Shown one piece after another: positions 1 to 7,810 of a DNA stretch of 7,810 nt. Below the pieces are notes generated by a model. That model had not been told where the DNA came from and ran no database searches. It saw nothing but the letters and a program-made list of their open reading frames with translations. The stretch is taken from assembly GCA_947478535.1 (NCBI GenBank), contig CANJXD010000261.1, positions 1-7,810 on the forward strand, read 5' to 3'. How positions within the stretch are numbered: position 1 is the stretch's first letter; the number at the start of each line of letters is the position of its first letter. This DNA is from Acetobacteraceae bacterium. Lineage in GTDB: Bacteria > Pseudomonadota > Alphaproteobacteria > Acetobacterales > Acetobacteraceae. Both the position numbers and the translations under genes were made by a program.

Positions 1-147
1 GCCGAGGGGATAGGGCCCGATGTCGCAACTGCCGCTATCGGCGATGATGAAATCCGGGTTGAGCTTGCAGCCTTCCCGGAAGCTCGCGGGCTCCAGCGGC
101 GTGAAGCCGAGATGCCCTGTCGGACAGATGATGGTCACGTCGGCCAT
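1..147 (-). CDS. AtuA/DUF1446-like protein, N-terminal 49 residues (partial at left edge)
   Basis: Only the first 49 codons are present; the reading frame is still open at base 1, so the gene continues beyond the window. The protein starts MADVTIICPTGHLGF and contains PTGHLG (residues 9-14) followed by a spaced pattern F-x-x-G ... P-D-x-I-x-A-D-S-G-S-x-D-x-G-P-Y-x-L-G. From memory, that order (a PTG-x-LG start, then D-x-GS-x-D-x-GPY-x-LG) resembles the N-terminus of proteins annotated as 'acyclic terpene utilization AtuA family' (DUF1446), whose biochemical reaction is generally undefined. The start is well supported: an AAGGAGGG ribosome site lies 9-10 bases upstream, preceded by a tandem pair of sigma-54-like promoters. 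The gene follows the sigma-54 activator in the same direction with an 86-base gap and no visible terminator. It is probably a cytoplasmic enzyme of the same pathway as the upstream transporter operon (inference). The family call rests on 49 residues only. Confidence 0.6.
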   Translation of the reverse strand, partial: MADVTIICPTGHLGFTPLEPASFREGCKLNPDFIIADSGSCDIGPYPLG

Positions 148-156
148 GATGGTCGG

Positions 157-164
157 CCCTCCTT
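157..164 (-). promoter_or_regulatory. Ribosome binding site of the AtuA-like gene
   Basis: The minus strand reads AAGGAGGG here, a near-perfect complement to the 16S 3' end. About 9-10 bases separate it from the ATG at 147. It fixes that ATG as the start of the partial gene at the left edge and shows the frame is real despite its truncation. Confidence 0.75.
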
Positions 165-180
165 GTCTTGTTGCGGCGCC

Positions 181-198
181 ATTGCACGGACCGTGCCA
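181..198 (-). promoter_or_regulatory. Candidate sigma-54 (-24/-12) promoter, proximal copy, for the AtuA-like gene
   Basis: The minus strand reads TGGCACGGTCCGTGCAAT from 198 to 181. Against the sigma-54 consensus TGGCACG-N4-TTGCW, all seven bases of the -24 box match. The -12 box is GTGCA, one base off. The invariant GG (197-196) and GC (185-184) have the required ten-base spacer. Transcription would begin near 172, giving a leader of about 25 bases that includes the AAGGAGGG site. A sigma-54 activator gene ends only 36 bases upstream of this box, which makes the reading more likely than a chance match. Confidence 0.7.
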
Positions 199-202
199 CT
201 CG

Positions 203-220
203 ATTGCACGGACCGTGCCA
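203..220 (-). promoter_or_regulatory. Candidate sigma-54 (-24/-12) promoter, distal copy
   Basis: This is the second, identical TGGCACGGTCCGTGCAAT on the minus strand, with GG at 219-218 and GC at 207-206, again ten bases apart. It begins 13 bases after the stop codon of the activator gene. A transcript from this copy would start near 194, inside the proximal copy. Polymerase holding one copy would therefore block or compete with the other. It may instead serve as a decoy or as a protein-binding site. Confidence 0.55.
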
Positions 221-233
221 CTCGGCCCGGCCC

Positions 234-1217
234 TCACCCCATCCCGAGCTTCAGCATCTGGTGGCGCATCGCGTGGCGGGAGAGTTTCAGCCGCTGCGCC
301 GCCACCCCCTGCAGCCCGCCGGCTTCCTTCAGCGCGGCGGTGATCAGCGCGCGCTGGAAAGCCTCCGTCCCGGCATGGAAGCCCAGATGCAGCGGCATGT
401 GGGACGCCCCTTCGCCCATCCCGGCAATGGCGGGCGGGGCGCGGCCTTCCACTTCCCGCAGTAACCGGTCCGGCAAATGGCGGATCAGCACCTGGTCCTC
501 GACTTCCAGGATCGCGATGCGCTCGATCAGGTTCTCCAGCTCCCGGACATTGCCGGGCCAGGTGTAGCGGCGGAAGGCGTCCCGCACCGCGGGCTCCAGG
601 CCGCTGATCCGTCGCCCGCAGCGCTTGCCGTGCAGGGCGCAGAAGCGTTCCGCCAGCAGCAGCACGTCATCGCCCCGCGCCCGCAGCGGTGGGATGTTCA
701 CCGGCACCACCTGGAGCCGCCAGTAAAGGTCATCCCGGAACCGCCCCGCATTCACCTCCGACAGCAGAATGCGGTTGGTGGCGGCGATGAAGCGGACATC
801 GAAGCGGATCGGCTTCAACCCGCCGACCCGGCGGAACTGCATGGTATCCAGCAGCGTCAGCAGCTTGGCCTGCAGTTGCAGGTCCATCTCCCGGATCTCG
901 TCGAGGAACAGGGTGCCGCCATCCGCGGCCTCGATCAGCCCGGGCTTGGCCGCCATGGCGCCGGTGAAGGCGCCGCGCTCGTGCCCGAAGAGCTCTGATT
1001 CCATCAGGCTCGCCGGGATGGCCGCGCAGTTCACATCGACGAAGGGCTTGGCGCCGCGGGGGGAAATCCGGTGCAGCATGCGCGCGACGAGCCCCTTGCC
1101 CGTGCCCGTCTCTCCGTAGATCAGCACTTGGCGTACCGGGCTCTCAGCGATGCGGGCGACCAGCGCCCGTACGGCGCGGATGCTCTCGTGGTCGCCGATC
1201 AGATCGCTCGCCGGCAT
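234..1217 (-). CDS. Sigma-54-dependent transcriptional activator, PspF-like architecture (no sensory domain)
   Basis: This 327-residue bacterial enhancer-binding protein remodels RNA polymerase-sigma-54 using ATP. The AAA+ domain has Walker A GETGTGKG (35-42), the sigma-54-contacting loop GAFTGA (82-87), Walker B GGTLFLDE (100-107), sensor I AATN (145-148), arginine-finger positions R161 and R167 in FRDDLYWRL, and sensor [10 protein letters not shown] (220-227). Residues 287-327 form a Fis-type helix-turn-helix (AALKEAGG ... [10 protein letters not shown]). Walker A begins at residue 35, as in PspF, so there is no room for a receiver, PAS or GAF domain. The C45 gene's TAA lies in the same frame 13 codons upstream, which rules out a longer N-terminus. 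The start has only a weak G-rich ribosome site. A 36-base gap follows the C45 gene, so the gene is probably part of the transporter operon. Likely targets are the sigma-54-type promoters at 181-220 and 7746-7761. The signal controlling it is unknown; family members of this form are often governed by a partner protein. Confidence 0.94.
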
Positions 1218-1253
1218 GATGCGCCCCCGGGCCTCGCGCCCATGGCGTGCATC

Positions 1254-2297
1254 TTACGCCAAGGCGTGCATTTCGCGCCATCCTTCGGGCAGCAGCGCGA
1301 AGGTCCGCCAAGGTGTGCAGCAGGGCGGGCCGAGCGCGATCATCGCCCGCCGCGCCACCGCATCCCACACCGCCCCGGCCAGAGTGGGGGAGGGATCGGG
1401 TGCGTGCCGGCACAGTGCCACCGGCGCGTGCATCCCGAGCAGCTTGCGTGCCTCCCGCGCCGGGTCTTCCCGCAGCGCGGCGCGCAATGCGGCGACGCGT
1501 GGCGCCGAATGGGCGACAGACGGCAGGACTTCCGGCGCCGCCTCATAGTGGTTGGTATGCGCGAGCACCACGCCCTGCGTGATATCCACGCGCCCGTGCC
1601 GCAGCTCCACGCTGGCCGCGGCGCCGCTGGCATCCGCCATCACCAGGCTGCCGCCGCCGGCATGCGGCAGGGCGCGGATCATCGTCAACGCCTCCGCCAC
1701 CGTCGCGCAGGCCGAAAGCAGCCGGTTCATCAGGAAATAGCGCAGCATCCCCGGCCCGTGCGCGGCCGTGGCAATCTGCGTATCCGCCAGCGCGAAGCCA
1801 TCCGAGTTCATCCCCGAGGACCACGCCCCCGGCGCGCCAAGCGATCCGAGGCAGAGCACGCTGCGCCCGCCCCAGGACGGGTCCGCCTGGGTGAAGACGC
1901 GTTGCAGCGCGACGTGCTCCGGCCGGAAATCCCGGTTCTTCGCGACCACCCCATCCCGCGCGAAGGCCGTGCAGCCGTCGGTATCCACGGGCGCCCCATC
2001 GGCTGGATGCTGTGCGAGATCGGCGAGGCAGCCCAGATGCAGGAAATCGAAGACCTGCGCGGGCTCCAGCCCGAAGCCGCCCGCGATCCCCGCGCATTCC
2101 GCCATGGCTTCCGGCGCCTGGGCCGCCGTCCATTCCCGCTGCGCGTCGAGGAATGCCGCGCCACGCGGGGTGATGGTTGCGGCTGCGAGGCGCATCATGA
2201 TGGCGTCCCGTACCGCTGGTGCCATCTCCGGGTAGGCCAGCCCCTGGCCGAGCCCGCGCGCCCGCGCATCCCCGTGCAAGGTGACAACCGCGCTCAT
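1254..2297 (-). CDS. C45 family peptidase / acyl-CoA:6-aminopenicillanate acyltransferase-like Ntn hydrolase
   Basis: The product is 347 residues, the usual length for this family. It is made as a precursor that cleaves itself to expose an N-terminal cysteine, then hydrolyses or transfers an amide-linked acyl group. Visible family features are DTDGCTAF with the predicted nucleophile Cys109 after Gly108, KNRDF (120-124) just after it, SGMNSDGFAL (161-170), and AHTNHYE (246-252). The stretch before Cys109 would be the smaller subunit and the rest the larger one. Known relatives include fungal isopenicillin-N acyltransferase and beta-alanyl-amine hydrolases (Tan, carcinine hydrolase), so the substrate could be an N-acyl or beta-alanyl amine or a peptide-like amide. 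There is no signal peptide, so it is cytoplasmic. The ATG overlaps the preceding ATPase stop as ATGA and has a good GGAGG site six bases upstream. Being coupled to a peptide-type importer suggests it processes the imported compound (inference). Confidence 0.88.
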   Translation of the reverse strand: MSAVVTLHGDARARGLGQGLAYPEMAPAVRDAIMMRLAAATITPRGAAFLDAQREWTAAQAPEAMAECAGIAGGFGLEPAQVFDFLHLGCLADLAQHPADGAPVDTDGCTAFARDGVVAKNRDFRPEHVALQRVFTQADPSWGGRSVLCLGSLGAPGAWSSGMNSDGFALADTQIATAAHGPGMLRYFLMNRLLSACATVAEALTMIRALPHAGGGSLVMADASGAAASVELRHGRVDITQGVVLAHTNHYEAAPEVLPSVAHSAPRVAALRAALREDPAREARKLLGMHAPVALCRHAPDPSPTLAGAVWDAVARRAMIALGPPCCTPWRTFALLPEGWREMHALA

Positions 2298-3280
2298 CCC
2301 ACGCCTCCGTCATGCAGGTGGCAGGCGACGACATGCCCCGTGCGCTCCATCGAGACACGGCGCGGCGCCTCCACCCGGCAGCGCGGTCCCGCTTCGGGGC
2401 AACGCGGATGGAAGGGGCAGCCCGGCGGCGGGGCGATGGGGGAAGGCAGGTCCCCCGTCGCCAGCTTTGCCGCGCCCGCCGCCGGCGCATCGAGCCGCGG
2501 CACCGCGGCCAGCAGCGCCCGCGTATAGGGATGCGCCGCATGGCGGATGACCGCATCGCGCGGCCCTTCCTCCACCACGCGACCGAGATACATCACCGAG
2601 ATCCGCGCCGCGAGATGCGCCACCACGGCCAGATCGTGGGAGATGAACAGCAGCGTCAGCCCCATCTCGTCCCGCAATTCCCGCAGCAGTGCGAGCACCT
2701 GCGCCTGCACGGAGACATCGAGGGCCGAGACCGGCTCGTCACACACCACGAAATCCGGCCGCAGGATCAGTGCGCGCGCGATGCCGATGCGCTGGCGCTG
2801 GCCGCCGCTGAACTGGTGCGGATAGCGTTCGAGATGCGCGCGGGCGAGGCCGACGCGATCGAGCATCGCCAGCAGGCGCGGCTCCGCCGCCGCACCGCGC
2901 AATCCCTCATGCAGCGCAAGCGGCAGGGCGATGATCTCGCGCACCGTGCGGCGGGGATTGAGGCTGGAATAGGGGTCCTGGAAGATGATCTGCATCCGGC
3001 GCCGCAGCGGCCGCATCGCGTCTTCCGAAAGGGGCGCGATGTCCTGGCCATCGAAGCGGATGGTCCCTGCGCTCGGCGCGTGCAGGCGCAGCAGCAGCCG
3101 GCCGAGCGTGGACTTGCCGCAGCCGCTTTCCCCGATGAGCCCCAGCGTTTCCCCCTGCGCAATGGCGAGATCGACGCCATCCACCGCGCGCAGCACCGGC
3201 GCCGCGCGCCCGGCCAGCGCGGCGCCGAGGCTGCGTGGCAGGGCGTAGTGCTTGGCGAGGCCGCGTGCTTCCAGCAGCAT
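2294..3280 (-). CDS. Peptide-type ABC transporter ATP-binding protein (DppF/OppF-like)
   Basis: This 328-residue ATPase is the second nucleotide-binding subunit of the importer. It shows Walker A GESGCGKS (50-57), Q-loop FQDPYSSLNP (Q101), signature FSGGQRQR (157-164), Walker B VVCDEP (178-183), D-loop SALD and the switch histidine H215. The C-terminal oligopeptide extension has HPYTRALL (250-257) and four cysteines (288, 294, 301, 320), a pattern matching the iron-sulfur-type cysteine set seen in Dpp ATPases. CGKS in the P-loop and QDPYSSLNP are typical of the F-type subunit. The start was chosen at ATG 3280, not an upstream in-frame codon, because a GGAGGTGA site stands seven bases before it and the ATG shares one base with the stop of the preceding ATPase. 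Substrate specificity is set by the binding protein, not by this subunit. Confidence 0.95.
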   Translation of the reverse strand: MLLEARGLAKHYALPRSLGAALAGRAAPVLRAVDGVDLAIAQGETLGLIGESGCGKSTLGRLLLRLHAPSAGTIRFDGQDIAPLSEDAMRPLRRRMQIIFQDPYSSLNPRRTVREIIALPLALHEGLRGAAAEPRLLAMLDRVGLARAHLERYPHQFSGGQRQRIGIARALILRPDFVVCDEPVSALDVSVQAQVLALLRELRDEMGLTLLFISHDLAVVAHLAARISVMYLGRVVEEGPRDAVIRHAAHPYTRALLAAVPRLDAPAAGAAKLATGDLPSPIAPPPGCPFHPRCPEAGPRCRVEAPRRVSMERTGHVVACHLHDGGVG

Positions 3281-4248
3281 CACGGTGTCACCTCCGCCGC
3301 GCGGATGCAGCGCGAAAGCCGCGCTTCGCCGAAGGGCACCAGGGGCACGGGCTGCGCGCAGGCCTCGACGGCGAGCGAACAGCGATTGCGGAAGCGGCAC
3401 CCCGCATCGATGCGGGCGAGGTCCGGCACCTGGCCGGGGATGGGGTGCAGCGCGCGGTCGGGATCATCGAGCCGCGGCAGGCTCTCCAGCAACCCGCGCG
3501 TATAGGGGTGGCGCGGTGCGGCGATCACCTCCGCAGTCGGGCCCGTCTCCACCACCTGGCCGGCATACATCACCATCACCCGAGGGCAGCGTTCGGCCAC
3601 CACCGCCAGGTCATGCGTGATCATCGCGATGGCCAGGCCCTGTTCGCGCCGCAGTTCATCCAGCAGGTCCAGCACCTGGGCGCGGATCGTCACGTCCAGC
3701 GCCGTTGTCGGCTCATCCGCCGCCAGCAGCTTCGGCCGTGCGGCGAGCGAGATGGCGATCATCGCGCGCTGGCGCATGCCGCCGGAGAACTGGTGCGGAT
3801 AATCGCCGAGCCGCCGCGCCGCATCGGGAATGCCGACGCGCCCCAGCAGCCGCGCCGCTTCCGCCGTGGGGTTGCCCGGCATGGCGTGGGCGCGCAGCGT
3901 TTCCGTGATCTGCGTGCCGATCGTCAGCGCGGGGTTCAGGGCCGACAGCGCATCCTGCATCGCCAGCGCCAGCATCCGCCCGCGCAGTGCCCGCAGGCGG
4001 TGGGCCGGCAGGGCGCGGAGGTCCTGCCCATCGAAGGTGATGCTCCCCGCCTCGACGCGCCCGGGCGGCCGCAGCAGTCCGAGGACGGACAGGAAAGTGA
4101 CGGATTTGCCGGACCCGCTTTCACCCACGACACCGAGCGATTCCCCCGCCGCGATGTCGAAATCGATCCCGTCCGCCGCGGCCAGCAGCCCGCGCCGGGT
4201 CGGAAACACCGTGCGCAGGCCGCGCACGGAAAGCAGGGCGTCGCTCAT
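3280..4248 (-). CDS. Peptide-type ABC transporter ATP-binding protein (DppD/OppD-like)
   Basis: This 322-residue ATPase pairs with the DppF-like subunit to power import. Motifs in order: Walker A GESGSGKS (42-49), Q-loop [10 protein letters not shown] (Q98), signature FSGGMRQR (154-161), Walker B LLAADEP (174-180), D-loop TALD (182-185) and switch histidine H212. The GMRQR form of the signature and [12 protein letters not shown] are typical of the D-type subunit. The C-terminal oligo_HPY region carries HPYTRGLL (247-254) and cysteines 284, 290, 297 and 314, spaced as in Dpp ATPases reported to bind a [4Fe-4S] cluster. The frame is open further upstream to 4926. The ATG at 4248 is the start because the ABC domain begins right after it and it overlaps the permease stop as ATGA. 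No strong ribosome site is seen, consistent with translational coupling. Confidence 0.95.
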
Positions 4249-5138
4249 GCGCTCTGGTGCAGTCGCGGGTCGAAGGCATCGCGCAGTCCCTGGCTGGCCA
4301 GGTTGATGGACAGCACGAGCAGCAGGATGGCGACGCCCGGCAGGGTCGAGACCCACCAGGCATCCACCAGGAAGTTCCGCCCATCCGCGACCATCGAGCC
4401 CCAGGACGGGGTCGGCGGCTGCACGCCGAGGCCGAGGAAGGACAACGATGCCTCGAGGATGATGACATAGGCCATGCGAAAGGTCGCGACGACGAGGACG
4501 GGGGAGAGCACGTTGGGCAGGATCTCCCGCAGCATGATGTGGCGCGGACCGCAGCCGAGCGCGCGCGCGGCCTCGACGTAGTCCTGTTCCCGCGCCGCCA
4601 GCGTTTCCCCGCGCACCACGCGGCAGGTGAAGACCCATTCCTTCAGCACGAGGGCGAGGACGATGTTGTGCAGCCCCGGCCCCATCATCGCCATCAGCCC
4701 GATCGCGAAGACCAAGTAGGGAAAGCCCAGCAGCGTATCCACGAGGCGGGAGATGAGCGTATCCGTCCACCCCCGCAGATACCCCGCCGCCAGCCCCGCC
4801 AGCGTGCCGATCACCGCCGCGATCCCCACCACCATCGCGGCGACGGACAGCGACACCCGCGCGCCGTGGATGAGGCGGGAGAGAATATCCCTCCCCAGCG
4901 CATCGCAGCCCAGCGGGAAGGCCCATTCCCCGTCTTCCGCCCAGACCGGCCCTTGCAGGCGGCGGAAGAGATCGGCCTCCGACGGGTCCTGCGGCGCGAT
5001 CCAGGGCGCGAAGACCGCGAGGACGATGAAGACCGCGATGACCGAGAGCGCCACCACCGCGGTGCGGTTCGCGGCCAGGCGATGCAGCGCGAGGGCGGTG
5101 GGGGAAAGCGGCGCGTCTTCCGCGAAGGCGCCGCTCAC
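4245..5138 (-). CDS. Peptide-type ABC transporter permease (DppC/OppC-like)
   Basis: This inner-membrane permease has 297 residues. It has an N-terminal membrane helix (about 27-48, ending AVFAPWIAPQDP), the family's conserved periplasmic stretch PLGCDALGRDILSRLIHGAR (75-94), then several hydrophobic segments (about 97-120, 138-152, 156-170, 211-232 and 264-281). The EAA loop that contacts the ATPases is EAARALGCGPRHIMLREILP (189-208). LSFLGLGVQPPTPSWG (232-247) is another hallmark of C-type permeases. The frame runs upstream to 6593 without a stop, but the real start is GTG 5138: it overlaps the preceding permease stop as GTGA and gives the normal family length and N-terminus. The ribosome site is weak, again suggesting coupling to the upstream gene. 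Confidence 0.93.
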   Translation of the reverse strand: MSGAFAEDAPLSPTALALHRLAANRTAVVALSVIAVFIVLAVFAPWIAPQDPSEADLFRRLQGPVWAEDGEWAFPLGCDALGRDILSRLIHGARVSLSVAAMVVGIAAVIGTLAGLAAGYLRGWTDTLISRLVDTLLGFPYLVFAIGLMAMMGPGLHNIVLALVLKEWVFTCRVVRGETLAAREQDYVEAARALGCGPRHIMLREILPNVLSPVLVVATFRMAYVIILEASLSFLGLGVQPPTPSWGSMVADGRNFLVDAWWVSTLPGVAILLLVLSINLASQGLRDAFDPRLHQSA

Positions 5139-6142
5139 AACCGGACCTTCGGGTTCAGCGCGCCATAGAGCAGGTCCGCGATGAAGTTCAACGCCACATA
5201 GGTCACGGCGTAGAGCAGCACCGCGGCCTGAACCAGGGGATAGTTTCTTGCAAAGATGCTTTCCACCACGAGCCGCCCGAGGCCAGGCCAGCCGAACACC
5301 GTCTCCACGATCATGTTGCCGCCCAGCAGCGATCCCGTCTCGATCGCCAGCACCGTCACGGCAGGGATCAGCGCGTTCTTCAGCGCATGCACGAACAGCA
5401 CGCGCCGGCGGGGAAGGCCCTTGGCTTCCGCGAACAGGATGTAGTCGGTGCCCAGCACCTCCGCCATCGCGCTGCGGATCACGCGGGCGAGCAGGGCCGC
5501 CGTCGGCAAGCCGAGCGTGATGGCGGGCAGGGTGAGATGGCGGATCGCCTGCCACAGCGCATCCACCCGCCCGGCGAGCACGGCATCCACCAGGAGGAAG
5601 CCCGTCACACGCGCCACTTCGGCGGAGAAGGGAATGCGACCGCCCACGGGAAACAGGCCGAACTGCAGGGCGAAGAGCAGGATCAGCAGGATGCCGAACC
5701 AGAAACCCGGCAGCGAGACCCCGAACAGCGAGATGGCGGACAGCGCGCGGTCGATCCAGGTATCCCGGTTCACCGCTGCCGCGACGCCGAGCGGCACCGC
5801 CACCAGCACCGCCACGAACAGCGCCGCTCCGGTCAGTTCGATGGTCGCCGGCAGGCGTTCGGCGATCACGTCGAAAACCGGCCGGCGATGGAAGAAGGAA
5901 ACGCCGAAATCCCCGGTCAGGGCGTTGCCGAGGAACAGGAAGAAACGCACCAGCAGCGGCCGGTCGAGCCCGAGGTCGTGGCGCAGGCTTTCTGCCTGCT
6001 CCACGCTCGCCCGCTGGTCCGCCAGCATGATCTCCACGGGGTCGCCCGGCGTCAGCGTGATCATCAGGAAGACGATGACGCTGACGCCCAGCAGCACGAT
6101 GGGAAGCTGGATGAGCCTTTCGAGAAGGCGGCCTGCGCTCAC
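5135..6142 (-). CDS. Peptide-type ABC transporter permease (DppB/OppB-like)
   Basis: This 335-residue inner-membrane permease forms the channel with the DppC-like subunit. The first helix (about 11-30) is followed by LTPGDPVEIML (30-40), the conserved B-type motif after helix 1, and LGLDRPLLVRF (57-67). A periplasmic GDFGVSFFHRRPV stretch (78-89) leads into further hydrophobic segments (about 101-123, 135-165, 203-222, 257-273 and 304-324). The EAA loop is AEAKGLPRRRVLFVHALKNA (238-257). FGWPGLGRL (283-291) is also typical. Translation starts with GTG at 6142, overlapping the binding-protein stop as GTGA; no clear ribosome site precedes it. The length matches the family and nothing looks broken. 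Confidence 0.94.
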   Translation of the reverse strand: MSAGRLLERLIQLPIVLLGVSVIVFLMITLTPGDPVEIMLADQRASVEQAESLRHDLGLDRPLLVRFFLFLGNALTGDFGVSFFHRRPVFDVIAERLPATIELTGAALFVAVLVAVPLGVAAAVNRDTWIDRALSAISLFGVSLPGFWFGILLILLFALQFGLFPVGGRIPFSAEVARVTGFLLVDAVLAGRVDALWQAIRHLTLPAITLGLPTAALLARVIRSAMAEVLGTDYILFAEAKGLPRRRVLFVHALKNALIPAVTVLAIETGSLLGGNMIVETVFGWPGLGRLVVESIFARNYPLVQAAVLLYAVTYVALNFIADLLYGALNPKVRL

Positions 6143-7695
6143 CCGGCGATCCGGACCCGGTGAAGGTTGATGCGACTATCGGCCTGCGGCTGCCAGCCGG
6201 CGATGCGGCGGGATACGCCGTAGAGGTCCTGCGGCAGCCAGAGGAAGATCCACGGGACTTCCTCCGAGACGATCTTCTGCGCCTCCAGATAGCCGGCCTG
6301 GCGCTTCGCCTGGTCCACCTCCGTCTCGGCCGCATCCAGCAGCGTATCGACGCGGGCATTGGAATAGCCGGCGCTGTTGCCGCGCCCACCGGTCTTAAGC
6401 GTCGGCAGCATGATGTCGGAGGGATCGAGCGAGCCATTCCCCCAGGAGGTGATGTACATGTCCCGCTCCCGCCGCCGCTCCGCATTCTGCCACATCGGGC
6501 TGAGCACGGCGCCTTCCCAGACCTGGGCCCGCACGCGCAGCCCAGTACGGGACAGCAGCGCGGCGATGGCCTCGGCGATCTCCCGCGTCGCACCGGTGGT
6601 GTCGATCACCATCTCCGTCCCCTGCGCGACGCCGGCTTCGGCCAGCAGGGCGCGGGCACGGGCCAGGTCATGCGCGTATTCCGGCAGATCGGCGTTGAAG
6701 GCGAAGGCATCCGGGCTCATCACGCCCTTGAGCGAGGTCGCGGTATTGCCGAGCACGCGGCTGATGATGGTCGCCTTGTCCAGCGCGTGGTTCAGCGCGC
6801 GGCGCACCCGCACATCGTTGAACGGCGCCTTGGCGAGATTGAGGGCGACGAAGAAGGTGCGCGTCCCGTTCACCTTGGCGACGGCGGCGTTGCGGCTGGC
6901 TTCCACCTGGCGGATCGCGGAGGGCGGCAGGTCATTGATGATGTCGACCTCTCCCGCCAGCAGTGCCGCGACGCGGGAGGCGTTTTCCGGCAGCACGCGG
7001 AAGATCACGCGGTCCACCTGCGCCGGGCCGACGGGGGGAATGCCCGCGGCACCGCCGTAATAGCCGGCGAAGCGTTCCATGATGACAGCCTCGCCGCGCC
7101 GCCAATCCACCAGCTTGAACGGCCCGCAGCCATCGGGGCGCGTCTGCATGCCTTCCTGGCCGACTCGCTGCACCTGGCGGCGGTTCATGATTTCCGAGAA
7201 GGGCAACATCGCCGGCATCAGTGCCCAGGGGCTGGAAAGCTTCAGATGCACCGTGAGCGGGTCGATCACCAGGGTATCCGCCAGCGGCCCCAGAAGGTCC
7301 CGCCGCGGGCTGGTCTGCCCGGCCATGGCGTTGGGCTTGGTCATCCGGTCGAAGGAGAACTTGATGTCCTCCGCCGTCAGCAGGTCACCGGAGTGGAAGC
7401 GGATATTCGGCCGGATCTTCACCTCATAGGTCGTGGCGTCGAGCGCGTGGATGCTCTCCGCGATCTCGGGCTGGATCGCCATGGCGGCGTCCCGGGTGGA
7501 AAGCCCGTCATGGATGTTGCGCAGCAGCGTCTGGGTTTCGCGGTTGCGGTGGTTGGCGGGGTCGAGCGTCAGAGCATCCTGGGTGAAGCCCACGCGGACT
7601 TCGCGCGCGGCCTGCGCTCCTGCCCTGCCACTGCCGAGGCCGATCAGCGCCGCGGCTGCCGGCGCCGTGATGGCGCTTCGCCTGGTCATGTTCAT
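6139..7695 (-). CDS. ABC transporter substrate-binding protein, family 5 (peptide/nickel type)
   Basis: This 518-residue periplasmic receptor is for the importer encoded downstream. It begins with an export signal: TRRSAIT (residues 4-10), a hydrophobic stretch APAAAALIGLG, and an AQA site predicting cleavage after residue 29. The twin arginine in TRRSAIT resembles a Tat signal, but the hydrophobic core also fits Sec. The mature part has family 5 landmarks: LTLDPANHRN near the start, a FHSGDLLTAEDIKFSFDRM block, DGCGPFKLVDW, LNLAKAPFNDVRVRRALNHA and a late NSAGYSNARVDTLLDAA. Three in-frame ATGs lie at 7701, 7695 and 7689. I chose 7695 because GGAGGG (7708-7703) stands seven bases before it, whereas the ATG at 7701 is only one base away. 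A sigma-54-like promoter lies upstream. Family 5 includes receptors for peptides, opines, nickel chelates and sugars, so the ligand is not known. Confidence 0.94.
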   Translation of the reverse strand: MNMTRRSAITAPAAAALIGLGSGRAGAQAAREVRVGFTQDALTLDPANHRNRETQTLLRNIHDGLSTRDAAMAIQPEIAESIHALDATTYEVKIRPNIRFHSGDLLTAEDIKFSFDRMTKPNAMAGQTSPRRDLLGPLADTLVIDPLTVHLKLSSPWALMPAMLPFSEIMNRRQVQRVGQEGMQTRPDGCGPFKLVDWRRGEAVIMERFAGYYGGAAGIPPVGPAQVDRVIFRVLPENASRVAALLAGEVDIINDLPPSAIRQVEASRNAAVAKVNGTRTFFVALNLAKAPFNDVRVRRALNHALDKATIISRVLGNTATSLKGVMSPDAFAFNADLPEYAHDLARARALLAEAGVAQGTEMVIDTTGATREIAEAIAALLSRTGLRVRAQVWEGAVLSPMWQNAERRRERDMYITSWGNGSLDPSDIMLPTLKTGGRGNSAGYSNARVDTLLDAAETEVDQAKRQAGYLEAQKIVSEEVPWIFLWLPQDLYGVSRRIAGWQPQADSRINLHRVRIAG

Positions 7696-7702
7696 TCTCA
7701 TA

Positions 7703-7708
7703 CCCTCC
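7703..7708 (-). promoter_or_regulatory. Ribosome binding site deciding the binding-protein start
   Basis: GGAGGG on the minus strand is one base from the ATG at 7701, seven from the ATG at 7695 and thirteen from the ATG at 7689. Only 7695 has ideal spacing, so it is the likely initiator. The protein would begin MNMTRRS. Confidence 0.65.
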
Positions 7709-7745
7709 GCCCTGTTGACGAGTTGGTCCCGCGCTTCGGTGTTTC

Positions 7746-7761
7746 AGCAAGCCGCATGCCG
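7746..7761 (-). promoter_or_regulatory. Candidate sigma-54 (-24/-12) promoter of the transporter operon
   Basis: The minus strand reads CGGCATGCGGCTTGCT from 7761 to 7746. It matches 10 of the 12 defined bases of TGGCACG-N4-TTGCW, including a perfect TTGCT -12 box, with GG (7760-7759) and GC (7748-7747) ten bases apart. Transcription would start near 7735, about 40 bases before the binding-protein start at 7695. The operon it would drive encodes a sigma-54 activator as its last gene, which supports the call. Upstream activator sites would lie mostly beyond the right edge of the window. Confidence 0.6.
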
Positions 7762-7810
7762 CGCAGCGGAAAGAGGCGCTGGCAAGGGATTTCTCGGCCG
7801 CATGCGTGGA

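Follow-up and report, generated by a model that had tools for sequence, protein, structure and literature searches.

A duplicated 22-bp unit resembling a sigma-54 promoter upstream of an AtuA-family gene in an Acetobacteraceae bacterium

The locus and its tandem repeat

The window (the whole stretch of 7,810 nucleotides analysed here, from contig CANJXD010000261.1 of an Acetobacteraceae bacterium) holds a cluster of genes on the minus strand (Table 1), encoding a solute-binding protein, two permeases, two ATPases, a C45-family hydrolase, a short sigma-54 activator and an AtuA-family protein, the last cut by the end of the window. Of the transporter proteins, all but the second permease were recognized through Pfam, and that permease was called by eye within the open reading frame at 4245..6593. 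The 49-residue piece of the AtuA-like protein has no Pfam match when searched alone; it is 86% identical over 49 residues to its ortholog at locus L020, which itself matches PF07287 (AtuA) at 4.5e-29, in support of the name AtuA-like given in the original prediction.

The activator matches PF00158 at 1.5e-64, with the Sigma54_activat domain beginning at residue 6. Its helix-turn-helix is weak by Pfam (HTH_8, 19.7 bits, below the cut-off of 22). Like the PspF-type enhancer-binding proteins, it consists only of an AAA+ domain, with GAFTGA, and a helix-turn-helix. It was rejected as PspF itself, since the pspF equivalog TIGR02974 gives 259.1 bits where its cut-off is 443.55, and, unlike PspF, it has no psp-like gene among the neighbors that were identified.

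Table 1. Features of the window and tandem -24/-12 loci found elsewhere (functional assignments are predictions)
Feature	Position	Strand	Remarks
AtuA-family gene start	1..147	-	49 codons in window; predicted target of promoter
Ribosome-binding site AGGAGGG of AtuA-like gene	157..163	-	function inferred from sequence
Proximal 22-bp unit	181..202	-	holds -24/-12 element TGGCACGGTCCGTGCA (183-198), with start predicted near 172; probably the ancestral copy
Distal 22-bp unit, identical	203..224	-	-24/-12 element TGGCACGGTCCGTGCA at 205-220; predicted +1 near 194, within proximal element
Sigma-54 activator (bEBP) gene	234..1217	-	AAA+ domain with GAFTGA, Fis-type HTH, without N-terminal regulatory domain
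Predicted activator site 2, GCGTAAGATGCACGC	1245..1259	-	matrix pair scan
Predicted activator site 1, GCGCGAAATGCACGC	1264..1278	-	matrix pair scan; overlaps last codons of C45 gene
C45-family autoproteolytic acyltransferase/hydrolase gene	1254..2297	-	NF040521 at 1.1e-38, above cut-off; PF03417
ABC transporter genes	2294..7701	-	encode two ATPases and two permeases as well as a family-5 solute-binding protein, whose gene starts at 7701
Second predicted -24/-12 element, CGGCATGCGGCTTGCT	7746..7761	-	from sequence; before solute-binding-protein gene
Tandem pair	L122		21 bp x 1.9; before DctP gene
Degenerate array of -24/-12-like units	L157, about 380-500		22 bp x 3.8; before DctP-type gene
Tandem array	L174		22 bp x 3.0; before pyridine-nucleotide oxidoreductase; GG lost in third unit
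Tandem pair	L178		22 bp x 2.0; before Peripla_BP_5 gene
Tandem array	L182		23 bp x 3.7; before sugar transferase
Tandem array	L176		35 bp x 3.8; before SBP_bac_3 gene
Non-identical elements 22 bp apart	L127, 1501-1537		before P-II gene (Pfam)
Non-identical elements 22 bp apart	L149, from class sample		before P-II gene, read from start sequence only
Non-identical pair	L124		before flagellar hook-type gene
Non-identical pair	L120/L121		orthologous to each other

Sigma-54 (-24/-12) promoters carry GG-N10-GC within a sequence like TGGCAC-N5-TTGC and are usually described as single switches, inactive without an activator. Upstream of the AtuA-family start, two identical 22-bp units abut exactly, as originally predicted. 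Tandem Repeats Finder, run on the whole window, gives them its top score among 8 rows (period 22, 2.0 copies, 100% match), and the longest perfect tandem run at periods of 8-59 is 22 in the window versus no more than 12 in any of 40 single-base shuffles. The repeat was said to span 181..220; the start is correct, but the true end is 224, 4 bp further on. Counted from the AtuA start codon at 147, the two -24/-12 elements lie 36-51 and 58-73 bp upstream; they fit the consensus except for G in place of T at -15, and their GG-N10-GC spacing, like the starts predicted from it near 194 and 172, is as the original prediction gave it. The pattern TGGCACN6TGCA matches at these two places, both on the minus strand, and nowhere else in the window, where a mean of 0.03 matches is expected by chance; two matches were reached in 0 of 200 shuffles.

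The promoter and its second copy in related genomes

Orthologs of the activator were taken from named genomes, from plasmids and from 397 Acetobacteraceae genomes (17 places at a minimum of 64% identity). A single script scanned 29 relatives, 27 of which have AtuA next door; the others are L010, where the contig stops at the activator, and L099, where AtuA is not adjacent. (Loci L085-L092, L094-L096 and L098 duplicate others that were in the count before, and L097 is the contig of L010.) A single TGGCAC-type GG-N10-GC element precedes AtuA in 24 of the 27 loci and is absent from three. The 24 comprise 16 of Acetobacteraceae type (13 that make up a column profile, plus L093, L100 and L101), five of Ciceribacter type and three from Cupriavidus, the five and the three being near-copies within each group. 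One contig titled as an Arenimonas MAG (L016) is near-identical here to the Ciceribacter loci and is probably misbinned.

In the column profile of the 13 Acetobacteraceae relatives, positions -26 to -21 (TGGCAC) and -15 to -11 (GTGCA) do not vary at all, unlike the center and the flanks; G stands at -15, instead of the consensus T, in all 13. Position -27 is G in both units of the window as against C or T in 13 of 13 relatives, which perhaps weakens both units. This conservation supports the reading of the 44 bp in the window as the sigma-54 promoter of the AtuA-like gene, and the promoter so predicted is itself old, having been kept in the relatives.

The exceptions are instructive. Activators at the 24 promoter-bearing loci have GAFTGA in 23 cases and GSFTGA in one (L101). 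At the three loci without the element (L017, L019 and L021) the corresponding motif is GSFAGA or GTLAGA, and a search for a -24/-12 element across the whole of each fetched locus found none. Two of these three genomes give no match to RpoN, and in the third the match is weaker (E 1.9e-35, as against 1.6e-65 or better for all the others). Overall, RpoN was matched in 17 of the 20 genomes carrying activator orthologs; in one of the others, a 2.3-Mb draft (G011), the element is present at the locus yet RpoN has no match. Loss of the promoter sequence goes together with loss of the sigma factor and of the activator's motif, and the three loci serve as a natural control in support of the promoter. 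Since they are probably related, the co-loss counts as support and not as three independent events.

The second unit was sought in all 24 orthologous promoters, and each has one unit only. The nearest genus (15 genomes) contributed two orthologs, L020 and L002, both already among the 24. Since no relative has a second unit, the duplication looks recent, in agreement with the original prediction, which had also entertained selection on both copies; a duplication confined to one lineage gives no sign of the latter. Its remark that sigma-54 promoters are normally single suits the 24 orthologs but not the family at large, where tandem -24/-12 pairs recur (next section). The predicted 5' untranslated region is 25 nt from the proximal unit and 47 nt from the distal unit. 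It is 19-26 nt in L001-L006 and L020 and 28-48 nt in the other loci measured (L093, L100 and L101 left out). Since the proximal unit keeps the length found in close relatives, the distal copy is probably the new one and the proximal unit probably the ancestral copy.

Perhaps the second unit does nothing. The promoter could be real and the additional unit the product of replication slippage, with no effect on output, so that only the proximal unit, at the ancestral position, matters. The single unit in all 24 orthologous promoters and the ancestral leader length of the proximal unit are what one would expect, the identity of the copies gives no sign of selection, and near-identical tandem repeats of other periods exist too (17, 18, 28 and 35 bp), including L192-L194 (17-20 bp), where a gene start was found on neither side. 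The points against such neutrality come from tandem pairs in other genomes, and we regard it as the less probable reading, yet as a serious rival, and the main one, of an effect on output.

Tandem -24/-12 pairs in other genomes

Two patterns were searched for in the 397 Acetobacteraceae genomes. Pairs of TGGCACN6TGC at a spacing of 17-45 occur at 17 places versus 16 in a reversed-pattern control; 8 of the 17 lie at 21-22 bp (binomial 7e-6, assuming uniform spacings, though coding DNA favors multiples of three). Pairs of GGCAYN5TTGC gave 53 rows in 43 genomes versus 4 in the reversed-pattern control, which may, however, be a poor control for coding DNA.

The context of the pairs was assessed for 55 places, of which 54 were placed (L191 was dropped), 34 as non-coding and 20 as coding by a GC3 rule, the window being excluded. 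Eleven of the 53 GGCAYN5TTGC rows were left out: second places in the arrays of G251, G046, G309 and G057, further places in G057 and G038, and those in G392, G159 (twice) and G323. Spacings of L191, L120, L121, L124, L127, L149, L165 and L130 come from the pattern matches, not from Tandem Repeats Finder. A spacing of 20-23 bp is found in 17 of the 34 non-coding pairs versus 2 of the 20 coding pairs (Fisher 0.003, or 0.007 minus two orthologous duplicates), figures to be read with the knowledge that the GC3 rule and the 20-23 bp band were both picked after the data had been seen, and that the search patterns themselves demand two matching elements. Gene starts lie downstream of 24 of the non-coding pairs and upstream of 12 (downstream only, 13; upstream only, 1; both, 11; neither, 9). 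Both the preferred spacing and the preponderance of pairs with a start downstream only argue against a duplication without effect, as do pairs that are no longer identical, and therefore probably older, in front of genes for P-II, flagellar and binding proteins. RpoN was matched in 10 of the 11 tandem-pair genomes tested, the exception being G220, the source of L120.

It may be, then, that tandem -24/-12 units, set about two helical turns from one another, form a promoter design that recurs in the Acetobacteraceae; copies at 20-23 bp would be gained by slippage and kept because the units face a looping activator alike, promoter strength being tunable by repeat number. The window would represent the youngest stage, with two identical units, and G154 (22 bp x 3.8, 83% match) and G309 (23 bp x 3.7) older or larger stages. 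We put this forward only tentatively. The pattern is post hoc, rises above its control in only one of the two family scans and is not seen class-wide. A scan of 385 genomes across the class gave 27 rows versus 11 in the control, with 5 of the 27 at 21-22 bp, four of them from one minisatellite and the fifth before a P-II gene, so a general class-wide excess at this spacing was rejected; an excess across the phylum was likewise rejected by a scan of 378 genomes, with 3 pairs versus 1 in the control, a single one at 21 bp and that inside a 756-nt open frame. A minisatellite of about six 22-bp units, TGGCACATCCCTTGCTGCTTTC, lies at positions 1-130 of L130, at a contig end in G640.

Predicted activator sites and the action of the two units

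In the Cupriavidus and Ciceribacter loci, sites resembling GCGTG-N5-CACGC begin 76-130 bp upstream of the AtuA promoter. A matrix built from these sites only was applied to the other loci as a 19-bp pair, a spacing that is not independent of the result because it was first noticed in the Acetobacteraceae loci themselves. In all 14 Acetobacteraceae loci, the window among them, the activator gene's leader holds a pair that ranks first or second of all positions (in the window, at 1245-1278, first of 7776), and none of 300 leader shuffles matched its score in any of the 14. In L007 the pair is retained though the sequence before it differs. The transporter promoter was located in 9 loci, and in 8 of them a pair in the region before it likewise ranks first or second; L011 is the exception (rank 66). 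The predicted transporter promoter of the window (7746-7761) has C in place of T at -26, as does L001, and in most relatives similar elements precede the activator gene by about 6.5-6.7 kb. The final 7 bases of the window resemble the end of an activator site.

In the window, the matrix scores nothing above 7.4 over the 1 kb that precedes the AtuA promoter. Site-like sequences in relatives overlap the promoter (L005, 15.5; L001, 9.7) or lie at -834 (L001, 14.0) and -502 (L002, 10.9). The predicted pair stands before the activator's own gene in all 14 Acetobacteraceae loci, whereas the Cupriavidus and Ciceribacter sites lie 76-130 bp from the AtuA promoter; in the window the pair may be an enhancer acting from about 1.04-1.08 kb across the activator's own gene, or it may serve autoregulation. 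According to the available text of a study of Desulfovibrio, the commonest class of promoters has a site within 100 nt, and four have theirs more than 300 bp away (PMC4641369); that of a study of Clostridiales gives a usual distance of 100-250 bp (PMC6615313), a range far exceeded by the predicted sites of the window.

Could the two units themselves be binding sites, tandem palindromic operators or activator sites whose likeness to -24/-12 elements is incidental? The sequence GCACGGACCGTGC forms a perfect palindrome around an odd center, activator sites are usually tandem palindromes (according to the accessible part of PMC6296734), and the G at -15 in all 13 relatives departs from the promoter consensus. 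However, the predicted activator motif is a different one, and in the relatives it is not the palindrome that outlasts the GG-N10-GC bases, the outcome that the original prediction had set against a promoter, but the reverse: GG-N10-GC is kept at 24 of the 27 loci, and CACG-N3-CGTG is intact in 10 of these and broken in 14, as in L093, which retains TGGCACAAAGCATGCA and has lost the palindrome. On these grounds the palindromic site was rejected as a very improbable reading. It is more improbable still that the units act as RNA hairpins at which the mRNA of the activator ends or is processed: GCACG-N3-CGTGC could, as read from the sequence, give a 5-bp stem, but it has no run of T, a scan of 1-1400 for terminators finds none (so a terminator hairpin was rejected), L004, L093 and the Ciceribacter group no longer have an intact stem, and compensatory changes are not seen in the alignment of 13 relatives.

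We consider it rather probable, on the whole, that the window carries a real sigma-54 promoter recently duplicated in tandem by a slippage-type event, which left two mutually exclusive loading sites for RNAP-sigma54 that would raise occupancy. According to this model, a slippage-type event copied the 22-bp unit, and a closed complex of RNAP-sigma54 would form on either unit but never on both together; we infer the exclusion of one polymerase by the other from the position of the distal start, 194, inside the proximal element (183-198). The activator encoded by the adjacent upstream gene would bind the paired sites in front of its own gene, about 1.04-1.08 kb away, loop, and open whichever unit is occupied. 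Since the units are spaced 22 bp apart, about 2.1 helical turns, both would turn much the same face to the activator. The result would be a higher chance of a closed complex and hence a modestly stronger output, with control unchanged and starts near 172 and 194. Work on nifH promoters reportedly indicates that G at -15 instead of T may weaken closed complexes; if so here, weak closed complexes would make a second loading site useful. If multiplied units do set output, copy number would be an evolvable dial readable from sequence alone, and the two-turn spacing would be relevant to the choice that a looped activator makes between neighboring closed complexes.

The NtrC, NifA and PspF systems pair single -24/-12 promoters with an enhancer-binding protein. 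The locus in the window is like them in its GG-N10-GC element, its activator with GAFTGA and its palindromic, paired (predicted) activator sites, and unlike them in that two identical elements abut and the predicted sites are remote, lying about 1 kb upstream and in front of the gene for the activator itself. A literature search found no description of tandem, abutting, identical sigma-54 promoters and no report of recurrent tandem -24/-12 pairs such as those in Acetobacteraceae, but absence there weighs little, as the subscription literature lay mostly outside the search. The nearest parallels are B. glumae lipAB, with two putative sigma-54 promoters (PMC12134079), and P. stutzeri algU, with two putative RpoN sites (PMC9141998). 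Both resemble the window in having two predicted sigma-54 elements before one gene, and in the accessible parts of those reports the elements are not described as abutting, identical copies like those of the window. Chlamydia also has promoters in tandem, one of them for sigma-54, as in the window, but there the accessible part of the report assigns the two to different sigma factors, sigma-54 and sigma-66 (PMC7482065).
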